NCBI RefSeq assembly: GCF_004364165.1
Contig: NZ_SOAY01000011.1
Location: 558,001-622,000, forward strand
Length of the DNA stretch: 64,000 bases
Reading direction: 5' to 3'
DNA from: Maribacter spongiicola
GTDB taxonomy: Bacteria > Bacteroidota > Bacteroidia > Flavobacteriales > Flavobacteriaceae
Shown: positions 1 through 64,000 of the stretch, one piece after another
Layout: every line of letters begins with the position of its first letter
How positions within the stretch are numbered: the stretch's first letter is position 1
Notes under the pieces: generated by a model
Database searches by the model: none
What the model was told of the DNA's origin: nothing
Seen by the model: only the letters and a program-made list of their open reading frames with translations
Program-made: the position numbers and the translations under genes

Positions 1-845
1 TAATCTGGGGCTTCTAAGTCGCCTAATTTTTTGTAAGAGCCTTGGGCCTTAATATATAAACCAGATTTGTACGATTTGGTCAACGAAGATGTAAGGTTAC
101 CACCGCGTCCATTAGACGATAGATTTAATTGCGTTTTACCAAAAAGGGAATCTGTTCTAACAACAGGTAAAGGCTCTAATACAATTACTCCTCCTATAGC
201 ATCACCACCATATTCAATTGCTGCAGCACCTTTTATGACGCTAATATTTTGGTTGGCATTGACATCGACATTTGGGGCATGCTCTTCGCCCCATTCCATG
301 TCTTGCATGCGAACGTTATTGTTTAGAATTAAGATTCTACTTCCATTTAAACCCTGTATTACGGGTTTAACTATATTACCACCAGTATTTAATGTCGATA
401 CTCCTGCAATTTTCTTTAGAGCATCGCCTAGGCTGTTTCCGCTATTACGCTCTATATCTTTTACTGATAAAATATTCTCTTGACCAGAATTGGTATTCTT
501 TGGTATGTCACCAATTACTTTTACTTCTTTTAGCTCTTCTAAATGATGTTCAAGTCTAATTTCTGAAAAGGTATCTCCATTAATGGTTACCGTAATAAAC
601 TTGGTAGTACATTCTGGATGCGATATTTCCAATTCTAAAACTCCGTCACACAGATTTTTAAAAGTAAATTTTCCATTTTCTTTAGAAACCGTAGAAAGGT
701 TTTTACCAGTGACATTAATAGTTGCGCCACTCAACGTACTGTTGTCATGGAAATCAACTATTTCACCTATTAATATTGAATTGCAATCTTGAGCATAAAT
801 TATTGAGCTACAAAAGATTACGAAAACATATAAATAATTTTTCAT
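1..845 (-). CDS. TonB-dependent receptor, N-terminal part (runs off the window)
   Basis: Translating the minus strand from the ATG at 845 gives about 281 residues, open to the window edge. A signal peptide ends near ...SSIIYAQD, then comes a carboxypeptidase-regulatory-like domain (GEIVDFHDNSTLSGATI, about residues 28-110) and a plug domain (SLGDALKKIAGVSTL, then IKGAAAIEYGGDAIGGVIVLEP split around residues 205-230). These are hallmarks of outer-membrane active-transport receptors energised by TonB; the barrel lies outside the window. The substrate cannot be read. The small CxxC membrane protein just upstream on the same strand (66 bp gap) suggests a metal ion, but that is inference. Family call is firm; the 3' end is missing. 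Confidence 0.9.
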   Translation of the reverse strand, partial: MKNYLYVFVIFCSSIIYAQDCNSILIGEIVDFHDNSTLSGATINVTGKNLSTVSKENGKFTFKNLCDGVLELEISHPECTTKFITVTINGDTFSEIRLEHHLEELKEVKVIGDIPKNTNSGQENILSVKDIERNSGNSLGDALKKIAGVSTLNTGGNIVKPVIQGLNGSRILILNNNVRMQDMEWGEEHAPNVDVNANQNISVIKGAAAIEYGGDAIGGVIVLEPLPVVRTDSLFGKTQLNLSSNGRGGNLTSSLTKSYKSGLYIKAQGSYKKLGDLEAPD

Positions 846-910
846 TATATAAGTTTTTCGAAAGTATGTACCGATTCTAAAAGTAAATCGATTTAATGAT
901 GGATAGTGTA

Positions 911-1216
911 CTAGTCTTGGAAGGGGGGAGGTCTGCCGAAAGTGACATACCTAAAATAAAATGAAGGTGCCTCTAAAACTAAAGGCGTAAGTTTCTTTTT
1001 GATAAAAAAAATAAATGGTAAAAGAATTAATAAGAGAATGGCAACAAAAGTAAATTCAGAATTTTGACTCTGAACTGCCATATCGCAAATGCTACAATTC
1101 TCAATGGTATCAACAGAATTGTCATCATGGGAGTATACATGAAATGAAGTCACCTTAATTAGCATAAGGCAAAATAAGATAAATACAGAGAAATATGTAA
1201 ATATTGACTTCTTCAC
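911..1216 (-). CDS. Small membrane protein with CxxC motif, possibly metal-related
   Basis: A 101-residue protein starting at GTG (no in-frame ATG fits; the overlapping ATG runs straight into TGA). It has an N-terminal hydrophobic segment (about residues 6-24), a periplasmic-looking stretch with His residues and a CSICD motif (about 42-46), a second membrane segment (about 57-71) and a C-terminal FGRPPPF tail. Short proteins of this layout often precede TonB-dependent receptors in Bacteroidota and resemble DUF2946-type copper-associated proteins, from memory and without a search. It is probably cotranscribed with the receptor downstream. A role in metal handling is inference. Confidence 0.65.
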   Translation of the reverse strand: MKKSIFTYFSVFILFCLMLIKVTSFHVYSHDDNSVDTIENCSICDMAVQSQNSEFTFVAILLLILLPFIFFIKKKLTPLVLEAPSFYFRYVTFGRPPPFQD

Positions 1217-1274
1217 ATCGCTAAAGTACTAAAAGAAGTAGAATTGAATGTTAAAGAAAACCTAACAAAAATTT

Positions 1275-1589
1275 TTAGAATAAGAATCCGAGTCCTAATC
1301 TTTTGAGCATCTTTTTTTCAAAAGCCCAAAAGAATTTGAATTGCCCAAATAACCAGCCATATATTACCAATAGTATCTGATAAAAAGGGAAAATCAAAAG
1401 AATTCGTAAAATCCAATACATAGTTGTTCCCCACCATGCATCTGAAAAATTAGTTTGTTGCAGGCCAATTAAATTTAAAAAAGGTTTTGCAACATAGACT
1501 GAAGAGGATCCTGTAATTGCAAATACTATAAAAATTATGGTTAATTGAAAATTGCTGGTAATGCCCCAGCGCTCTTTTAATTTTTGCAT
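1275..1589 (-). CDS. DUF6787 family membrane protein
   Basis: The reading frame opens at a TTG seven codons upstream, but the ATG at 1589 gives MQKLKERWGITSN, the usual start of this family, so 104 residues is preferred. Two hydrophobic helices (about 16-38 and 55-80) frame a conserved-looking GQFKFFWAFEKKMLKRLG tail. Relatives are sometimes labelled diacylglyceryl transferase, but this protein is far too short and lacks Lgt features. It lies 30 bp after the DUF6146 lipoprotein, a pairing that recurs in Flavobacteriia to my recollection. Function unknown. Confidence 0.75.
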   Translation of the reverse strand: MQKLKERWGITSNFQLTIIFIVFAITGSSSVYVAKPFLNLIGLQQTNFSDAWWGTTMYWILRILLIFPFYQILLVIYGWLFGQFKFFWAFEKKMLKRLGLGFLF

Positions 1590-1619
1590 GACATGTGTTG
1601 AATGCCACAAATATACTTT

Positions 1620-2084
1620 TTAAATACGGGGTATAAAAGGACCTAACCGTTGATTATATTTTCTTTGAAAATAGATGAAATAATTATACAGTTTGTAATT
1701 TACATCATACCCGTAATCTATTTGATTTGAGTAATCTATGCGCAATTCATATAAATTGGGGTCAAATCGAGATGGCTGCATTACTCTGTTATTCCATTCT
1801 GTAACCATGATGTAGTTTCTATTTTCAAGAAAATTTTGAGAATAATAACCCTCAGGCTTAGCAATTGAACTTAACCAAGTATTAAAGCCAGGTTCAATAA
1901 TTATTATCTCGTATTCGGTTTCATCACTAGAAATGGTAATAGTGTCGCCTTGAACTTGCTTGAACGCTTGTTCTTCATCGCTGGAAATAGATAATGATTC
2001 TTTAGTGGTGCCACAGCTAAATAAAAAGGAAGTAATCGCTGCTAGAATAAATAAATGTGGAAAGATAGAATGTTTCTTTTTCAT
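1620..2084 (-). CDS. DUF6146 family lipoprotein
   Basis: A 154-residue protein with a lipoprotein signal (hydrophobic core then LFSCGTT, Cys24 as the lipidation site). The mature part holds the blocks EYEIIIIEPGFNTWLSS and NYFIYFQRKYNQRLG that I associate with DUF6146 of Flavobacteriia. Anchored in the envelope; no enzymatic motif visible. It precedes the DUF6787 gene and is separated from the upstream DUF937 gene by a terminator hairpin, so it probably has its own promoter. Confidence 0.75.
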   Translation of the reverse strand: MKKKHSIFPHLFILAAITSFLFSCGTTKESLSISSDEEQAFKQVQGDTITISSDETEYEIIIIEPGFNTWLSSIAKPEGYYSQNFLENRNYIMVTEWNNRVMQPSRFDPNLYELRIDYSNQIDYGYDVNYKLYNYFIYFQRKYNQRLGPFIPRI

Positions 2085-2096
2085 AGAATATAAGAT

Positions 2097-2129
2097 ACAA
2101 AAAAACCCGCTGCTTCTGCAAACGGGTTA
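2097..2129 (-). terminator. Intrinsic terminator after the DUF937 gene
   Basis: On the minus strand AACCCG (2128-2123) pairs with CGGGTT (2109-2104), with an inner TGC/GCA pairing, followed by a run of T. It sits 23 bp after the DUF937 stop codon. Confidence 0.75.
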
Positions 2130-2150
2130 TATAAATAGAATCTTAATACT

Positions 2151-2783
2151 TTACTTACCGAAAAGACCTCCTAAAAGACCTCCAAGACCTCCTTTACTTT
2201 TGTTGCCACCCATTACCATACCGGCAACGTCGTCTAGTATGCTACCATCGCCGTCTGCATCTAATAAAGAAGTAATCAGGCTTTGGTTTTCTTGTGGTTG
2301 TCCACCTAACATGCTACCTAAAAGAGCATTCATGCCAGTACTATCACTTACGTTACTTTGTGCCGTTTGCTTTCCTATCATTCCCATAACTATAGGAGCT
2401 GCTATTTTTAATATTTGCGCAACTGATCCCGCATCTATTCCAGATTTAGCACTTAGAGCACTTTCTACTTGAGGTTGTTTGTTACCGAATACATGACCCA
2501 AAATGCCAGCACCATCTTCCATTACACTATCGTCAACACCACCGCCAAAGAGACCCCCTAAATTATCTAAGATCCCACCAGAATGTTTACTAGATAATGC
2601 GCTCATTAAACCTTGAGCACCCTCTGGGGTGGATACATTTTTTTTCATTGCACCAAGAATAAGTGGCATAGCCATACTTAGTACATTTGCGGTTTTATCT
2701 GCTGGTTGGTTGGTTTGACCTGCAACTCCGCTAATTAATTGTTGACCCATTGGGCTATTTAATAAATCTAATAATCCTGCCAT
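2151..2783 (-). CDS. DUF937 domain-containing protein
   Basis: 210 residues. The N-terminus MAGLLDLLNSPMGQQLISG and the repeated helical blocks (VLSMAMPLILGAMKKN, then QILKIAAPIVMGMIGKQ) are typical of DUF937 (YidB-like). The C-terminus is Gly-rich (SKGGLGGLLGGLFGK). No signal peptide, so probably cytoplasmic; the biochemical role is unknown. It follows serA by 69 bp on the same strand and ends in a good terminator, so it may be the last gene of the ser cluster. Confidence 0.8.
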   Translation of the reverse strand: MAGLLDLLNSPMGQQLISGVAGQTNQPADKTANVLSMAMPLILGAMKKNVSTPEGAQGLMSALSSKHSGGILDNLGGLFGGGVDDSVMEDGAGILGHVFGNKQPQVESALSAKSGIDAGSVAQILKIAAPIVMGMIGKQTAQSNVSDSTGMNALLGSMLGGQPQENQSLITSLLDADGDGSILDDVAGMVMGGNKSKGGLGGLLGGLFGK

Positions 2784-2852
2784 TATAATAGTTAATTTAA
2801 TGTTTATGTTGTAAAATACGAAAAAGGGCCAAGAATATTGCCTTTTAAGCCT

Positions 2853-3803
2853 CTATTTTAATAGCGATATAATTTGGTCGGCCAATTCTAGTCCGATTCT
2901 TTCTTGAGCTTCAAGAGTTGCTGCACCAATATGTGGCGTTAACGATATACTAGAATGCATCAATATTTTAATTTCTGGTGTTGGTTCAGATTCATAAACA
3001 TCTAAACCAGCAAAGGCAACAGAGCCATTTTCTAATGCTTCAATAAGGGCAACTTCATCTAAAACACCACCTCTAGCAGCATTTACGATACCTACACCTT
3101 TTTTCATTTGAGCAAATTCTGCCTTACTTAAAACATAGTCGTCTTGCCCTGGTATATGTAAAGAAATATAGTCAGCTTCTTTTAATAAGTCAGTTTTACT
3201 ACTGTTCTTTAGTTTAAAAGCTACTTTTTGACCATCGAAAAATGAAAGTTCAATTTCAGCTTGTTCAACTTCAGGATCGCTATACAAAACTTTCATACCT
3301 GCTCCTATGGCTAACTTGGCCGTTGCTTGACCAATATTACCGAAACCAAATAGACCTAAAGTCTTACCTCTAAGTTCGGTGCCTTTTGAATATGATTTTT
3401 TTAAACCTTTAAAGTTACTATCACCTTCTAAAGGCATATTTCTGTTTGCGTCATATAAAAAACGAACACCACCGAAAAGATGTGCAAATACTAATTCTGC
3501 TACCGATTCTGACGATGCCGCTGGGGTATTAATGACATGAATATCTTTACTTTTAGCATAATCGACATCAATATTGTCCATACCTACACCACCACGACCT
3601 ATTAATTTTAAGGTAGGGCAGGCGTCAATTAACTCTTTTCTTACCTTGGTGGCACTACGTACCAATAAGGCATCGATTTTATGTTCGTTTATATAGTTTG
3701 CTAACTGCTCTTGTGCGACAGTTGTGGTTAAAACTTCAAATCCAGACTTCTCTAGTTCGGCAATACCGTTTTGAGAAATACCATCATTAGCTAATATCTT
3801 CAT
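2853..3803 (-). CDS. serA: D-3-phosphoglycerate dehydrogenase-type 2-hydroxyacid dehydrogenase
   Basis: 316 residues, NAD-dependent D-2-hydroxyacid dehydrogenase fold: an N-terminal substrate domain, nucleotide-binding [11 protein letters not shown] (about 149-159), the catalytic Arg segment [10 protein letters not shown] (about 242-251) and HIGAAT with the catalytic His near residue 291. It lacks a C-terminal ACT domain, so it is the short type without the classical serine-feedback module. The proposed reaction is 3-phosphoglycerate to 3-phosphohydroxypyruvate, first step of serine synthesis. This is supported by serC directly upstream on the same strand. Substrate assignment rests on that neighbour. 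Confidence 0.87.
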
Positions 3804-3895
3804 ATGTTTTTATTGATAATAGAGATTTTAATATTTCAAGTCTTTTTTGCCCTTAATGCAGGGATAAACCTCGAAATTTTAAGTTGATTTTTTAG

Positions 3896-3926
3896 AAATG
3901 CCTCTAGGGATTACCTAGAGGCATTT
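3896..3926. repeat. Perfect 13-bp hairpin between serC and serA
   Basis: AAATGCCTCTAGG (3896-3908) and CCTAGAGGCATTT (3914-3926) are perfect complements around a 5-nt loop. Neither strand shows a clear T run after the stem, so it is not a standard terminator. It could be an RNA processing or stability element between serC and serA. Confidence 0.6.
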
Positions 3927-3975
3927 GGCTGAAATTTAAATGTGCTAAGGAGCGTAATCGAATAAATTAAATTGA

Positions 3976-5040
3976 TTATCCTTTACGTTCCATTTCACTC
4001 ATTACATCTACCAATACACCTACACTTTCTAAAGAAAGTGCATTGTACATGCTTGCTCTGTAGCCTCCCACAGAACGATGACCGTTTAAACCATTAATTC
4101 CTGCTTCTTTTAACATGTTGTCAAAAGTTGATTTTAAAACTTCATCGGTTAAATTGAAAGTTGCATTCATTAAAGAACGGTCTTCTACATTTGCATAACC
4201 TTCAAAAACAGGATTCAAGTCTATTTCAGAATATAATAATCTGGCTTTTTTCTCATTTACTTCTTCAATGGCAGCAATACCTCCAAGATTTTTAAGCCAT
4301 TCTAGAGTTAACATTGAAGTATATACGGCAAATACCGGTGGAGTATTAAACATACTATCTTTTGATATATGCGTTTGATAATCAAGCATTGAAGGAATTT
4401 TTCTGGAAACCTTACCTAATAAATCTTCTTTTACGACAACTAATGTTGCCCCAGCAGGACCCATATTTTTCTGTGCGCCGGCATAAATTAAGTCGAATTG
4501 AGAGAAATCTAAAGTCCTAGAGAATATGTCTGAGCTCATATCACAAATTAACGGACAATCGGTTTTCGGAAACTTCTTGAATTGAGTTCCGTATATCGTA
4601 TTGTTCGATGTAATGTGTAAATAATCTAAGCCCGTTGGTACAGAATATCCTTTTGGTATGTATTTAAACTTTTCATCTTTAGAAGAGCCTACTTCAACCA
4701 CCTCGCCAAATAATTTTGCTTCTTTAATTGCCTTATCGCTCCAAGTACCGGTATTTAAATAACCTGCTTTTTTCTCTAATAAGTTATATGCAACCATTAA
4801 AAACTCTAGGCTTGCACCGCCTTGTAAAAAGAGTGCTTGATAGCCTTTGTCTTTAAGGTCAAGTAGTTCTAATGCTAATGATCTTGCGTTTTCCATTACG
4901 GCAACAAAATCTTTACTTCTGTGTGAAATTTCTATAAGTGAAAGTCCTGAGCCATTGAAGTCCATAACCGCTTCAGAAGCTTTTAACAATACTTCTTTTG
5001 GTAATATACAAGGACCAGCGCTAAAATTATGTTTTTTCAT
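3976..5040 (-). CDS. serC: Phosphoserine aminotransferase
   Basis: 354 residues, a class V PLP aminotransferase of the SerC family. The N-terminal MKKHNFSAGPCILP and SHRSKDF motifs are diagnostic; the PLP Lys is K191 in YAGAQKNMGPAG; the C-terminal HRSVGGYRASMYNA binds phosphate. It converts 3-phosphohydroxypyruvate plus glutamate to phosphoserine and may also serve pyridoxal phosphate synthesis. serA follows on the same strand, with a hairpin in the gap that could uncouple their expression. Confidence 0.95.
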   Translation of the reverse strand: MKKHNFSAGPCILPKEVLLKASEAVMDFNGSGLSLIEISHRSKDFVAVMENARSLALELLDLKDKGYQALFLQGGASLEFLMVAYNLLEKKAGYLNTGTWSDKAIKEAKLFGEVVEVGSSKDEKFKYIPKGYSVPTGLDYLHITSNNTIYGTQFKKFPKTDCPLICDMSSDIFSRTLDFSQFDLIYAGAQKNMGPAGATLVVVKEDLLGKVSRKIPSMLDYQTHISKDSMFNTPPVFAVYTSMLTLEWLKNLGGIAAIEEVNEKKARLLYSEIDLNPVFEGYANVEDRSLMNATFNLTDEVLKSTFDNMLKEAGINGLNGHRSVGGYRASMYNALSLESVGVLVDVMSEMERKG

Positions 5041-5104
5041 TTTGTTTGTAATTTAAGGATGCAAATGTCAGGATTTTTTAAGAATTTTAGGTAAAGAACC
5101 GTAT

Positions 5105-6175
5105 TTAATTCAATGATGTACTTAACAAGAAATTAACCGTATCTATACCATCTGCATAATCATTTAATGACGGTTTCTGAGTTTGCCCAAACGAGATTTC
5201 ATTTTCTATAAAGCCGGATGATACGATACATTGAATTTTATCTTCTTCAGATTTTAACATGGTTTTTAATGTAGGTAAATCTTCGTAATATTCATAAAAC
5301 AAAGAGGCGATAGGGGAGCCAAAGCTTTTTTCTTCCTTCAAAATCAAGAAACCATTGTCTAAAATTTTGAATTCGCTCATCAAATAAACTGCTTTATTGT
5401 AATCATAATTGTTCGCGTATTTATTATGGTTTATAATATCGCTATGTAAAAACATAGCTTTAAAAAATGTATCAATGTCGTATCCTTTCGGAATATAAAT
5501 TTTAGAGACACTTCTACACCCTAATCCAAAATATCTAAAAATATCTTCACCAAGAGCAGTTAATTCCTCACTAGTCTCATCACCTTTTAAAACGGCTACC
5601 GAATTTCTGTTTTTACGAATTATATTCGGTTTTTTGCCAAAATAAAACTCGAAGTATCTCGCGGTATTGTTACTGCCTGTTGCTATTACTGCATCATAGT
5701 TTTCCAGTTTTTCTTTTGTAAAGGTTACCCTGTCTTTAAAAAAAGGTTCAATTTCTACAAGGTAATCAATTAGCAGCGGGATTAGTTTTTGGTCATTACT
5801 AGATAGCTTGACCAATGCTTTATTTCCTGTAACCAATACACAAAGTAGGTCATGAAATCCTACTAAGGGAATATTGCCCGCCATGATTAGTGCTATGGTC
5901 TTTTCATCGTTAGCCTCAATATCATAACCATTTAACCAATTTTCTAGATTGCTGCGGGTTAATACATTTGACCATTCTTGAAACGCATGAACACAGTTTT
6001 CTTCAGAAAACCAACCATTATAATGTTGTGCTCTTTCGGCTTCAGTTTTAAAACGTTCGATCCATTTGTCATTTAAATGTTCAGAAACTGCGTTTGTTTC
6101 AATTAATTCACAAAATGTTCTTAGAAAATTTCCAAGTTTAACAAAAGCTTCTATACTAAGGTTGCTATGGGTCAT
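5105..6175 (-). CDS. Acyl-CoA reductase, LuxC-like
   Basis: 356 residues with aldehyde-dehydrogenase-like blocks seen in the LuxC/acyl-CoA reductase family: IALIMAGNIPLVGFHD (about 93-109), VIATGSNNTARYFEFYF (about 163-179) and the nucleophile segment FGLGCRSVSKIYIP with Cys220. Family members reduce acyl-CoA to a fatty aldehyde with NAD(P)H. No luxAB, luxD or luxE is nearby, so bioluminescence is not implied. It lies between serC and a divergent ferredoxin, an arrangement I recall as common in Bacteroidota. The physiological substrate is unknown. Confidence 0.82.
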   Translation of the reverse strand: MTHSNLSIEAFVKLGNFLRTFCELIETNAVSEHLNDKWIERFKTEAERAQHYNGWFSEENCVHAFQEWSNVLTRSNLENWLNGYDIEANDEKTIALIMAGNIPLVGFHDLLCVLVTGNKALVKLSSNDQKLIPLLIDYLVEIEPFFKDRVTFTKEKLENYDAVIATGSNNTARYFEFYFGKKPNIIRKNRNSVAVLKGDETSEELTALGEDIFRYFGLGCRSVSKIYIPKGYDIDTFFKAMFLHSDIINHNKYANNYDYNKAVYLMSEFKILDNGFLILKEEKSFGSPIASLFYEYYEDLPTLKTMLKSEEDKIQCIVSSGFIENEISFGQTQKPSLNDYADGIDTVNFLLSTSLN

Positions 6176-6222
6176 TATATTTGTATACTAATTCACTAGG
6201 AATTACCTTTGTGCAAAAATAA

Positions 6223-7369
<1,147 letters not shown>

Positions 7370-7377
7370 AATGCAAA

Positions 7378-7407
7378 AAAAAGCTACCTAAAAATAGGTA
7401 GCTTTTT
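7378..7407 (-). terminator. Terminator hairpin after the FecIR-linked receptor gene
   Basis: AAAAAGCTACCTA (7378-7390) and TAGGTAGCTTTTT (7395-7407) form a perfect 13-bp stem around AAAA, with T tracts on both strands. It lies 20 bp beyond the receptor stop codon and just 5' of the methyltransferase gene. Confidence 0.85.
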
Positions 7408-7427
7408 GCAAATAAAACTAAATCAAA

Positions 7428-10400
7428 CTAAAATTTATAATTCAATGATAAGTTGAACATTGTACCCAATTGGCTAAAATGATACCCATCATACGTCATT
7501 TGAGAATAACGTTGGTTGAAAGTAATCAAGTTAGATTGGTTCTGTACCTGCGCTGGGTCAGCTAAAATAGCATTTCCTGCAGCATTTTTAGACTGGAAAC
7601 TCCATTCTGGTAATACATTGAAAATGTTGTTTACGTTTAAGGATAAAGTCAATTTATCACTAGCACTGTAGTTAATCCCTAAATCAGTAACCGTTTTTGG
7701 TGTAAACTCAGTGAATAAATTCTCATCTAAACCTTGTTGTTGGAACTTCGTTTTACCAAAATAAGTGTTATTCAAAGAAAACCCGAACTTGTTAATATCG
7801 TAGTTGATTCCAAAAATCCACTTCGTTATTGGGCGAGATGTGAATAATAAGGCAGCTTGAGTATCGTTAAATACAGATTGTCCAGAATTAGCTACTAACG
7901 GAATATCATTTACTTCACCGTCAAGCTCATTTTGAATGGTATAGTTACCCGATAAGTTTAAATCTAAAGTACCATTACCTAGTTCAAGACCTCTATAACC
8001 AAGAACAACATCAATACCGGAAGTTTTAGTATCTATAGCGTTAGAAAAGAAACTTACATCAGAAAGGTTGTTTTGAGCTAAAAGAATATCTAAAGGATTT
8101 GCAGCATCGCCACTAGCACCGATTTCTGTACCAAGAACAATACGATCTTTTACCGCAATACTGTAATAGTCGAAAGTATAGCTGAATTTATCTACTTTAC
8201 CACCAAAACCTACAGTGAAGTTTTGAGAAGTTTCAGCGTCTAATGGATCGATACCCAATAATTTAGCTTGAGTAGAGGTATTGTTGATTAAACCACCCAC
8301 TTGAATACCTTGACCAGGAATAAAGCTATATTGTGCTTTTTGTGTGTGAATTTGGTGAAGCGTAGGAGCTCTAAATCCTGAAGAGATAGAACCTCTTAAA
8401 GTGAAAGCGTCGCTAAACTTGTAACGTGAACTAAATTTGTAAACAAAAGCGTTACCAAAATCAGAATAGTTTTCTGATCTAATTGTACCACTTAATAAGA
8501 AAGCATCAGTTACATCATAATCTAAACTAAAGTATCCACCAATATTGTAACGATTGAATTTACCGGAGTTTTGAGGTGCAGCACCAGCAAATGAATCGGC
8601 ACCACCACCATCGTAAGAAGCAAGCTCACCTTCGATGATTTCAAAAGTCTCCGTTCTAAACTCAGCACCAAGTCCAATACTAACTTTGTCAGAAAGTATT
8701 CTTGAAATATCTATGTTACCTACGTTGTGAGAGAATTTAGTTCCTCCTGGATCGAATGACTGCTGACTATTTTCTCTGTATAATTCTGACCCTTCAGAAA
8801 TTTCACCGTCATCAACAGAACCGTTTCCGTTTGCATCAATAAATACAGAAGGTGAATAAACAATATTTCTATTGTGTGACTGATTCACTTTATACGTTTG
8901 TGAGTTTCCACCTGTAGTGAAACTAGCATCTATATTCCAATCATTGATAGTAGATTTAAAACCAAGTGTTGCATTATAATCACTTAATAAACCTTCAAAA
9001 GTAGGAACATAACCGTCGTAACCACCAGCTGTATTTGGATTGTCACCAGGGAAGAAGTCTGCTAAATAAGGGAAATCATCTACAGTTCTCCAGTAAGGAG
9101 TTCTATAATTTGCAAAACTATTTACTGCTTTGTAAACGTAAGCAGCGTTACCATACAGACTGGTGTTCTCACTTAAATCGTAACCCATGTTTACAGAAAA
9201 CTTCGCAGCAGCTGTTTCAGGTGATCCATTTATGTTATTAGCATCTGGGTTTCTGCTTAAAAACTCTTGTACGTCTGCAATATCGGCTCCAAAATCACCA
9301 GCCTCACCTGCAGCGTCAACAGTACCTGGTCTGTTGGCTAAATTTACTTTAGAAAGATCTACTGTGTAGTTTATGAAACCTTTATCTTCTCCAATTGAAG
9401 AGCCATTGTTTATAGCAACACCGAACATTTCACCGTCACCTTCAGATGTAATACCAGTTCTAATTGTTGCAGATCCATCGTTAGGAGTATCTTTTAATAT
9501 AATGTTCATTACCCCTGCAATTGCATCAGAACCGTATTGAGCAGAAGCACCATCTCTTAGTATTTCAACTCTTTTGATAGCATCTGTTGGTATAGCAGAA
9601 ATATCAGCACCTGTTTCACCACGACCTGGAGAGGTTTGCGTGTAAAGAAGTGCACTTAAGTTCTTTCTTTTACCATTAATTAATATTAATGTTCTAGATG
9701 GTCCCATGTTTCTAATTTCATAAGGGTCTAATAAAGATGTCGCATCGTTTACAGGTGTTTGTACCGTGTTAAATGATGGAATTCTGTATTGTAACGCTTT
9801 ATCAAAAGTAACCTGACCTGTAGAAGTTAATTCTTTAACACCTACAACATCAACTGGTAGCGGAGTGTCTGCATTACTTCTAGGTGCAGTACGTGATCCA
9901 ACAACAATAAATTCATCTAGTTGCATACCTTCGGAAAGTTGTACGTTAATGGTAGTTTTACCAGCTGTAGAAACTTCTTGAGTTGCAAAACCAATATAGC
10001 TAAATACTAATTTTGTATCATCGGTTACATTAATAGTGTAGTTACCATCAAAATCTGAAGTAGTACCGTTTGTAGTACCTTTTTCTATAATGTTTACGCC
10101 TGCTAATGGCATTCCAGAACTGTCTGTAACGTTACCAGAAATTGAATTTTGAATAACTTTATTAAGTGTCGTGGCAGTTATACCATTATTGTTTATCGTG
10201 TTAACCTTAAGAACTTTTGCTCTTTCTGGTTTTTTATGATAAACAACATAATATTTGTTACCTAAATATTCAAAATCGAAACTTGTTTTACGCTCCAATT
10301 TATTGATTATCTCATCTAATACCGGGAATTTATATTCCTCAGGATTTAAACTGGTAGTTGATACCAGTGTAGGGTTGTAAGTGAAAAACACTTCGTGTTT

Positions 10401-10529
10401 TGCACTGATTTCATTAAGAAACTCGCTCAGGGTAACGTTTTCTTTAATTTCATTAGAAGCCTTCATGCTTATACTACTTGAAAAAAGTAGCACCGCAATC
10501 AGCATTCTCACTAGTTTGTTTGTTCTCAT
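7428..10529 (-). CDS. TonB-dependent receptor with STN signalling domain
   Basis: 1033 residues. Order: signal peptide (1-24), STN/secretin-like N-terminal domain (about 28-97, VTLSEFLNEISAKHEVFFTY), carboxypeptidase-regulatory-like domain (about 128-200), plug (about 222-345, with ADISAIPTDAIKRVEILRD and GSDAIAGVMNIIL), then a 22-strand-type barrel ending in a C-terminal aromatic (LSLNYKF). The STN domain and the sigma and anti-sigma genes immediately upstream indicate a Fec-type trans-envelope signalling receptor. In Bacteroidota these import siderophores or glycans. No SusD-like gene follows, so a small ligand is as likely as a polysaccharide. Substrate not readable. Confidence 0.92.
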   Translation of the reverse strand: MRTNKLVRMLIAVLLFSSSISMKASNEIKENVTLSEFLNEISAKHEVFFTYNPTLVSTTSLNPEEYKFPVLDEIINKLERKTSFDFEYLGNKYYVVYHKKPERAKVLKVNTINNNGITATTLNKVIQNSISGNVTDSSGMPLAGVNIIEKGTTNGTTSDFDGNYTINVTDDTKLVFSYIGFATQEVSTAGKTTINVQLSEGMQLDEFIVVGSRTAPRSNADTPLPVDVVGVKELTSTGQVTFDKALQYRIPSFNTVQTPVNDATSLLDPYEIRNMGPSRTLILINGKRKNLSALLYTQTSPGRGETGADISAIPTDAIKRVEILRDGASAQYGSDAIAGVMNIILKDTPNDGSATIRTGITSEGDGEMFGVAINNGSSIGEDKGFINYTVDLSKVNLANRPGTVDAAGEAGDFGADIADVQEFLSRNPDANNINGSPETAAAKFSVNMGYDLSENTSLYGNAAYVYKAVNSFANYRTPYWRTVDDFPYLADFFPGDNPNTAGGYDGYVPTFEGLLSDYNATLGFKSTINDWNIDASFTTGGNSQTYKVNQSHNRNIVYSPSVFIDANGNGSVDDGEISEGSELYRENSQQSFDPGGTKFSHNVGNIDISRILSDKVSIGLGAEFRTETFEIIEGELASYDGGGADSFAGAAPQNSGKFNRYNIGGYFSLDYDVTDAFLLSGTIRSENYSDFGNAFVYKFSSRYKFSDAFTLRGSISSGFRAPTLHQIHTQKAQYSFIPGQGIQVGGLINNTSTQAKLLGIDPLDAETSQNFTVGFGGKVDKFSYTFDYYSIAVKDRIVLGTEIGASGDAANPLDILLAQNNLSDVSFFSNAIDTKTSGIDVVLGYRGLELGNGTLDLNLSGNYTIQNELDGEVNDIPLVANSGQSVFNDTQAALLFTSRPITKWIFGINYDINKFGFSLNNTYFGKTKFQQQGLDENLFTEFTPKTVTDLGINYSASDKLTLSLNVNNIFNVLPEWSFQSKNAAGNAILADPAQVQNQSNLITFNQRYSQMTYDGYHFSQLGTMFNLSLNYKF

Positions 10530-10544
10530 AAATAAATAGTTTAG

Positions 10545-11558
10545 TTAATAAATAGGGTTTTCTAGTACGCGTAAAATATTTCCTTTGTTAATAATTCTTG
10601 TTCCTGTAGCCTTTTCTATAGCGGCGATACATATTTTTAAATTCTGATTAGGAATACCGCCTGAAATGGGTATTTTTTTTAATTCGTTCGATGAATATTG
10701 AACTTCTAGTCCGTAAGTAAGCTCAAGGTTTAACATGACATCTTCAAGTGGTATTTCATTAAAAGCATATGTGCCACCTCGCCAAAGGGCATATGGGGTT
10801 TTTATATCAACTCTTTTATGAATTATCTTTTTACTTTCTTTTGAAAATGATACCATTTCACCCGGGATCATTTTAGTAACTTCTCCATTTATGAACTCCA
10901 AATGAATAGATCCTTCATCTAATACTACATTTGTTTTTTGCTTTCTTGTATTTACATGAAAATGTGTACCTAATACTTCAACTTTTAGGTCATTTGTTAT
11001 TACCCAAAATTTTGCATTTGTACTAGGTATTGGTTTTACCTTAAAATATGCTTCCCCTTTTAAGTGTAATAATCTCGGGGTTTCTTTATCATAAGATATT
11101 TCAGAATTGCCATTAAGCACTACAGATGTTCCGTCTGGTAATTTTAAGTCAATGATTTCTCCATAATTTGTTTTATGAACAGTTTGAGAATCATTGGTGT
11201 AATAGGAGTAGCTTGTCCAGCTTATTAACACTAGTAATACTGCGGCAGCAGCAGTTAGTAATGTGGTGTGTGATTTCTTTTTGTATGCTGGTTTCTTATT
11301 TGAAACGGAGTCTAACCTTATTTCTGGTAAGATGCTTAAAAGTACTTCGTTTACTTTCTCTTTACTAGGATAGTCTTGGTTGAAGTTGATTCCGTTTATT
11401 ATAGCCTTAGCATTTTCTACTGTCTCTACATAATCCGGATTATTTTGAATCCAATTATTCCAGTATGTTATATCGTTTTTGTTGATACCTCGTGCCCAAT
11501 TCTCGAATGATGCATCCGTCAAGAAATAATTTAAATCGAATTTATTTTTGTTATCCAT
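10545..11558 (-). CDS. FecR family anti-sigma factor
   Basis: 337 residues from the ATG at 11558; a TTG 13 codons upstream opens the frame but MDNKNKFDLNYFLTD is the likelier start. A single membrane segment (about 95-113, LLTAAAAVLLVLISWTS), a FecR domain (GEIIDLKLPDGTSVVLNGNS) and the DUF4974-type C-terminal domain (ALWRGGTYAFNEIPLEDVM) are visible in that order. It should hold the ECF sigma factor at the inner membrane and read the state of the receptor encoded 15 bp downstream. Confidence 0.92.
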   Translation of the reverse strand: MDNKNKFDLNYFLTDASFENWARGINKNDITYWNNWIQNNPDYVETVENAKAIINGINFNQDYPSKEKVNEVLLSILPEIRLDSVSNKKPAYKKKSHTTLLTAAAAVLLVLISWTSYSYYTNDSQTVHKTNYGEIIDLKLPDGTSVVLNGNSEISYDKETPRLLHLKGEAYFKVKPIPSTNAKFWVITNDLKVEVLGTHFHVNTRKQKTNVVLDEGSIHLEFINGEVTKMIPGEMVSFSKESKKIIHKRVDIKTPYALWRGGTYAFNEIPLEDVMLNLELTYGLEVQYSSNELKKIPISGGIPNQNLKICIAAIEKATGTRIINKGNILRVLENPIY

Positions 11559-11615
11559 TTGGTAAGGTGTTCCATATATAAGAGATGTAATTCTCAAAAA
11601 TATACCCTACTACAG

Positions 11616-12194
11616 TTAACTTTTTTTCAAAATATTTTTAATCTGTTGATTTTCAGATGATTTTCGAAGTTTAATTAATGCCTTTTGTAATACATTTAAA
11701 ACGCTTTGGTAGTTCATATCCATAACTTCAGCAATGTCAGCGCTGCTCATTCCGCTATAATATTTTAAATATAACACCTCTTTTTGTCTAGGAGATAGAT
11801 TATTAATAAGGTGGGCTAGGGTAGAAGTGCATAGAAATTGTATCTCTTGGTGAATAGAGATTTCTTCAGCTGAAAATGTAAAATTGTTTTTAAAGAGTTG
11901 TGCTTCTGATATTGGCAGATTATTCTGGTTTTTTTGTAATTGTTTAATCAGTCTTCGTTTAAAGGATACAAATAGGTATGCCTTTAAGTTCTTAATAGTG
12001 GTTTCTTTTTCTCTTTCCTCAAAAAGTTGAATAAAAAAGTTTTGAAGACAATCTTCGGTAATTTCTTGATTGTTACTCAGCTTTAAGCCGTATACATGTA
12101 ACTGCGGATAATACTTTTTAAAAAGGATACTAAAAGCATTAGTCTCGCCTTTTTTAAAGAAGTACCATATTGTTTCATCTGAATGAAGTTCCAT
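11616..12194 (-). CDS. ECF sigma factor, FecI-like
   Basis: 192 residues of the sigma-70 region 2/region 4 type: region 2 (about 17-85, LFKKYYPQLHVYGLKLSNN and AYLFVSFKRRLIKQL) and region 4 (about 125-182, LSPRQKEVLYLKYYSGMSSA then VMDMNYQSVLNVLQKALIKL). First gene of the sigma, anti-sigma and receptor set on minus. It should direct RNA polymerase to the receptor operon when FecR is relieved. It is divergent from ychF with a 202-bp gap. Confidence 0.92.
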   Translation of the reverse strand: MELHSDETIWYFFKKGETNAFSILFKKYYPQLHVYGLKLSNNQEITEDCLQNFFIQLFEEREKETTIKNLKAYLFVSFKRRLIKQLQKNQNNLPISEAQLFKNNFTFSAEEISIHQEIQFLCTSTLAHLINNLSPRQKEVLYLKYYSGMSSADIAEVMDMNYQSVLNVLQKALIKLRKSSENQQIKNILKKS

Positions 12195-12366
12195 ATATTC
12201 TCATGAGTTCTACTGCCAATGTAAGAATTATTTCTTAAAATATGTTAAAAGTTATGGTTTTAACTATCATCCGTCTAAAATAATTGAATTTTAAATAAAT
12301 ATATTGTACTCAACCATGTTATAATAATCATTCAAAATTCAATAGAGAATGTTGAAGTAAAAACTA

Positions 12367-12374
12367 TATTTTTG
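12367..12374 (+). promoter_or_regulatory. Possible -7 promoter box for ychF
   Basis: TATTTTTG fits the Bacteroidota TAnnTTTG consensus 22 bp before the ychF start codon. No TTG element at the ideal distance is obvious. Confidence 0.4.
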
Positions 12375-12396
12375 CACCCTCGAAATATTAGTAATT

Positions 12397-13491
12397 ATGA
12401 AAGCAGGTATTGTAGGATTGCCAAACGTAGGTAAATCAACACTTTTTAATTGTTTGTCTAATGCAAAGGCGCAGAGTGCAAATTTTCCGTTTTGTACAAT
12501 TGAACCTAATATAGGTGTGGTAAATGTGCCAGATGCACGTTTAGAAAAATTAGAAGCGTTAGTGAATCCTGAAAGAGTTTTGCCTGCTACGGTTGAAATC
12601 GTTGATATTGCCGGACTAGTAAAAGGTGCTAGTAAAGGGGAGGGATTAGGAAATCAATTCCTAGGTAATATTCGTGAGACCGATGCTATTTTGCATGTAT
12701 TACGTTGTTTCGACAATGATAATATTGTGCATGTCGATGGTAGTGTTGACCCTATTAGAGATAAAGAAACTATAGATATGGAGCTTCAATTGAAAGATTT
12801 GGAGACCGTTGATAAGAAATTAGAGAAAGTTAAAAGAGCTGCTAGAACGGGTAATAAAGACGCTCAAAAAGAGGAAGCTGTATTGTTAGCTGTAAAAACA
12901 GGTCTAGAAACAGGTACTTCTGTTAGGGCCATCAAAATTGATGACGAATCGAGACTAGAGTTTGTTAAGCCCCTTCAGTTTATTACAGATAAACCGGTAA
13001 TGTATGTGTGTAATGTTGATGAAGATGCCGCGGTTTCTGGTAATACTTATGTTGATAAAGTGAAAGAAATGGTAGCTGCTGAAAATGCAGAGGTAATTTT
13101 CTTAGCTGTTGGTACCGAAGCTGATATTACCGAATTGGAGTCTTATGAAGAGCGTCAAATGTTTTTAGAAGATTTAGGCTTAGAAGAGCCTGGTTCTGCT
13201 AAACTTATTCGCGGAGCATATAAATTGTTAAACCTAGAAACTTATTTCACTGCAGGTGTCAAAGAAGTTCGTGCCTGGACAATACCTATTGGCGCAACTG
13301 CACCTCAGGCAGCAGGTGTTATACACACCGATTTTGAAAAAGGCTTTATTAGGGCAGAAGTTATTGCCTATAATGACTATGTAACTTTCGGTAGCGAAGC
13401 AAAAGTTAAAGAGGCTGGTAAAATGAAAGTGGAGGGTAAAGAGTACATCGTTAAAGATGGCGATGTAATGCACTTCCGTTTTAACGTTTAA
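12397..13491 (+). CDS. ychF: Redox-regulated ATPase YchF (Obg-like)
   Basis: 364 residues, full length. G1 motif GLPNVGKST (7-15), switch region [14 protein letters not shown]3 [20 protein letters not shown], and a C-terminal TGS domain (about 280-363, ending [12 protein letters not shown]). YchF binds ATP more readily than GTP and associates with ribosomes in other bacteria. Single gene; its last bases overlap the convergent cbpM stop region by 4 bp. Confidence 0.96.
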
Positions 13492-13781
13492 TATTCATAA
13501 ATAGTCAACCGATTTCTTAGCAGTCTTACTTCTTGTTCTAATCGGTTGACTTTTTCTAACATATGGTTTAAGGTGTCTATACCTTCCATATTAATACCTA
13601 AGTCTTTTCGTAATCTATATATGCGCTCTATTTCTGTAATAAAGTGCGATTGAACGTACAACTTATTTTCAATTCGTTGCACCTCGATCATTTCAAACTC
13701 TAAAAGGTCATCTATAAATTCTAATGGAGTTTGTGTTTGTTCGCAATATAATTCTATCTGTATATAATTTTCTGAATCCAT
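13488..13781 (-). CDS. cbpM: Chaperone modulator CbpM, MerR-like
   Basis: 97 residues: a short winged-helix/MerR-like region ([24 protein letters not shown] is interrupted around residue 40) and a C-terminal coiled coil ([20 protein letters not shown]). The size and its position directly after a CbpA-type J-protein match CbpM, which binds the J-domain of CbpA and inhibits it in Escherichia coli. Separated from the upstream J-protein gene by a single base, so almost certainly cotranscribed. Confidence 0.85.
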
Positions 13782-13782
13782 A

Positions 13783-14688
13783 TTATCGTAATTCTGAAAG
13801 TTGTTTGAATAATTCTTTTTCCTTATCTGAAAGCTTGGTTGGCATGGTCACTTTATAGGTAATAAATAAATCTCCATTTGCCCCCTTCTTTTTATAAACA
13901 GGCATACCTTTTCCTTTTAACTTGACTTTCGTGTCGTTTTGGGTTTCTGGTTTTACTTTTAGCTTCACTTTTCCTGTCAACGTTTCTACTTCAATTGAAC
14001 TGCCTAATATGGCGTCATATAAAGAGATAGATTCATTTTTATACAAATCGTTCTTTACTCTTTGAAAGTTGGTGTTATTGTTAATTTCAAAGGTCAGGTA
14101 TAGGTCTCCATTTGGTCCGCCATTTAAACCTTCGCCTCCGTAGCCAGAAATTTTTATGGTTTGCCCGTCTTCGACACCGGCAGGTATGGTTATTCTAATC
14201 TTCTTAGTACCTAAATCAAGTGTTTGTTTTTGATCTTCAAGAACGTCAAGCAAGTTCAATTTTAGTGTCGCGTTTAGATCTTGGCCTTTAAATTGTGATG
14301 ACCTCTGTCTGCCTCCTCCACCAAAACCTTCACCAGCTCCGCCGAACATTGACTCAAAGAAGTCTGAAAAATCTTCTTGGGATCCTGCAGAACCAGAATA
14401 GTTTCTTCTACCACCAGATGTTGAACTACGTTGATTTCTCTTGGCTTCTTCAAAAGCATCGGCATGTTGCCAATCTTTTCCATATTGGTCATACTTCTTT
14501 CTTTTTTCAGGATCGCTTAAAACTTCGTTCGCTTCATTTATGCGTTGAAATTTTTCATGAGCCTTTTTGTCATTCGGATTTAAGTCTGGATGAAGTTTGC
14601 GAGCCAATTTTCGATAAGCCTTTTTAATATCGGATTGCGAAGCTTTCTTGTCAATTTCAAGTATTTTGTAATAATCGATAAAATCCAT
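13783..14688 (-). CDS. cbpA: DnaJ-class co-chaperone, CbpA-like
   Basis: 301 residues. J-domain at 1-70 with the HPD motif in [10 protein letters not shown] (about 33-35), a Gly/Phe-rich linker (about 90-130), then two C-terminal substrate-binding domains (about 133-300). No CxxCxGxG zinc repeats, so it is CbpA type rather than DnaJ. It should stimulate DnaK ATPase activity. Paired with cbpM. The C-terminus ([13 protein letters not shown]) is complete. Confidence 0.93.
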
Positions 14689-14925
14689 AAGTATTCAAAA
14701 TCTACTTTAAAGATATAAAAAGCAATAAAGTATTCCTATGACGTAAATCATTCTTTAAATAAACTTTTTGCTAATTTTTTACCGATTCTTTTCTGTCAAA
14801 AATGTTGTACTCACTGTAGCTATCAACAAAGAAGCTTTATTTATTGTTAATTACTTTAACAAGTAGGTGTTTTATCTTTTACCGAGTGGTGCTATCTTTA
14901 GCGCAACTTTCTTAAACTTTTTTAA

Positions 14926-16791
14926 ATGTCCCAAGACACTACTCAATATACTGAAGATAATATACGCTCGCTCGATTGGAAAGAACACATCCGATTACGA
15001 CCAGGTATGTATATCGGTAAATTGGGTGACGGTTCTTCTGCAGATGATGGTATTTATATTCTACTGAAAGAGGTTATCGATAATTGTATCGATGAATTTG
15101 TAATGGGTGCAGGTAAGACCATTGAGATATCTATTAAAGATAAAGTGGTCAAGGTTAGAGATTATGGTCGTGGAATACCGCTTGGTAAAGTAGTTGATGT
15201 AGTTTCTAAAATGAATACCGGTGGTAAGTATGATAGTCGTGCCTTTAAAAAATCTGTAGGTTTAAACGGGGTAGGTACCAAAGCAGTAAATGCATTGTCC
15301 AGCTTTTTTGAAGTGCAGTCCTCTAGAGATAATCAGTTAAAAACGGCACAGTTTAGTTCTGGTAATCTTGAAAATGAAGTAGGACCAGAAGAAACGAGCA
15401 AAAGAAAGGGTACTAAGGTTACTTTTATACCTGATGAGACCATTTTTAAAAATTACAAATATAGAAATGAGTATGTAGAACGCATGCTTAAAAACTATGT
15501 GTACCTAAATCCAGGATTGACTATTGTTTTTAATGGTGAGAAATTTCATTCTGAAAACGGACTTAAAGATCTTTTGGAGGATAATAATAATGTGGATGAT
15601 ATGCTTTATCCTGTTATCCATTTAAAAGGGGAAGATATAGAAGTTGCCATTACACATAGTAGAACACAGTATAGCGAGGAATATCATTCTTTCGTTAATG
15701 GTCAGCATACAACGCACGGTGGTACACACCAGGCTGCTTTTAGGGAAGCTATAGTAAAAACAATACGTGATTTTTATGGCAAAACGTATGATGCATCAGA
15801 TATTAGAAAATCTATAATCTCTGCAATTTCCATTAAAGTGATGGAGCCGGTTTTTGAAAGTCAGACCAAAACCAAATTAGGGTCTACCGATATGGGAGGT
15901 AATTTCCCTACGGTACGAACTTATATCAATGATTTCGTTGGTAAATATTTAGATAACTATCTTCATAAAAATGCTGATACTGCCGAAAAGCTTCAGCGTA
16001 AGATCATGATGGCAGAGAAGGAGCGTAAAGAGCTTTCGGGTATACGAAAATTGGCGCGCGATCGAGCTAAGAAAGCTAGTCTGCATAATAAAAAGCTTCG
16101 CGATTGTAGGGTGCATTTAGGTGATATAAAACATGATCGTAGATTAGAGACTTCTTTGTTTATTACTGAGGGAGATTCTGCATCGGGTTCTATTACAAAG
16201 TCTAGAGATGTAAATACACAGGCGGTATTTAGTTTAAAAGGTAAGCCGCTGAATTCGTACGGTATGTCTAAAAAGATTGTTTACGAAAACGAAGAGTTTA
16301 ATCTTTTACAGGCTGCTTTAAATATCGAAGAATCCATTGAAGACTTGCGTTACAACAATATTATAATCGCTACCGATGCCGATGTCGATGGTATGCATAT
16401 TCGCTTATTATTGATTACCTTCTTCTTGCAGTTTTTTCCTGAGTTGATAAAAGAAAATCACCTTTATATTTTGCAAACTCCTTTGTTTAGGGTTCGTAAT
16501 AAAAAGGAAACTATTTATTGTTATAGTGATGAAGAGCGTCAAATGGCAATTAACAAACTGACCGGTAAACCTGAAATTACTCGATTTAAAGGATTGGGTG
16601 AAATATCACCAGATGAGTTTAGACATTTTATTGGTGATGATATTAGGTTAGAGCCCATTATGCTAGATAAGGCAATGTCCATTGAAGAGCTATTAAGTTT
16701 CTACATGGGTAAAAACACACCTGATAGACAAAAATTTATTATCAACAACCTTAAAGTTGAAGTAGATATAATTGAAGATAAAGTAGTATAA
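14926..16791 (+). CDS. parE: DNA topoisomerase IV subunit B
   Basis: 621 residues. GHKL ATPase motifs ([10 protein letters not shown], then DYGRGIPLG, then [14 protein letters not shown]), a transducer domain, and a TOPRIM domain ([20 protein letters not shown]). Together with the subunit A gene 25 bp downstream it forms the decatenase that separates daughter chromosomes. Assigned to ParE rather than GyrB because it is adjacent to a ParC-like gene and is short, without the GyrB insertion. Confidence 0.94.
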
Positions 16792-16816
16792 ACTAGATTA
16801 ATACGATTGCTTCTTA

Positions 16817-19477
16817 ATGGAGGAAAATGACGATTTGAACGAGGAAATAAACGAAAACCTTTCCGAAGAGAATAATGAACATACAGATTCATCTGATGCA
16901 TTAACCAGGGTATCTGGCATGTATAAAGATTGGTTCTTAGATTACGCTTCTTATGTAATATTAGAACGAGCGGTACCTGCTATTGAAGACGGATTCAAAC
17001 CTGTGCAACGTCGTATTATGCATTCTTTAAAAGAGCTTGATGATGGTCGCTATAACAAAGTGGCTAATGTAGTTGGTCATACCATGCAGTATCACCCGCA
17101 TGGTGATGCCAGTATTGCAGATGCCATGGTGCAGATTGGCCAGAAAGACCTTTTAATCGACACGCAAGGTAACTGGGGTAACATTCTGACAGGTGATAGG
17201 GCTGCTGCGTCAAGATATATTGAAGCAAGACTCTCTAAATTCGCTTTAGAAGTTATATTTAGTCCCAAAATTACAGAGTGGCAAGCTTCATACGATGGCA
17301 GAAAAAAAGAGCCCGTAAATTTACCTGTGAAATTCCCTTTATTATTAGCTCAAGGTGCAGAGGGTATTGCTGTTGGTCTGTCCACCAAAGTACTTTCTCA
17401 TAATTTTATTGAGCTTATTGATGCTTCTATAAAACATTTAAAAGGACAGAGATTTAAAATTTATCCAGATTTTCCGACCGCAGGTATTATAGATGTCACG
17501 AATTATAATGACGGACTCAGAGGTGGTAAAATTAGGGTGCGAGCTAAGATATCTCAGTTAGATAAGAATACATTAATAATCAATGAGATACCTTACGGTA
17601 CTAATACTGGTAGTTTAATTGATTCTATTTTAAAAGCCAATGATAAAGGCAAGATAAAAATCAAGAAAATTGAAGATAATACTGCCGCAGATGTTGAAAT
17701 TTTAATTCATCTTCCTTCAGGTATTTCACCAGATAGAACTATCGATGCATTGTATGCTTTTACAGCGTGTGAATCTTCTATTTCTCCACTAGGTTGTATT
17801 ATTGAAGATAATAAGCCCCTGTTTATCGGGGTCACAGAAATGCTTAGAAGATCTACCGATTCTACAGTAGAATTATTGAAGCAAGAGCTTGAAATTCAGC
17901 TTAGGGAATTAGAGGAGCAATGGCACTTTGCATCACTTGAAAGAATCTTTATTGAGAATCGAATCTATCGAGATATTGAAGAAGAGGAAACTTGGGAGGG
18001 TGTAATAGCTGCAATCGACAAAGGTTTGGCGCCATTTACAAAGCACCTGAAGAGAGCGGTTACCGAGGAGGATATTACCAGGCTTACCGAAATACGGATA
18101 AAGAGAATTTCAAAATTCGATTTAGATAAGGCTCAGCAATATTTAGAGAGTTTGCAAGAACGTATTGCGGAAGTCAAGCATCATTTGGCTAATCTCATTG
18201 AATTTGCAATAAACTACTTCAAAAATCTTAAGGAAACTTACGGCAAAGACAGAGGTCGTTTAACCGAAATTCGCGTTTTCGATGATATTGAGGCGACTAA
18301 AGTTGCTATTAGAAATACCAAACTCTATGTCAATAGAGAAGAAGGTTTTGTTGGTACTTCTTTAAAGAAAGACGAGTATGTTACCGACTGTAGCGATATA
18401 GATGATATTATAGTCATTACCGGCGATGGTCAAATGATGGTGTCAAAGGTTGATTCCAAAATTTTTGTAGGTAAGGGCATCATTTATGTTGCTGTTTTTA
18501 AGAAAAAAGATAAGCGTACTACGTATAATTTGGTCTATAAGGATGGTAAAGGCGGTCCTACTTACATAAAGCGCTTTAACGTTACCAGCATAACCAGAGA
18601 TCGGGTTTATGATTTGACTACAGGTAAAGCTGGATCTCAAGTATTATATTTTACAGCTAACCCTAATGGTGAGGCTGAAGTGATAACTGTTTTACTTCGT
18701 CAGGTTGGTAGCATTAAGAAGTTGAAATGGGATATTGATTTTTCAGATGTACTTATTAAAGGAAGAGCCTCTAAAGGAAATATTGTTACTAAGTATTCTG
18801 TTAAGCGAATAGAATTAAAAGAGAAAGGGGTTTCTACTCTTAAGCCTAGAAAAATTTGGTTTGATGACGTTGTTCGAAGGTTAAATGTTGATGGAAGAGG
18901 AGAATTGCTTGGAGAATTTAAGGGAGATGATTTAATATTAGTTATCAATCAGAAAGGAATAGCTAAAACATTTCTTCCCGTATTGACCTCTCATTTTGAT
19001 GATGACATGATTGTGTTAGAAAAATGGATTCCAGAAAAACCTATTTCTGCTATTTACTGGGAAGGAGAAAAGGAGCGTTTTTATATTAAAAGATTCTTGA
19101 TAGAAAACGAAAATAAAGAGGAATTGTTTATTTCTGAACATCCAAAATCATACTTAGAGCTTGTTTCTACAGACTGGAAACCAATGGTTGAAATTGAATT
19201 TCCTAAGCCTAGAGGTAAAGAAGCTAAGGATAATGAATCTGTTGATGTTGAAGATTTTATATCGGTTAAGGGTATTAAAGCTTTAGGTAACCAGTTTATT
19301 ACTGAAAAGGTTAAAAATATCAATCTTCTTGATCCTTTGCCATTTGAACCAGAGGTTCCTGAAGAAGTTGAAAATATTGAAGTTGTAGATGAAGAATCTT
19401 TAGCATCTGGTGATGATGCTGAGAATTCTAAAGGTGAAGATGGTGCATCTGCAGGTGAACCAACATTATTTGATTAG
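16817..19477 (+). CDS. parC: DNA topoisomerase IV subunit A
   Basis: 886 residues. The breakage-reunion domain starts after an acidic N-terminal tail; YHPHGDASI and the active-site Tyr in AAASRYIEARL (about residue 134) are present, followed by a coiled coil and a C-terminal beta-pinwheel region. The last 70 residues are acidic (EVPEEVENIEVVDEESLAS), typical of flavobacterial ParC. Cotranscribed with parE. Confidence 0.94.
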   Translation: MEENDDLNEEINENLSEENNEHTDSSDALTRVSGMYKDWFLDYASYVILERAVPAIEDGFKPVQRRIMHSLKELDDGRYNKVANVVGHTMQYHPHGDASIADAMVQIGQKDLLIDTQGNWGNILTGDRAAASRYIEARLSKFALEVIFSPKITEWQASYDGRKKEPVNLPVKFPLLLAQGAEGIAVGLSTKVLSHNFIELIDASIKHLKGQRFKIYPDFPTAGIIDVTNYNDGLRGGKIRVRAKISQLDKNTLIINEIPYGTNTGSLIDSILKANDKGKIKIKKIEDNTAADVEILIHLPSGISPDRTIDALYAFTACESSISPLGCIIEDNKPLFIGVTEMLRRSTDSTVELLKQELEIQLRELEEQWHFASLERIFIENRIYRDIEEEETWEGVIAAIDKGLAPFTKHLKRAVTEEDITRLTEIRIKRISKFDLDKAQQYLESLQERIAEVKHHLANLIEFAINYFKNLKETYGKDRGRLTEIRVFDDIEATKVAIRNTKLYVNREEGFVGTSLKKDEYVTDCSDIDDIIVITGDGQMMVSKVDSKIFVGKGIIYVAVFKKKDKRTTYNLVYKDGKGGPTYIKRFNVTSITRDRVYDLTTGKAGSQVLYFTANPNGEAEVITVLLRQVGSIKKLKWDIDFSDVLIKGRASKGNIVTKYSVKRIELKEKGVSTLKPRKIWFDDVVRRLNVDGRGELLGEFKGDDLILVINQKGIAKTFLPVLTSHFDDDMIVLEKWIPEKPISAIYWEGEKERFYIKRFLIENENKEELFISEHPKSYLELVSTDWKPMVEIEFPKPRGKEAKDNESVDVEDFISVKGIKALGNQFITEKVKNINLLDPLPFEPEVPEEVENIEVVDEESLASGDDAENSKGEDGASAGEPTLFD

Positions 19478-19485
19478 TCAGAGTT

Positions 19486-19914
19486 ATGAAAAATTTTTTT
19501 GAAGAGTTTAAGAATTTTGCCGTTAAGGGCAATATGATTGATTTAGCCGTCGGTATCATAATTGGCACTGCATTTAATAAAGTTGTAAGTACCATAGTTT
19601 CTGCTATTATTATGCCGCCACTTTCATTATTAACAGATGATGTTAATCTTTCAAATAAAAAATGGATTCTTAGAGAAGCCGATGGTGCGATAGAAGAAGT
19701 TGCGATAGGATATGGTGAGTTAATAGAATCATTAATAGATTTCGGAATTATAGCTTTTACCATTTTTGTTATGGTGAAATTTATAAATAGGTTTAAAGAG
19801 AAATCTGAAGATCCAACAAACAAAGAGGTGGAAACCCCTAAAAATATTGCCTTGTTATCTAGTATGGAGCAGCTATTGAAAGAGCAAAACGCCATACTTA
19901 AAAATAAAAAGTAA
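19486..19914 (+). CDS. mscL: Large-conductance mechanosensitive channel
   Basis: 142 residues. N-terminal amphipathic helix and TM1 (FAVKGNMIDLAVGIIIGTAF, about 12-31), a periplasmic loop, TM2 (about 80-100, LIDFGIIAFTIFVMVKFIN) and a cytoplasmic helix. Opens under membrane tension to release solutes during hypo-osmotic shock. Starts 8 bp after parC, so it may be transcribed with it. Confidence 0.95.
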   Translation: MKNFFEEFKNFAVKGNMIDLAVGIIIGTAFNKVVSTIVSAIIMPPLSLLTDDVNLSNKKWILREADGAIEEVAIGYGELIESLIDFGIIAFTIFVMVKFINRFKEKSEDPTNKEVETPKNIALLSSMEQLLKEQNAILKNKK

Positions 19915-20022
19915 TTAAACTGTTTAATTATTGAGTTGTCTTATCGTAAGATAGAATGTTAAGATTAGACAAATTGGAAGAATACTTGCTTTTATAACTA
20001 CCTTTACGAAAATTTTGAATTA

Positions 20023-20979
20023 ATGGATTTCACTAACCCCCTGGTGTATGGCGCACCAGCCTTTATTGCCTTTATTTTATTAGAATTGACCTATAGCAAA
20101 ACTCATGGAGATGATGATCTTTATGATTGGAAAGATTTTGCAGCTAGTAGTGTTATGGGAATTGGATCTGCCATAATCGGTCCTTTATTAAAAGTAATTT
20201 TATTAGTTGTTCTTTTTGAGTATGCTTACGAGTTATTTAACCCTTTGGTTGATGGTGTAAGAACAAATATTATGGGGTATAAGTCTTTTGGCTATGCTTG
20301 GTATGTTTGGTTACTTTGTCAATTAGCAGATGATTTTACGTACTACTGGTTTCATAGAGCAAATCATGAAATCCGTATTCTTTGGGCGGCACACATAGTA
20401 CATCACTCTTCAGATAATTTTAATCTTGGTACTGCTATCCGTAATGGTTGGTTTACTTTACTTTACAAGCCTTTTTTCTATGTTTGGATGCCTATTATTG
20501 GTTTTCCTGTAGAAATGGTAGTAGTTTGTTTAGCAATTGAGTCTTTCTGGCAGTTTCAATTGCACTCTCAGTATGTTCCAAAAATGGGTTTCATCGAGAA
20601 AATATTCAATACTCATACAATGCATCAAGTGCATCACGCGCAGAATGTAGAGTATTTAGATAAGAATCATGGCGGATTTTTAAATTTCTTTGATAAGATT
20701 TTTGGTACTTGGAAAGAATATGATGAAAATATTGATGTAAAATTTGGTGTTATTCATGCTCCAAATTCTAACAACCCTATAGTAATTCTTACTCATGAGT
20801 TTAAAGATATTTGGGCAGATACTAAGAAGTCTAAAAAAATAAGTGATAAGCTGATGTATATTTTCGGACCTCCAGGATGGAGTCATGATGGTAGTACAAT
20901 GACAGTAAAACAGCAACAACGATTATTTGAAGAACAAAAGCAAGCTAATCCTAGTGTTACCTTTGATAGACCGAATTAA
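20023..20979 (+). CDS. Sterol desaturase / fatty acid hydroxylase family protein
   Basis: 318 residues, integral membrane protein with the eight-His di-iron signature: HRANHE (about 115-120), HIVHHSS (about 128-134) and HTMHQVHH (about 197-204). Four or five hydrophobic segments. Family members hydroxylate or desaturate lipids, carotenoids or sterols using O2; the substrate here cannot be told from sequence. Single gene followed by a strong hairpin. Confidence 0.9.
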   Translation: MDFTNPLVYGAPAFIAFILLELTYSKTHGDDDLYDWKDFAASSVMGIGSAIIGPLLKVILLVVLFEYAYELFNPLVDGVRTNIMGYKSFGYAWYVWLLCQLADDFTYYWFHRANHEIRILWAAHIVHHSSDNFNLGTAIRNGWFTLLYKPFFYVWMPIIGFPVEMVVVCLAIESFWQFQLHSQYVPKMGFIEKIFNTHTMHQVHHAQNVEYLDKNHGGFLNFFDKIFGTWKEYDENIDVKFGVIHAPNSNNPIVILTHEFKDIWADTKKSKKISDKLMYIFGPPGWSHDGSTMTVKQQQRLFEEQKQANPSVTFDRPN

Positions 20980-21032
20980 TGGTTTAAAATGGGCTTAAAT
21001 CGACAGCTTAATTAGTATTCTAACAATATTTT

Positions 21033-21084
21033 AAAACCAAATAGTCAGCATGAAGTAATTGCTTTATGCGGACTATTTGGTTTT
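21033..21084 (+). terminator. Long hairpin terminator after the hydroxylase gene
   Basis: AAAACCAAATAGTC (21033-21046) pairs perfectly with GACTATTTGGTTTT (21071-21084), and the inner segments AGCATGAAG and CTTTATGCG pair almost completely. A T-rich stretch follows on plus, so it probably ends the hydroxylase transcript. Confidence 0.7.
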
Positions 21085-21140
21085 CGCTTTGTAATATTTG
21101 TTCTTTTCTATTCTCTCTTTTCTCTGTTCTCCTTGTGTTA

Positions 21141-21299
21141 TTAGCTAATAAATGAATCTAATTCTCTATATGCTATGTGCCTATTTGCATACTCTGTGAC
21201 AGAGTTGGTGAAAAGCATCATAATAATGACAGAGATAAGCGCTGCAACTGCCGCTAGAACAAGTTCATTGTTTGTGTTTGGCGATATACCATTATTCAT
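21141..21299 (-). CDS. Small putative membrane protein, 52 aa
   Basis: The minus strand from the ATG at 21299 reads MNNGISPNTNN, then a hydrophobic helix (about 12-31, ELVLAAVAALISVIIMMLFT) and a polar tail ending in DSFIS. One predicted transmembrane segment with a short periplasmic or cytoplasmic tail. No family recognised. An open stretch without a start codon ends 12 bp upstream on the same strand, hinting at a decayed or unusual small operon. Coding status rests on composition only. Confidence 0.45.
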   Translation of the reverse strand: MNNGISPNTNNELVLAAVAALISVIIMMLFTNSVTEYANRHIAYRELDSFIS

Positions 21300-21310
21300 T
21301 GCCGTAGCGG

Positions 21311-21469
21311 TTAAATAACATCAAACCAGAAAACTATATTTATAACTATTATTTGAAGCACAGTGTTAATTAACGAGTCGGATTTTGCTTTTTTTGCTTC
21401 CCACTCTTGATGACCTTTGTGTTCTACTATTTCGTGTATTTCTTTGTGAAGGCTCAGGTTTACCTCTAG
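21311..21469 (-). pseudogene. Possible gene remnant without a start codon
   Basis: A 52-codon open stretch bounded upstream by TAG. It reads with protein-like composition (HKEIHEIVEHKGHQEWEAKK, then SDSLINTVLQIIVINIVFWF and a stop) but has no ATG, GTG or TTG near its 5' end. It could be the 3' remnant of a membrane protein gene. The surrounding 20980-21575 interval otherwise holds only the hairpin at 21033-21084 and the 52-residue gene. Confidence 0.25.
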
Positions 21470-21575
21470 CTATAGATATTAAAATAATGTTTTCAATACC
21501 TAAAACGATTTCTAAGAACGTTAAATCTATAGGGCTATCTAACTATCTCGAGAGAAAATTTCAAGTATGGTTGGT

Positions 21576-21959
21576 TTATGGGTTAGTTAATTTTATGGCG
21601 GTTCCAGTTTTAACTATTAGTTGCTTATTGGGGTCTTTTACGGCACTTTTATATTGAAAAGTATATGAAGAATCTGTTGTACTTATTATTTTGTAGTGAA
21701 TAGCAGTTTTACTGCGTATGTCTTGTAGAACGAATTCGCAGTCATTAAACCATCGAACAGTCGCGCTATCGATTTTATTTTCGTAATAATCTACACTGTA
21801 ATCTTTAGTTCTAATGAATTTGCCCTCTTTTAGGGTATCGCCAATCTCATAAGTGAACTTAAAAGATCCTGTTTTATATTTTTCGCAATCACGTTCAGGT
21901 TGGTAGCATGAACCAAGAATAACACAAAGCATAACGGTTAAAGAAATTTTTTTCATCAT
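21576..21959 (-). CDS. Small lipoprotein often mislabelled DNA topoisomerase IV
   Basis: 127 residues from the ATG at 21959; the frame extends further upstream only through alternative codons and into the XRE gene. A lipoprotein signal (VMLCVILGSCYQPE) puts a lipidated Cys near residue 17. The mature part (ERDCEKYKTGSFKF, ATVRWFNDCEFVL) matches a flavobacterial family that databases sometimes call DNA topoisomerase IV, to my recollection because it lies near parC. It has no topoisomerase feature. Probably a small envelope protein of unknown function, following the XRE gene on the same strand. Confidence 0.75.
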   Translation of the reverse strand: MMKKISLTVMLCVILGSCYQPERDCEKYKTGSFKFTYEIGDTLKEGKFIRTKDYSVDYYENKIDSATVRWFNDCEFVLQDIRSKTAIHYKIISTTDSSYTFQYKSAVKDPNKQLIVKTGTAIKLTNP

Positions 21960-22026
21960 GTTGCAAAATAATGAAAATAGGAGTGAAGTGGCCTTAAAAA
22001 AGAAAAGAAAAATTTGAAGTGTAGCG

Positions 22027-22386
22027 TTACTTAAACTCAGTGTATGTTTTAAATGTACCATCGGTATAGAACATTACTATTCGTTCCAGTTTTTTTCTAC
22101 TCTCCATATTTTCACTTTCCTTCTTAATAACTTCTTTAGGGCGAAAGTTCGTGTTTTCAGTTTTAGGAAAGGTGCCTTTTCCGTATAACAGCCATTGTAT
22201 ATCTACCTCGGAAAATGCTTCATCGATTTTCATAATAAACTCTAAGCTTGGTTTGTTTCTACCGCTTAATAAATGTGAAATACTAGATCGTTGTACAGCA
22301 ATTAGGTCTGCTAACGCTGCAGCTGATAATTCGTTGTGCGCTAAAATTTTCTTTAATCTTGAAACAAAAGATATAGAATCTAACAT
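22027..22386 (-). CDS. XRE-family helix-turn-helix regulator
   Basis: 119 residues. N-terminal Cro/CI-type HTH (about 8-62: LKKILAHNELSAAALADLIA, QRSSISHLLSGRNKPSLEFI), then FSEVDIQWLLYGKGTFP, the tail typical of phage-repressor-like regulators in Bacteroidota, and a basic C-terminal segment (RKKLERIVMFYTDGTFKTY). No protease or ligand domain. It is divergent from an M14 peptidase gene; two identical TACAATTGTA palindromes lie between them and are plausible operators. Confidence 0.88.
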   Translation of the reverse strand: MLDSISFVSRLKKILAHNELSAAALADLIAVQRSSISHLLSGRNKPSLEFIMKIDEAFSEVDIQWLLYGKGTFPKTENTNFRPKEVIKKESENMESRKKLERIVMFYTDGTFKTYTEFK

Positions 22387-22391
22387 GTTTA

Positions 22392-22399
22392 CAAAGTTA
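22392..22399 (-). promoter_or_regulatory. -7 promoter box upstream of the XRE gene
   Basis: TAACTTTG on minus is a perfect match to TAnnTTTG, 5 bp before the XRE start codon. The TTG inside the palindrome at 22422-22431 is 24 bp further upstream. Confidence 0.4.
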
Positions 22400-22421
22400 A
22401 TAAATTCTATAAAATTTTATC

Positions 22422-22431
22422 TACAATTGTA
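22422..22431. promoter_or_regulatory. Candidate operator palindrome 1
   Basis: TACAATTGTA, a perfect 10-bp palindrome 35 bp upstream of the XRE start codon. An identical copy lies at 22590-22599. Confidence 0.45.
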
Positions 22432-22586
22432 TTTTACACAATGGTTATGCTGAAATTTTTTTAGATTATATATTTATATAGACTATTATAAAGTACTGAT
22501 TTACAATATTTTAATTTGAATTTTAAATAATAGGTTAAAATTGTAAATTTTTAAAAGCGAACCTAAGGTATTTAATAGATTGTTAA

Positions 22587-22602
22587 GTTTACAATTGTAA
22601 AC
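22587..22602. promoter_or_regulatory. Candidate operator palindrome 2
   Basis: GTTTACAATTGTAAAC, a perfect 16-bp palindrome containing the same 10-mer as palindrome 1, ending 39 bp before the M14 peptidase start codon. Its central TTG is 16 bp from a TATTTTTA box (22614-22621), so it may overlap the promoter. Confidence 0.5.
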
Positions 22603-22641
22603 AAAGGCTGTAGTATTTTTACAATCCATTAAAGTTTAGTG

Positions 22642-23748
22642 ATGATGAAAGATTTGGACTATAATAAAATTAGTGTAACTACAGTTTCAGGGCGATACAT
22701 TACCTATGATCATATCAGTGAATTTTTGTCTTCGTTGCCTGGTAGATTTGTAATTAAAATAGAAGGAGAATCTGTAAGAAAAGAATCGATAAAAAGCATC
22801 ACATTTGGTGACGGACCAAAGAAGATTCTAATGTGGTCTCAAATGCATGGTAATGAATCAACGACTACTAAAGCTGTAGTCGATTTGCTAAGTTATTTTA
22901 ATCAAGAAAGTACTGATGTTTTAAAACTTGTTAAAGAATGTACTATAAAGATTATCCCGATTTTGAATCCGGATGGGGCTCGTGATTACACAAGAGTAAA
23001 TGCCAATAAAATTGATCTTAATAGAGATGCTCAAAATTTATCTCAACCAGAAAGTCGCATCTTAAAAAAAGTGTATGACAAATTTGAACCTCACTTTTGT
23101 TTCAACTTACATGATCAGCGCACTATCTTTAATGTAGGTGAGACGATCAAGCCTGCAACAGTTTCATTTTTGGCACCTGCTTTTGATCATGAACGCAATA
23201 ACTCGCCATCTCGAAAGATGAGTATGAAGTTGATTGCCGCGATGAACAGTAAGCTTCAAAAAGAGATTCCTGGTCAAATAGGAAGGTATGATGATGGATT
23301 CAATGATAACTGTGTTGGTGATGCATTTCAAATGAAGAATACCCCAACCATATTATTTGAAGCGGGTCATTATGAGAATGACTATGAGAGAGATATAACA
23401 AGAAAATTCATTTTTAAAGCGATTTTAAAAGGTATTAAAACTATAGCCAATGATAGAATAGATGAATTCACGGTCGATCAGTACTTATCTATACCTGAAA
23501 ATGGAAAACAATTTGTAGATATCATCGTAGAAAATATCGATTATAAAAGCAATCATTTAACTAAAAGTAAAATTATTCCTATTCAGTTTAAAGAGTTACT
23601 TATTTTAGGTAAGGTAAAGTTTAAACCAGAATTACATATATTCGAAAAAGAACCTAAGGAGTTTTTTGGACATAAAACATTGAATTGCAATGATGCAAAT
23701 GATATGTTATGGCTAAAAGAAAATGATTTACTGAAGCTGTTATCGTGA
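22642..23748 (+). CDS. M14-family zinc carboxypeptidase
   Basis: 368 residues from the ATG at 22642 (a GTG lies one codon earlier). Zinc ligands HGNE in SQMHGNESTTTK (about 69-80), then LNRDAQN with substrate-binding Arg, a third zinc ligand in FNLHDQRT, and the catalytic Glu region FEAGHYENDYERD (about 239-251). No signal peptide, so it may act in the cytoplasm on peptides or cell-wall fragments. The C-terminal 100 residues form an extra domain I do not recognise. Divergent from the XRE regulator and possibly controlled by it. Confidence 0.88.
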   Translation: MMKDLDYNKISVTTVSGRYITYDHISEFLSSLPGRFVIKIEGESVRKESIKSITFGDGPKKILMWSQMHGNESTTTKAVVDLLSYFNQESTDVLKLVKECTIKIIPILNPDGARDYTRVNANKIDLNRDAQNLSQPESRILKKVYDKFEPHFCFNLHDQRTIFNVGETIKPATVSFLAPAFDHERNNSPSRKMSMKLIAAMNSKLQKEIPGQIGRYDDGFNDNCVGDAFQMKNTPTILFEAGHYENDYERDITRKFIFKAILKGIKTIANDRIDEFTVDQYLSIPENGKQFVDIIVENIDYKSNHLTKSKIIPIQFKELLILGKVKFKPELHIFEKEPKEFFGHKTLNCNDANDMLWLKENDLLKLLS

Positions 23749-23839
23749 TATTTTTTGTCTTATTTCTTTAAATATGTAATATTGTTTACGTTTTCATTAA
23801 ATAAAATCAAGTTTCAATGAATTTAATGCGATAATTTTT

Positions 23840-23847
23840 TATTTTTG
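23840..23847 (+). promoter_or_regulatory. Possible -7 promoter box for the Lrp gene
   Basis: TATTTTTG fits TAnnTTTG, 17 bp before the start codon of the Lrp-family gene. The -33 element is not clear. Confidence 0.4.
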
Positions 23848-23864
23848 GCAAAAATTTTACAACT

Positions 23865-24344
23865 ATGGGCAAAGTCAAATTAGACGAAATAGACCACCAA
23901 ATTCTGGATATGTTGATTGACAACACCAGAACTCCTTTTACTGATATTGCAAAAAAACTTCTTATCTCAGCTGGTACAGTTCATGTCAGAGTTAAAAAAA
24001 TGGAAGAAGCAGGAATAATTAAGGGTTCATCACTTACCTTAGATTACGTAAAGCTTGGTTATGCTTTCATTGCTTATGTTGGTATTTTTCTTGAAAAAAC
24101 ACACCAAACTAAATTTGTGCTTGAGCGTTTAAATCAAATTCCGAACGTTACTATCGCACACATAACTACAGGTAAATTTAATATTTTCTGTAAAATAAGA
24201 GCTAAGGATACTACACATGCTAAAAATATTATCTTTAAAATTGATGATATTGATGGTATAAGTAGAACTGAAACAATGATTTCATTAGAAGAAAGTTTTA
24301 ATGATAAGAAGCGTTTAATGCATACTATTTTTAATGAGTTATAA
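23865..24344 (+). CDS. Lrp/AsnC-family transcriptional regulator
   Basis: 159 residues. N-terminal HTH (about 5-52: LDEIDHQILDMLIDNTRTPF, GTVHVRVKKMEEAGIIKG) and a C-terminal RAM/AsnC effector domain (about 68-150, IPNVTIAHITTGKFNIFCKI). Such proteins form octamers and respond to amino acids. Its target is unknown; nearby amino-acid genes (proline and alanine dehydrogenases at 26-29 kb) are possible but not adjacent. Followed by a terminator. Confidence 0.92.
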   Translation: MGKVKLDEIDHQILDMLIDNTRTPFTDIAKKLLISAGTVHVRVKKMEEAGIIKGSSLTLDYVKLGYAFIAYVGIFLEKTHQTKFVLERLNQIPNVTIAHITTGKFNIFCKIRAKDTTHAKNIIFKIDDIDGISRTETMISLEESFNDKKRLMHTIFNEL

Positions 24345-24369
24345 ATAAGAGTTATTCAACTAACTCCAA

Positions 24370-24406
24370 AATTGCCCAGTTATCTATTGTAATTGGGCTT
24401 TTTAAT
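24370..24406 (+). terminator. Terminator after the Lrp gene
   Basis: GCCCAGTTA and TAATTGGGC pair (one G-T wobble) and are followed by a T run, between the Lrp and DinB-family genes. Confidence 0.65.
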
Positions 24407-24428
24407 TTTCAATACTTAAATTTTTTAA

Positions 24429-24965
24429 ATGAGAGTTAAAGACTTACAAAAAGACGAATTGCAATTTTTTTATGGTACTTATCTGAAAACGCTTGATGAC
24501 CATGAAGATGTAATGTCTGCGCTTTTAAAAGGTAGAAAAAGTTTTGAAGATTTGGTTCATAGTTTAACCGATGAACAATTTTTGTATAGTTATGGTGACG
24601 GTAAATGGACGGTAGCTGAAGTTTTGGTTCACTTAATTGATACGGAACGCGTATTTCAATATCGAGCCTTTAGAATTTCTAGAAATGACAAAACACCGTT
24701 GCCAGGTTTTGATCACAATCAAATTGTTCCAGAAAGTAATGCCAATAGGCGTACAAAGGAAGATATATTAAAAGAATATCTTTCTGTTCGTGAAGCATCG
24801 ATTAGTTTGTTCGAAACTATACAAAATGACCATTTAAAAAGGATTGGTACCGCTAGCGGTATTCCTTGGTCTGTAGCTGCACTAGGCCTGGTGATAAGTG
24901 GTCACCAAAAACATCATGAAAATATATTAGAAGAACGCTATTTCAATTATTCTAGCTCGTCTTGA
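24429..24965 (+). CDS. DinB-family protein
   Basis: 178 residues, four-helix bundle of the DinB/YfiT type. Metal-binding His residues are visible in VAEVLVHLIDTERVFQYRAF (about 68-87) and SGHQKHHENILEERYF (about 158-173). Members are putative thiol-dependent enzymes or stress proteins; the actual reaction is unknown. Its end overlaps the convergent downstream gene by 19 bp. Confidence 0.85.
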   Translation: MRVKDLQKDELQFFYGTYLKTLDDHEDVMSALLKGRKSFEDLVHSLTDEQFLYSYGDGKWTVAEVLVHLIDTERVFQYRAFRISRNDKTPLPGFDHNQIVPESNANRRTKEDILKEYLSVREASISLFETIQNDHLKRIGTASGIPWSVAALGLVISGHQKHHENILEERYFNYSSSS

Positions 24966-25276
24966 GTTTTTGTTTCAAAGTTTAGGTAAAGTGCTTTCGT
25001 CAAATCTTCAGATTGCATAATCTCTTCTGGTGTTTTAGATTCTAGTTCTTTTTCTAAATTCACTTCAAAGTTTGCAATGAAGTTAGAAAGGCTTTTGCTT
25101 ATTTTAACTAAATATAAAGTGTCGTCGGTTCTAATTTCTACAGCTTCGACGTAATCGCCCTTAATATTTTTAAAACAAATGATATCTTCATCGCCATAAC
25201 CATAAGGGTAGGTTTCTATTAATAGTGCTGCTAAATGGTGATCTAATTTACGGTAATCAATAAGTCGTCTTGTCAT
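24947..25276 (-). CDS. Conserved-looking hypothetical protein, 109 aa
   Basis: Start chosen at the ATG at 25276 (MTRRLIDYRKLDHHLAALL); the frame can be extended 20 codons upstream but without better support. Acidic protein with no signal peptide or membrane segment; motifs LIETYPYGYGDEDIICFKN and ETKTQDELE near the ends. I do not recognise the family by name. Lies just downstream of aroB on the same strand with a 109-bp gap from its start region, so separate transcription is possible. Confidence 0.7.
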   Translation of the reverse strand: MTRRLIDYRKLDHHLAALLIETYPYGYGDEDIICFKNIKGDYVEAVEIRTDDTLYLVKISKSLSNFIANFEVNLEKELESKTPEEIMQSEDLTKALYLNFETKTQDELE

Positions 25277-25385
25277 AACTAATTTATTTATAGCAGTTTG
25301 TGTTTTAACTATAACTAAACTAGTAATTATACTCACATATGAGTTTGTAGAGTTGTGAAAGTGCTATTTTGCGTATGTGAAGTTT

Positions 25386-26447
25386 TTAAACTTTGTAGTA
25401 AGCGAATGCTTCAGCAAATAATTCTACAGGAATTTCAATATCGAATACGGGTTCACCAATAGATTTCAATAGAACAAAATTCACCTTACCATGAGAGTTT
25501 TTCTTGTCGTACTTCATAAGCTTCAAAATATTCTCAATATCCTCATTTGAAAATTCTACTTTATCATATCTATTTAAAAAAGTAGTTTTTATATCGGCTA
25601 AAGATTCATTTGACAGTTCTAATAATTTATTAGAGAGATATCCTTCTAGAATCATTCCTATGGCAATTGACTCTCCATGTAATAACATTTCTTTTGTTTC
25701 GTTCTCAAGAAAATAAGATTCTATGGCATGACCAAGTGTGTGTCCGTAATTTAAAATCTTACGTATGCTTTGCTCTGTAGGGTCTTGAAGTACTACTTTG
25801 TTCTTAATTTGGATAGAAGTAAGAATATGACTTTTCATATCTTCTAAACTAGTGGTATTCTTCAATGCGTTCCAGTAAGAGGTATCTTGAATAAGACCGT
25901 GTTTCAGCATTTCTGCAAATCCGCTTCTAATTTGTCGTTCTTCTAAGGTGTCTAGAAAATCGGGCTCAACAAGTACCATAACTGGTTGATTGATAACCCC
26001 AATTTGATTTTTTAAAGCTCCTAAATCAATGCCTGTTTTGCCACCAACCGAGGCATCTACCATAGATAATAGGGTAGTGGGTACATTTATAAAATCTATC
26101 CCCCTCTTAAATGTAGAGGCTATAAAGCCACCCATGTCAGTTAATACTCCACCACCTAAATTTATTAAAATACTTTTACGGTCGGCTCCTAATTCAGATA
26201 GAGCTTCCCAAACGCCAACACATGTTTCTATGTTTTTGTTGATTTCACCCGATTCTATTTCAATAATTTCAAACTGATAATCGCCGTTAATTTCTGCCAT
26301 AAAATTAGGCAAACATAACTCGTGTGTATTCTCATCTACTAAAATAAATATTATAGAATACTTTTTTTTTGTTAAGTGTTCGTTCAATGCCTGAAAAGCA
26401 TTTTCGTTGAAATATACTGCGTAAGAATCTGAAATTATAGAATCCAT
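25386..26447 (-). CDS. aroB: 3-dehydroquinate synthase
   Basis: 353 residues. NAD-binding GGGVLTDMGGFIAST (about 98-112), FINVPTTLLSMVDASVGGKTG split around 117-137, and zinc-ligand segments RKILNYGHTLGHAIES (about 232-247) and LLHGESIAIGM. Converts DAHP to 3-dehydroquinate, second step of the shikimate pathway. Stand-alone gene, divergent from proline dehydrogenase. Confidence 0.95.
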   Translation of the reverse strand: MDSIISDSYAVYFNENAFQALNEHLTKKKYSIIFILVDENTHELCLPNFMAEINGDYQFEIIEIESGEINKNIETCVGVWEALSELGADRKSILINLGGGVLTDMGGFIASTFKRGIDFINVPTTLLSMVDASVGGKTGIDLGALKNQIGVINQPVMVLVEPDFLDTLEERQIRSGFAEMLKHGLIQDTSYWNALKNTTSLEDMKSHILTSIQIKNKVVLQDPTEQSIRKILNYGHTLGHAIESYFLENETKEMLLHGESIAIGMILEGYLSNKLLELSNESLADIKTTFLNRYDKVEFSNEDIENILKLMKYDKKNSHGKVNFVLLKSIGEPVFDIEIPVELFAEAFAYYKV

Positions 26448-26558
26448 TGAAAATATAGCTTTGTATTAATGACTATTTAAGCGCAAAATAAAGGTTATTT
26501 TAAGTCTTAGGATTATAAATTCTGTGATTATATTTGAGCATTATAGAAATAATAGAAA

Positions 26559-27725
26559 ATGGAACCAATTTTTGAAAATACCGCAACGGCATTTGCTTTA
26601 AAATCTGATTCAGAATTAGAAAGAGCTTATTTTCTTTTTAAAATGATATCAAATGAACCTTTAGTGAAAATGGGTTCGGTCATTACCAATTTTGCTTTTA
26701 AGGCTCATTTGCCTGTTGAAGGATTAATTAGAGCCACGGTTTTTGATCATTTTTGTGGTGGAATAAATGAACGCGATTGTTTGCCCGTGGTTGAACGTAT
26801 GTGGGGAAAGGGAGTATGTTCTGTTTTAGATTATTCTGTAGAAGGTAAAGAAGAAGAAGATCCTTTTGATTCGGCGACAGAAATAATTCTAACAATTTTA
26901 GATTTCGTAAAAGAAAAAGAAGCTATACCATTTGCTGTTTTTAAGCCAACAGGTTTTGGAAGATTTGCATTGTACCAAAAAATTGGAGAAAAGAAACAGC
27001 TTACTAAAGATGAAGAAGCAGAATGGCAACGTGTTGTTAACAGATTTGATAAAGTTTGTAAAAAGGCACATGACCTCGAAGTTTCCTTGCTTATTGATGG
27101 GGAAGAAAGTTGGATGCAAGATGCAGCCGATAATTTAGCTGAAGACATGATGCGTAAATACAATAAGAAAAAAAGAATTGTATTTAATACGCTACAAACC
27201 TATAGATGGGACCGATTGCCATACCTAAAATCATTACAAGAACGTGCTGCTAGAGACGGATTTTTAGTCGGTATGAAAGTTGTTCGTGGTGCTTATATGG
27301 AAAAGGAAAATGACCGCGCCAAAGAAAAAGGGTATACTTCACCCATTTGTAAAACAAAAGCTGAGACTGATGAAAATTTCAATGCTACTATTGAGTATAT
27401 GATCGATAATCTTGATACGCTATCTATTTTTTCTGGAACACATAACGAAGACAGTTGTTATCGTTTAATGGAAATGATGGAGAAAAAAGGTATCGATAAA
27501 AATAATGAGCATGTTTGGTTCGGACAGTTATATGGTATGAGTGATCACATATCGTATAATTTAGCGGCAAACGGATATAATGTTGCCAAATACTTGCCAT
27601 TTGGACCAGTACGTGATGTGATGCCTTATTTAATAAGAAGGGCTGATGAAAATACATCGGTAGCTGGACAAACAAGCAGAGAGCTTTCATTATTAAAAGC
27701 AGAAAGAAAACGCAGAAAAATTTAG
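26559..27725 (+). CDS. Proline dehydrogenase
   Basis: 388 residues, FAD-binding PRODH TIM barrel. Recognisable blocks are FKPTGFGRFALYQKI, LLIDGEESWMQDAADNL, VVRGAYMEKENDRAKEKGY and the C-terminal YNVAKYLPFGPVRDVMPYLI (about 333-352) followed by RRADEN. Oxidises proline to pyrroline-5-carboxylate. Stand-alone monofunctional form, without the P5C dehydrogenase domain found in PutA. Convergent with the DUF4258 gene downstream, 4 bp away. Confidence 0.93.
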   Translation: MEPIFENTATAFALKSDSELERAYFLFKMISNEPLVKMGSVITNFAFKAHLPVEGLIRATVFDHFCGGINERDCLPVVERMWGKGVCSVLDYSVEGKEEEDPFDSATEIILTILDFVKEKEAIPFAVFKPTGFGRFALYQKIGEKKQLTKDEEAEWQRVVNRFDKVCKKAHDLEVSLLIDGEESWMQDAADNLAEDMMRKYNKKKRIVFNTLQTYRWDRLPYLKSLQERAARDGFLVGMKVVRGAYMEKENDRAKEKGYTSPICKTKAETDENFNATIEYMIDNLDTLSIFSGTHNEDSCYRLMEMMEKKGIDKNNEHVWFGQLYGMSDHISYNLAANGYNVAKYLPFGPVRDVMPYLIRRADENTSVAGQTSRELSLLKAERKRRKI

Positions 27726-27729
27726 GAAC

Positions 27730-28119
27730 TTATTGTAACTCTACTTTTTCAATAGAAGCCTTTTCTTTGCAGTTTTTAACGGTAAATCTATAATCTCGTT
27801 CCTTGTACTCTGATTCAACAACATAGGTTCTACAAGGAACAGATTTTGTATCACTTTTACTAAAATCAACATCTCCTTCGGTTAAAATATAACGAATGCC
27901 AATGGAATCTAACTCAAATTCTTGAAGCTTTTGTTTTGCCTCATCACTATAATACATAGATTTAGATCTAATGTCTTTTAATGTTCTACAATCAGGTAAG
28001 TAGCAAAAATATACTCCGGTTTCTTGAGATTTCTTTTTCATAAAAAAAGTAAGAAATACAATGCCTATAGACAAGCCTACCAAGAAAAACCCTAACCTTT
28101 TAAGAAAATCTACATTCAT
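27730..28119 (-). CDS. DUF4258-type small membrane-anchored protein
   Basis: 129 residues: an N-terminal transmembrane helix (about 8-26, LGFFLVGLSIGIVFLTFF) and a soluble domain with Cys-containing YFCYLPDCRTLKDIRSKS and VPCRTYVVESEYKERDYRFT. I recall this as DUF4258 in flavobacteria. Function unknown. It follows the alanine dehydrogenase gene by 73 bp on the same strand and may share its transcript. Confidence 0.7.
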   Translation of the reverse strand: MNVDFLKRLGFFLVGLSIGIVFLTFFMKKKSQETGVYFCYLPDCRTLKDIRSKSMYYSDEAKQKLQEFELDSIGIRYILTEGDVDFSKSDTKSVPCRTYVVESEYKERDYRFTVKNCKEKASIEKVELQ

Positions 28120-28192
28120 AATTCTAAGTAATCAATAATACCGCGAAATTATGCCTTTTAAAATGGATAGGAAAACGATTGCCTTGAGTATT

Positions 28193-29392
28193 CTAAAAAA
28201 TCAGGAAATTAATATCACTGTATTGTAGATCGAACCATTCACCAACAGATTTGTTGGTTAAAATACCGTGATACATGTAAAGTCCGTTTCGTAAGCCTTT
28301 GTCAAATCGAAGTGAATTTTCCAATCCGCCGTCCTCACCAATTTTTAATAAATAGGGTGTAAAAATATTGCTAATACTTACAGATGCTGTTTTTGGATAT
28401 CTTGACGGAATGTTAGGTACACCGTAATGAATAACACCATACTTTTCTTTAGTAGGTTTATTGTGGGTTGTTATTTCGCTGGTTTCAAAACAACCACCTG
28501 TATCAATACTTACATCAATAATAACTGCACCTTTCTTCATATGTTCAACCATTGTGCTAGATACAACAACGGGAGATCTATCTTTTCCTCTAGTTGCCCC
28601 AATAGCCACATCGCATCTTTTTAGTGCTTTTAAAAGATTTTTTGGTTGAATGGTAGAAGTGTAGACCGTTTGTTTTAAATTAGTCTGTATATTTCTAAGT
28701 TTTGTAATTGAGTTGTCAAAAACTTTGACGTTTGCACCGATGCCTATAGCAGATCGCGCAGCAAATTCACCAACGGTACCTGCGCCAATTATAACCACTT
28801 CTACAGGTGGCACACCGCTGATGTTGCCAAACATTAAGCCGTTCCCATTATTATTTGCTGCCATCAATTCAGCAGCAATTAAAACTGAAGAAATACCGGC
28901 AATTTCACTTAATGAACGTACTGCTGGATATTTACCTTCTTCATCACGAATGTATTCAAATGCAATAGCGGTAATTCGTTTTCTAGCTAATTCTTCAAAA
29001 TATTCTTTGTATTGTGTCTTAATCTGAAGGGCAGATATAATAGTTGTCTGCGGATTTATATATTCTATTTCTGTTAGGGTAGGAGGCTCTACTTTTAAAA
29101 TTAGCGGACACGCAAAAACTTTCTTGGTGTCACGAGTAATTTCTCCGCCAGCAGTAACATAATCAGCATCAGTATAATGAGCACCTTCACCAGCGCCAGA
29201 CTCTATTAATACACGATGCCCGTTAGCTGTAATTGCATTTACGGCATCTGGTGTAAGGCATATTCTTTTTTCTTGGTATTGGTTTTCTTTAGGTATACCA
29301 ATGTATAATTCACCTTTTTGACGCAAAACCTCGAGGGTTTCCTCTTGCGGAATTAATTGGTATTTACTAAAAGGGGAAGTGGGTTGGCTCAT
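28193..29392 (-). CDS. ald: Alanine dehydrogenase
   Basis: 399 residues. N-terminal substrate domain (GIPKENQYQEKRICLTPDAV), Rossmann motif VVIIGAGTVGEFAARSAIGI (about 206-225) and the downstream IDVSIDTGGCFETSE segment with TTHNKPT. Interconverts alanine and pyruvate plus ammonium with NAD. It is about 30 residues longer than the usual 370, through an N-terminal extension, a form I recall as usual in Bacteroidota. Together with proline dehydrogenase it points to amino-acid catabolism. Confidence 0.9.
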   Translation of the reverse strand: MSQPTSPFSKYQLIPQEETLEVLRQKGELYIGIPKENQYQEKRICLTPDAVNAITANGHRVLIESGAGEGAHYTDADYVTAGGEITRDTKKVFACPLILKVEPPTLTEIEYINPQTTIISALQIKTQYKEYFEELARKRITAIAFEYIRDEEGKYPAVRSLSEIAGISSVLIAAELMAANNNGNGLMFGNISGVPPVEVVIIGAGTVGEFAARSAIGIGANVKVFDNSITKLRNIQTNLKQTVYTSTIQPKNLLKALKRCDVAIGATRGKDRSPVVVSSTMVEHMKKGAVIIDVSIDTGGCFETSEITTHNKPTKEKYGVIHYGVPNIPSRYPKTASVSISNIFTPYLLKIGEDGGLENSLRFDKGLRNGLYMYHGILTNKSVGEWFDLQYSDINFLIF

Positions 29393-29488
29393 AACTTAAT
29401 TGCTCTTTATTCAAATCATTGACTTGAAACTCAAATGTACAATTTTTCGAGAAATGAATTTTTGAACAAAATTTTATTATTAAGAGAC

Positions 29489-30157
29489 CTAGGTTTTAAA
29501 ATGTAGCCAATTTTGTAAACGGTCTTGAAAACTCTTGAGAAAACTCTCTAAATTTCCTGTAGATAATTTTTCATTTATATCTTCAGATATGGTTGGGATT
29601 TCATCATGTTGTGCATTTATAATTTTACCTTCCGAATCAAAATTATCTTTATTATCGTACCCTTTATTTTTAAGTTCTTCTAATTCAGCTTCGATTGCTT
29701 CTAAATCAATGCCATGTACGTGCTTATCATACAATTTAATCCGGATAATATATACGAAAGGAATGGTTATCATGCAAATAGGTATCAACCACCAAATGTT
29801 ATCAGTATCTACGACATCATCAGAATCATATAAAACTTCAAATAATTGAAAAGCATACATTGCAATTGGTATGATAATAATATGATACCACCAGTCTCGA
29901 GAAGTAAGAAACCAAAAAATCATTAAATAAAGAGGAACAACTTTAGTTGTTAAAAACCATACGTAGGTTTTGGCGTCTGAAAAACCGTTACCTCCTAATA
30001 TAAAACCAAAAAAAGTTAAATCTCCATTGGAATTATAGGGTAAATATTCATAGCCTTTATATAAGAAAGGAGAAATCGCTATAAAAAAGACTAGTAAAGT
30101 TTCTAAAAAAATCTTCTTTTTAGCTTTCTTTTTTTTGACTTTCTTTATCATTTGCAT
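29489..30157 (-). CDS. Hypothetical membrane protein, 222 aa
   Basis: Lys-rich N-terminus (KKVKKKKAKKKIF), then four hydrophobic segments (about 19-37, 68-84, 90-107, 123-139) and a 75-residue acidic C-terminal tail with a possible coiled coil (LEAIEAELEELKNKG). The topology suggests an inner-membrane protein with a cytoplasmic tail. No family recognised. Its last 30 residues form an amphipathic helix (LESFLKSFQDRLQNWLHF). Confidence 0.75.
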   Translation of the reverse strand: MQMIKKVKKKKAKKKIFLETLLVFFIAISPFLYKGYEYLPYNSNGDLTFFGFILGGNGFSDAKTYVWFLTTKVVPLYLMIFWFLTSRDWWYHIIIIPIAMYAFQLFEVLYDSDDVVDTDNIWWLIPICMITIPFVYIIRIKLYDKHVHGIDLEAIEAELEELKNKGYDNKDNFDSEGKIINAQHDEIPTISEDINEKLSTGNLESFLKSFQDRLQNWLHFKT

Positions 30158-30209
30158 TATAATATTACTATATGCTAACGAAGTAATGACTTAAATATTA
30201 TATAAAAAA

Positions 30210-30232
30210 AAAGAGCAATAAAATTGCTCTTT
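30210..30232 (-). terminator. Terminator after the 43-aa gene
   Basis: AAAGAGCAAT (30210-30219) and ATTGCTCTTT (30223-30232) form a perfect 10-bp stem with a 3-nt loop; on minus it is followed by a long T run. It lies 22 bp after the stop of the 43-residue gene. Confidence 0.8.
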
Positions 30233-30254
30233 AATTTTGAAGAATAATTTCGAA

Positions 30255-30386
30255 TTATATTCTCTTAGTAATCTTTTTCTTTTCAATATTTAATTGCTGA
30301 TTATCAATATCAATAATCGGTGCAGTCATTGCTAAAAGGAATACACCTAATGCGATTGATGCTAATAATGTTTTTTTGTTTTTCAT
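30255..30386 (-). CDS. Small hydrophobic peptide, 43 aa
   Basis: From the ATG at 30386: MKNKKTLLASIALGVFLLAM, then TAPIIDIDNQQLNIEKKKIT and KRI. It has the shape of a signal sequence or single N-terminal membrane anchor followed by a short basic tail. A strong terminator follows 22 bp after the stop, which supports a real transcript. It is too short for most gene callers. Function unknown; it could be a small exported peptide. Confidence 0.5.
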   Translation of the reverse strand: MKNKKTLLASIALGVFLLAMTAPIIDIDNQQLNIEKKKITKRI

Positions 30387-30614
30387 GTTCAAGGGGTTTT
30401 GGTTATACTAAATATTTAGCTCTCCTACAAACGTAAGAAAAAATATACAATTAAATTACCTTTTGTCGTTAAAATTACATACTTAATCTGATTTTTTATA
30501 CTTTTTATCGAATTGTTGGTTTTTCATCGAAAAAATGCAATAAAGAAGTGGTCTGAACGATATATGATTTTTAGTTAACAATTCAAAAAGCAACCTTGAT
30601 AGCAATTTCCTTAA

Positions 30615-31025
30615 TTACGAAAGCGTTAATTTTCTTGTTCGTTCATCAATAATTTCAATTTTAATGTTCTGAACATCATTAGGTATAAGGTTTGGAATCT
30701 TTTCCGGCCATTCCATAAATATCCATCCTTTTGAAGCTAAGTAATCATCTAAACCCATATCCATGGCTTCTTCTTCACTATTCAAACGATAAAAGTCAAA
30801 ATGATACCCAAGCAACTCTCCTGATTCTAGTGCATATTCATTGACCAATCCAAACGTAGGGCTACTAACATTATCACTACTACCTAACTCCTTTATGAGT
30901 GCTTTTATTAATGTTGTTTTTCCTGCTCCCATGGGGGCATAAAATGCCAACATCTTGCTGCTTGCTGATTTAATAATCTGTTTCGCAATGCTGTTTAATT
31001 CACTTTCAGTATAAATGAATTCCAT
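30615..31025 (-). CDS. tsaE: tRNA threonylcarbamoyladenosine biosynthesis ATPase
   Basis: 136 residues. P-loop MGAGKTTLIKAL (about 32-43), SPTFGLVNEYAL switch region, DFYRLNSEEEAMDMGLDDYL, and FMEWPEKIPNLIP, all typical of TsaE. Works with TsaB and TsaD to install t6A at position 37 of ANN-decoding tRNAs. It follows the porX gene by 9 bp, so the two are very likely cotranscribed, a linkage I recall in Bacteroidota. Confidence 0.94.
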   Translation of the reverse strand: MEFIYTESELNSIAKQIIKSASSKMLAFYAPMGAGKTTLIKALIKELGSSDNVSSPTFGLVNEYALESGELLGYHFDFYRLNSEEEAMDMGLDDYLASKGWIFMEWPEKIPNLIPNDVQNIKIEIIDERTRKLTLS

Positions 31026-31034
31026 ATTATAATT

Positions 31035-32579
31035 CTATTTAGGTTCCAAAACTACAAAAGGTATGATCATTTCTTCTAATGAAACTCCCCCATGTTGGTA
31101 GGTGTTTCTATAATAGCTTACGTAGTGGTTATAATTATTTGGGTAGGCAAAGAATAAATCATTTTTTGCAAAAATATAAGAACTACTCATATTTATACTT
31201 GGTAGGTAAATAGATTTTGGAGCCTTTGCAGCAAGTACTTCATTTTTTTCATACGTTAGACTTCTACCGGTTTTATAACGAAGATTGGAACTTGTATCTC
31301 TGTCGCCAACAACCTTAGAGGGCGATTTTACATTAATGGTTCCGTGGTCGGTCGTAATGATTAATTTCATTCCCAAGGTCTGTGCTTGCTGTATGATTTC
31401 TAACATCGGTGAATTCTTAAACCAACTCGTAGTCAATGATCGGTAAGATTTATCATTTGAAGCTAGTTCTTTAATTACTTCCATTTCTGTCTTAGCATGT
31501 GAAAGCATATCTACAAAATTGTATACGATTACCGTTAAGTCGTTATCTTTTTGCGATTTAAAATTCTGACTTAAATTTTTGCCTTGCTTAAGGCTACTTA
31601 TTTTATGATATTCCCATTTTAAATCTAAGCCTAGCCTTTTTAACTGTGCATCTAAAAATTTGTCTTCAAACAAATTTTTACCACCTTCATCGGTATCATT
31701 TTTCCACCATTCAGGATATTTTTTCTCCATGTCTAGGGGAGTCAAACCAGAGAATATCGCATTACGTGCATATTGTGTAGCAGTTGGCAATATGCTATAG
31801 TATGAGTCTTCTTTCTTCTTTTTATAAAAAGAGTTGACCGTTTCTTCAAAAGCATACCATTGATCGTAGCGTAAGTTATCTACTACTATCAACAAGGTTT
31901 TTGAATCTTTGATTTCGGGTGCAATCCACTCTTTAAATATCGTGTGAGACATTATTGGCGCATCTGAGTCTGTGAACCAACCTTCATAATTACGTTCTAC
32001 AAACTTTCCGAATTGTTGATTTGCTTCCGTTTTTTGAGATTCTAAAATTTCAAACATTCCGCTGTCCTCAATTTCCTCTAACTGCAATTCCCAATAAATT
32101 AGTTTCTTATATAAATCTGCCCATTCTTGATACGAGTTGACCATTGAAAGATCCATGGCTATCTTTCTAAATTCTTGCTGGTAGTTGCTAGTGGTCTTTT
32201 CTGAAACTAATCTTGAGTGGTCTAAATTCTTTTTTAAGGATAGTAGAATCTGATTCGGATTCACAGGTTTTATAAGATAATCGGCGATTTTAGAACCAAT
32301 AGCCTCTTCCATTATAAACTCTTCTTCACTCTTGGTAATCATTACAACAGGTAAAGAGCTGTCAATAACCTTAATTTCAGATAAGGTTTCTAAACCAGAA
32401 ATACCAGGCATATTTTCGTCTAAAAAAACAATATCTACCCTAGTTTTAGATAATTCTTCTAAAGCTTCTTGCCCACTTAAGCAGGTAATAACTTCATAAT
32501 TTTTTGCTTCTAAAAAGATGATATGGGGCTTAAGTAGATCAATTTCATCATCTACCCACAATATTTTTATTTTGTTCAT
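31035..32579 (-). CDS. porX: PorX-like response regulator with PglZ/alkaline phosphatase domain
   Basis: 514 residues. Receiver domain at 1-125 with acidic pocket WVDDE, phospho-acceptor D54 in VFLDENMPG and the conserved Lys in VMITKSEE; then a linker and a PglZ-type alkaline-phosphatase-superfamily domain (about 205-514) with LIVVDNLRYDQW, ITTDHGTINV and QHGGVSLEEMIIP. This architecture is that of PorX, which with PorY controls type IX secretion genes in Porphyromonas and Flavobacterium. Divergent from the HD hydrolase gene. Confidence 0.9.
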   Translation of the reverse strand: MNKIKILWVDDEIDLLKPHIIFLEAKNYEVITCLSGQEALEELSKTRVDIVFLDENMPGISGLETLSEIKVIDSSLPVVMITKSEEEFIMEEAIGSKIADYLIKPVNPNQILLSLKKNLDHSRLVSEKTTSNYQQEFRKIAMDLSMVNSYQEWADLYKKLIYWELQLEEIEDSGMFEILESQKTEANQQFGKFVERNYEGWFTDSDAPIMSHTIFKEWIAPEIKDSKTLLIVVDNLRYDQWYAFEETVNSFYKKKKEDSYYSILPTATQYARNAIFSGLTPLDMEKKYPEWWKNDTDEGGKNLFEDKFLDAQLKRLGLDLKWEYHKISSLKQGKNLSQNFKSQKDNDLTVIVYNFVDMLSHAKTEMEVIKELASNDKSYRSLTTSWFKNSPMLEIIQQAQTLGMKLIITTDHGTINVKSPSKVVGDRDTSSNLRYKTGRSLTYEKNEVLAAKAPKSIYLPSINMSSSYIFAKNDLFFAYPNNYNHYVSYYRNTYQHGGVSLEEMIIPFVVLEPK

Positions 32580-32626
32580 TGAATTATTATTTGACGATAA
32601 TCAAATTCTATGCTAATGCTTTTGTA

Positions 32627-32634
32627 TAACTTTG
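32627..32634 (+). promoter_or_regulatory. Possible -7 promoter box for the HD-lpx operon
   Basis: TAACTTTG matches TAnnTTTG perfectly, 31 bp before the TTG start of the HD-domain gene. A TTG at the right upstream distance is not obvious. Confidence 0.4.
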
Positions 32635-32665
32635 AAATGTTAATTTCAGAAAAGACGACGTTATC

Positions 32666-33895
32666 TTGAAGACATCAAACAAATTGAAAATCTTTAATGA
32701 TCCAATTTACGGATTTATTAGAATTCCCAACACGCTCATTTTTGACCTCATTGCAGATCCCTACTTTCAAAGGCTTCGCAGAATATCTCAAATGGGATTG
32801 TCCTATTTAGTGTATCCTGGGGCACACCATACCAGATTTCATCATGCACTAGGCTGTATGTATTTAATGCAGAAATCAATTCAAGTACTTCGTTTTAAGG
32901 GAGTTGAGATAACTGAAACCGAGGAAGAAGGACTTTTGTGTGCTATTCTTTTACATGATATTGGACACGGACCTTTTTCTCACGCTATGGAACATAGTAT
33001 TGTAGAAGGGGTAAGTCATGAATTTATTTCGCTTCAATTTATGCGAGATTTGAATGAGCGATTTAACGGAAGTTTAACGGAGGCTATTTCTATTTTTATC
33101 GGTAATCATTCGAAAAAATTTCTAAATCAATTGGTTTCTAGTCAATTAGACATGGATAGGCTTGACTATTTAAAGCGTGATAGTTTTTATACAGGTGTCG
33201 CTGAAGGTAATACCAATGCTGAACGATTAATTACCATGTTAAATGTCGTTGATGGCAATTTGGTTATTGAAGAAAAAGGAATTTATTCGGTAGAAAAGTT
33301 TTTAATGGCGCGTCGTTTTATGTATTGGCAAGTATATCTACACAAAACAGCAGTTGTTGCCGAGCGCTTACTGATTAATATTTTAAAGAGAGCTAGATTT
33401 TTAATTGAAAAAGGCGAGACCTTAAATTGTAGTAGTGCCTTGCAGTTTTTTTTAACCCATCATATCGATATTAATAATTTTAATATAGACACTTTGGCGA
33501 AGTTTGCCAAATTAGATGATGTTGATATTCTCTCTGCCTTAAAAGAATGGCAATTTTCAGATGACTTCGTGCTGGCTTCTCTTTGCGAGATGATTATCAA
33601 TAGAAAATTGTTACATATTAAGGTTAAAAAAGAACCTATAACTGATAGTAAATTCTTAATACAATTAAATAAAGTAAAAATACAGTATCATCTTACAGAT
33701 GAAGATGCGTCATATTTTGTGTTTAAAGGCGAACTTATGAATAAGGCGTATGATAGGCAGCATCAGACAATCAACATTTTAAGAAAAAACGGAAAAATTA
33801 CCGATGTTGCCAAATTATCTGATCACTTAAATTTAAACGCGCTTTCTAAAACGGTGACCAAATATTATATCTGTTATCCAAAAGAAGGTGTTTAA
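32666..33895 (+). CDS. HD-domain phosphohydrolase
   Basis: 409 residues starting at TTG: MKTSNKLKIFNDPIYGFIRI is the normal family N-terminus and no in-frame ATG fits. HD signature H...HD: HHTRFHHALG (about 52-61) and LLHDIGHGPFSHAMEH (about 94-109), with a distal D in SQLDMDRLDYLKRD. Resembles dNTP triphosphohydrolase-like (SAMHD1-related) proteins. Substrate uncertain. First gene of the lpx operon here, 23 bp before lpxD. Confidence 0.88.
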   Translation: MKTSNKLKIFNDPIYGFIRIPNTLIFDLIADPYFQRLRRISQMGLSYLVYPGAHHTRFHHALGCMYLMQKSIQVLRFKGVEITETEEEGLLCAILLHDIGHGPFSHAMEHSIVEGVSHEFISLQFMRDLNERFNGSLTEAISIFIGNHSKKFLNQLVSSQLDMDRLDYLKRDSFYTGVAEGNTNAERLITMLNVVDGNLVIEEKGIYSVEKFLMARRFMYWQVYLHKTAVVAERLLINILKRARFLIEKGETLNCSSALQFFLTHHIDINNFNIDTLAKFAKLDDVDILSALKEWQFSDDFVLASLCEMIINRKLLHIKVKKEPITDSKFLIQLNKVKIQYHLTDEDASYFVFKGELMNKAYDRQHQTINILRKNGKITDVAKLSDHLNLNALSKTVTKYYICYPKEGV

Positions 33896-33918
33896 CAATT
33901 TTTCTTACTTTTACGCTC

Positions 33919-34935
33919 ATGAAATTTACAGCAGGTCAGATTGCAGGTATCTTAGAAGGAGAAGTGCATGGAAATCCAGAAATAGCCGTACATAAACTTG
34001 CTAAAATCGAGGAAGGCGAAGAAGGTTCCCTTACTTTTTTAGCTAATCCGAAATATACTTCATTCATTTACAAGACAAAGGCATCGGTTACGATAGTCAA
34101 TAAGAGTTTTGTTCCAGAACAAGATTTATTTACCACTTTAATTAAGGTTGAAGATGCGTATAAATCGTTTTCTAAATTACTAGAATACTATAACCAGGTC
34201 AAAAACAATAAGATAGGTATTGAAGAACCGATTTTTAAGTCGGATACTGCAACCTATGGTGCCGATGTCTATATTGGTGCTTTTGCGTATTTAGGAAATA
34301 ACGTAACCTTGGGGGATAATGTTAAAGTATACCCCAATGTTTACATTGGTGATAATGTAAAAATTGGTAATAACGTAATACTTTTTGCAGGAGCCAAGGT
34401 GTATTCAGAAACCATTATCGGTAACAATTGTGTTGTTAATAGTGGTGCAGTGTTAGGTGCTGACGGATTTGGTTTCGCGCCAAATGAAGATGGTGAGTTT
34501 GTAAAAGTGCCTCAAACCGGGAATGTTATTTTAGAAGATAATGTTGATATAGGTGCTGGTACTACAATTGACAGGGCTACTTTAGGTTCTACGATTTTAA
34601 GAAAAGGAGTGAAGCTAGACAATCAAATACAGATTGCACATAACGTTGAAATTGGCGAGCATACGGTTATTGCTGCCCAAACCGGTATAGCGGGTTCTAC
34701 AAAAATAGGAAAGCATTGTATGATTGGTGGGCAAGTAGGTATAGTTGGTCATATCGTTATTGGTGACAATGTAAAAATTCAGGCACAATCAGGTATAGGG
34801 AGAAATGTCAAGGATAATGAAGTGCTGCAAGGGTCACCAGCATTAAATTATGGTGATTACAACAAATCATATGTTCATTTTAAGAATTTACCGAGAATAA
34901 TAAGTAGAATCGACACCTTAGAAAAGAAAGATTGA
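33919..34935 (+). CDS. lpxD: UDP-3-O-acylglucosamine N-acyltransferase
   Basis: 338 residues. N-terminal uridine-binding domain (about 1-100), then left-handed beta-helix hexapeptide repeats (about 105-310, GNNVTLGDNVKVYPNVYIGD), with the catalytic His in IQIAHNVEIGEH (about 239) and a C-terminal helix. Adds the second acyl chain in lipid A synthesis. Its stop is 2 bp before the LpxC-FabZ start. A second LpxD-like gene lies 4 kb downstream. Confidence 0.94.
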   Translation: MKFTAGQIAGILEGEVHGNPEIAVHKLAKIEEGEEGSLTFLANPKYTSFIYKTKASVTIVNKSFVPEQDLFTTLIKVEDAYKSFSKLLEYYNQVKNNKIGIEEPIFKSDTATYGADVYIGAFAYLGNNVTLGDNVKVYPNVYIGDNVKIGNNVILFAGAKVYSETIIGNNCVVNSGAVLGADGFGFAPNEDGEFVKVPQTGNVILEDNVDIGAGTTIDRATLGSTILRKGVKLDNQIQIAHNVEIGEHTVIAAQTGIAGSTKIGKHCMIGGQVGIVGHIVIGDNVKIQAQSGIGRNVKDNEVLQGSPALNYGDYNKSYVHFKNLPRIISRIDTLEKKD

Positions 34936-34937
34936 CG

Positions 34938-36338
34938 ATGAGTACAACAAACAACAAACAAAGAACAATTAGTAAAGAAGTAAGCCTAACGGGAGTTGGC
35001 TTGCATACTGGAAGCAATGTTACCATTAAATTTTTACCTGCAGATGAAAACCACGGTTATGCATTTAAAAGGGTAGATTTAGAAGGGGAACCAATTATAC
35101 CAGCCGATGCTAACCTAGTTATAAACACACAAAGAGGCACCAATTTGGAGAAGAATGGTGTTAAAATTCAAACTTCAGAGCATGTTTTGGCAGCTTTGGT
35201 GGGTCTTGAAATAGATAATGTACTAATTGAGTTGAACGCTGCAGAGCCACCTATTATGGATGGTTCTTCTAAATTCTTTGTAGAAGTTTTAGAGAATGCC
35301 GGTATCGTTGAGCAAGAAGCTGAACGTGAAGAGTACATTGTTAAAGATGTAATTTCTTTTAAGGATGAAGAGACAGGTAGTGAAATAACTATTATACCAT
35401 CAGACGAATATCAATTGATGACAATGGTTGATTTTGGAACTAAAGTTTTAGGAACCCAAAACGCTACATTAGAAAAACTTTCTGATTTTAAATCTGAAAT
35501 TTCAAATGCCCGTACCTTTAGTTTTCTACACGAGTTAGAAATGCTTTTGGAAAACGGACTAATAAAAGGTGGTGATCTAAACAATGCTATTGTTTATGTA
35601 GATAAGGAAATTTCTCAAGCTACCATGACGAAATTAGAGAAGGCTTTTGATAAGAAGAAGCTTTCTGTTAAGGCAAACGGTATTTTAGATAACCTAACAT
35701 TACACCAGCCTAACGAAGCAGCAAGACATAAATTATTAGATGTTATTGGTGATTTAGCTTTAATTGGTACACGTATACGTGGTAAGGTAATTGCAAACAA
35801 GCCTGGTCATTACGTAAACAATCAATTTGCGAAGAAGCTTTCACAAATTATCAAATTAGAAAAACGAAATAAAGTTCCGAAGTACGACTTAAGTTTACCT
35901 CCTTTAATGGATATCCATAAGATTATGGATATGTTACCGCATAGACCTCCATTTTTATTGATAGATCGTATAATCGAGCTGTCGGAAGAGCATGTAGTGG
36001 GTATGAAAAATGTTACCATGAACGAACCTTTCTTCGTTGGGCATTTTCCTGGAGCACCAGTAATGCCGGGTGTACTTCAAGTAGAGGCGATGGCGCAAAC
36101 AGGTGGTATTTTAGTTTTAAGTACGGTACCGGATCCAGAAAATTATTTGACTTTATTTATGAAAATAGATAAAGTGAAATTTAAAAGGCAAGTATTGCCA
36201 GGCGATACATTAATATTTCACTGTAGTTTAATTACACCGATTAGAAGAGGTATTTGTCATATGCAAGCTTATGCATATGCAAATGACAAATTGGTAAGTG
36301 AAGCTGAATTAATGGCGCAAATAGTTAAAAGAACATAG
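34938..36338 (+). CDS. lpxC-fabZ: Bifunctional LpxC deacetylase / FabZ dehydratase
   Basis: 466 residues from the ATG at 34938 (a TTG two codons earlier overlaps the lpxD stop). N-terminal LpxC (about 1-305) with zinc-site HVLAALVGLEIDNVLIELN and HKLLDVIGDLALIG; C-terminal FabZ (about 315-465) with MLPHRPPFLLIDRI and the catalytic NEPFFVGHFPGAPVMPGVL. The fusion is characteristic of Bacteroidota and Chlorobi. It couples the committed step of lipid A synthesis to 3-hydroxyacyl-ACP dehydration. Confidence 0.96.
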   Translation: MSTTNNKQRTISKEVSLTGVGLHTGSNVTIKFLPADENHGYAFKRVDLEGEPIIPADANLVINTQRGTNLEKNGVKIQTSEHVLAALVGLEIDNVLIELNAAEPPIMDGSSKFFVEVLENAGIVEQEAEREEYIVKDVISFKDEETGSEITIIPSDEYQLMTMVDFGTKVLGTQNATLEKLSDFKSEISNARTFSFLHELEMLLENGLIKGGDLNNAIVYVDKEISQATMTKLEKAFDKKKLSVKANGILDNLTLHQPNEAARHKLLDVIGDLALIGTRIRGKVIANKPGHYVNNQFAKKLSQIIKLEKRNKVPKYDLSLPPLMDIHKIMDMLPHRPPFLLIDRIIELSEEHVVGMKNVTMNEPFFVGHFPGAPVMPGVLQVEAMAQTGGILVLSTVPDPENYLTLFMKIDKVKFKRQVLPGDTLIFHCSLITPIRRGICHMQAYAYANDKLVSEAELMAQIVKRT

Positions 36339-36339
36339 A

Positions 36340-37125
36340 ATGAATCAACCTTTAGCCTATATACATCCAGGAGCTAAAATTGCTAAAAACGTAGTAGTTG
36401 AACCTTTCACAACTATCCATAATAATGTTATCATTGGTGATGGTACTTGGATTGGGTCTAATGTGACCATAATGGAAGGTGCTCGCATTGGTAAAAATTG
36501 TAATATTTTTCCTGGTGCAGTAATATCTGCTTCTCCACAAGATTTAAAATACGATGGTGAAGAGACTACCGTTGAAATCGGTGATAACACTACTATTAGA
36601 GAATGTGCTACCATACACAAAGGTACCTCTGACCGTATGAAAACAGTCATCGGTAAAAATTGTCTAATAATGGCATATTGCCACGTGGCTCATGATTGCT
36701 TAGTAGGAGATAATTGTATTTTCTCAAATAACTCTACCTTGGCAGGTCATGTTACTATTGGCGACAATGTAATATTGGCTGGGTTGGTAGCTGTACATCA
36801 ATTTGTGTCGGTTGGTCAACATGCTTTTGTAACGGGAGGATCTTTGGTAAGAAAAGATGTTCCTCCTTATGTAAAAGCAGCAAGAGAGCCTTTATCTTAT
36901 GTTGGAATCAATTCTGTGGGATTAAGAAGAAGAGGATTTGTATCTGATAAAATTAGAGAAATTCAGAATATCTACAGAATTCTATATCAAAAGAACTATA
37001 ACAACACGCAAGCAGTTCAAATTATTGAAGCAGAAATGGAAGCAACGCCAGAGCGTGATGAAATATTACAATTTATTCGTGATTCACAACGCGGAATTAT
37101 GAAAGGGTATTTCAGTAATAACTAA
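36340..37125 (+). CDS. lpxA: Acyl-ACP:UDP-N-acetylglucosamine O-acyltransferase
   Basis: 261 residues. Hexapeptide-repeat beta-helix from the N-terminus, catalytic His in MAYCHVAHDCLVGDN (about 119-125), family-typical IHKGTSDRMKTVIG, and a C-terminal helical domain (GLRRRGFVSDKIREIQNIYR). First acylation in lipid A synthesis. Begins 1 bp after lpxC-fabZ, so translationally linked. Confidence 0.96.
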   Translation: MNQPLAYIHPGAKIAKNVVVEPFTTIHNNVIIGDGTWIGSNVTIMEGARIGKNCNIFPGAVISASPQDLKYDGEETTVEIGDNTTIRECATIHKGTSDRMKTVIGKNCLIMAYCHVAHDCLVGDNCIFSNNSTLAGHVTIGDNVILAGLVAVHQFVSVGQHAFVTGGSLVRKDVPPYVKAAREPLSYVGINSVGLRRRGFVSDKIREIQNIYRILYQKNYNNTQAVQIIEAEMEATPERDEILQFIRDSQRGIMKGYFSNN

Positions 37126-37221
37126 ATTTGAGGTATTAAATAATTAGATTTTAATATTAATTATTTAAAAAAAAAAACAATCAGTAACTAGTAGGAAATA
37201 ACGAATAACGAAAATAAAATA

Positions 37222-37788
37222 ATGGCTTCTACATCAGATATAAGAAAAGGACTATGCATAAGATATAATAACGATATCTATAAGATTATTGAATTTTTAC
37301 ACGTAAAACCGGGTAAAGGTCCTGCATTTGTGCGTACTAAATTAAGAAGTGTCACAAATGGTAAAGTATTGGACAACACGTTTTCAGCTGGTCATAAAAT
37401 TGATGATGTTCGTGTAGAAACACGTTCTTATCAATACTTGTATCCAGAAGGTGAAACATATCACTTTATGAATACTGATGATTATAACCAAATAACGCTT
37501 CAAGAGAGTTCTTTAGATGCTCCTGGCTTATTGAAAGAAGGTGAGATTGTTACCATTTTATTCAATACCGAAGATAGCATGCCGTTATCTGTTGATATGC
37601 CCGCAAGTGTAGTTTTAGAGATAACTTATACCGAACCTGGTGTAAAAGGTAATACTGCTACGAATGCAACAAAGCCAGCAACAGTAGAAACAGGGGCAGA
37701 GGTAAATGTGCCATTATTTATTAACGAAGGTGATAAAATTAAAGTTGATACTGCTACAGGTTCTTATATGGAACGTGTTAAGGAGTAG
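37222..37788 (+). CDS. efp: Translation elongation factor P
   Basis: 188 residues, three OB-like domains. Modification-site loop VKPGKGPAFVRTKLRS with Lys32. Relieves ribosome stalling at polyproline. Whether Lys32 is modified, and by what, cannot be told here; no modification gene is adjacent. Embedded in the lpx operon, an arrangement I recall in Bacteroidota. Confidence 0.95.
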   Translation: MASTSDIRKGLCIRYNNDIYKIIEFLHVKPGKGPAFVRTKLRSVTNGKVLDNTFSAGHKIDDVRVETRSYQYLYPEGETYHFMNTDDYNQITLQESSLDAPGLLKEGEIVTILFNTEDSMPLSVDMPASVVLEITYTEPGVKGNTATNATKPATVETGAEVNVPLFINEGDKIKVDTATGSYMERVKE

Positions 37789-37831
37789 TACTTTCTTTAT
37801 AATTCACTAATTAGAGACATAAGACAGTCAA

Positions 37832-38767
37832 TTGAAATTTCCAACTACTTTTTCATTAAAACAGATTGCTGATATATTATCGTGCGAATATGTTGGTCAA
37901 GATGATTATCCTGTTCTAGGCATGAATGAAATTCATGTTGTAGTAAACGGTGATATTGTTTTTGTAGATCATCCAAAGTACTATGATAAAGCTTTAGAGT
38001 CTAAGGCTAGTGTTATCTTAATAAATAAAAAGGTAGACTGCCCTGAAGGCAAAGCATTGTTAATTTCAGATGATCCCTTTAGAGATTTTAATAAATTAAC
38101 TACATTCTTTCAGCCGTTTGTGCCAAATAGCCAGACAATTGCTGCTACAGCGAAAATCGGGAAAGATACCGTTATTCAACCCAATTGCTTTATAGGTAAT
38201 AATGTTGAGATAGGTAACAATTGCCTTATACACTCAAACGTTACCATTTATGATAATTGTGTAGTAGGTAATAATGTTACTATACATGCAGGTAGTGTTT
38301 TAGGTGCTGATGCATTTTATTATAAAAAACGTCCTGAAGGTTTCGATAAGCTAATATCTGGCGGAAGAGTTGTTTTGAAAGATAATGTAGATATCGGAGC
38401 TCTTTGTACAATCGATAGAGGTGTAACCGGTGACACTACAATAGGTTTTGGTACCAAACTAGATAACCAAGTTCATGTAGGTCATGATACCGTAATTGGT
38501 GAGAAGTGTTTAATTGCTTCACAAACCGGTATTGCTGGTTGTGTTATTATAGAAGATGAAGTTACGATTTGGGGACAAGTAGGAACCAATAGCGGAATAA
38601 CAATTGGTGCAAAAGCGGTAATAATGGGGCAAACCGGAGTTACAAAATCAGTGAAAGGTGGTAAGAGTTATTTTGGTACTCCTATCGAAGAATCACGTGA
38701 AAAGTTGAAACAATTAGCCTATATCAAGAAGATTCCAGAAATAATTAAAAAAATGGATAAGAAATAA
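37832..38767 (+). CDS. Second LpxD-like hexapeptide acyltransferase
   Basis: 311 residues starting at TTG (MKFPTTFSLKQIADILSCEY). Same layout as the lpxD at 33.9 kb: N-terminal uridine-binding-like domain, then hexapeptide repeats with the His motif VHVGHDTVIGEKCLIASQTG. C-terminus shorter (EIIKKMDKK). The retained His suggests it is an active acyltransferase on a UDP-sugar, not a relic. It could modify a different acyl acceptor or chain. Follows efp by 43 bp. Confidence 0.87.
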   Translation: MKFPTTFSLKQIADILSCEYVGQDDYPVLGMNEIHVVVNGDIVFVDHPKYYDKALESKASVILINKKVDCPEGKALLISDDPFRDFNKLTTFFQPFVPNSQTIAATAKIGKDTVIQPNCFIGNNVEIGNNCLIHSNVTIYDNCVVGNNVTIHAGSVLGADAFYYKKRPEGFDKLISGGRVVLKDNVDIGALCTIDRGVTGDTTIGFGTKLDNQVHVGHDTVIGEKCLIASQTGIAGCVIIEDEVTIWGQVGTNSGITIGAKAVIMGQTGVTKSVKGGKSYFGTPIEESREKLKQLAYIKKIPEIIKKMDKK

Positions 38768-38801
38768 GGGTGTACATGCTATAAAAGTCATTAACAACTT
38801 A

Positions 38802-38809
38802 TATTTTTG
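38802..38809 (+). promoter_or_regulatory. Possible -7 promoter box for sucD
   Basis: TATTTTTG fits TAnnTTTG, 29 bp before the sucD start codon. Confidence 0.35.
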
Positions 38810-38838
38810 TTCCAATCAAAAAATAAAACTACAGTAGT

Positions 38839-39711
38839 ATGAGCGTATTAGTAAATAAGGATTCAAAAATAATCGTACAAGGTTTCACTGGTAGTGAAGG
38901 TACTTTCCATGCCGGACAGATGATTGAGTACGGTACTAATATCGTAGGTGGTGTTACTCCGGGTAAAGGAGGACAAGAACATTTAGGAAAACCTGTATTC
39001 AACACGGTTTCTGAAGCTGTTGAGAAAGTAGGTGCAGATACTACTATCATATTTGTTCCACCAGCTTTTGCTGCAGATGCCATTATGGAAGCTGCCGAAG
39101 CAGGTATTAAAGTTATTATTACAATTACAGAAGGTATTCCTGTTGCCGATATGGTTAAGGTTGCCAACTATATTAAGAATAAAGATTGTCGTTTAATCGG
39201 CCCTAACTGTCCTGGTGTTATTACTCCAGGTGAGGCTAAAGTTGGTATTATGCCAGGTTTTGTTTTCAAAGAAGGTAATGTTGGTATTGTATCTAAATCA
39301 GGTACATTAACTTATGAAGCTGCTGATCAAGTAGTACGTCAAGGTTTAGGTATTACAACTGCAATCGGTATTGGTGGTGATCCAATTATTGGAACTACAA
39401 CTAAAGAAGCTGTTGAACTTTTAATCAATGATCCAGATACTAAGTGTGTGGTTATGATTGGTGAAATTGGCGGACAATTAGAAGCTGATGCTGCACAATG
39501 GTACAAAGCTAGTGGTAGCAAAAAACCAGTTGTTGGTTTTATCGCAGGTGAAACTGCTCCTGCTGGTCGTACTATGGGTCATGCTGGTGCAATTGTAGGT
39601 GGTAGCGATGATACTGCGCAAGCTAAAAAACAAATCATGAGAGATTGTGGTATTCACGTTGTAGATTCTCCAGCAGAAATTGGTTTGAAAGTAAAAGAAG
39701 TAATGGGTTAA
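38839..39711 (+). CDS. sucD: Succinyl-CoA synthetase (ADP-forming) alpha subunit
   Basis: 290 residues. CoA-binding N-terminal domain ([20 protein letters not shown]), ATP-citrate lyase/SCS signature [13 protein letters not shown], and the phosphohistidine loop [10 protein letters not shown]. Works with SucC in the TCA cycle; sucC is not in this window, so the subunit genes are split. Followed by a clear terminator. Confidence 0.95.
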
Positions 39712-39732
39712 GAACTCATATTTTTCATATAA

Positions 39733-39759
39733 AATCCCGTTTATAGCGGGATTTTTTTT
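39733..39759 (+). terminator. Intrinsic terminator after sucD
   Basis: AATCCCG (39733-39739) pairs with CGGGATT (39747-39753), followed by T residues to 39759. Confidence 0.9.
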
Positions 39760-39781
39760 AGCCTATAAATTAAACAAAAGG

Positions 39782-39789
39782 TATATTTG
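39782..39789 (+). promoter_or_regulatory. -7 promoter box for fabG
   Basis: TATATTTG is a perfect TAnnTTTG match, 28 bp before the fabG start codon and just after the sucD terminator. Confidence 0.5.
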
Positions 39790-39817
39790 GTAAACATCGG
39801 TTTAAAATAACGGACTT

Positions 39818-40567
39818 ATGAAATTATTAGAAGATAAAAATGTAATTATTACAGGAGCAAGTAGGGGTATTGGTATGGGTATAGCCCAAGTTTTTGCTGA
39901 TCACGGTGCAAATGTTGCATTTACATATAGCTCTAGCGAGGCGCCAGCTCTTGAATTAGAAAAAGAATTGAAAGCAAAAGGTGTAAATGCTAAAGCTTAC
40001 AAAAGTAATGCTGCTAATTTTCAAGAAGCTGAAGAATTGGTTGCAAAAGTTTTAGAAGATTTTGGTGGTAGAATCGATGTTTTGATTAATAACGCAGGTA
40101 TTACTAAAGATAATCTGTTGATGCGTATGTCTGAGGCTGATTTTGATACTGTAATTGATATCAACTTAAAGTCTGTATTTAACATGACAAAAGCTGTACA
40201 ACGTACTTTGTTAAAGCAACGTAGTGGTTCAATAATTAACATGAGTAGTGTTGTAGGTGTTAAGGGTAATGCCGGACAGACAAACTATGCTGCATCTAAG
40301 GCGGGTATGATTGGTTTTACTAAATCTGTAGCTTTAGAATTAGGATCTAGAAATATTAGATGTAATGCAATTGCACCAGGTTTTATTGAAACAGAAATGA
40401 CAGATAAGCTTGATGAGAAAACTGTTCAAGGTTGGAGAGATGGTATTCCTCTAAAACGTGGTGGTTCTACTGAAGATATTGCAAATGCTTGTCTTTTCTT
40501 TGCATCAGATTTGTCTGGATATGTTACTGGTCAAGTATTGAATGTTGATGGTGGTATGTTAACCTAA
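39818..40567 (+). CDS. fabG: 3-oxoacyl-ACP reductase
   Basis: 249 residues, classical SDR. Nucleotide motif TGASRGIGMG (about 12-21), NNAGITKDNLLMRMSEADFD with the FabG-type sequence, catalytic Ser in IINMSSVVG and YAASKAG (Tyr-x3-Lys), and C-terminal SGYVTGQVLNVDGGM. NADPH-dependent reduction in fatty acid elongation. Strong match to true FabG rather than a generic SDR. Confidence 0.92.
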   Translation: MKLLEDKNVIITGASRGIGMGIAQVFADHGANVAFTYSSSEAPALELEKELKAKGVNAKAYKSNAANFQEAEELVAKVLEDFGGRIDVLINNAGITKDNLLMRMSEADFDTVIDINLKSVFNMTKAVQRTLLKQRSGSIINMSSVVGVKGNAGQTNYAASKAGMIGFTKSVALELGSRNIRCNAIAPGFIETEMTDKLDEKTVQGWRDGIPLKRGGSTEDIANACLFFASDLSGYVTGQVLNVDGGMLT

Positions 40568-40633
40568 GTCAAAAACAAACTCGGGAGGAACGCTATTTTT
40601 TATTTCCCTTTTAAGAACAACTTTAGTTTATAC

Positions 40634-42661
40634 ATGGAAAGCATAACGGTATTGTATATTATTCTTGCTGCTATTGTAGCATTGGGTATCGTTGTTTTTC
40701 AATACATATATAAGCAGAAGGCTAAAAGCAAAATTCATTGGCTTTTAGCCTTTTTGCGTTTTACAGGTATTTTCGGATTGTTGCTTTTGCTGATCAATCC
40801 GCAGTTCTCTCAAAAATCGTACACCTTAGAGAAGCCTAATTTGGTAATATTGGCTGATAATTCTACATCTATTGAAGAGAGCGCAGCGCAATTAAATGAA
40901 ATACTGTCTGAAATAAAGTCATCAGAAGATATTACGGATAGATTTAAAGTTACCGATTACAGTTTCGGGACTGATTTAGAAATTTTTGATAGTCTTTCTT
41001 TTCAAGAGAAAAACACCAATATCTATAAATCGCTATCTGCGTTAAAAGATGTGTATGCACGCGAACAGACAGTTACTATTCTATTGTCTGATGGAAATCA
41101 AACCATTGGGCAAGATTATAGCTATTTTAAATCCAACCAAAATAATAGTATCTACACGGTAGTTTTAGGCGATACTACCAAATATAAGGACATTTCGGTG
41201 GGGACTATTCAAACCAACAAATACGCTTTTTTAAAGAATAAATTTCCGTTAGAAACCTTTGTTTCATATCAGGGTAATAGTGCTATATCGGAAACTGTTT
41301 CTATAAAAATGAATTCGAAAGTTGTTCATAAAGAGAATGTGAAATTAACTTCTCAGAACAATTATAAACCTATTTCTATTGAGGTAGAGGCGAATACCGT
41401 GGGAATAAAAAATCTGGTCGTTGAAGTTTCTCAGTTGCCAGAAGAACGAATTATTAAGAATAATAGAAGAACTACAAGCATTGAGGTCATCGATGAGAAA
41501 ACTAAGATTGCTATAATTTCAGATATTCTGCATCCGGACTTAGGGGCGCTTAAAAAGGCTATTGAAAGTAATGAGCAGCGAAAAGTTTCAATTCTAAAAT
41601 CTAATGTTGCAAATAGTATTTTAGAGGATATTGATTTATTTATATTTTATCAGCCTACAGCTAGATTTCAGAACTCTTTTAAATATGCCAGAAGTAAAAA
41701 TGCAAACACCTTTATCATCACCGGCACACAAACAGATTATTCATTTTTAAACAAAGCCGATGTCCCTTTTGAAATAGAGAATGGTTATCCGCAGCAGGAA
41801 GTATTCGGTTTGTTGAATAATGCTTTTACAAAATACGATATTTCTAAATTTGATTTGACAGATTTTCCGCCATTAGTTAGTGATGCTGGTCCAATTCTTA
41901 TTACTTCGCCTTACGAATCTTTATTGGGTACTCAGATAAAAGGGCTGAATATTCAGCAACCATTGTTGTCGGTAATGGAGAAAAATTCTCAGAAAAGTGC
42001 ACTATTAATGGGGGAGAACCTTTGGAAATGGAGAGTGCAGACTTATAGGAATACAAATGAATTCGTCAATTTCGATGAGTTTATTGGTAATTTTATTAGA
42101 TATCTAACTAGCACAAAGAACAAATCTAGACTAAACGTTGATTATGAAAAGATGTACGAGGGTAGTAGTAAAACCGTTATAACGGCGACGTATTTTGATG
42201 AAGCGTTTTTATTTGATTCAAATGCAAAAGTGAAAATTAAGGTAACGAATACAGAAACTAAAAAGGTTCAAACGAACCCAATGGTTTTAAAAAATGGATA
42301 TTTCGAAGCAGACCTATCTAATTTAATCGCTGGGTCATATGAATTTGTGGTTTCCGTAGAAAATGAGTCAAAAAAAGAGACCGGAAAATTTACAATTTCT
42401 GAGTTTGATATGGAAAATCAGTTTGTATCAAGCAATAATGTAAAGTTAGAAAAGTTAGCTGTAAACTCCGGCGGAAAATTATTTTATCCTTCTCAAATAG
42501 AAGAATTACTAGCAGATTTGAAAGAAAATGATGCTTATGTACCTACCGAGAAAAGCACTGAAAATATCGTATCTTTGATTGATTTCAGAATGCTTTTGGC
42601 AATTATAGTTTTTGCCTTTGCAGCAGAATGGTTTATAAGAAAATATAACGGATTAATTTAA
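40634..42661 (+). CDS. VWA-like domain membrane protein
   Basis: 675 residues: two N-terminal membrane helices (about 5-24 and 36-54), a VWA-like domain (about 68-190) with a MIDAS-like DNSTS at 75-79 and LLSDGNQT, a long extracytoplasmic region and a C-terminal helix (about 648-665). The layout resembles BatA/aerotolerance-type or glutamine-amidotransferase-like membrane proteins of Bacteroidota. Function unknown. Lies between fabG and the prohibitin gene; the 10-bp gap to the latter suggests cotranscription. Confidence 0.75.
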   Translation: MESITVLYIILAAIVALGIVVFQYIYKQKAKSKIHWLLAFLRFTGIFGLLLLLINPQFSQKSYTLEKPNLVILADNSTSIEESAAQLNEILSEIKSSEDITDRFKVTDYSFGTDLEIFDSLSFQEKNTNIYKSLSALKDVYAREQTVTILLSDGNQTIGQDYSYFKSNQNNSIYTVVLGDTTKYKDISVGTIQTNKYAFLKNKFPLETFVSYQGNSAISETVSIKMNSKVVHKENVKLTSQNNYKPISIEVEANTVGIKNLVVEVSQLPEERIIKNNRRTTSIEVIDEKTKIAIISDILHPDLGALKKAIESNEQRKVSILKSNVANSILEDIDLFIFYQPTARFQNSFKYARSKNANTFIITGTQTDYSFLNKADVPFEIENGYPQQEVFGLLNNAFTKYDISKFDLTDFPPLVSDAGPILITSPYESLLGTQIKGLNIQQPLLSVMEKNSQKSALLMGENLWKWRVQTYRNTNEFVNFDEFIGNFIRYLTSTKNKSRLNVDYEKMYEGSSKTVITATYFDEAFLFDSNAKVKIKVTNTETKKVQTNPMVLKNGYFEADLSNLIAGSYEFVVSVENESKKETGKFTISEFDMENQFVSSNNVKLEKLAVNSGGKLFYPSQIEELLADLKENDAYVPTEKSTENIVSLIDFRMLLAIIVFAFAAEWFIRKYNGLI

Positions 42662-42671
42662 ATAGACATTA

Positions 42672-43487
42672 ATGGATAAGTTACCTAAGATTGCGTTACC
42701 CGCAATATTTATTTTTATTGTAATAATTATTGCAATTTCAAAATCAACAGTTACAATAGACTCTGGTCAAGCAGGTGTTTTGTACAAAACTTTTGGTGGT
42801 GGTGTTGTAACCGATGAGCCACCTATGGGTGAAGGGTTTCATTTAGTAGCACCTTGGAACAGGGTTACTGTTTATGAAGTACGTCAACAAGAGGTTCTTG
42901 AAAAAATGAATGTACTTTCTAGTAATGGTCTTGATATTAAATTGGAGGCTTCTGCTTGGTTTGAGCCAATTAGAAATGATTTAGGAAAGTTACATCAAGA
43001 AAAAGGTGAAGATTATATTTCTAGAGTTCTTTTACCAACCATACGTTCTGCTGCACGTTCAGTAGTTGGTCGTTATACGCCAGAGCAATTGTATTCAAGT
43101 AAAAGAGATGCTATTCAGCAAGAAATATTCGATGAGACTCAAAAAATAGTTTCTGGTCAATATATTCAATTGAACGAGATTTTAGTAAGAGATGTTACCT
43201 TGCCACCTACAATTAAAGATGCTATCGAGAGAAAGTTAAAGCAAGAGCAAGAGTCCTTAGAATATGAATTTAGACTAGTTACCGCTAAGAAAGAAGCTGA
43301 AAAAGTAACTATCGAAGCACAAGGTAAGGCAGATGCGAACAGAATTTTAAGTGCTTCTTTAACAGATAAAATTCTTCAAGATAAAGGTATCGATGCTACA
43401 TTGAAATTGTCTGAATCGCCTAACTCTAAAGTAATTGTAGTTGGCGGCGGAGATTCTGGGTTACCTTTAATTTTAGGTAATAACTAA
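42672..43487 (+). CDS. Prohibitin/SPFH-family protein
   Basis: 271 residues: N-terminal signal anchor (about 6-23, ALPAIFIFIVIIIAISKS), SPFH/Band 7 domain (about 25-195) and a C-terminal coiled coil (QEQESLEYEFRLVTAKKEAE). Prohibitins form large membrane ring assemblies and often modulate proteases; the partner is not evident here. Last gene before the histidine operon. Confidence 0.9.
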   Translation: MDKLPKIALPAIFIFIVIIIAISKSTVTIDSGQAGVLYKTFGGGVVTDEPPMGEGFHLVAPWNRVTVYEVRQQEVLEKMNVLSSNGLDIKLEASAWFEPIRNDLGKLHQEKGEDYISRVLLPTIRSAARSVVGRYTPEQLYSSKRDAIQQEIFDETQKIVSGQYIQLNEILVRDVTLPPTIKDAIERKLKQEQESLEYEFRLVTAKKEAEKVTIEAQGKADANRILSASLTDKILQDKGIDATLKLSESPNSKVIVVGGGDSGLPLILGNN

Positions 43488-43566
43488 AACACGTAGATGA
43501 TTATTTTTGTTTCATTTTAAACTTTTGTTTTGTGAAATGGAAAATACCTTTTACTTTTACAGTATT

Positions 43567-43620
43567 ATGAAAAACAGAACTACACATCATCATTTCCATA
43601 TTCACGCTCAGGCGAGGTAG
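43567..43620 (+). CDS. hisL: Histidine operon leader peptide, 17 aa
   Basis: MKNRTTHHHFHIHAQAR: five of 17 residues are His, in the stretch HHHFHIH. It lies 102 bp upstream of hisG and 29 bp upstream of a perfect 13-bp terminator hairpin. This is the classical layout of a translational attenuator: a ribosome that lacks charged His-tRNA stalls in the His run and changes folding of the RNA ahead. The start codon is ATG; a short AT-rich upstream region offers TACCTTTT and TACTTTTA as weak promoter boxes. The leader is too short for automated callers. The name hisL is by analogy. Confidence 0.85.
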   Translation: MKNRTTHHHFHIHAQAR

Positions 43621-43649
43621 GAATGTATTGTAGTAGTACAACATATTTA

Positions 43650-43679
43650 AAAACCCGTTTGAGCAATCAAACGGGTTTT
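43650..43679 (+). terminator. Attenuator terminator upstream of hisG
   Basis: AAAACCCGTTTGA (43650-43662) and TCAAACGGGTTTT (43667-43679) form a perfect 13-bp stem capped by a GCAA tetraloop, then GTATTT. It separates the leader peptide from hisG. GCAATCAAA (43663-43671) can instead pair with TTTGATTGC (43694-43702), an alternative 9-bp helix that would break the terminator. The antiterminator formed on ribosome stalling is not obvious by eye. Confidence 0.85.
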
Positions 43680-43721
43680 GTATTTAAATCTCTTTTGATT
43701 GCCAAGCATTAAAAAAAGAAA

Positions 43722-44579
43722 ATGACTAAAATTAGAATTGCTATTCAGAAATCGGGAAGACTTAATGAGGAATCCCTACAAATTTTAAAAGACTGCGGAA
43801 TTTCCATTGATAATGGTAAAGACCAGTTAAAAGCTTCTTCAAGAAACTTCCCTATTGAAGTTTTTTATTTAAGAAACGGAGATATTCCTCAGTATCTAAG
43901 AGACGGAGTGGTTGATATAGCTATTATCGGCGAAAATGTATTAGTAGAGAAAGGTGAAGATATTATCATTGCAGAGAAACTAGGCTTTTCAAAATGTAAA
44001 GTTTCTTTAGCGGTTCCTAAGTCGGTGAAGTATAATTCGGTTAAAGATTTTGAGGGTAAGCGTATTGCAACTTCATACCCGAATACTGTATTGAACTACT
44101 TAAAAGAAAAAGGCGTGAAAGCCGATTTACACATCATTAGTGGTTCTGTTGAAATTGCACCGAATATTGGGTTGGCAGATGCTATTTGCGATATTGTTTC
44201 GAGTGGCAGTACCTTATTTAAAAACAACTTAAAAGAGGTTGAAGTAATGTTGACAAGTGAGGCGGTTTTAGCAGTGTCTCCCAAAATAAATGAAGCGAGA
44301 AAAGAACTTCTAGAAAAGTTACAGTTTAGAATTCAGTCGGTTTTAAGAGCTAGAGGTTCTAAATATGTTTTATTGAATGCACCTAATGACAAATTAGACG
44401 GTATTCTAAAGCTTTTGCCAGGAATGAGGAGTCCGACAGTTTTACCTTTGGCAGATGAAGGTTGGAGCTCGGTACACACTGTTATCAACAAAGACAAATT
44501 TTGGGAGGTAATCGACGAGTTAAAGAAAGCCGGAGCAGAAGGTATTCTTGTTTGCCCAATTGAGAAAATGGTATTGTAA
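43722..44579 (+). CDS. hisG: ATP phosphoribosyltransferase, long form
   Basis: 285 residues: two periplasmic-binding-like domains (KIRIAIQKSGRLNEESLQIL at the N-terminus; the PRPP loop DAICDIVSSGSTLFKNNL at about 152-169) and a C-terminal PII-like regulatory domain (about 215-285), so it is the long, self-sufficient form inhibited by histidine rather than one needing HisZ. First committed step of histidine synthesis; the first structural gene of the operon. Confidence 0.95.
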   Translation: MTKIRIAIQKSGRLNEESLQILKDCGISIDNGKDQLKASSRNFPIEVFYLRNGDIPQYLRDGVVDIAIIGENVLVEKGEDIIIAEKLGFSKCKVSLAVPKSVKYNSVKDFEGKRIATSYPNTVLNYLKEKGVKADLHIISGSVEIAPNIGLADAICDIVSSGSTLFKNNLKEVEVMLTSEAVLAVSPKINEARKELLEKLQFRIQSVLRARGSKYVLLNAPNDKLDGILKLLPGMRSPTVLPLADEGWSSVHTVINKDKFWEVIDELKKAGAEGILVCPIEKMVL

Positions 44580-44588
44580 TTAGGTTTT

Positions 44589-44666
44589 TAGCTTATAGCC
44601 TTTTGCTATTAGCTATTCTAATTTTTAATGTTTTGCCAGAAGCCAAAAGCTTAGGGCTATTAGCTA
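44589..44666. repeat. Palindromic intergenic repeat between hisG and hisD
   Basis: TAGCTTATAGCC (44589-44600) and GGCTATTAGCTA (44655-44666) are complementary at 11 of 12 positions. The 11-mer GCTATTAGCTA also occurs directly at 44605-44615 and 44656-44666. The gap between hisG and hisD consists mostly of this element. Confidence 0.6.
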
Positions 44667-44675
44667 GTTAAAGAA

Positions 44676-45959
44676 ATGAATAAAATATATAATCCCAAAA
44701 GGCAAGATTGGAAAGACGTTCTTATGCGTCCGACCCAAACTGTTGCCGATATTGAAGGATTGGTCAACACTATTTTTGAGGAAGTAAAGCTTGGCGGTGA
44801 TCGAATCTTAAAAAAGTATACCGAGCAATTTGACAAGGTGAACTTAGAGAATCTTTTGGTTTCAGAAGATGAAATTAAAGAAGCCAAAGCATTGGTTTCA
44901 GAAGATCTAAAAGCTGCTATTCAATTAGCGAAATCGAATATAGAAGTATTTCATACTGCTCAGAAAACGGGTAGGGTTGAAGTGGAAACCACAGCGGGAG
45001 TTTCTTGTTGGCAAGAAAAAAGACCTATTCAGAAAGTGGGACTTTATATTCCTGGCGGAACGGCTCCTTTGTTTTCTACTATCTTAATGTTAGCGGTACC
45101 AGCAACTATTGCAGGTTGTAATGAAATTGTTTTATGCTCTCCTCCGGATAAGGCAGGAAAGCTGAATCCTGCTATTTTATATACGGCAGATTTATGCGGA
45201 GTAACCAAAATTATAAAAGTAGGGGGAATTCAAGCGATTGCCGGAATGACTTTTGGAACAGAAACCATACCACAGGTGTATAAAGTTTTCGGACCAGGAA
45301 ATCAATATGTAACCGTAGCAAAGCAAATTGCAACAAAACACGGAGTTGCAATAGATATGCCTGCGGGTCCTTCAGAATTATTGGTGGTAGCTGATGATTC
45401 TGCGAATGCTGCTTTTGTCGCTTCAGATTTATTGAGTCAGGCAGAACACGGTGTTGACAGTCAGGTGATTTTGGTTTCTACATCTAAAGAAATGATTGAT
45501 GCGGTAGAGAAGGAAGTAGCTCTGCAATTAGAAGATTTACCGCGTAAAGAAATCGCCAGACAAGCAATTGCAAATAGTAAATTGATTTACGTTAATAATG
45601 ATCAAGATGCTATTGATTTAATAAATGAATACGGACCAGAGCACTACATTGTTTGTGTAGAAAATGAAGATTTCTATATTGATAATACGCTGAATGCTGG
45701 TTCTGTTTTTATAGGTAATTACACTCCAGAAAGTGCTGGTGATTATGCTTCTGGTACCAATCATACCTTGCCAACAAATGGATATGCTAAGCAATATAGC
45801 GGTGTAAATTTGGATAGTTTTATGAAAAGCATGACTTTTCAGAAAATAACAAAAGAGGGTATTCAAACCATTGGTAATGCAATTGAACTGATGGCGGAGG
45901 CTGAAGGATTAGAAGCTCATAAAAATGCAGTTACTTTAAGATTACATAGTTTAAAATAA
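44676..45959 (+). CDS. hisD: Histidinol dehydrogenase
   Basis: 427 residues, full length. KVGLYIPGGTAPLFSTILML (about 125-144), FGPGNQYVTVAKQIA, DMPAGPSELLVVADD, LSQAEHGVDSQVIL with zinc-ligand His, and EHYIVCVEN near the catalytic region. Two successive NAD-dependent oxidations of histidinol to histidine, the last step of the pathway. Confidence 0.96.
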   Translation: MNKIYNPKRQDWKDVLMRPTQTVADIEGLVNTIFEEVKLGGDRILKKYTEQFDKVNLENLLVSEDEIKEAKALVSEDLKAAIQLAKSNIEVFHTAQKTGRVEVETTAGVSCWQEKRPIQKVGLYIPGGTAPLFSTILMLAVPATIAGCNEIVLCSPPDKAGKLNPAILYTADLCGVTKIIKVGGIQAIAGMTFGTETIPQVYKVFGPGNQYVTVAKQIATKHGVAIDMPAGPSELLVVADDSANAAFVASDLLSQAEHGVDSQVILVSTSKEMIDAVEKEVALQLEDLPRKEIARQAIANSKLIYVNNDQDAIDLINEYGPEHYIVCVENEDFYIDNTLNAGSVFIGNYTPESAGDYASGTNHTLPTNGYAKQYSGVNLDSFMKSMTFQKITKEGIQTIGNAIELMAEAEGLEAHKNAVTLRLHSLK

Positions 45960-45986
45960 TGTCATTTAGGCTACGCTCAATGACCA
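45960..45986 (+). repeat. Copy of the GTCA...GAGCG repeat after hisD
   Basis: GTCATTTAGGCTACGCTCAA followed by TGACC; ends GTCATT and AATGAC are inverted. Read on minus it contains GTCATTGAGCGTAGCC, related to copies at 49859-49884 and 51479-51588. It begins immediately after the hisD stop. Confidence 0.55.
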
Positions 45987-46002
45987 ACACCATATTGAAC
46001 TA

Positions 46003-47049
46003 ATGAGTTTCAACTTAGATAAAATAACACGAGAAAACGTAAAGGGCTTGAGTCCGTATTCTTCTGCACGAGACGAATACGTTTCAGATGGTTCTACCAT
46101 GGTTTTCTTAGATGCAAATGAGAATCCGTTTGAAAACGGAGTCAATCGGTATCCTGATCCTCAACAAAGAGGCTTGAAAGCGATATTGGCTGAACAGAAG
46201 GGTATAAAGGAAGAAAATATACTTTTAGGTAATGGTAGCGATGAAGTTTTAGATTTGTTGTTCAGAGCTTTCTGTGAGCCTAAACAAGATAATATCATTA
46301 CACTACCACCTACATACGGAATGTATAAGGTACTTTCTGGTATCAATCTAGTCGAAAATAGAGAAGTGCTATTAACGCATGAATTTCAGCCAAATGTTGA
46401 AGAAATCCTAAAAACGATTGATAGCAACACGAAACTATTATTTATCTGCTCACCAAATAATCCTACAGGTAATAGTTTTTCAACTAAGGTTATAGAAGAA
46501 CTTTTAAAGTCCTTCGACGGATTAGTAGTAATTGATGAGGCATATATTGATTTTTCGTCTGAAGAGAGCTGGACATCAAAACTGGCTGAGTTTCCGAATC
46601 TGATTATCACGCAAACTTTATCAAAGGCTTATGGTATGGCGGGTATACGATTGGGTATCTGTATTGCATCCGCAGAAATTATTGCTGTAATAAATAAGAT
46701 TAAACCTCCGTATAATGTAAATCAACTTACGCAAGAGAAAGCTTCTTCTCGTGTTTTGGATATAGATGCTGTTAAGAACGAGGTGAATCAGATTTTAGCG
46801 GAGCGAGCAAAATTAGAAGAGGCTTTAAAAACAGTTTCTTTTGTTGAAAATATTTACCCTACCGATGCAAACTTTATTTTGGCAAAGGTAGATGATGCTA
46901 CACTTAGGTATAATCAATTATTAGCTAAAGGGGTTGTGGTACGGAATCGAACAACACAGCCATTATGTGCAAATACACTGAGATTTACAGTAGGTACGTC
47001 TAAAGAAAACAATAGTGTAATTACTGCTTTAAAAGAATTATCCAACTAA
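46003..47049 (+). CDS. hisC: Histidinol-phosphate aminotransferase
   Basis: 348 residues, PLP class I/II aminotransferase. [20 protein letters not shown] (about 33-52), [20 protein letters not shown], and PLP Lys in [16 protein letters not shown]. Converts imidazole acetol phosphate to histidinol phosphate. One base separates it from hisB. Confidence 0.95.
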
Positions 47050-47050
47050 T

Positions 47051-48193
47051 ATGGAAAATAAAAAAAGAGTACTATTTATAGACCGAGATGGTACTATAAT
47101 AAAAGAAACAGTTGATGAGCAGATAGATGCTTTTGAAAAAATGATTTTCTATCCAAAGTCATTTACTTTTCTGGGTAAAATTGCAAAAGAATTGGATTAT
47201 GAATTGGTGATGATTACCAACCAAGATGGTTTGGGTACAGATGTATTCCCAGAAGATACCTTTTGGCCAGTTCATAATTTCATTCTTAAATCCTTTGAAA
47301 ATGAGGGGGTTGTTTTTGATAAAGTTTTTTTAGATAGAACTTTTCCACATGAAAATGCCAATACTAGAAAACCTGGCACTGGCTTATTGACCGAGTATTT
47401 TTCTGATGATTATGATCTTGAGAATTCCTTTGTAATTGGTGACCGATTAACCGATATGGAATTGGCAAAAAACTTAGGTTCTAAAGGTATATTTATTAAT
47501 GATGAAACCAATTTAGGCACAGGAGAAATTACAGTAAAACGTGATGAATTAGATAGCCATATTGCTATTGAAAGTAACGATTGGGAGAAGATTTATGAGT
47601 TCTTGAAACTGAATGATAGAACTGCAGAAATTCATAGGAAGACCAATGAAACGGATATAGCTATAAAACTAAACCTAGATGGTACGGGTAAGAGTGATAT
47701 AAAAACCGGATTGGCATTTTTTGATCATATGCTAGATCAATTGGCTCGTCATGGGCAAATGGATTTAATGATTAAAGTTGATGGTGATTTAGAAGTTGAT
47801 GAGCACCATACTATCGAAGATACTGGTATTGCTCTTGGTGAGGTATTTCATATGGCTTTAGGAAATAAACTAGGTATTGAACGATACGGGTTCTGTTTAC
47901 CAATGGATGATTGTCTAGCACAATCTGCGATAGATTTTGGCGGCAGAAACTGGTTAGTATGGGATGCAGACTTTAAACGTGAAATGGTGGGTGATATGCC
48001 TACGGAGATGTTTCATCATTTCTTTAAATCGTTCACTGATGGAGCAAAAGCAAACCTGAATATAAAGGCAGAAGGCACCAACGAACATCATAAGATTGAA
48101 GCCATTTTTAAAGCTTTTGCAAAAAGTATTAAAATGTCAGTAAAGAGAGATGTAGAGAAGATGGTGTTACCAAGTACGAAAGGAGTCCTTTAA
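47051..48193 (+). CDS. hisB: Bifunctional histidinol-phosphatase / imidazoleglycerol-phosphate dehydratase
   Basis: 380 residues. N-terminal HAD phosphatase (about 1-165) with nucleophile motif [11 protein letters not shown] and [15 protein letters not shown]-terminal IGPD domain (about 185-380) with [32 protein letters not shown] and [12 protein letters not shown]. Carries out the seventh (dehydratase) and ninth (phosphatase) steps of the pathway. The fusion is known from enterobacteria and Bacteroidota. Confidence 0.96.
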
Positions 48194-48196
48194 AAA

Positions 48197-48272
48197 TAGT
48201 ACTAAGTATTAAGTACAAAGTATTGAGTCTTTTTAAGATTTGCTTTGTACTTAATACTAAGTACTTAATACT
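48197..48272. repeat. Palindromic repeat between hisB and hisH
   Basis: A 24-nt arm (48197-48220) pairs with 48243-48266 at 22 of 24 positions. The 12-mer GTACTTAATACT occurs at 48247 and 48261 and its complement at 48205; the same 12-mer occurs at 50631, before hisF. It fills the hisB-hisH gap. Confidence 0.7.
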
Positions 48273-48279
48273 AGTTTTA

Positions 48280-48861
48280 ATGAAAATTGTAATTATAAAT
48301 TACGGAGCAGGAAATATTCAGAGTATCAAATTTGCTATAAAACGCTTGGGTTACGAAGCGGTTTTAAGTAATGATGTTTCTGAAATACAACATGCGGATA
48401 AAGTGATATTCCCAGGGGTTGGTGAGGCGAGTAGCGCCATGCACAAACTGCGTGATAGCGGATTGGATAAACTGATTCCAAACTTAAAGCAACCTGTTTT
48501 AGGTATTTGCTTAGGTATGCAATTAATGTGTCATTCATCTGAAGAGGGAAATACAACAGGACTCGGAATCTTTGATGTTGATGTTGTCAAGTTTGATAAC
48601 ACAGTCAAAGTTCCTCAAATTGGGTGGAATCAGATTACGAATCTGAAATCCGAATTATTTAAAGGTGTTGAGGAAAAAGAACATATTTATTTAGTACATA
48701 GTTTTTATGCGCCATTGTGCTCTGAAACAATTGCTGAATGTACTTATGGTTTAGATTACAGTGCTGCATTGAAAATGGATAATTTTTACGGTACTCAGTT
48801 TCACCCAGAGAAATCTAGTGATGTGGGAGAGAAGATATTAGAGAATTTTTTAAAGATGTAA
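48280..48861 (+). CDS. hisH: Imidazole glycerol phosphate synthase, glutaminase subunit
   Basis: 193 residues from the ATG at 48280 (MKIVIINYGAGNIQSIKFAI); an upstream in-frame extension would run through the palindromic repeat and is rejected. Class I glutamine amidotransferase: nucleophile Cys in GICLGMQLM, and the His/Glu pair in QFHPEKS. Supplies ammonia to HisF. Its stop overlaps the start of the GNAT gene by one base. Confidence 0.95.
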   Translation: MKIVIINYGAGNIQSIKFAIKRLGYEAVLSNDVSEIQHADKVIFPGVGEASSAMHKLRDSGLDKLIPNLKQPVLGICLGMQLMCHSSEEGNTTGLGIFDVDVVKFDNTVKVPQIGWNQITNLKSELFKGVEEKEHIYLVHSFYAPLCSETIAECTYGLDYSAALKMDNFYGTQFHPEKSSDVGEKILENFLKM

Positions 48862-49283
48862 TGAAGAAAGATTACTTTATTTCAAAGGATAAAAGTTTAT
48901 TGAATGTTGAAGAAATTCAAAAATTCATAGCAACTTCTTATTGGGGTAATGGTCGAACTTTAGATGAAGTAAAATTAACTATTGAGAATTCATATTGTTT
49001 TGGAATATATACACCTGATAATAAACAAATTGGATTTGCTAGAATAGTTACCGATTATATTTACTTCGGATATTTCATGGACGTGATTATTCTAGATAAA
49101 TTTCAAGGTCAGGGTTATGGTAAGATTTTGGTTCATGCAATATTAGAAGATACTACCATCAAGAAACTTAAAACATTAGCATTAAAAACAAAGGATGCGC
49201 ATCATTTATATGAGCGATACGGATTTGACAAAATAGGAGATTCACCTTTGTGGATGTCCATTGATAGACAAATATTACAATAG
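48861..49283 (+). CDS. GNAT-family N-acetyltransferase inside the his operon
   Basis: 140 residues. GNAT fold with acetyl-CoA loop LDKFQGQGYGKILVHAIL (about 73-90) and a C-terminal HHLYERYGFDKIGD (about 113-126). It overlaps hisH by one base (TAATG) and precedes hisA by 3 bp, so it is translationally embedded in the operon. Not a known step of histidine synthesis; substrate unknown. Could act on a small amine or be a passenger. Confidence 0.85.
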   Translation: MKKDYFISKDKSLLNVEEIQKFIATSYWGNGRTLDEVKLTIENSYCFGIYTPDNKQIGFARIVTDYIYFGYFMDVIILDKFQGQGYGKILVHAILEDTTIKKLKTLALKTKDAHHLYERYGFDKIGDSPLWMSIDRQILQ

Positions 49284-49286
49284 ACA

Positions 49287-50051
49287 ATGAGAATAATACC
49301 TGCTATAGATATCATAGACGGCAAATGTGTTCGCCTTTCAAAAGGTGATTACGACACCAAGAAAATATATAATGAGAATCCGTTGGAGGTTGCGAAGGAG
49401 TTTGAAGCTCACGGAATTGAATATTTACATCTGGTTGATTTAGATGGTGCAAAGTCAAAGCATATTGTAAATCATAAAGTATTGGAGCAAATTGCATCTC
49501 AAACTGGTTTACGAATTGATTTCGGAGGGGGATTAAAAACTGATGATGATTTGCGTATTGCTTTTGAAAGTGGTGCCAAGCAAATTACTGGCGGAAGTAT
49601 TGCCGTAAAAGACCCTGATACTTTCCTTGGTTGGATAGAAAAACATGGTGCTGATAAGATAATTTTAGGAGCAGATGCTATGGATGAAAAAGTAGCGGTT
49701 TCTGGTTGGTTAGAGGAATCTAAAGAGGAACTCATTCCTTTTATACAATCGTATCAACAAAAAGGAATTCAATATGTAATTTGTACCGATATCAGTAAAG
49801 ATGGTATGCTAGAAGGTCCGTCGTTTGATTTATACAAAAAGATAATTGCCCAAACTGATGTCAGTCTGAGCGCAGTCGAAGACCAATCTATGTTACAAAT
49901 AAAACTAATCGCCAGTGGCGGAATATCAAGTTTTGATGAATTACCTAAATTAGCAGAAATGGGTTGTGAAGGTACAATCATTGGTAAGGCGATTTATGAA
50001 AATAGAATTAGTCTTAAACAACTGGAAACTTATATTTTAAGCAATGGATAA
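49287..50051 (+). CDS. hisA: Phosphoribosylformimino-5-aminoimidazole carboxamide ribotide isomerase with in-frame repeat
   Basis: 254 residues, TIM barrel. Catalytic Asp8 ([14 protein letters not shown]) and Asp130 ([13 protein letters not shown]), phosphate motifs [11 protein letters not shown] and [11 protein letters not shown]. Residues about 191-203 ([13 protein letters not shown]) are not usual HisA sequence. They are encoded by a copy of the TGTCA..CTGAGCGCAGTCGAAG repeat (49859-49884) and lie between barrel helix 6 and strand 7, just before LIASGG. The insert is in frame and no catalytic residue is lost, so activity is likely. About 12 residues longer than typical. Confidence 0.93.
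49859..49884 (+). repeat. Repeat copy inside hisA
   Basis: TGTCAGTCTGAGCGCAGTCG followed by AAGACC; differs at about three positions from the intergenic copy at 51524-51548. Lies wholly within the hisA reading frame. Confidence 0.75.
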
Positions 50052-50559
50052 GGAAGAACGCTTAGTTGAAGAGATTGTTGAAAATGCGATGTATCGTATG
50101 GACGAAAGTACGCGCATGATAAAGAAAAGTCTTGCTGAAATTTCAGAAGAAGAAATTTGGCAGAAGCCTAATCCTTCTTTAAACAGTATGGCTAATCTCA
50201 TTTTACACTTATGTGGTAATATGACGCAATATGTCATTTCTTCCATAAGCGAAATTGAAGATAATAGAAATAGAGACGAAGAATTTTCAGTCAATTCTGG
50301 TTTAACGAAAGTGGAGTTGTTACATAAATTAGAAGATACAGTAGACTCGGTAAAACGTGTTATTTTTAATTCCACAACCGATAAGTTGATAAAAGTAAGA
50401 TCAGTACAAGGAATGTCTTTTTCGGGAGTTGGTGCAATTATGCATGCAGTGGAGCACTATTCTTATCATACTGGTCAGATTGCTTTTTATGTGAAGTTGA
50501 TCAAAGAAAAGGATTTGGGATTTTATGACGGAGTGGATTTGAATATTAAAAATGATTAA
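50044..50559 (+). CDS. DinB-family (DUF1572-like) protein inside the his operon
   Basis: 171 residues, four-helix-bundle type. [17 protein letters not shown] (about 53-69) and [20 protein letters not shown] (about 133-152) supply the metal-binding His residues. It overlaps the end of hisA by 8 bp, so it is translationally coupled. No histidine-pathway role is known for the family. Function unknown. Confidence 0.85.
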
Positions 50560-50561
50560 AA

Positions 50562-50642
50562 AGTATCAAGTACAAAGTATTGCTTGATATTATGTGTGAT
50601 ATTTATTGAATACTTAGTGCTATTTAGGTAGTACTTAATACT
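50562..50642. repeat. Palindromic repeat between the DinB gene and hisF
   Basis: AGTATCAAGTAC (50562-50573) and GTACTTAATACT (50631-50642) are complementary at 11 of 12 positions. Same family as the hisB-hisH element. Confidence 0.65.
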
Positions 50643-50650
50643 AAAAAAAT

Positions 50651-51406
50651 ATGCTAGCTAAGAGAATTATACCTTGTTTAGATATCAAAGACGGTAGAAC
50701 CGTAAAAGGTGTCAATTTCGTTGACTTACGTGATGCAGGCGATCCTGTTGAACTGGCTGAAATTTATAGTCGAGAAGGTGCCGATGAATTGGTTTTCCTA
50801 GATATTTCAGCAACGGAACAAAAAAGAAAAACTTTAGCAGATTTGGTATATCGTGTAGCCGAAAAAGTAAATATTCCGTTTACTGTTGGTGGCGGAATTT
50901 CATCTGTTGAAGATGTTGATGTTTTGCTACATAACGGTGCAGATAAGGTTTCTATTAATTCCTCTGCAGTTAAGAATCCGCAATTGATTAATGATTTGGT
51001 TGCTAAATTTGGGTCGCAGTGTATTGTTGTAGCCATAGATGCTAAACAGATTGATGGCGAGTGGATTGTTCATTTGGTTGGTGGTAAAGTACCGACCGAT
51101 AGAAAACTATTTGAATGGGCAAAAGAAGTAGAAGAACGCGGAGCAGGAGAAATTCTATTTACCTCAATGGATAATGATGGTACTAAAGACGGATTCGCAA
51201 ATGAAGCATTGGCAAAATTGTCTACGGAGTTAAATATTCCGATAATTGCTTCTGGAGGTGCAGGTAATAAACAGCATTTTACTGATACCTTTGTTGAAGG
51301 TAAAGCAGATGCGGCATTAGCAGCAAGTGTTTTTCACTTTAAAGAAATAGGCATTCAAGAGTTGAAACTTGAGCTGCAGGAGAACGGGATTCCGGTTAGG
51401 GTTTAG
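50651..51406 (+). CDS. hisF: Imidazole glycerol phosphate synthase, cyclase subunit
   Basis: 251 residues, TIM barrel. [20 protein letters not shown] at the N-terminus with catalytic Asp11, [26 protein letters not shown] with Asp130 region, and [24 protein letters not shown]. With HisH forms imidazole glycerol phosphate and AICAR. Confidence 0.96.
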
Positions 51407-51419
51407 TTTTCAGTGCTCG

Positions 51420-51458
51420 GTTGGCAGTATCAGTTGGCAGTATGAGTTGGCAGTCGCA
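51420..51458 (+). repeat. 13-bp tandem repeat, three copies
   Basis: GTTGGCAGTATCA, GTTGGCAGTATGA and GTTGGCAGTCGCA follow head to tail, 13 bp after the hisF stop, then a degenerate GTGTTCAG. Confidence 0.8.
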
Positions 51459-51478
51459 GTGTTCAGTTTTGATTATTG

Positions 51479-51502
51479 CACTTCGGCTACGCTCAGTGAC
51501 CG
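51479..51502 (-). repeat. Repeat copy, inverted, in the hisF-hisIE gap
   Basis: CACTTCGGCTACGCTCAGTG then ACCG. On minus it reads GGTCACTGAGCGTAGCCGAA, the same family as the hisA insert and in opposite orientation to the next copy. Confidence 0.65.
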
Positions 51503-51523
51503 TATTAATATTATAAAATGCAA

Positions 51524-51548
51524 TGTCATTCTGAGCGCAGTCGAAGGC
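51524..51548 (+). repeat. Repeat copy closest to the hisA insert
   Basis: TGTCATTCTGAGCGCAGTCG followed by AAGGC. With the inverted copy at 51479-51502 it can form a hairpin in the hisF-hisIE gap. Confidence 0.75.
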
Positions 51549-51565
51549 TTGGGAACATCTATTTC

Positions 51566-51588
51566 ACATCGGCGACAATCAGTGACCG
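51566..51588 (-). repeat. Degenerate repeat copy before hisIE
   Basis: CACATCGGCGACAATCAGTG then ACC; resembles the copy at 51479-51502 with several changes. Confidence 0.45.
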
Positions 51589-51643
51589 ATTTTAAAATTG
51601 AAGGTTTAAAATAGAATAAAAATAAAATTAGAATACAATACAT

Positions 51644-52252
51644 ATGGAGTTTAATACACCAAATTGGGAGAAAATGAGTGACGGATTAGTACCTGCCATT
51701 ATACAAGATGTTCGTACTAAGAATGTATTGATGCTGGGCTACATGAATGCCGAAGCTTTGAAGAAAACTACTGATAGTGGAAAGGTTACATTTTTTAGTC
51801 GCTCTAAGCAGCGCTTATGGACTAAAGGAGAAGAAAGCGGAAACTTTTTGAATTTAGTTGCTATTAAAAATGACTGTGATAATGATTCTCTTTTAATTAC
51901 AGTGAATCCTGTGGGTCCTACTTGTCATACAGGAACAGATACGTGTTGGAATGAAGAAAACAATTCTCAATTCGGATTCTTTTCTGAGTTAGAAGATACT
52001 ATTAAAGAAAGACGAACTACTGCCGACGATAGTAAATCTTACGTAGCTTCTTTGTTTAAAAAAGGTATTAATAAAATCGCACAAAAAGTAGGGGAGGAAG
52101 CTGTAGAAACGGTTATAGAGGCAATGGATGATAATGATGACTTATTCTTGTACGAGAGTGCAGATTTACTTTTTCATTACTTAATGCTATTACAAGCAAA
52201 AGGTTTTACACTTAAAGATATTGAAGCAGAACTAATGAATAGAAAGAAGTAG
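51644..52252 (+). CDS. hisIE: Bifunctional phosphoribosyl-AMP cyclohydrolase / phosphoribosyl-ATP diphosphatase
   Basis: 202 residues. HisI domain (about 1-105) with VLMLGYMNAEALKKT and the metal site PTCHTGTDTCW; HisE domain (about 112-200) with KKGINKIAQKVGEEAVETVI (about 142-161). Second and third steps of the pathway. Last gene of the operon, 237 bp from hisF because of the repeats between them. Confidence 0.96.
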   Translation: MEFNTPNWEKMSDGLVPAIIQDVRTKNVLMLGYMNAEALKKTTDSGKVTFFSRSKQRLWTKGEESGNFLNLVAIKNDCDNDSLLITVNPVGPTCHTGTDTCWNEENNSQFGFFSELEDTIKERRTTADDSKSYVASLFKKGINKIAQKVGEEAVETVIEAMDDNDDLFLYESADLLFHYLMLLQAKGFTLKDIEAELMNRKK

Positions 52253-52298
52253 AGTCTATAGGTTCTAATCATACTTTATTTGCTTATGATGCAGTTTG

Positions 52299-52991
52299 TC
52301 ATTCTGCAGTAAACGTATCATTATCCTTGTCCTCAATCCAGTTGTATTCTATTTCCCAAGCTACATTTCTGGCAAAATCTAATCCGTGTCGGTCGGCTAA
52401 AAAACCTAAAGCCATATCCATACCGGCACTTACACCAGAAGATGTATAGTAGTTTTCATCTACCTTCCAACGAGCTTGCTTGTCCCATTCTACATCGGGT
52501 CCATTGGTAACTACCCATGCAAATGCACGTTTGTTAGAGGTGGCTTGTCTTTTATTTAGAAGTCCAGATTTTGCTAATAAAGCACTTCCTGTACATACAG
52601 TCATTACATATGTGCTTGATAGGCTTATATTTTTAATAGATTCTATTAGCTCTTTATTTTTCACTTCTACTCTTGTGCCTAAACCACCAGGTATTAGAAA
52701 GGCAAAGGGCTTTTTATTAATATCTGCTAGCTTCTCTGTCATAATAGGAACCTGATGTCTATTGGTAATAATACCGCCTTCAAGTGAATAAAATTTTAAG
52801 GTATATAAATCGGTTAATCTTCCAAATATTTCAGCGGGTCCAAATACATCAAGGGTTTCATAGTTGTCGAATAACAAGAATGCAATTTCTTGTTTATCAG
52901 TTGAACTTATTTGGTTAGATTTTTTTTGAGCAGAAAGGCTTAAACTGAAAACTAATATAATTGCAATTGATTTTATAAACGTAGTAAACAT
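52299..52991 (-). CDS. Secreted DJ-1/PfpI-family protein
   Basis: 230 residues from the ATG at 52991. N-terminal signal peptide (FIKSIAIILVFSLSLSAQ), then a DJ-1/PfpI domain (about 36-205): IAFLLFDNYETLDVFGPAEI, PGGLGTR and nucleophile-elbow Cys in VMTVCTGSALLAKSG. Resembles the AraC-type GATase1-like domain of isonitrile-hydratase-like proteins but is exported. Reaction unknown. Convergent with hisIE. Confidence 0.85.
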   Translation of the reverse strand: MFTTFIKSIAIILVFSLSLSAQKKSNQISSTDKQEIAFLLFDNYETLDVFGPAEIFGRLTDLYTLKFYSLEGGIITNRHQVPIMTEKLADINKKPFAFLIPGGLGTRVEVKNKELIESIKNISLSSTYVMTVCTGSALLAKSGLLNKRQATSNKRAFAWVVTNGPDVEWDKQARWKVDENYYTSSGVSAGMDMALGFLADRHGLDFARNVAWEIEYNWIEDKDNDTFTAE

Positions 52992-53150
52992 CTGCAAACC
53001 TGTTTTTTAATTATTATCTAAAAGGAAACTCTCGTTCTAAAATAAGATAATATTTAATTTATTTTAAGGGATTACTTCTTGATATTGCGAATACCTGGCA
53101 TTATTATCAATACCATAAAAAAAGTGGTGAAATTTTTCAGAAATAGAATA

Positions 53151-53561
53151 TTAAAATACTCGTTCCATAACAACAAAATCGATTCCGCCTTTAACATAGG
53201 TTTTTTCAGTTATTGTCATTCCGAATTTAGTATAGAAATCAGTTTTATTTTGTCTCGCATTACACCAGATTCTTGTTAGAGATTGGTTAGCGGCAATTTG
53301 CATTATTTCATTTAGAAGTAAACTTCCATATCCTTTGCCTTGGCAATTTTCTAATGTAGCAAATTTTCTGAACTGGGCCTCTCCGTCATTAATAAATAAC
53401 GAGATTACCGAAATTAATTCGTTGCATAATACTAGTCCGTAATGTAGACCTTCATTGTCATTAGGTAATTTTACGTAATCTAAAGGCTTAGTTGGCCACA
53501 TTACCTGATGTCTAATTGACAAGGTTTGCTGAGAAGTTATTTCAATTATTTTAAGGGACAT
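53151..53561 (-). CDS. GNAT-family N-acetyltransferase
   Basis: 136 residues from the ATG at 53561 (MSLKIIEITSQQ); a TTG further upstream is less likely. Acetyl-CoA loop NCQGKGYGSLLLNEIMQ (about 71-87) and a C-terminal FYTKFGMTITEKTYVKGGID (about 106-125). Resembles ElaA/YitI-like small acetyltransferases. Substrate unknown. Confidence 0.85.
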   Translation of the reverse strand: MSLKIIEITSQQTLSIRHQVMWPTKPLDYVKLPNDNEGLHYGLVLCNELISVISLFINDGEAQFRKFATLENCQGKGYGSLLLNEIMQIAANQSLTRIWCNARQNKTDFYTKFGMTITEKTYVKGGIDFVVMERVF

Positions 53562-53605
53562 ATTAGAGAGCAACAAGTTACCCAAATGTAATCAGGATTT
53601 ATGGG

Positions 53606-53794
53606 TTATTCTAACACTAAATTGTCTTGAACATTTCCTATAGAAACCCACTTAAATTTTATGGGAGACCAATTGTCTTTATTTTTATATGAAGTATTAT
53701 TCTTTATATAAACGGTGTCGTCTTTAGTAAATACGTGCTGGGTATTAATTACTTCTTGCGAATAGACTTTAGTAGGTTTCTTGTTTTTGATCAA
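53606..53794 (-). CDS. Short hypothetical protein with possible homopolymer frameshift at its start
   Basis: 62 codons from TTG, with sensible composition (YSQEVINTQHVFTKDD, NWSPIKFKWVSIGNV). The only nearby ATG (53820) is in another frame and stops after nine codons. An A7 run on minus (53802-53808) sits between the two; one more A would join the ATG to this frame as MGFIKKNIGLIKNKKPTK. Either translation starts at TTG or the gene is frameshifted. No family recognised. Confidence 0.4.
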   Translation of the reverse strand: MIKNKKPTKVYSQEVINTQHVFTKDDTVYIKNNTSYKNKDNWSPIKFKWVSIGNVQDNLVLE

Positions 53795-53860
53795 ACCGAT
53801 ATTTTTTTAATAAAACCCATAATTCTAAATTTTGTTGTGTTAACTATAAGTTAATTAGTT

Positions 53861-54181
53861 TTAAACTAGATTATTAGAGGTGTCTTTTGCTCCCCATGAA
53901 TCTAAACTCAACAGAATATTTTCAAGCGATTTGCCACGATTACTTAAGCTATATTCCACTTTTGGAGGCACTACCGGGTAAACCTCCCGGGTTAATAGTC
54001 CATCTTTTTCTAACTCTCGTACGGTTTGGGTGAACATCTTATTAGAAATTCCTGGTACTTTTTTCTGAAGTACTCCAGAGCGTATTGGTCCCTCAAGAAG
54101 ATGAAATAGTACAATTGGTTTCCATTTGGTACCGATTAAGTTCATGGTATGGTCAAGCGGACAATAATTTTTTGAATTCAT
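53861..54181 (-). CDS. HxlR-family transcriptional regulator
   Basis: 106 residues, winged helix of the HxlR/MarR-like type: CPLDHTMNLIGTKWKPIVLF (about 7-26), GVLQKKVPGISNKMFTQTVR (about 36-55), wing VYPVVPPKVEYSLSNRG, and an SLDSWGAK end. Cys7 is at the position used for redox or aldehyde sensing in some relatives. Divergent from the VOC gene (116-bp gap), which it may regulate. Confidence 0.9.
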   Translation of the reverse strand: MNSKNYCPLDHTMNLIGTKWKPIVLFHLLEGPIRSGVLQKKVPGISNKMFTQTVRELEKDGLLTREVYPVVPPKVEYSLSNRGKSLENILLSLDSWGAKDTSNNLV

Positions 54182-54297
54182 TTTTAATATAACTATTTGT
54201 AAAACAGCAATTAACTCTTTTTGGTAACTATAGTACTTTTAAGTAAGTTATTGCTTATAAGGCAAATATAGATTTATTTTGTATTAAAATTAGAACT

Positions 54298-54810
54298 ATG
54301 GATAAGAATAAAGAATACCCAAAATCATTTTCCCATATTGGTATTACCGTACCAGATTTAGAGAAAGCAGTAGAATTTTACTCAGAGGTAATGGGATGGT
54401 ACGTTATCATGAAACCGTCTAAAATTAAAAAAGAGAAAGAGACCGCTATCGGTATAATGTGTATTGATGTTTTTGGTGATGATTGGGAAGAGTTTGAGAT
54501 TGCCCACATGTCTACTTCAGATGGTATAGGTGTTGAGTTATTCTCTTTTCCTCATGGCGTTAAGGAAGCTCCGGAGTTTAATCCTTTTAATACCGGTTTG
54601 TTTCATTTTTGTATTCAAGACCCAAATATTGAAGATTTGGTAGCTAAAATTGTGGAATATGGTGGTAAGCAAAGAATGCCCATTCGTGAGTATTATCCAA
54701 AAGACAAGCCCTACAAAATGTGTTATGTAGAAGATCCTTTCGGTATTGTATTTGAAGTCTATACTCATAGTTATGAATTAACGTATTCTTCTGGTGCTTA
54801 TACCGGATAA
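54298..54810 (+). CDS. VOC-family (glyoxalase/bleomycin-resistance-like) protein
   Basis: 170 residues. Two beta-alpha-beta-beta-beta modules: FSHIGITVPDLEKAVEFYSE (about 11-30) and LFHFCIQDPNIEDLVAKIVE; metal-ligand-like His and Glu in SHIGI, ELFSF, FHFCI and FEVYT. Acts as a metal-dependent lyase, dioxygenase or binding protein; reaction unknown. Followed by a strong terminator; divergent from the HxlR gene. Confidence 0.87.
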   Translation: MDKNKEYPKSFSHIGITVPDLEKAVEFYSEVMGWYVIMKPSKIKKEKETAIGIMCIDVFGDDWEEFEIAHMSTSDGIGVELFSFPHGVKEAPEFNPFNTGLFHFCIQDPNIEDLVAKIVEYGGKQRMPIREYYPKDKPYKMCYVEDPFGIVFEVYTHSYELTYSSGAYTG

Positions 54811-54827
54811 GTTTTACTTACAAAGCT

Positions 54828-54869
54828 AAAAAAGCGATTAATGTTAAATAATACATTAATCGCTTTTTT
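54828..54869 (+). terminator. Terminator after the VOC gene
   Basis: A perfect 17-bp stem, 54828-54844 with 54853-54869 (core GCGATTAATGT / ACATTAATCGC), flanked by A and T tracts so it works on either strand. Confidence 0.9.
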
Positions 54870-54957
54870 ATTTCAACGTCTTCATTACTAGGTGTATATA
54901 AATTTTATATATTTAACCTTCCCTCAGACTATTTCATTTTAAAACCACCATCACACT

Positions 54958-55971
54958 ATGAAATCATCTGCTATTTTTCTTAGAATATTCTTATTAGCCC
55001 TCATATGGCTGCTTTTTACTTCATTTTTTAAATTGCCAAATTCTCAACCTATAACGGAAGAAGATAATTTGGAAGTTTTGGAATTAAATACGGACGGACT
55101 CTACTATGCAGAGTTTTACGATTATATTTTCCGTGGTCATTTTGAAGAAATTGATGTTAAGAGGGATGACATGCAATTTCTGTTGATTTTTGATCAGTAA
55201 TTAAGAGCTTATGGTGCACAATGTTCTGGTACTTTACCAACAAATAAAGTGCAAATTATGAATGAAGAATGTGCTACCGAAGAAGTGACAACTAACGGGT
55301 ATGGTACAGAAGTTAGTAGAATTTGTGTAAAATACGTTTGGGTAGGAAGCGGACTTTATGCAAAACCTGAATTGTATGAGGCGTATGCAGAAATCGATCA
55401 AATACAACGATCAAAAGGATTAGGTACCATGATGGAAATGATTACCGACCCCAATAGTATGGGTAATTCGGTAGATATGATTCATAAAATCAACGGACTT
55501 AAAGGTGATATGCTAAAAATTTTTAAACTTAATGCTTGTGGTAGTCCGGGTTTAGAACGATTTGAAGAAAACTTGAAACTCTTTGCCCTCGACAAACCTA
55601 GCATACGAATGGAGAAGGCTAGTAAATATACTACAATGAAAAAGTCTGGCGGACCAACTGGTGACCAGAACTATCATAAACTTATTGATGATTTGGTATA
55701 CGATCAGTCTAAAACATGGTCTTTTAATAGATATACAGCTGGTAGTATTTCTAGTGTTACAACATCAACTCGTGATAGTGAAGGCAGACCAATGGAAATA
55801 AGTGCTAATTATAGCTTTTCTGGGTTTAGCGGAAATAGTAAAGGGTCTGTGCGTATTACTTTTAAAAACGGATTGCCTAAGTGTATCTATTTCTATGATT
55901 TTCCGCGTAATTGTAAAACACCTAACAGTAGTATTTTATCATCTTATGCAGAAGGGAAATATGCAGATTAG
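54958..55971 (+). pseudogene. Exported protein gene interrupted by an in-frame TAA
   Basis: The ATG at 54958 opens a frame with a signal sequence (FLRIFLLALIWLLFTSFF) that stops at TAA 55198-55200 after LLIFDQ. The same frame continues without a break as LRAYGAQCSGTLPTNKVQ and runs to 55971. The downstream part alone has only a GTG at 55249 and no signal peptide, so the two pieces are one 337-codon gene with a nonsense codon near residue 81. The product looks secreted, with Cys residues (AQCSG, NEECATEE) and a C-terminal SGNSKGSVRITFKNGLPKCI segment. No family recognised. A sequencing error is possible. Confidence 0.7.
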
Positions 55972-56004
55972 CAAATTTAGACTTTAGTTAGTTTAGGTTA
56001 ATTA

Positions 56005-56541
56005 CTATTTATTATTATACTTTTCAATAAACCCTAATGTTATAAAACGATAATAGTCTAGTTCAAAGTCTTCTTTCTTTAAAAATTTGATAGTTGTTTT
56101 TGCCATGATTACTGGAGTTACTTTGTGTTTTCTTAAAGATTCCATTTCTTGTGTAAATTCAAATAGCCTTGATTCTTTATATTTTTCAGTGAGAAAGATT
56201 TGGTTGGAGCAATCAATCATTCCATGGATATCTGAAGGGTCATCTCTGTCTAAAAATTCAACTTTTTTAAAAAAATTAAAGTTGTTATTAAATTCATAGG
56301 TATTAGTCTTAGCAATTTTTTCGTAGAATTTCCAATAACTAATTGGGGCACTCGATTCTAATATTCCTTCTTTAATTAAGTGTTCTTCAAATTCTCTTAT
56401 TATTAAAATTGTTTTAGCTTTCTCTTCTTTTGACAAAGAATCTATCATACAATTATACAAATCATTTTCTACCCTGTTGGGTTTACTATTACAGGATAGA
56501 ATAAGTAAACTAATAAAAACAACAAGAATTTTTAATTTCAT
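56005..56541 (-). CDS. Hypothetical lipoprotein, 178 aa
   Basis: Lipoprotein signal peptide with lipobox LILSCNSK (Cys17). The mature part is mostly helical and charged (YNCMIDSLSKEEKAKTILII, RLFEFTQEMESLRKHKVTPV) with a second Cys pair (NCMID, DCSNQ). No family recognised. Convergent with the interrupted gene; probably monocistronic. Confidence 0.75.
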   Translation of the reverse strand: MKLKILVVFISLLILSCNSKPNRVENDLYNCMIDSLSKEEKAKTILIIREFEEHLIKEGILESSAPISYWKFYEKIAKTNTYEFNNNFNFFKKVEFLDRDDPSDIHGMIDCSNQIFLTEKYKESRLFEFTQEMESLRKHKVTPVIMAKTTIKFLKKEDFELDYYRFITLGFIEKYNNK

Positions 56542-56582
56542 TTATTAAATAGTGATTTAATCTTTTTTAAGAAAAGATTATT

Positions 56583-58391
56583 CTACTTCTTATCCATCTC
56601 AAGATAATACTCTTGCAATGTAAAAAATGCTTTCTTTTTCATGCCTTGCTCAGAAATCAATCCTTTTCTATTAAAATCATCTTGAATTCTTCTTAATGGA
56701 CGTCTTGATGAACGGAAATCCATCAAAATCCATGGAGATAATCCTGACATAAAATCGATATTTTTCATCATCTCAATATTCGATTTGAACAATGCATCTT
56801 GGTATTCTTCGGTCCATCTTTCATTTGCATCGCCATGTAATCCGTATAAAGCGCCACCACCAATTTCACTCATGATCATTGGTTTATTGTAAGCACTTGC
56901 CCACTTAATGCTACTGCACGAATCTACATCGCCATAGTACCATCCGCAGTAATTATTAATACCGATAACATCAACGACTTCACCTAACGGGTCTTCAATT
57001 AAATTACCATCATCACCCTTGCCTTGCGTATCTAAAGCTGCCGTAATTAATCGTGTATCATCTAATTGTCGTGCTTTCTTGGCTAGGTTACCAATAAATG
57101 ATAAACGTGGTTCACTTTCTGGTGTCTCATTTGCCATAGACCATAAAACCACTGCAGCTCTGTTTTTATCTCGGGAAATCATCTCGGTCAACTGATTTTC
57201 AGCATTAGCGTAAGTATCTTCATTTTCGAACTGAATTGTCCAATACACGGGGATTTCTGACCAGATCAAGAAGCCCATTTTCTCTGCCTCTTTCACCATT
57301 GCCTCGGAATGTGGATAATGCGCCAGTCGCAGAAAATTACAACCCAGTTCTTTTGCCCAATTCAATAGTACTTTACATTCTTCAGCAGACACTACACGAC
57401 CTGTTTTAAAGGCTGCTTCTTCGTGAATGCTAATACCTTTTAAAAAGGTTTCCTTACCATTGACCAATATTTTTGAGCCGTCTGTAGAAATATTTCTAAA
57501 TCCAATTTGATTGACTACTTTATCAGTACTGGTTTCAATAATTACCTCATATAATTTAGGAGAATTTGGTGACCATAATTTTGGTTTGGCATTAATTGAA
57601 AAAGAAGCTTTACCATTGGTAACTGTTGCCTTTACCGTTTTCTTAAGTTCCGGTATTTCAATGCTTACCGGATCACCATTATTTGCATTTGCCATTGTTA
57701 CCCAACCACTAATTTTAGTTGTAGTTTCTTTTTCTAATTGAACCGAGTAATCTTCTATATGACTTTTAGGTACGTTTATTAAATGAACTGATCTAGTTAT
57801 ACCGCCATAGTTCCACCAATCTTGGTTAACCGTTGGTACATTTTCCTTTTTACGTTTGTTATCGACTTTAACTACAACAAAGTTATTTCCTTCAACGAGC
57901 TTATCGGTTACATTGAATTGAAACGGAGTGTAGCCACCAACATGTTTACCTAATTTTTCTCCGTTCAAATAAACGATTGCTTCGTAGTTTACGGCTTCAA
58001 AATATAGAAAGCTTTCTTGATTAGAAGTAGGGGTATAGGCAAAATCTTTCTTGTACCACAATGTACCTTCATAGTAATAAAGCTTATCCATTTGGGTATT
58101 CCAATCACCTGGAACATTTAATTGTAAACTGGTGTCAAAGTTATATTCAATAAGGTCTGACGGAGATTGCACTTTTGCATTCTTAAAATAACCTTTATCA
58201 TATTCTTGCAGTCTGTGGTTGTAAAATCCGTTTTCTAATGGATCTACAATAATATCCCATTTGCCATTTAGAGATGTTTTTTGTCTGGCATCTATATTTT
58301 GAAGTAGATACGCGTATTCAGTTTCTTGAGCGGCTATTGATATGAAGAAAAATATAAAGAAAAGGAGTGCAATGTTGTCTAGTCTTTTCAT
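56583..58391 (-). CDS. Glycoside hydrolase family 2, beta-glucuronidase-like
   Basis: 602 residues: signal peptide (1-21, ending ISIAAQ), jelly-roll sugar-binding domain (about 25-205, GTLWYKKDFAY and VNYEAIVYLNGEKLGKHVGG), Ig-like domain (about 206-300), TIM barrel (about 303-600). Acid/base Glu422 in LWSMANETPE and nucleophile Glu509 in MIMSEIGGGALYG. Family members cleave beta-glucuronides, galactosides or mannosides from glycans. Exported, probably periplasmic. Divergent from a TonB-receptor/DUF4249 pair, which could belong to the same glycan system or be unrelated. Confidence 0.92.
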   Translation of the reverse strand: MKRLDNIALLFFIFFFISIAAQETEYAYLLQNIDARQKTSLNGKWDIIVDPLENGFYNHRLQEYDKGYFKNAKVQSPSDLIEYNFDTSLQLNVPGDWNTQMDKLYYYEGTLWYKKDFAYTPTSNQESFLYFEAVNYEAIVYLNGEKLGKHVGGYTPFQFNVTDKLVEGNNFVVVKVDNKRKKENVPTVNQDWWNYGGITRSVHLINVPKSHIEDYSVQLEKETTTKISGWVTMANANNGDPVSIEIPELKKTVKATVTNGKASFSINAKPKLWSPNSPKLYEVIIETSTDKVVNQIGFRNISTDGSKILVNGKETFLKGISIHEEAAFKTGRVVSAEECKVLLNWAKELGCNFLRLAHYPHSEAMVKEAEKMGFLIWSEIPVYWTIQFENEDTYANAENQLTEMISRDKNRAAVVLWSMANETPESEPRLSFIGNLAKKARQLDDTRLITAALDTQGKGDDGNLIEDPLGEVVDVIGINNYCGWYYGDVDSCSSIKWASAYNKPMIMSEIGGGALYGLHGDANERWTEEYQDALFKSNIEMMKNIDFMSGLSPWILMDFRSSRRPLRRIQDDFNRKGLISEQGMKKKAFFTLQEYYLEMDKK

Positions 58392-58586
58392 TTAGTAAGC
58401 TGAGTTATTAATTAGGTTCGGAATTTACCGTTTTAATTAAAAAAACAGCGCACATTTTGAAAAACAATATGGAATTTAGCCTATGGCTGTCAATGTTAGT
58501 ATTTTCTTAAATATTCATTTTTGGTGCAACATTTTTAAAAGGATATAGTCATATTGCGGTATTCATCAATTAATTAAACAAACTAC

Positions 58587-60995
58587 ATGATTAAAAAAGG
58601 AAAGCGTAAAGTACGCTTAAGGTGGCTTAGCGTCACCAGTATTATTATTTTATTACTTAGTTATACGCCGGTTGTAGCTCAAGAAAACTATACTATTAGC
58701 GGTAAAATATCTGATATTGATAACGGAGAAACTCTTTTTGGGGCATCTGTATTTTTAGAGGGTACGACCATTGGTGTAGTTACCAATGAGTACGGATTTT
58801 ATTCTATTACCGCACCAAAAGGGGAGTACCGCTTGTTAATTACGTATATGGGCTATGCCGATATTAAACAAGTTGTAAATCTTAATAGAAATCAGAATTT
58901 CAATTTCGAAATTTCTGAAACTTCCACAAAACTAGATGAAGTAGAAGTTACGGCAGAAGAATCTGAAATTGCCGTATTACGAAAACCAGAAATGAGTGTT
59001 CTTAAAATGAACATTGAAACGGTAAAACAAATGCCAGTGGTTTTGGGCGAAGTCGATATCCTGAAATCTTTACAGATGTTACCTGGTGTTACCAATAACG
59101 GAGAAGGTACTGGCGGATTTCATGTTAGAGGTGGTGCCGGCGATCAGAACTTGGTTTTATTAGATGAAGCTATTATCTACAATACATCGCATATGTTCGG
59201 TTTTTTCTCGGTCTTTAATGCAGATGCCATTAAAGATGTAAAACTATATAAAGGTGGAATTCCTGCAAGATATGGTGGTCGTGTTTCGTCTGTTTTAGAT
59301 GTACGCCAAAAAGATGGTAACAGTAAACGATTTGCCGCTACGGGTGGTATCGGTATCATCTCTAGCCGTTTGGCCTTAGAAGCTCCTTTATTTAAAGAAA
59401 AAGGGTCTTTTTTAATTGCTGGTAGAAGCTCATATGCCAATTTATTATTAAAGGCTGCCGGAGAAGATAATAGTGTTGGATTTTACGACTTAAACTTAAA
59501 GACCAATTATAAAATCAATGCGAACAATAGGCTTTTTCTTTCTGGTTATTTTGGAAGGGATTCTTTTGAACTAGGGGATACTTTCAGTAATTCTTACGGT
59601 AACGCTACCGGAAATCTTCGTTGGAATCATATTTTTAACGACAAGCTATTTTCAAATCTTTCGGCTGTGTATAGTAAGTACGATTATAAGTTAGGTCTTA
59701 CTTTTGCTGAATTCGATTGGGTTTCGTCTATTACCAATTACAATCTTAAATATGACCTAAAGTATTACTTCAGCGATAAATTTAAACTGGATTTTGGCGC
59801 AAGCGGAATATATTATGAGTTTGATCCAGGCGAGATAAATCCAACATCTGAAACCTCGGCTGTAAATCCGTTATTATTAGATCGTAAAAAGGCTATCGAA
59901 AGTGGCCTATATATAGACGCCGAACATAAATTGACAGAGAAGTTGACCGCTCAATACGGATTACGCTATAGTTCATTCTCTAGACTTGGTGGTCAACCAA
60001 TGACAGAATATGCCAATAATCAACCAGTAGTCTACAATGCAGACTTAGGCATTTATGAACGTGGTACCGCAGTTGGCGAAACCGTGTATGAAAAGGGAGA
60101 TGCCATTAAAACCTTTGGTAATTTAGAGCCTAGAGCTTCATTGGCATATTCCATAAATGACAATTCTTCTTTAAAAGCTGGGTTCTCTAGAGTGGCGCAA
60201 TACATTCACTTATTATCGAATACTTCATCTGCCACACCGTTAGATGTTTGGGCACCAAGCGGTCAGTATATCGATCCGCAATTATCAAATCAGTATGCAT
60301 TGGGGTACTTTCGTAATTTTGCAAACAAAGCCTATTCTATGGAGGCGGAAATCTATTATAAGAATACTGATAATAGAATCGATTATATAGATGGTTCAGA
60401 CCTTATTGGACAGAATACGATTGAGACCGAAATACTAAAAGGGGAATCTAGAGCATACGGATTAGAATTATTATTCCGTAAAAATGAAGGTGACTTTACG
60501 GGTTGGATTGCTTACACACTTTCTAAATCTGAACAACGTACGCCTGGTGGAACTGCTGGCGGACCGGGAATCAACGATGGTGATTGGTATAACACTCCGT
60601 ATGATAGAACGCATGACATCTCCATTTCAGGTTCATATAAATTAAATGAAAAATGGAGTTTTGGAACCAATCTAGTTTTTCAGACCGGTAGACCGGTAAC
60701 GTACCCAAATGGACAGTATGAGTATGAGGGAGTTTCCATTGCCAGTTATGCCGATAGAAATTCTGATAGATTACCGGCGTATCATCGTTTAGATGTATCA
60801 GTGAATTATAAACCGAACAAAAAGCCCGATGCTAAACTAAAAGGGGAGTGGGTATTAGGTATTTACAATGCCTATAACCGTAAGAATGCAGCTTCTGTTT
60901 CATTTGGTCAGAATATAGAAACTGGAGCAAATGAAGCTACCAGAACTGCTATTTTCGGTATTGTACCATCTATCACTTATAACTTTAAATTTTAA
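58587..60995 (+). CDS. TonB-dependent receptor
   Basis: 802 residues: signal peptide ending YTPVVAQE (about 31), carboxypeptidase-regulatory-like domain (about 34-120, YTISGKISDIDNGETLFGAS), plug (about 145-235, GEVDILKSLQMLPGVTNNGE, GGTGG.. with FHVRGGAGDQNLVLLDEAII, KDVKLYKGGIPARYGG) and a beta barrel ending IVPSITYNFKF. Together with the downstream DUF4249 lipoprotein it forms a pair common in Bacteroidota. No SusD-type partner. Substrate unknown. Confidence 0.92.
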   Translation: MIKKGKRKVRLRWLSVTSIIILLLSYTPVVAQENYTISGKISDIDNGETLFGASVFLEGTTIGVVTNEYGFYSITAPKGEYRLLITYMGYADIKQVVNLNRNQNFNFEISETSTKLDEVEVTAEESEIAVLRKPEMSVLKMNIETVKQMPVVLGEVDILKSLQMLPGVTNNGEGTGGFHVRGGAGDQNLVLLDEAIIYNTSHMFGFFSVFNADAIKDVKLYKGGIPARYGGRVSSVLDVRQKDGNSKRFAATGGIGIISSRLALEAPLFKEKGSFLIAGRSSYANLLLKAAGEDNSVGFYDLNLKTNYKINANNRLFLSGYFGRDSFELGDTFSNSYGNATGNLRWNHIFNDKLFSNLSAVYSKYDYKLGLTFAEFDWVSSITNYNLKYDLKYYFSDKFKLDFGASGIYYEFDPGEINPTSETSAVNPLLLDRKKAIESGLYIDAEHKLTEKLTAQYGLRYSSFSRLGGQPMTEYANNQPVVYNADLGIYERGTAVGETVYEKGDAIKTFGNLEPRASLAYSINDNSSLKAGFSRVAQYIHLLSNTSSATPLDVWAPSGQYIDPQLSNQYALGYFRNFANKAYSMEAEIYYKNTDNRIDYIDGSDLIGQNTIETEILKGESRAYGLELLFRKNEGDFTGWIAYTLSKSEQRTPGGTAGGPGINDGDWYNTPYDRTHDISISGSYKLNEKWSFGTNLVFQTGRPVTYPNGQYEYEGVSIASYADRNSDRLPAYHRLDVSVNYKPNKKPDAKLKGEWVLGIYNAYNRKNAASVSFGQNIETGANEATRTAIFGIVPSITYNFKF

Positions 60996-60999
60996 ATCG

Positions 61000-61839
61000 A
61001 TGAAAAACTATATAAAACTATTTTTAGCGGTATGTACTATAAGCGTAGTGAGCTGTGAAGATGTTATCGATGTTGATGTACAGACCGATACCTTGCGTTT
61101 GGTAGTAGAAGCTTCGTTAGATTGGGAAAAAGGAACTACAGGTAATGATCAGAGCATTACATTACGTACGTCTACACCATTTTTTGACACCCAAAGTACC
61201 GATGTTATCGGAGCAGAAGTTAACGTGACCAATAATAGTACGGGTGAAGTGTACCCTTTTACTGATCAGAATAATGGCACCTATACAACCACTACATTTG
61301 ACCCTCAGATATACGTAACCTACACCTTAGAGATTATATATGATGGTGAACGCTTTACTGCAGAAGACACATTGCGACCTGTACCAAATATAAAGGAGGT
61401 CTACCAAGATACGGAAGACGGATTTGATGATGAAACTATAGAACTGCATATTGTGTTTGATGATTTTCAAGATGAAGGAGATAGTTACTTTTTTAAGTTT
61501 GAAAGACCACAAGATCTTTTACCAACACTAGAAGTAGGAGACGATGAATTCATTAACGGAAATGAGGTAGATTGGTGGTACGAGATTGACGATGATGAAG
61601 ATGAGGAAATAAAACCATTATTACCTGGTGATATAGTAACTATAAATATGCACAGTATTTCTAGACCCTATTATAATTATATGGATATCGTAATTGATCA
61701 ACTTGGCGGGGTGGGTATTTTTGAATCTACACCAGTTGAAGTAAAAGGAAATTGTATTAATACTACTGACCCAGAAAATTACGCTCATGGTTATTTTAGA
61801 GTTACTCAGAAAAATTCGGTGATATATACGGTAGAGTAG
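61000..61839 (+). CDS. DUF4249-family lipoprotein
   Basis: 279 residues from the ATG at 61000, 4 bp after the receptor stop; a reading frame extending back into the receptor gene is rejected. Lipoprotein signal (LFLAVCTISVVSCEDVIDVD, lipidated Cys near residue 19), then an Ig-like/beta domain (about 30-130) and the rest of DUF4249. Such proteins are surface partners of TonB-dependent receptors. Acidic stretch DDDEDEEIKPLLPGD near residue 200. Cotranscribed with the receptor. Confidence 0.88.
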   Translation: MKNYIKLFLAVCTISVVSCEDVIDVDVQTDTLRLVVEASLDWEKGTTGNDQSITLRTSTPFFDTQSTDVIGAEVNVTNNSTGEVYPFTDQNNGTYTTTTFDPQIYVTYTLEIIYDGERFTAEDTLRPVPNIKEVYQDTEDGFDDETIELHIVFDDFQDEGDSYFFKFERPQDLLPTLEVGDDEFINGNEVDWWYEIDDDEDEEIKPLLPGDIVTINMHSISRPYYNYMDIVIDQLGGVGIFESTPVEVKGNCINTTDPENYAHGYFRVTQKNSVIYTVE

Positions 61840-61861
61840 AAGATGCTGAATGTATTAATAG

Positions 61862-61895
61862 AAAAGCCAAGTCTTTTTAGGGCTTGGCCTTTTTG
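61862..61895 (+). terminator. Terminator after the DUF4249 gene
   Basis: GCCAAG (61866-61871) pairs with CTTGGC (61883-61888), followed by C and a T run, 26 bp after the stop codon. Confidence 0.75.
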
Positions 61896-61970
61896 CTTTT
61901 AGATTATGTGTTTAGATTAGTATTGGCTCAGATAAAAGAAGAATTTGTTTGTCCTTGCTTTAGTTCTTTG

Positions 61971-62492
61971 TTATGGTGCGTTTTTTTTCACACTAATTGT
62001 CCATTCAGACGTGTCCAATTCCATAATTTCGCATCTACTCCAATTCATAAACTCTTCACATTCAAACTCTAATTTATCTCCATTCCAGTTTTTAAATTGA
62101 ATATGAGCCATTTTAAATGGACTTTGAATTATGTCCATTTCCGATATTGATTTTCCCATTTTTAGAACTTCATCGTAATCATAAAAGATGAAAATGCCAT
62201 CAGGCGTAACTTCCATTCCTTGAAAATTGGGTTAATCTTCAGTTTCTATTATGTTATATTCTTGAAAATCCAGTCTATATAGATAATCTGACGTCAGAAC
62301 AATTATTTCATTTAGTTGTGTTGAAACTTTTACAGCTTTCGGTAAGCCACGAAATTGTCCAACAGTTTCAGTTCCAATATCATCCGTAAACTTAATCCAA
62401 GTCCAAGATTGAGAGTTCCATGGACTTTCCATATCGTAAATCCGTTCCTTAAATTCTCCTGAGTATGGTTGGTTTATTATTTCTACTCTCAC
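61971..62492 (-). pseudogene. Hypothetical protein gene interrupted by an in-frame TAA
   Basis: The first part (62492-62232; MRVEIINQPYSGEFKERIYD, SWTWIKFTDDIGTETVGQFR) ends ETED then TAA. The same frame continues directly as PNFQGMEVTPDGIFIFYDYD to the stop at 61971. The ATG at 62216 is internal to that continuous frame. A single change, for example CAA to TAA (C to T), would restore a 173-residue protein reading ETEDQPNFQGME. I recall similar flavobacterial proteins but cannot name the family. It follows the zinc-ribbon gene by 9 bp. Confidence 0.6.
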
Positions 62493-62501
62493 AATATTAG
62501 A

Positions 62502-62702
62502 TTAATTTTTTTTTGAATTTAAGAATTCAGATGTCTTACCGTTCCAATAACATTTTTCACATCTACCATTTTTAAATTTATGCTTACAGTTTTCATATCC
62601 ATATAAAAAATGCGAACAGTTAGGGCATAAGGCTTTCATTTCTGAACTATTTATATAAAATTCAGAACTACATTCATTACATTTTTTAATTTCTTGTTTC
62701 AT
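62502..62702 (-). CDS. Small zinc-ribbon protein, 66 aa
   Basis: From the ATG at 62702 (MKQEIKKCNECSSEFYINSS); a TTG 12 codons upstream would translate the inverted-repeat edge and is rejected. Six to eight Cys in paired knuckles: CNEC, CPNC, then CKHKFKNGRCEKCYWNG. Probably binds one or two zinc ions. No enzymatic domain; function unknown. First gene of the small block described at 61970-62720. Confidence 0.6.
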   Translation of the reverse strand: MKQEIKKCNECSSEFYINSSEMKALCPNCSHFLYGYENCKHKFKNGRCEKCYWNGKTSEFLNSKKN

Positions 62703-62844
62703 TTTGCAATGCACCACAACGTACGGATATATGTACAATTACACATATCCCAATTTTAAAAGTAATCTAATTCGCACCCAATATAAAACCTAATTCTTAA
62801 CAGTTATAAACAAATAATTAACGGTCTCTTTTCAAATTTTAAAC

Positions 62845-63663
62845 TCACCACCAAACAATAAAAAACTTCTCAAATTCAGAATCACCTTTCTTCATCCAGA
62901 TCATAGGAGAGCTTTTGTTTTCAAGTCTTTCTTCAATTATTTCAATAACAGCATCATGAGAAACCCATGCTACTTCTTCAAAAGGATTAAACACCCACTC
63001 ACTTTTAGTAGGTATGTAGAATTTACATTCAATAAACTCCGGAGAATTGAATTTTTCCATTGGTAACCAATAGCCCACATTGCAACGGGAGTTTATTGGT
63101 GAAATATCTAAGGAAGCGGTTTTATAGGGGTGAAACAGTTGTGCTTTGTAGCAAACTTGTTGTTTAATGTTTGTAGTATCTATTCCTTCCGTTAAAAGTG
63201 CAGAACGCCCAACATCTGTATGTAATAATAAAAACTGTTTGTTCTTAATTTTCTCTAGTTTTTTATAAAAAGCATCACTTCTATTTGGTCCTACTAATTG
63301 ATGAATAGGATTCTCAATTGCTGTATCTATCAAGTAAAATTTATAGGTAAGTTCAACATGTATCAGTTGTTGCGTGGTTGCCTCTTTGAGTATGAAATCT
63401 ATTTCTCCAATGGTCTGTTTTCCGTCTCTTATAGGCATATTATGCAATAACACCTCATATTCATCACTTGCATCTAAAAGTTGCTTACATACATATTCCA
63501 TTTGATGTCCCAACCGTAAATTTTCAGGTATTAGGATAGGAGATAAGTCGGTTAATTCAATAATCGGGAATTTAAACTGTTGAATTCCAAACTGCTTATA
63601 TTTCCAAATTGGTGGAGTGCAAAGAAAGCCTTTAAACTGTTTTTTTACTTGTTCGTTTAACAT
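62845..63663 (-). CDS. DUF1853 family protein
   Basis: 272 residues from the ATG at 63663 (a GTG precedes it by one codon). FLCTPPIWKYKQFGIQQFKF near the N-terminus, RLGHQMEYVCKQLL, and EIDFILKEATTQQLIHVELT match what I recall of DUF1853, with a PD-(D/E)xK-like nuclease pattern (E..D..E.K-like GEIDFIL then HVELTYKF). No signal peptide. Function unknown; nuclease activity is inference from fold only. Confidence 0.78.
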   Translation of the reverse strand: MLNEQVKKQFKGFLCTPPIWKYKQFGIQQFKFPIIELTDLSPILIPENLRLGHQMEYVCKQLLDASDEYEVLLHNMPIRDGKQTIGEIDFILKEATTQQLIHVELTYKFYLIDTAIENPIHQLVGPNRSDAFYKKLEKIKNKQFLLLHTDVGRSALLTEGIDTTNIKQQVCYKAQLFHPYKTASLDISPINSRCNVGYWLPMEKFNSPEFIECKFYIPTKSEWVFNPFEEVAWVSHDAVIEIIEERLENKSSPMIWMKKGDSEFEKFFIVWW

Positions 63664-63724
63664 CACTCGCCTAATATAAAGGAAATAAAAACTTTTGTCC
63701 TTTTTTATTAAACGCTAAGGAAAA

Positions 63725-64000
63725 TTAATTACAAGTAATTTCACTAAAATTCATACTTGATATAGCATCAGATTTACTAACTGAAGAATTAAAAAGTACA
63801 AACTTATCAATAGCATGACCAGATGATCTTGCAGATATTTCCATAATATAAATGCCTGGCTCATTAAATTCTACAAAAACGTTATGTGCATTATTATCAA
63901 ATGTGCTAGACTGCCATTTAAAGTCTAAATTATTTCCACTTCTGTATATTTTAAACCAGCCATCTTTAGATGCACCTTCTGGATTTGGTGTTTTGCCAAT
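63725..64000 (-). CDS. C-terminal part of a probable secreted carbohydrate-active or binding protein
   Basis: The minus strand reads open from the window edge to TAA at 63727-63725, giving 91 residues: DGWFKIYRSGNNLDFKWQSS, then FVEFNEPGIYIMEISARSSG and HAIDKFVLFNSSV. The pattern of a beta-sandwich with HAIDKFVLF is familiar from C-terminal modules of flavobacterial polysaccharide-active proteins, from memory only. The N-terminal part lies outside the window, so neither function nor length can be judged. Confidence 0.6.
   Translation of the reverse strand: MGKTPNPEGASKDGWFKIYRSGNNLDFKWQSSTFDNNAHNVFVEFNEPGIYIMEISARSSGHAIDKFVLFNSSVSKSDAISSMNFSEITCN

What the first reader, a model, noticed from the sequence alone, without database searches (positions are those of the whole stretch)
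43567..43702. His-rich leader peptide and attenuator ahead of the flavobacterial his operon
Seen: a 17-codon frame with five His codons (HHHFHIH), then a perfect 13-bp hairpin with GCAA loop, then hisG. Known: ribosome-mediated attenuation of his operons is well described in Proteobacteria, less so in Bacteroidota, where Shine-Dalgarno use is weak. Inference: histidine starvation stalls a ribosome here and prevents the terminator. The antiterminator is not the usual obvious one; a 9-bp alternative helix (43663-43671 with 43694-43702) is downstream of the terminator stem rather than upstream, which would be an unusual arrangement.
Basis: partly seen in the sequence, partly recalled or inferred. 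Interest (0 to 1): 0.75.

Follow-up and report, generated by a model that had tools for sequence, protein, structure and literature searches.

The report
Histidine attenuator of flavobacterial his operon
A short stretch before the histidine-making genes of a marine bacterium appears to sense histidine shortage by stalling a ribosome on histidine codons, so that RNA polymerase is not stopped early; the same switch is found in its relatives, with one extra RNA arm whose role is unknown.

Summary
In Maribacter a 17-codon frame MKNRTTHHHFHIHAQAR* (43567-43620) and a perfect 13-bp hairpin precede hisG. A His-rich ATG frame precedes hisG in 216 of 221 distinct Flavobacteriaceae regions, against 2 of 1105 shuffles. 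On a sequence-only alignment of 84 relatives, antiterminator and terminator show more double-sided changes than any of 500 shuffles. This fits classical ribosome-mediated attenuation. Guérin et al. 2021 already name a conserved flavobacterial hisG 5' element, without anatomy in the section I read. Transcribed after the U-tract, D cannot decide that termination; perhaps it acts on the read-through mRNA. Equilibrium folding did not support a simple translational switch, and D is not tied to the hisG start in every genus. D's function is open.

The parts
43567..43620 (+). His-rich leader peptide MKNRTTHHHFHIHAQAR* (His codons 43585-43593, 43597-43599, 43603-43605)
   Evidence: 216 of 221 distinct family regions pass the His rule with ATG
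43606..43618 (+). antiterminator 5' arm GCTCAGGCGAGGT (codons AQAR and first base of the stop); A43615 bulged
   Evidence: pairs with 43653-43664, -18.9 kcal/mol; 91.0% of 902 cells paired, 13 double-change cells, 0 of 500 shuffles as high
43621..43648 (+). small hairpin P2 (43621-43632 with 43637-43648), nested inside the antiterminator
   Evidence: MFE of partial transcripts; TGTATTG motif after the stop, 71-89% per position in 219 regions; covariation of P2 not tested
43650..43662 (+). terminator 5' arm (E5); 43653-43664 is also the antiterminator 3' arm
43667..43679 (+). terminator 3' arm (E3), followed by a broken U-rich tail
   Evidence: 10 core pairs, 99.3% of 838 cells paired, 24 double-change cells, 0 of 500 shuffles as high
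43694..43707 (+). downstream arm D, complementary to the inner E5 arm plus terminator loop (and first bases of E3)
   Evidence: the last five bases pair only with A43662 bulged (read by eye)
43722..44579 (+). hisG, first gene of the controlled operon
   Evidence: TIGR00070, frame
44676..52252 (+). rest of the his cluster: hisD, hisC, hisB, hisH, hisA, hisF, hisIE, with two other frames between (48861-49283, 50044-50559)
   Evidence: the two other frames were not family-searched; co-transcription not shown

Best explanation
A ribosome-mediated transcription attenuator. A ribosome follows RNA polymerase through the leader. If His-tRNA is plentiful it reaches the stop codon and covers 43606-43618, so the terminator hairpin 43650-43679 forms and transcription stops before hisG. 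If His-tRNA is scarce it stalls on the HHH run, 12 nt upstream of that arm; the arm stays free, pairs with 43653-43664, and RNA polymerase reads into hisG. Shown by sequence: the leader, both mutually exclusive helices, their covariation, and the usual spacing. Inferred: translation, stalling, termination, and the response to histidine. The terminator 5' arm has a third conserved partner, D (43694-43707), made only in read-through RNA. I think D most likely tunes the fate or translation of mRNAs that have escaped termination; that step is speculative.
For: His-rich ATG frame in 216 of 221 distinct family regions (218 with any of three starts) against 2 of 1105 shuffles, and in 40 of 47 loci from other Bacteroidota (36 with ATG). 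Hairpin with at least 10 pairs and 7 U in an 11-nt tail: 221 of 237 family loci against 10 of 237 shuffled regions (237 of 237 have some hairpin by the looser rule). Antiterminator and terminator covariation on alignment A1. From the end of the His run to the TC of arm 1: 14 nt in 194 of 227 loci where a hand-made motif list found the arm (235 of 237 had a run of two or more His, 8 of these not located). A ribosome is said to cover up to 12 nt beyond a stop codon (PMC4833913, passage). The C-terminal stretch is kept as RNA in other frames: L214 SSEC, L217 and L227 SNEL, L235 SSGEVK. Before E3 is made the MFE is the antiterminator; with the ribosome at the stop only the terminator is left. A covariance model with the antiterminator pairs finds one strong copy in 36 of 36 Maribacter genomes (E 4e-14 or better), overlapping the hisG start in 35 and 64 nt before the hisG match in G028; the ten other hits have E 0.0016-0.095 (the model's training rows include Maribacter). 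D.
Against: No expression data. At equilibrium the terminator beats the antiterminator even with arm 1 free, so antitermination must be kinetic. A ribosome stalled on the fourth or fifth His codon would already cover part of arm 1. The U-tract in Maribacter is interrupted and the simple scan found no terminator. Some outer antiterminator pairs are weak (column pair 30/89 unpaired in 32 of 84), and two of five covariation measures were reached by 25 and 102 of 500 shuffles. The E5 U-to-C change may reflect few events (L166 and a set of deep genera; no tree was built). For D: no state-dependent accessibility in 90 loci; 14 of 164 representatives have no room for it and 53 of 150 do not reach p<=0.05; two of five covariation measures were reached by 126 of 500 shuffles.
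Confidence: 0.92

Rival explanations
1. Dual control: arm D adds a translational checkpoint. In read-through mRNA whose arm 1 is covered, E5 and the loop can pair with D, ending a helix about 16 nt before the hisG start, next to the A-rich site used for initiation in Bacteroidota, and so damp hisG translation when histidine returns.
For: D fits its own terminator better than permuted D does (total 3688 against 2000 permutations, mean 2887, sd 46, max 3074); 12 double-change cells, 0 of 500 shuffles as high. D's 3' end is a median 16 nt from hisG; in the 73 of 79 loci where it is within 24 nt the sd is 2.6 nt, against 5.6 nt from terminator to D (that subset was cut on the distance itself). Structure around the start tunes initiation in Flavobacterium johnsoniae (PMC6847099, passages).
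Against: Over all 79 loci D is not nearer-fixed to hisG than to the terminator (sd 7.7 against 6.3 nt); in 6 loci D is 37-47 nt from hisG. Partition functions show no difference in D or start-site accessibility between the two states (90 loci, Wilcoxon p 0.62 and 0.26), since the terminator hairpin usually wins over E:D.
Confidence: 0.3
2. D is a target in trans: the terminated leader RNA, made mostly when histidine is plentiful, base-pairs with D on full-length his mRNA, in the way of attenuator RNAs that act in trans, such as rnTrpL of Sinorhizobium (recalled).
For: Same complementarity evidence as above; rnTrpL appears in a search listing only (PMC7298713).
Against: E is locked in a hairpin with a 3-5 nt loop in 226 of 237 loci, and D lies within tens of nt of E in cis. 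No trans target outside hisG was sought.
Confidence: 0.12
3. The hairpin is only the terminator of the upstream gene (42672-43487) and the His-rich frame is incidental.
For: The hairpin lies downstream of a same-strand gene.
Against: Leader and hairpin precede hisG throughout the sampled family loci, and the leader's last codons covary with the hairpin.
Confidence: 0.02
4. The His-rich peptide works as a product (for example metal binding) rather than as a ruler for the ribosome.
For: HHH(H) and often QAR are conserved as amino acids.
Against: The C-terminal stretch is kept as RNA in other frames (L214, L217, L227, L235); the spacing from His run to arm 1 is usually the same.
Confidence: 0.03

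Closest known systems
his operon leader of Enterobacteria (Rfam RF00514 His_leader; hisL attenuator)
   Same: His-codon run in a short leader peptide, mutually exclusive antiterminator and terminator ahead of the his operon (enterobacterial anatomy recalled)
   Different: No RF00514 row up to E 5 in 43000-44200. Here the antiterminator strand is inside the last leader codons and pairs directly with the terminator 5' arm, and there is a conserved downstream arm D.
F. psychrophilum hisG 5' element (Guerin et al. 2021, PMC9723704)
   Same: Structured 5' element upstream of hisG, said to be present in other Flavobacteriaceae genera, without Rfam hit, in a text that reports strong clues for leader-peptide attenuation of amino-acid operons (section 19 read)
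   Different: The section gives no leader sequence, antiterminator, covariation or downstream arm; their Table S7 was not seen
Leader-peptide-like short ORFs in 5' UTRs of Bacteroides thetaiotaomicron (PMC7366714, passages)
   Same: Short ORFs described as reminiscent of attenuation leader peptides, same phylum
   Different: No his gene is mentioned in the text searched (histidine 0, hisG 0 occurrences)
His leader peptides of hisZ/hisS in bacilli (Naville and Gautheret 2010, PMC2965389, passages)
   Same: His-run leader peptide with terminator outside Proteobacteria
   Different: Different genes and phylum; the text has no word beginning Bacteroid or Flavobacter
Dual transcription/translation attenuation, such as B. 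subtilis trp with TRAP (recalled)
   Same: One leader can control both termination and the translation of the first gene
   Different: Ligand-bound protein rather than ribosome; only a functional analogy for arm D

Membership tests
Ribosome-mediated transcription attenuator (functional kind) | Short ORF rich in codons for the operon's product amino acid | tested here: met
   (that it is translated was not shown)
Ribosome-mediated transcription attenuator (functional kind) | Intrinsic terminator between the ORF and the first structural gene | tested here: met
   221 of 237 family loci by hairpin and tail rule against 10 of 237 shuffled, covariation; the simple scan did not flag the Maribacter copy; termination not shown
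Ribosome-mediated transcription attenuator (functional kind) | Antiterminator that excludes the terminator and would lie under a ribosome at the stop codon | tested here: met
Ribosome-mediated transcription attenuator (functional kind) | Read-through rises on starvation for that amino acid | not testable with these tools
   needs RNA-seq or a reporter
Rfam RF00514 His_leader | Match to the covariance model | tested here: not met
   no RF00514 row up to E 5 in 43000-44200
T-box (RF00230) | Match to the covariance model | tested here: not met
   no RF00230 row up to E 5 in 43000-44200
F. psychrophilum hisG 5' element (Guerin 2021) | Sequence and structure identity with the published element | not tested
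   section 19 read; supplementary table not read (no look-ups allowed)

The most novel reading that the evidence does not exclude
The his attenuator of Flavobacteriaceae is a three-partner switch: one terminator arm (consensus CCCGUUUGAG) is contested by the leader codons (antiterminator), its own 3' arm (terminator), and a downstream arm before hisG that exists only in read-through RNA and gives a second, post-termination level of control by the same sensing ribosome. The need to suit three partners would explain why this arm is nearly invariant.
Probability: 0.3. Interest if true: 0.7.

Novelty: new variant of a known kind. Interest (0 to 1): 0.5.

Why it matters
It gives a concrete, testable anatomy for amino-acid attenuation in a phylum whose mRNAs lack Shine-Dalgarno sequences, conserved across the sampled family and traceable into other Bacteroidota. 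No Rfam family matched it at a gathering score or at E below 0.3. Arm D is a conserved, covarying element with no assigned role, so simple mutations could show whether one ribosome sensor controls both termination and what happens to the escaped mRNA.

Tried and rejected
Downstream helix as the antiterminator: rejected, because D is transcribed after the U-tract. Simple translational switch by D at equilibrium: not supported. D as a feature of all flavobacterial attenuators: little could be tested. For pheA I gave 8 of 9 loci, 7 had a terminator-like hairpin, 2 had room for D and 0 were significant; in other Bacteroidota with His leaders, of 40 loci 33 had such a hairpin, 29 had room and 2 (L244, L247) were significant. 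Peptide function of the AQAR end: rejected on the frame changes. L10_leader (E 0.31) and, on the minus strand, Trp_leader (E 1.2) rows, both below their gathering scores: taken as look-alikes of the terminator hairpin and not pursued. A pseudoknot between the terminator loop and D: considered, judged sterically limited, not computed. Whether the leader mRNA is leaderless: considered, not resolved. A second similar element in the genome: the strict pattern finds one copy.

Counting notes. One search used a strict motif that failed in 75 of 241 rows, many of them only for a different base near the bulge; its Fisher test (p 0.009) rests on the other 166. One search's D-partner test (T:A 87, T:G 15, C:G 10, C:A 0, one T:T; p 6e-8) chose the register by best helix on loci that were not dereplicated, so it is partly circular; on the sequence-only alignment C:A occurs once (L237). 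In one search the own-D advantage is strong for the loop classes AAA (24.3 against 17.9), ACAA (29.7 against 18.9) and TAAA (30.1 against 19.9) but small for the window's own class CAA (21.5 against 19.6), and within a class own D fits no better than a classmate's D. In one search own D beat other loci's D at p<=0.05 in 32 of 150. The leader chooser favours ATG starts, so '235 of 237 ATG' leans that way.

Full report
What is there. The window lies in a Maribacter genome: one search returns named Maribacter records whose contigs match those of unnamed same-genus relatives (e.g. contig length 89564, L002 and L059). The stretch between an upstream gene (42672-43487) and hisG (43722) holds a 17-codon frame MKNRTTHHHFHIHAQAR* (43567-43620) and a perfect 13-bp hairpin, 43650-43662 with 43667-43679, followed by a broken U-rich tail. 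hisG is followed by hisD, C, B, H, A, F and IE. In Rfam nothing reaches a gathering score here; the best row is L10_leader at E 0.31, and a Trp_leader row (E 1.2) lies on the minus strand.

Is it more than chance? Together these cover all 129 family genomes with hisG, of 149 searched. Some named and unnamed loci are the same DNA; 221 regions are distinct. A His-rich frame passes a fixed rule in 216 of 221 with ATG (218 with ATG, GTG or TTG); with ATG, 2 of 1105 shuffles and 1 of 221 reverse strands pass. The three misses, L045, L096 and L220, have broken or two-residue His runs. In other Bacteroidota, 40 of 47 loci have such a frame (36 with ATG; 1 of 235 shuffles); these are only the best 30 loci of each of two searches, so the most distant hisG genes were not looked at. 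A hairpin of at least 10 pairs with 7 or more U in an 11-nt tail follows in 221 of 237 family loci against 10 of 237 shuffled regions.

The antiterminator. The last leader codons, GCTCAGGCGAGGT (43606-43618), pair with ACCCGTTTGAGC (43653-43664) in 12 pairs with one bulged A, -18.9 kcal/mol. Folding partial transcripts gives the antiterminator, with a small hairpin nested in it, as long as E3 has not been made. With a ribosome at the stop codon only the terminator remains. At equilibrium with E3 present the terminator wins, so the decision must be made during transcription, as in known attenuators. A stall at the first three His codons leaves arm 1 free; a stall at the fourth or fifth would cover part of it (footprint assumed). 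On a MAFFT alignment of 84 relatives less than 80% alike (loci with very long or short regions were left out), the antiterminator forms in 91.0% of 902 cells with 13 double-change cells (shuffle mean 4.9, 0 of 500 as high; slid versions at most 52.5% paired). Two of its five measures were not exceptional (25 and 102 of 500). The terminator core forms in 99.3% of 838 cells with 24 double-change cells, and all five measures exceed every shuffle.

The ruler. From the end of the His run to the TC of arm 1 is 14 nt in 194 of 227 loci where a hand-made list of motifs found the arm. A ribosome is said to cover up to 12 nt beyond a stop codon (PMC4833913, passage), so one waiting on the run would leave the arm free, and one at the stop would cover it. 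In L214, L217, L227 and L235 the reading frame across the arm differs while the RNA motif is kept, so the RNA rather than the peptide end seems to be under selection.

The downstream arm. Own D fits its own terminator better than permuted D (3688 against a mean of 2887, sd 46, maximum 3074 in 2000 permutations). The fit follows the loop sequence for several loop classes, weakly for the window's own. On the sequence-only alignment, where 61 of 84 rows have letters at most D columns, the seven E5:D pairs form in 88.7% of 423 cells with 12 double-change cells (0 of 500), although two of five measures were reached by 126 of 500 shuffles. In the 10 of 84 rows with C in place of U at one E5 column, arm 1 has G in 9 of 9 with a letter, E3 in 10 of 10 and D in 9 of 10 (L237 has A). 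Nine of the ten are genera with HisG 55-67% identical to the window's, the tenth is L166 (75%), so the events may be few; I built no tree. D's 3' end is a median 16 nt before hisG. Where it is within 24 nt (73 of 79) the sd is 2.6 nt, but over all 79 loci it is 7.7 nt, more than the 6.3 nt from terminator to D, because in 6 loci D lies 37-47 nt from hisG. Outside the family only L244 and L247 of 29 testable loci have D at p<=0.01.

What D does. It is made after the U-tract, so it cannot influence that termination event. It could act on read-through mRNA. F. johnsoniae mRNAs lack Shine-Dalgarno sequences, and initiation there is tuned by structure near the start and by A residues upstream (PMC6847099, passages), which D's helix would adjoin. 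But equilibrium folding of 90 loci shows no difference in accessibility between the two leader states. I therefore keep translational gating as a hypothesis, not a result.

Specificity. A covariance model with only the antiterminator pairs finds one strong copy per genome in 36 of 36 Maribacter genomes (E 4e-14 or better). It overlaps the hisG start in 35 and lies 64 nt before the hisG match in G028; ten other hits have E 0.0016-0.095. The training rows include Maribacter, so this tests uniqueness rather than presence.

Prior work. Guerin et al. 2021 (PMC9723704, section 19 read) report strong clues for leader-peptide attenuation in amino-acid operons of F. psychrophilum and name a hisG 5' element present in other Flavobacteriaceae genera without Rfam hit. 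So the existence of a conserved element is not new. A B. thetaiotaomicron transcriptome paper notes short ORFs reminiscent of leader peptides (PMC7366714, passages). I found no description of the hisG antiterminator or of arm D in my searches of the held library, which lacks most subscription papers. Lopatovskaya et al. 2010, a likely precedent by its title, is not held.

Verdict. A known mechanism, well supported by sequence in an under-studied phylum, with one conserved and unexplained extra arm.

Noticed in passing
L300-L308, upstream of prephenate dehydratase genes: By eye, a Phe/Tyr-rich short leader frame lies upstream of the gene in 9 of 9 loci, e.g. MTKQYFWNGFYFYFFFKRGTGLL in the window's own genome (L300); 7 of the 8 loci tested have a terminator-like hairpin after it.
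   Followed up: partly
L293, L294, L298, upstream of ilvD: By eye, Ile/Val-rich short frames (e.g. MKLTNLFIDVVIVIPNQG in the window's own genome, L294) in 3 of 8 ilvD loci, suggesting further attenuators.
   Followed up: no
L164, L184, L193, L209, L212, between D and hisG: Five loci have extra sequence between arm D and hisG; in L184 and L193 it holds, by eye, a small hairpin of its own.
   Followed up: no
L240-L290 without the six family members among them: His-rich leaders before hisG in 40 of 47 loci from other families and classes of the phylum, with differing terminator sequences; D significant in 2 of 29 testable.
   Followed up: partly
window 48861-49283 and 50044-50559: Two frames that I did not family-search sit inside the his cluster, between hisH and hisA and between hisA and hisF.
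   Followed up: no
window 43650-43679, minus strand: The hairpin reads AAAACCCG...CGGGTTTT and could serve as a terminator on either strand.
   Followed up: no
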